From Lentzea sp. (lineage in GTDB: Bacteria > Actinomycetota > Actinomycetes > Mycobacteriales > Pseudonocardiaceae): a DNA stretch of 6,058 bases. Location of the stretch: NCBI GenBank assembly GCA_030146905.1, contig JASLAV010000438.1, positions 1 through 6,058 of the forward strand, in the 5' to 3' direction. Positions 1 to 6,058 of the stretch are shown here, in pieces; the stretch's first letter is position 1; each line of letters opens with the position of its first letter. The translations under genes were made by a program, and so were the position numbers. The notes below the pieces were generated by a model that was given only the letters and a program-made list of their open reading frames with translations, did no database searches and was not told the DNA's origin.

Positions 1-138
1 TGCACACGACCGGGCGGGCAGGGTCATAGGGCCGGGCGTAGACGGCGAGGACGTCTTCCATGCGGGCGGCGAACTCCGCGTTCGCGCGGGGCGGGATGTT
101 CCAGCACTTCCTCAGATGAGGACGCAGTTCCGTTTTTT
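1..138 (-). CDS. IS630-family transposase, continuation in -1 frame (orfB-like, partial)
   Basis: Read on the minus strand in the -1 frame from the A6 run (T133-138 on the plus strand), the sequence gives KKTELRPHLRKCWNIPP, then residues through MEDVLAVYARPYDPARPVVC. This matches the usual continuation of actinobacterial IS630 transposases, in which the next residues carry the first catalytic Asp of the DDE triad. The frame stays open to position 2, where the window ends, so the catalytic domain itself is not visible. Joining the frames needs either -1 ribosomal slippage or transcriptional slippage on A6, or else one A has been lost by mutation or miscalled. There is no plausible independent start here, so this is best treated as the second half of one transposase. 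Confidence 0.7.
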
Positions 139-582
139 CAAAACCCGGCCGATGGTCGAGTGGTCCAGGTTCGGGATGTCCTCGGTGAGCTGGACGTGTT
201 TTTCCAGCAGTCGCAACGACCATCGGGCATGCCCGGCCGGCGGCTGCGAGCACGCCAGTGCGATCAGCCGGGCTTCGACCTCACCGGTCACCGGCGACGG
301 CACCGGCGGCGAGTCACGCTTCTTGCGGCCGATCGTGGCCAGGACATCACCGCCGGTCTCGGCGAACCGCCGGGCGACCAGTCGCAGCATCTCGCCCGAG
401 ACCTCAAGCCGGTCCGCGATCACTTCCTTCGGATCAGGCTCACCCACCGAAGTATCCAGCGCAAGCAACACCCGTGCTCGCCGGATCGCCGACGCCGAGT
501 GCACGCCCGTGGTGGTCAGCCGGAGCAACTCTTCACGATCCCGCGCCGACAACGTGACCGGCCGTTTCAACTGGGAGGCCAT
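112..582 (-). CDS. IS630-family transposase, N-terminal frame (orfA-like, 156 aa)
   Basis: This is the DNA-binding N-terminal part of an IS630-family transposase. The family cuts and pastes at TA using a DDE catalytic domain that follows this part. I chose the ATG at 582 (protein begins MASQLKRPVT) because GGGAGG lies 8 nt upstream; an in-frame ATG at 702 would start inside the palindrome and has no such support. A helix-turn-helix region spans roughly residues 48-78 (EVIADRLEVSGEMLRLVARR). A basic linker (GRKKR) follows, then the second HTH-like region common in IS630 proteins (ARWSLRLLEKHV ... STIGRVLKK). The frame ends at TGA 112-114, but homology continues in the -1 frame from the A6 run at 133-138. 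Full-length relatives are about 340-370 aa, so this frame alone lacks all catalytic residues. Confidence 0.8.
   Translation of the reverse strand: MASQLKRPVTLSARDREELLRLTTTGVHSASAIRRARVLLALDTSVGEPDPKEVIADRLEVSGEMLRLVARRFAETGGDVLATIGRKKRDSPPVPSPVTGEVEARLIALACSQPPAGHARWSLRLLEKHVQLTEDIPNLDHSTIGRVLKKRNCVLI
133..138 (-). promoter_or_regulatory. A6 slippery run, candidate -1 frameshift site of the transposase
   Basis: On the minus strand the context is TTG AAA AAA CGG. Slipping one base back after the second AAA gives AAA AAA ACG GAA CTG, which restores the transposase frame. The short inverted repeat CCTC-ATCT-GAGG (plus 110-121) starts 11 nt downstream on the minus strand and could act as a weak stimulator. 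A GCGAAC/GTTCGC hairpin (plus 69-85) lies further on, probably too far away to act. Slippage of this kind is known for several IS families, but use here is inferred. Confidence 0.5.
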
Positions 583-632
583 CACCACAGCCTCCCAGCC
601 AAAGACTCCATAACTAAGCAGCGACACGCTAC

Positions 633-797
633 TAGTGGTGTGGCCCAGAACGTTGCCGGGCGAATTCGCGGTCAGACGGACGCATCGGGGTGCCGCCCCC
701 ACGCCCTCATACTGGATGTATGGGGGCGTGGGGGCGGTGCCGCGAGGTGTCCTGCTGAGCGTGAATTACCCAGCTAACGTTCTGGGTCGCGCCACTA
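633..797. mobile_element. TA-bounded long imperfect palindrome, MITE-like element
   Basis: Positions 632-714 and 798-716 form ungapped inverted arms of 83 nt around a centre at 715: 63 pairs are Watson-Crick, 9 are G.U in the plus-strand sense, and 11 are mismatched. Both ends read CTAGTGG inwards. Taking the TA at 633-634 and 796-797 as the target duplication, the element body is 635-795 (161 bp). It encodes no protein. The size, terminal inverted repeats, TA flanks and likeness to the adjacent IS630 end fit a non-autonomous derivative mobilised by an IS630 transposase. Any RNA crossing it would fold into a long hairpin, with the most stable part at 689-741. An alternative is a subterminal structure belonging to a longer IS that ends at 797. 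Confidence 0.65.
689..741 (+). repeat. GC-rich core hairpin at the palindrome centre
   Basis: Positions 689-712 pair with 718-741 without a gap: 21 Watson-Crick and 3 G.U pairs around a 5-nt loop. The key stretch is GCCGCCCCCACGCCC against GGGGGCGTGGGGGCGG. No T-tract follows on either strand, so it is not a classical intrinsic terminator. It could still block read-through from the DUF3040 gene into the transposase, since both are transcribed leftwards. Confidence 0.6.
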
Positions 798-986
798 GCT
801 CAGGATCAGCACGCCCAGCCCGAAGAGCACCACGACCGCGATCACAGCGACGAGGGCCGCGGCGAGCTGACGGCGGATCCGCAGGACGTGGGGGCCGGCG
901 CTCAGCACGCGGGCGAGATCGGGATCGTCGGCGCGGAACCGCTGCTCGATGTCGAAGAGGCGCTGCTGTTCCTGATGGTTGAGCAT
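795..986 (-). CDS. Short DUF3040-like membrane protein, probably truncated at its C-terminus (63 aa)
   Basis: The start ATG at 986 has GGGGAG 6 nt upstream; longer in-frame starts at 1064 or 1034 would run through the probable promoter. The protein opens with a charged, helical N-terminus (MLNHQEQQRLFDIEQRFRAD, then DPDLARVLS) typical of actinobacterial DUF3040 proteins. A basic stretch (RIRRQ, 36-40) and one strongly hydrophobic segment at about residues 41-62 follow. Family members I know of are usually near 90-130 aa with two membrane segments, so the second segment appears to be missing. The TAG stop (797-795) takes its TA from the insertion target and its G from the first base of the palindromic element, which suggests that insertion created the stop. 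The molecular function of DUF3040 proteins is not established. A naturally short protein is possible. Confidence 0.65.
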   Translation of the reverse strand: MLNHQEQQRLFDIEQRFRADDPDLARVLSAGPHVLRIRRQLAAALVAVIAVVVLFGLGVLILS

Positions 987-1022
987 GACGCGCTCCCCAC
1001 GTCGGTCGGCTGTCGCACGCGG

Positions 1023-1050
1023 CCTATACCCCATGTGACGGCCTTCCAAA
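1023..1050 (-). promoter_or_regulatory. Candidate housekeeping promoter for the DUF3040-like gene
   Basis: On the minus strand, TTTGGA (1045-1050) and TATAGG (1023-1028) are separated by 16 nt, resembling -35 and -10 elements. The -10 lies 36 nt upstream of the ATG at 986, leaving a leader of roughly 30 nt with the ribosome binding site in it. The match is partial, and actinobacterial promoters are hard to call by eye. Confidence 0.35.
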
Positions 1051-1118
1051 CCACGGGCGTTCACGTGTCGTCAGATCCACGCCGGGTAGCCGTTCAGGAG
1101 ACCTGGGCGACAACCTGC

Positions 1119-1131
1119 GAGGTGACCCTTG
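1119..1131 (+). promoter_or_regulatory. Ribosome binding site that decides the TTG start of transketolase
   Basis: GAGGTGA at 1119-1125 is a 7-nt match to the complement of the 16S rRNA 3' end. The GAGG part ends 6 nt before the TTG at 1129-1131. The GTG at 1122 overlaps this site and is out of frame. The spacing and match strongly favour initiation at the TTG. Confidence 0.7.
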
Positions 1132-2964
1132 CCCAACAACGACTTCCGCCACGACCTGGCCCAGCAGCTGCGCGTCGACTCGGTCCGGTCGAGCGACGCG
1201 GGCGGCTCAGGGCACCCGACGTCGTCGATGTCCGCGGCCGACCTGATGGCCGTGCTGCTCGACGGCCACCTCCGGCTCGACTACTCCGACCCCGGCAACC
1301 CGGCCAACGACCACCTGGTGTTCTCCAAGGGACACGCGTCACCGCTGTACTACTCGATGCTCAAGGCGGCCGGCGCGATCACCGACGAGGAGCTGCTGAC
1401 GTTCCGCAAGTTCGGCAGCGAGCTGGAAGGCCATCCCACACCGCGCATCCCGCCGACGGACGTGGCGACCGGCTCGCTCGGCTTCGGCCTGCCCGTCGGC
1501 GTCGGACTCGCGCTCACCGGCAAACGGCTCGACGCGCTGCCGTACCGCGTGTGGGTGCTGTGCGGTGACTCGGAGATGGCGGAGGGCTCGATCTGGGAGG
1601 CGTTCCAGCACGCGGGCTGGGCGGGCCTCGACAACCTCACCGTCATCGTCGACGTGAACCGGCTCGGCCAGACCCGCGAGACGATGCTCGGCTGGGACCT
1701 CGACGGTTACGTCGCCCGCGCCGAGGCGTTCGGGTGGCAGGCCCTCGCGATCGACGGCCACGACCTGGACGAGATCGACGCGGCGCTGGCCCGGGCCACC
1801 TCGACCACGGACAGGCCGTCCGTGGTCTTCGCGAAGACGGAGAAGGGCCACGGCGTCCAGGCCGTCGAGGACAAGCCCGGCAAGCACGGCAAACCCCTGG
1901 AGGACGCCGCGGAGGCGATCGAGGAGCTCGGCGGCGTGCGCTCGCTCACCGTGGCGGTCAAGACGCCCCAGCCCGGTTCACCGCGCCACTTCGCCACCAC
2001 CGGTGGCGAACTGCCCCGCTGGGAGATCGGCGAGGAGGTCGCGACGCGCCAGGCGTACGGGCAGGCGCTGGCCGGGCTCGGCGGGCTGCGCGGTGACGTC
2101 GTGGTGCTCGACGGCGAGGTGTCGAACTCGACGACCTCCGAACTGTTCGCCAAGGCCCACCCCGACCGCTACTTCGAGATGTTCATCGCCGAGCAGCAGA
2201 TGGTCGCCGCCGCGGTCGGCATGCAGGCACGCGGCTGGGTGCCGTTCGCGTCCACGTTCGGAGCTTTCTTCACCCGCGCGCACGACTTCATCCGCATGGC
2301 CGCCGTCTCCGGCGCGGACCTGAGGTTCTGCGGCTCGCACGCCGGCGTGTCGATCGGCGAGGACGGCCCGTCGCAGATGGCGCTGGAGGACATCTCGATG
2401 TTCCGCGCCGTGCACGGCAGTACCGTGCTGCACCCGTCCGACGCCAACCAGGCGGTCGCGCTGGTCGCCGAGATGGCCACGCTGCCGGGCATCTCGTACC
2501 TGCGGACGTTGCGCGGGAAGACGCCGGTGCGCACATCGCCGGACGAGAACATCCGCATCGGTGGCAGCCGCGTGCTGCGGTGCAGCGATGACGACGACCT
2601 GACGATCGTCGCGTGCGGCATCACCGTCGGGGAGGCCGCGAAGGCGGCCGAGGTCCTGGACACCGAGGGCATCAGGGCCTGCGTGATCGACTGCTACTCG
2701 ATCAAGCCGATCGACGAGGCCACGCTGGTCGACGCCGCGTCGCGGACGCGCGCCGTGCTGACCGTCGAGGACCACTGGCCGGAGGGCGGCCTCGGCGACG
2801 CCGTGCTCGGCGCGCTGGCCGGCTGTCCCGCGCGGCCGCCGGTGCGCAAGCTCGCCGTGCGCGAGATGCCCGTGTCCGGCAAGCCCGACGAGTTGCTGCG
2901 CGCCGCCCGCATCGACGCGGAGGCCGTGGTGGAGGCGGCGCGACAGCTCCTCAAAACTGCCTAG
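1129..2964 (+). CDS. tkt: Transketolase, short single-chain form (611 aa)
   Basis: This is a thiamine diphosphate- and Mg-dependent transketolase (EC 2.2.1.1), a cytosolic enzyme that moves two-carbon ketol units between sugar phosphates in the non-oxidative pentose phosphate pathway. Visible landmarks are GSGHPTS with H29, SKGHASP with H69, GHP with H102, the diphosphate-binding GDSEMAEGS (146-154) leading to N177 in DVNRLGQ, and KHGKP with H253. The pyrimidine domain follows with IAEQQM and catalytic Glu355, GSHAGVSIGEDGPSQMALED (402-421), and R459 in LRT. A C-terminal domain begins near 480. It aligns by eye with animal TKT almost end to end, whereas classical bacterial enzymes are about 660-700 aa. 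The third motif residue is Ser instead of Gly (GDS), which I recall from related actinobacterial proteins. The start is TTG, supported by the GAGGTGA upstream. The gene is monocistronic and not linked to tal or zwf. A pathway-specific ketol-transferring relative cannot be excluded. Confidence 0.93.
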   Translation: MPNNDFRHDLAQQLRVDSVRSSDAGGSGHPTSSMSAADLMAVLLDGHLRLDYSDPGNPANDHLVFSKGHASPLYYSMLKAAGAITDEELLTFRKFGSELEGHPTPRIPPTDVATGSLGFGLPVGVGLALTGKRLDALPYRVWVLCGDSEMAEGSIWEAFQHAGWAGLDNLTVIVDVNRLGQTRETMLGWDLDGYVARAEAFGWQALAIDGHDLDEIDAALARATSTTDRPSVVFAKTEKGHGVQAVEDKPGKHGKPLEDAAEAIEELGGVRSLTVAVKTPQPGSPRHFATTGGELPRWEIGEEVATRQAYGQALAGLGGLRGDVVVLDGEVSNSTTSELFAKAHPDRYFEMFIAEQQMVAAAVGMQARGWVPFASTFGAFFTRAHDFIRMAAVSGADLRFCGSHAGVSIGEDGPSQMALEDISMFRAVHGSTVLHPSDANQAVALVAEMATLPGISYLRTLRGKTPVRTSPDENIRIGGSRVLRCSDDDDLTIVACGITVGEAAKAAEVLDTEGIRACVIDCYSIKPIDEATLVDAASRTRAVLTVEDHWPEGGLGDAVLGALAGCPARPPVRKLAVREMPVSGKPDELLRAARIDAEAVVEAARQLLKTA

Positions 2965-3134
2965 AGCGGTTCCGGCATCGGAGGGACCGGATCCGGGTCG
3001 GGGCCGGGAGGCCGCAGGGGATCCGGGTCCGGTCCGGGCGGGCTCAGTGGATCGGTGTCCGGGCCGGGCGGACGCGGCTGGTCCGGCCCCGGCGTGGTCG
3101 GACCTGGCCCTGGAGGCGGTACTGGCTGGCTCAT
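2961..3134 (-). CDS. Possible proline-rich microprotein with decapeptide repeats (57 aa)
   Basis: This open frame from an ATG at 3134 encodes MSQPVPPPGPGPTTPGPDQP, followed by three tandem decapeptides of the form PPGPDxDPLx (residues 22-51) and a PPMPEPL-like tail. It would be an acidic, disordered, Pro/Asp-rich peptide with no signal peptide or membrane segment. Its TAG stop overlaps the transketolase TAG in a shared CTAG. Upstream there is only a weak GGCGGG and no good ribosome binding site, and GC-rich repeat DNA opens frames easily, so this may not be translated. I do not recognise a family. It lies 115 nt downstream of trmO in the same direction and could also simply be the trmO 3' trailer. 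Confidence 0.35.
   Translation of the reverse strand: MSQPVPPPGPGPTTPGPDQPRPPGPDTDPLSPPGPDPDPLRPPGPDPDPVPPMPEPL
2982..3071 (-). repeat. Three 30-nt tandem repeats coding for PPGPDxDPLx
   Basis: The units are 2982-3011, 3012-3041 and 3042-3071 and stay in register with codons of the minus-strand frame. Shared blocks include GGATCCGGGTC-type and CCGGGCGG-type segments. Base differences among the units change few residues (P to T once, plus the variable last two positions), which is mild support for coding. Confidence 0.6.
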
Positions 3135-3249
3135 GCCCGCCGGGTACCCGCTGACCGTGCTCGCCGCACTGAATTCTTTCTCGCGTGGAATACAGCGCAT
3201 TCAAGGCACTGGTCCGCGCGGCGTGCGGGCGAGCTCCCGGACCGGCGGG
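3135..3249. other. Intergenic stretch between trmO and the proline-rich frame
   Basis: No gene, clear terminator or RNA is visible here. An unusually AT-rich patch at about 3168-3203 contains TTGAAT and AAAGAATTC on the minus strand, which could be weak promoter-like sequence for the downstream proline-rich frame, but the spacing does not convince. Confidence 0.4.
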
Positions 3250-3645
3250 TCAGCGTTCGGTGCCCAGCGCCGGCTTCACGTCGACGATCGGCGTCCCGTC
3301 GAGGGCTTCGAGGTGCGCGACCTGCACCTTGAGCCCGTCCACGGCGATGATCGTGACGCGGTGCAGCCCGATCGGGTTCGGCCGGTCCGGCGACCGGGTG
3401 GAGAACACCCCGGTCTCCTGCCTGTCCCGGTCGTCGCGCGGGTGCACGGCGAGCACGGACCGGTCGGCGCGGTCGAGCCAGGTGAGCACCAGGACGTCCT
3501 GGCCCGCGGCGAGCTCGCGCATCGCCCTCGCGTACTCCGGGGCGAAGACGAGCCACGCTTCCGGCGCGCCCTCGTCGCCCTGCCTGGGCGCGGACGCGCG
3601 GTCGAGGAGCGACGACTCGACGTGGCCGATCGGCTGCAGTTTCAT
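3250..3645 (-). CDS. trmO: tRNA (N6-threonylcarbamoyladenosine37-N6)-methyltransferase TrmO/TsaA family (131 aa)
   Basis: This is a TrmO (YaeB/TsaA, UPF0066) domain protein. The characterised E. coli enzyme uses S-adenosylmethionine to methylate t6A37 of tRNA-Thr, giving m6t6A and improving decoding. The family signature is clear at residues 79-94 (GVFSTRSPDRPNPIGL), preceded by the LTWLDRAD and HPRDD segments and followed by LDGTPIVDVKP (115-125). The start [10 protein letters not shown] is the usual N-terminus of the domain. At 131 aa it is the single catalytic domain, shorter than E. coli TrmO (about 235 aa) but normal for compact family members. Its ATG overlaps the selO stop (TGATG, one shared base) with only a weak GGGA upstream, so translation is probably coupled to selO. 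Substrate specificity in this organism is inferred from the family. Confidence 0.87.
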   Translation of the reverse strand: MKLQPIGHVESSLLDRASAPRQGDEGAPEAWLVFAPEYARAMRELAAGQDVLVLTWLDRADRSVLAVHPRDDRDRQETGVFSTRSPDRPNPIGLHRVTIIAVDGLKVQVAHLEALDGTPIVDVKPALGTER

Positions 3646-5048
3646 CAGGTCCCGCAGAAGGTCCGGTAGGTGGCGCTGAAGTCCTGCGGCGCAGGTGCCG
3701 CGAAGTGTTCCAGACCGGGACGCACCTCATAGGGCCGGGTGACCGCGTCCAGCAGGCGCCGCAGCGGTTCGAGGTCGCCGTCGGCACCGGCGGCCAGTGC
3801 CTCCTCGACGAGGTGGTTGCGGGGGATGTAGACGGGGTTGACCCGGTCCATCAGGCCGGCGTCCGGCCCTTGCTCCCGCCAGCGCGCGATCCAGGCGTCG
3901 ATCCCGGCGAGGTCCAGGAACAGCGAGCGGGCGGGCTCGGCGTCGCCGCGTGCGGCCGCCGACAGGTGGTGGAAGAACGACGTGAAGTCCACGTGGTTCT
4001 CGTGCAGCAGCACGAGCAGGTCCTTGAGTAACGGCTTCACGTCGCCGGAGATGCCGAGCTTGTCGCCCATGCCGTCGATCCAGGCCCGTTCGAACCGCTC
4101 GGGGAACGTGCTGAGCGTCTCCATGACCAAGGCGACGGCTTTGTCTTCGTCCTCGTCGAACAGCGGCAGCATCGCCTCGGCGAGGCGCGCGAGGTTCCAC
4201 TCGGCGACGATCGGCTGGTTGCCGTAGGCGTAACGGCCGCGGTGGTCGATGGAGCTGTACTTCGTGGCCGGGTCGTAGGCCTCCATGAACGCGCACGGGC
4301 CGTAGTCGATCGTCTCGCCGGAGATCGTCATGTTGTCGGTGTTCATCACGCCGTGGATGAACCCGACGAGCATCCACCGCGCCACGAGGGACGCCTGGGC
4401 GGCCACGACGTGCTCGAACAGCTCCAGAGGGGTGCTGCCGGGGTGGTGGCGGGCGATGGCGTGGTCGGCGAGGCGGCGCAGCAGGTCGAGGTCACCGGTG
4501 TTGCGGGCGTACTGGAAGCTGCCGACCCGCAGGTGCGACGCGGCGACGCGGGCCAGCACCGCTCCCGCCAGCGGTTCGTCGCGCTGCACCGTCGCGCCGG
4601 TGGCCACGACGGCCAGCGCCCGCGTCGTGGGGATGCCCAGGGCGTGCATGGCCTCGCTGACGACGTACTCGCGCAGCATCGGGCCGATCGCGGCCAGCCC
4701 GTCACCGCCGCGTGCGAACGGGGTGCGGCCGGAGCCCTTGAGGTGCAGGTCGCGCAGACGCCCCTCGGCGTCGGTCAGCTCGCCCAGCAGGAGGGCGCGG
4801 CCGTCGCCGAGCCTGGGGGAGTAGCCGCCGAACTGGTGACCCGCGTAGGCCTGTGCCACGCCGCGTGTCCCGTTGCCCACCAGCAGGGGGAGCCCGTCGG
4901 CCCTCAGCCAGGCGGGGTCGAGGCCGAGCTCGCGGGCGAGCGGCTCGTTGAGGACGAGGAGTTCCGGTTCGGCGACCGGGACGGCCTCCCACGAGACCGC
5001 CATCTCGGGGACCGCCGTGGCGAAATCGCTGCTCAGGCTGATGCTCAC
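3645..5048 (-). CDS. selO: Protein adenylyltransferase SelO (YdiU/UPF0061 pseudokinase-fold, 467 aa)
   Basis: SelO proteins have a kinase fold with ATP bound in a flipped orientation and transfer AMP to Ser/Thr/Tyr of target proteins; known members act in redox homeostasis. Seen here, numbered from the GTG start: [15 protein letters not shown] (70-84), [17 protein letters not shown] (101-117) with K104, [20 protein letters not shown] (124-143) with E127, the catalytic loop HGVMNTDNM (232-240) and DYGP (248-251). The protein ends TFCGT with a conserved Cys at 465, the position near which eukaryotic homologues carry selenocysteine; this one has no Sec codon. The length is normal. I prefer the GTG at 5048 because relatives begin with a V/M-SISL-like sequence. 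A TTG at 5057 is the alternative, adding three residues. It heads the selO-trmO pair and diverges from the lipoprotein gene. Confidence 0.9.
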
Positions 5049-5062
5049 ACCTCCCAAGGTAC
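5049..5062 (-). promoter_or_regulatory. Candidate -10 element and leaderless start of selO
   Basis: Minus-strand TACCTT (TAnnnT type) lies 7 nt before the GTG at 5048, so transcription could begin at or next to the start codon. GGGAGG is present but lies only one base from the GTG, too close for a normal ribosome binding site. No good -35 is seen. Leaderless mRNAs are common in actinobacteria; use here is inferred. Confidence 0.35.
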
Positions 5063-5095
5063 CCGGAGCTCGTCCGGCGCGGTGTGATCGCGCTC

Positions 5096-5114
5096 TCAGA
5101 TCGAACTGGTCTGA
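5096..5114. promoter_or_regulatory. Dyad TCAGA-N9-TCTGA, possible operator
   Basis: TCAGA (5096-5100) and TCTGA (5110-5114) form an inverted repeat that touches the candidate -35 of the lipoprotein promoter and lies upstream of selO. The inner bases pair only partly. A regulator site is possible, but the half-sites are short. Confidence 0.25.
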
Positions 5115-5139
5115 ACCGTTCGCCGGGGCCGTACGTGAC
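5112..5139 (+). promoter_or_regulatory. Candidate ECF-sigma-type promoter of the lipoprotein gene
   Basis: TGAACC (5112-5117) and CGTGAC (5134-5139) are separated by 16 nt. GAAC...CGT with 16-17 nt between is the general pattern of ECF sigma factor promoters. The start of transcription would fall near 5146, leaving a leader of about 40 nt containing AGGAGTGAG at 5170-5178, 7-11 nt from the ATG. The match is by eye only. Confidence 0.4.
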
Positions 5140-5185
5140 AGGGGTGAACAGGTCGAAGAAAGTCCAATCAGGAGTGAGAAACCCC

Positions 5186-6058
5186 ATGCGTCGCAAGCAA
5201 GTTGGGATCGTTGCTGCCCTTTTCGCGGTCGGTGTCGTCACTTTGACGGCCTGCGGTCAGGGTTCCACGTCCGGTTCGGCCGCACCTGCTTCCGAGCAGG
5301 CACAGGAAACTCAGCAGGCTCCCGCCGGTCAGTCCGAAGTGGACTTCCTGCGCGGGTCGGCGAACTCCAACAAGGCCGACAAGAACAGCGGTGACCGCGC
5401 ACCGCAGGACGCGCCGGTCGAGGTGAAGCAGAAGTGGGTCGAGCTCCGCGTCGCGAACGCCGGTGGCCTGGAACCCGCTGTGGTGAACGGGAACGGCCGC
5501 AGCGTGTACTGGTTCAGCGACGACCCGGTGAACGGCGGTGTGTCCAACTGCAACGGTGACTGCGCGAAGACGTGGCCCGCGATCACGGTCACCAAGGGCA
5601 CCAAGCTGTTCTTCCCCGGCATCAAGCGGGAGAACATCGGCTTCGTCAAGCGCCAGGACGGCCAGACGCAGGTGACGATCGGCGGCCGTCCGATCTACCT
5701 GTTCTCCAAGGACGAGAAGCCGGGCGACATCAAGGGCCAGAACGTCGGCAACAAGTGGTTCGTGATCAACCCCGAGGGCAAGCGCGCCGTCGCCCCCGCC
5801 GAGGCCCCGGCCCCCACGCCGGCACCGCCCGCGACCGGTGCGAAGCCCGCGACCTCCGTCACCTTCTTCTCGGGCAAGAACTTCGACGACTTCAGCGGTG
5901 ACAACTTCGCCACCGGTGTGAAGCCGGAGGCCAAGTGCGCCGACCTGCGCGGTGGCTTCCAGTCGCTGTCCCCGTCCGGCTCCGTGAAGATCTGGTCGGA
6001 GCCCGGCTGCAAGGGCAAGTCCGCCGTCGTCGACGAGGACGTCCGCGACACCGCGGTT
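5186..6058 (+). CDS. Secreted lipoprotein with Lipoprotein_15 repeats and a crystallin-like C-terminal region (partial, 291 aa seen)
   Basis: The frame is open from the ATG at 5186 to the window end, so the C-terminus is missing. MRRK plus a hydrophobic stretch and the lipobox LTAC (20-23) predict lipid attachment at Cys23 and anchoring on the outer face of the membrane. A Ser/Ala/Gln-rich linker follows to about residue 78. A first segment at 85-135 contains [11 protein letters not shown] and [11 protein letters not shown] (C122, C126). A second at about 150-200 contains [15 protein letters not shown] and [10 protein letters not shown]. These are the two halves typical of the Lipoprotein_15 'secreted repeat' family, whose function is unknown. 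After a Pro/Ala linker (202-221), residues 222-291 ([34 protein letters not shown]) resemble a beta/gamma-crystallin-type module with C251 and C275 as a possible disulfide. The crystallin call is inference. It is divergent from selO. Confidence 0.85.

Follow-up and report, generated by a model that had tools for sequence, protein, structure and literature searches.

A palindrome adjoining an IS630-type element

The window, that is, the whole stretch of 6,058 nucleotides from Lentzea sp. that was analysed, starts with an IS630-type element at positions 1-631 (about 1.2 kb in its relatives), the end of which adjoins the left CTAG of a long palindrome at 632-798. On the other side lies a DUF3040 gene that terminates in the right CTAG, using its TAG (CTA on the plus strand) as stop codon. 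The features are listed below with the evidence for each in brackets; the plus strand of the palindrome is the one that keeps G.U pairing.

112..582, minus strand: first reading frame, IS630-type transposase (Pfam HTH_32, 7.5e-13 for the frame 112-702)
632..798, plus strand: mobile hairpin element including the CTAG ends (pair count, 176 full copies)
632..712, plus strand: left stem arm of the inverted repeat, with the nine G.U positions (pair count)
633..634, no strand: TA, putative left copy of the target duplication (empty and filled sites; CTAG ends of copies)
635..795, no strand: putative element in the strict sense, bounded by the two TA copies (family sites with and without an insertion, other than the window's own)
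713..717, plus strand: apical loop, the first bases of which, YGG, recur in relatives (pair count, folds of relatives)
718..798, plus strand: right stem arm of the inverted repeat (pair count)
796..797, no strand: TA, putative right copy of the target duplication (empty and filled sites; CTAG ends of copies)
795..1064, minus strand: DUF3040 gene (Pfam DUF3040, 1.8e-12)

Open frames in the ORF list of the window run mechanically across the hairpin element, which is taken to be non-coding. Elsewhere in the window, three tandem 30-bp repeats (2989-3078) are located downstream of a transketolase-like gene, inside a short open frame of the minus strand that is rich in proline.

If positions that sum to 1430 are paired, counting from 632, the palindrome contains 63 Watson-Crick pairs, 9 G.U pairs, no A.C pair and 11 other combinations, two of which (713/717 and 714/716) fall inside the 5-nt loop. 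An earlier note on this DNA had stated that all nine transition differences between the arms give G.U in the plus sense and none gives A.C, which is exact, and its list of left-arm positions (639, 641, 643, 655, 668, 682, 691, 692 and 707) is confirmed. The predicted RNA fold energy of 632-798 is -143.0 kcal/mol for the plus strand versus -114.3 kcal/mol for the minus strand. The two-sided chance of about 1 in 256 that had been attached to the nine cases is correct as arithmetic (0.0039), but the nine are not independent events in the window copy. Eight of them are common in the family, each being present in 56 to 129 of 140 other copies, while the G.U pair 655/775 is nearly private (1 of 140). 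Since the figure counts shared ancestry as independent events, a sound test must be family-wide.

Against Rfam 15, the window yielded no match above the gathering threshold (best mir-299, E 0.26), and the same was true of nine relatives, one of which matched mir-3158 with an E-value of 0.00036 and 39.9 of 97 bits.

A mobile family in Lentzea and its relatives

The palindrome belongs to a family of mobile elements, about 167 bp in size, in Lentzea and its relatives, which the earlier note had not recognised. A degenerate terminus pattern, applied to one genome per species, identified 23 stretches, all in Lentzea or Actinokineospora, and whole-genome searches for the element gave matches in 6 of 7 and then in 23 of 60 genomes. 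Distinct full-length copies from Lentzea and its near relatives numbered 140 at first and 176 in the final set, for which we selected BLAST matches of at least 120 bits that reached within 12 bases of both ends and contained no N. These copies were found by likeness to the window and are related to one another; partial copies (44 at the 140-copy stage) were left out of the counts. The length was 165-168 bp in 161 of the 176 copies, and CTAG was present at both ends in 94 of the 140. One single-contig genome contained 16 full-length elements above 136 bits, along with weaker or shorter relatives.

Shorter forms of 108-120 bp with full ends, from which roughly the inner 50-60 bp are missing, were observed at six places in four Lentzea species (L002, L010, which is the same place as L213, L016, L017, L007 and L022), indicating that the apex is not needed for spread. 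A search of phages for the element gave zero matches and a search of plasmids just three weak matches in Streptomyces, while viral contigs contained no match to the terminus pattern and one to the loop pattern, which was folded and kept outside the pair counts. A description of the hairpin family was not found in the open-licence literature.

Insertion at CTAG with duplication of TA

The family inserts at CTAG or CTAA with duplication of TA. For this analysis, the orthologous place around one insertion in L. terrae was compared in 24 genomes, L. terrae included. Two of these hold the full 167-bp element, in opposite orientations, and in 11 the site is empty, one CTAG or CTAA being all that separates the flanks. 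In three, the flanks are 80, 117 and 1330 bp apart owing to other insertions; four contain other spacers, and in another four the right flank was not found. The presence of CTAA in empty sites and of CTAG...CTAA in filled ones fits a duplication of TA only. For the copy in the window itself no precise empty counterpart was found, because the left side is occupied by the IS and the G019 orthologue differs there; in G019, other DNA follows the orthologue of the DUF3040 gene at the stop-codon point. Within the genus, one convergent stop site (L406-L429) has been filled more than once, by elements of different form and of either orientation.

Orthologous copies with both flanks matching were observed at six sites, where eight pairs share the same orientation; at another three sites the orientations are opposite. 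In several of the same-orientation pairs divergence is greater between the elements than between the flanks, and together with the opposite orientations this suggests separate insertions. Three pairs are possible true orthologues (L037/L055, L066/L074 and L135/L137); their combined differences comprise 14 changes between G.U and Watson-Crick pairs versus 2 between A.C and Watson-Crick pairs.

Pairing is kept on one strand

The plus strand has been kept able to form a long hairpin and the minus strand has not. The earlier note had named A.C pairs as frequent as G.U pairs in other copies as the outcome that would speak against a plus-strand hairpin; this was not seen, with 1841 G.U against 104 A.C pairs in the 176 copies and an excess of G.U in every one of them. 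In an alignment of 52 representatives, 96.3% of the cells were paired. Double changes were found in 39 of 73 pairs, compared to 12.9 in shuffles, and none of 500 shuffles reached 39. Since related sequences can exceed shuffles, slid pairings were used as a second control, and these gave double changes in just 11 to 14 pairs. The double changes, including transversions, keep the pairs. Selection for a plus-strand hairpin, one of the two readings that the earlier note had offered, is supported by this family-wide covariation together with the G.U excess.

The order of tandem wobble pairs is also skewed. The arrangement 5'UG3'/3'GU5', which is the stable order in RNA, was observed 170 times versus 10 in 177 sequences, the 170 cases stemming from three places in the element, and 53 times versus 2 in the predicted folds of 34 other loci.

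Mutation bias and selection

The other reading in the earlier note was strand-biased change from C to T. On this reading, deamination of an exposed plus strand would have given the G.U excess without selection. Such a process explains all nine cases in the window. To quantify the direction of the changes, we counted single changes from Watson-Crick pairs along all branches of a tree that contained the window copy and 140 others. At paired sites, C>T changes were more frequent than G>A (105 versus 24), as deamination would have it, but A>G also exceeded T>C (83 versus 31), which cytosine deamination does not predict. Mismatched or loop sites were unbiased, with 12 C>T, 8 G>A, 15 A>G and 16 T>C, and this speaks against a mutation bias of the plus strand. 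The difference between paired (188:55) and unpaired (27:24) sites was significant (Fisher p 8e-4), also when terminal branches only were considered (119:43 versus 20:18, p 0.018).

We also examined how widely the variants are shared. Site variants present in 1 or 2 of 173 sequences comprised 12 G.U and 14 A.C, whereas those present in at least 3 comprised 25 G.U and 6 A.C (p 0.011), a ratio that became 23 to 3 once the target pairs 632-634 were left out (p 0.0025); the cut between rare and shared (at most 2 versus at least 3) was picked after the bins had been seen. A comparison of singletons with the rest was not significant (6:7 and 31:13, p 0.18), and an earlier, smaller set had given 12:10 and 31:7 (p 0.038). 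As the bias is seen among shared variants and not among rare ones, variants that break pairs on the plus strand seem to have been filtered out. That mutation itself is symmetric is supported, on few variants. With an excess of A>G as well as of C>T, no bias at unpaired sites or among the 26 rare variants, a small sample, and double changes that preserve pairs even through transversions, we consider strand-biased C-to-T change very unlikely.

Pure common descent is harder still to credit. A founder might have carried the G.U pairs by chance and the copies inherited them, and eight of the nine window pairs are indeed shared family states. However, variants arising from Watson-Crick pairs are biased too once they are shared, and relatives with different arms show the same bias (see below). 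As to when the selection may act, a filter operating while copies multiply would fit the unbiased private variants, and the 14 G.U versus 2 A.C changes in the three likely orthologous pairs would favour selection in place.

Gene context and the nature of the folded strand

Gene context was analysed for 105 copies with at least 800 bp on each side, using a simple composition-based gene finder. Convergent genes flank 52 of the 105 copies and divergent genes 9; both neighbours are oriented against the plus strand in 22 and with it in 21, and in 1 the left neighbour could not be called. The TAG of a CTAG end serves as stop codon of the left gene in 38 copies, of the right gene in 54 and of both in 20. 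CTAG is a rare sequence here, with 83 distinct sites in 402 kb of these partly overlapping loci; 42 of these are intergenic, 23 coincide with one stop and 2 with a double stop, and 16 are inside a reading frame. The rarity of CTAG and its position at stops or between genes mean that the location of the copies can in large part be accounted for by the choice of target together with tolerance.

Since the orientation of the flanking genes is balanced (21 versus 22), read-through should produce plus and minus RNA about equally; in the window, transcription of the DUF3040 gene would yield minus-sense RNA across the hairpin. A role as terminator, when judged by gene orientation, found no preference (21 versus 22) and was rejected on that basis.

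The numbers bear on a function at the level of the host, in which copies located between convergent genes would serve as RNase III sites or as terminators in both directions, with selection of the fold in place. The 52 convergent contexts, the 20 copies with both stops in the CTAG ends and the three likely orthologous pairs (14 versus 2 changes) are in line with such a function. A terminator, however, requires just a short stem, and a terminator in place leaves unexplained why the whole stem, and one strand only, has been kept. At convergent sites the minus RNA would need the same pairs, yet only the plus pairs are retained, and private variants are unbiased. Although ERIC and NEMIS are reported to be active in RNA (PMC2229807), we regard a host function as unlikely, given also that CTAG is rare and largely at stops or intergenic anyway, which can account for the location.

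The folded strand may alternatively be single-stranded DNA, if transposition or replication passes through an intermediate that must form the hairpin on one strand, as in the REP/REPIN and IS200/IS605 systems. A step in mobility would suit the contrast between unbiased rare and biased shared variants, and gene orientation would be irrelevant to it; furthermore, a G.T mismatch is better tolerated than A.C also in DNA. On the other hand, the TA duplication, the CTAG target and the inverted ends resemble insertion of the IS630 type, which proceeds via a double-strand mechanism, and the order of the tandem wobbles fits RNA. The 16 best full-length elements of the single-contig genome, 11 on the plus and 5 on the minus strand, show no clear replication bias and are not decisive. 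We give single-stranded DNA a limited chance, and the folded form is probably RNA.

Our preferred interpretation, which we hold with some confidence, is that 632-798 is a non-autonomous MITE of the IS630 type, the plus strand of which must fold as a single strand, most likely as RNA. The element is present in many copies, duplicates TA, is located mostly at gene ends and has kin with exchanged outer arms in other actinomycetes. Under this interpretation, the plus strand would act as a single strand, most likely RNA, and form a stem of about 80 bp with hardly any breaks. It is well supported, though on small numbers, that variants disrupting pairs of the plus strand stay rare and that those giving G.U become common. 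The G.U pairs would maintain the RNA stem and leave the DNA palindrome imperfect, perhaps making it less prone to breakage.

Relatives in other actinomycetes

When 298 genomes of the order were searched with a covariance model, scoring no more than nine candidates in each, 12 of them proved to contain relatives. The matches and their follow-up provided 31 copies from 10 further genomes, mostly with different arms, in which G.U pairs outnumbered A.C pairs by 328 to 50 and were in excess in all 31; the plus fold was the stronger one in 31 of 31, where orientation was taken from a model that itself favours G.U.

Of 394 genomes of the class, 26 contained the apical motif with at most one mismatch, at 111 places altogether and up to 25 per genome, compared to 15 places in 14 genomes for the reversed motif. 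At least two places were present in 10 genomes for the motif and in 1 for the reversed control. The control hits are mostly one per genome, and single hits to the motif may thus well be due to chance.

For 49 motif loci in other actinomycetes, oriented by the apical motif only, we counted 358 G.U and 93 A.C pairs, with an excess of G.U in 43, a tie in 2 and a deficit in 4; the plus fold was stronger in 46 of the 49. The first 34 loci (13 of 28 motif loci outside Lentzea, 20 from multi-copy genomes and one plasmid), which were picked after their folds had been seen, gave 275 versus 48, with an excess in 32, one tie and one deficit. The other 15, mostly single hits with one mismatch of which several may not be hairpins of this family, gave 83 G.U and 45 A.C, with 11 in excess, three below (L358, L371 and L380) and one tie.

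The subfamilies have the inner hairpin in common, and their outer arms are different yet still paired. An extra small side hairpin (GCCC GAA or GGA GGGC) in the 5' arm was observed at L364, L366, L382 and similar loci of other actinomycetes, where it creates a three-way junction in the predicted fold. A second type of inner core, at L370, L375 and L378, has the same apical loop and, beneath it, an internal loop in which GCAAGGCGGAGG faces CCGACAACGC.

Candidate partner transposases

The IS630-type elements of these genomes use the same CTAG as the hairpins, and the IS copies in relatives share the same end as the window IS. In one single-contig genome, all seven copies of the window's IS type adjoin a hairpin end when the flanks are read by eye, one of the seven (L216) being assigned only by its likeness to the others. 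Two of four copies in L. waywayandensis adjoin a hairpin, each seen at one end only, and the flanks of a twelfth IS copy were unreadable. The hairpins thus seem to be preferred landing sites of this IS, or the reverse.

Elements of the IS630 type of 1133 and about 1205 bp are present in the same genus. We examined 36 loci, two of them from the set of IS copies in relatives, and obtained ends for 16. The search, which drew on IS630 relatives from 28 genomes, did not find an IS that carries the ends of the window element; the best agreed at 8 of 12 positions. Close ends were observed between the 1133-bp IS (L222, L223, L442, L448, L449 and L450) and the hairpins of genome G071 (L270, L279 and L286); counted by eye, 15 of 16 positions are identical between these hairpin ends and the 1133-bp Lentzea IS. 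The two are a candidate IS/MITE pair across genera.

A broader scheme, which we put forward as speculative and rather doubtful, is a superfamily of actinomycete mobile hairpins. Their spread would need a folded single strand, whether RNA or single-stranded DNA, with a conserved, loop-oriented inner hairpin, exchanged arms and possibly different CTAG-directed IS630 transposases.

Comparison with known systems

Whether the hairpins of bacterial MITEs function as RNA or are just DNA palindromes is usually debated case by case. The copy variants of this family help to separate mutation from selection, with a bias that recurs with different arms, and so provide a direct handle on the role of the folded strand, in a repeat family that is present in many copies in several large actinomycete genomes and is without a match in Rfam.

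With the IS630 family and its MITEs the hairpin element has in common the duplication of TA within CTAG and the short inverted ends; to our knowledge, a strand-specific fold is not a recognised trait of IS630 MITEs. As in the structured RNAs of Rfam 15, there is a covarying stem with conserved loop bases, here without a match above gathering.

The REP/REPIN sequences associated with RAYT (TnpA-REP) are palindromes as well; they are dispersed, are in many cases flanked by convergent genes and serve as targets of other IS (PMC1525189), whereas the hairpin element is longer and duplicates TA. The insertion of IS into REP palindromes is a published parallel to the IS copies that adjoin the hairpins (PMC1525189).

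The ERIC, NEMIS/Correia and YPAL elements of other hosts, likened here by description, are likewise 100-200 bp in size, with inverted ends and a long stem-loop if transcribed, and several have TA at their termini as here; for ERIC, orientation matters for the effect on RNA (PMC2229807). In contrast to these elements, the pairing of one strand is here shown by the variants among copies, the outer arms have been swapped as units that pair, and the insertion target is CTAG, in many cases at the stop codons of convergent genes.
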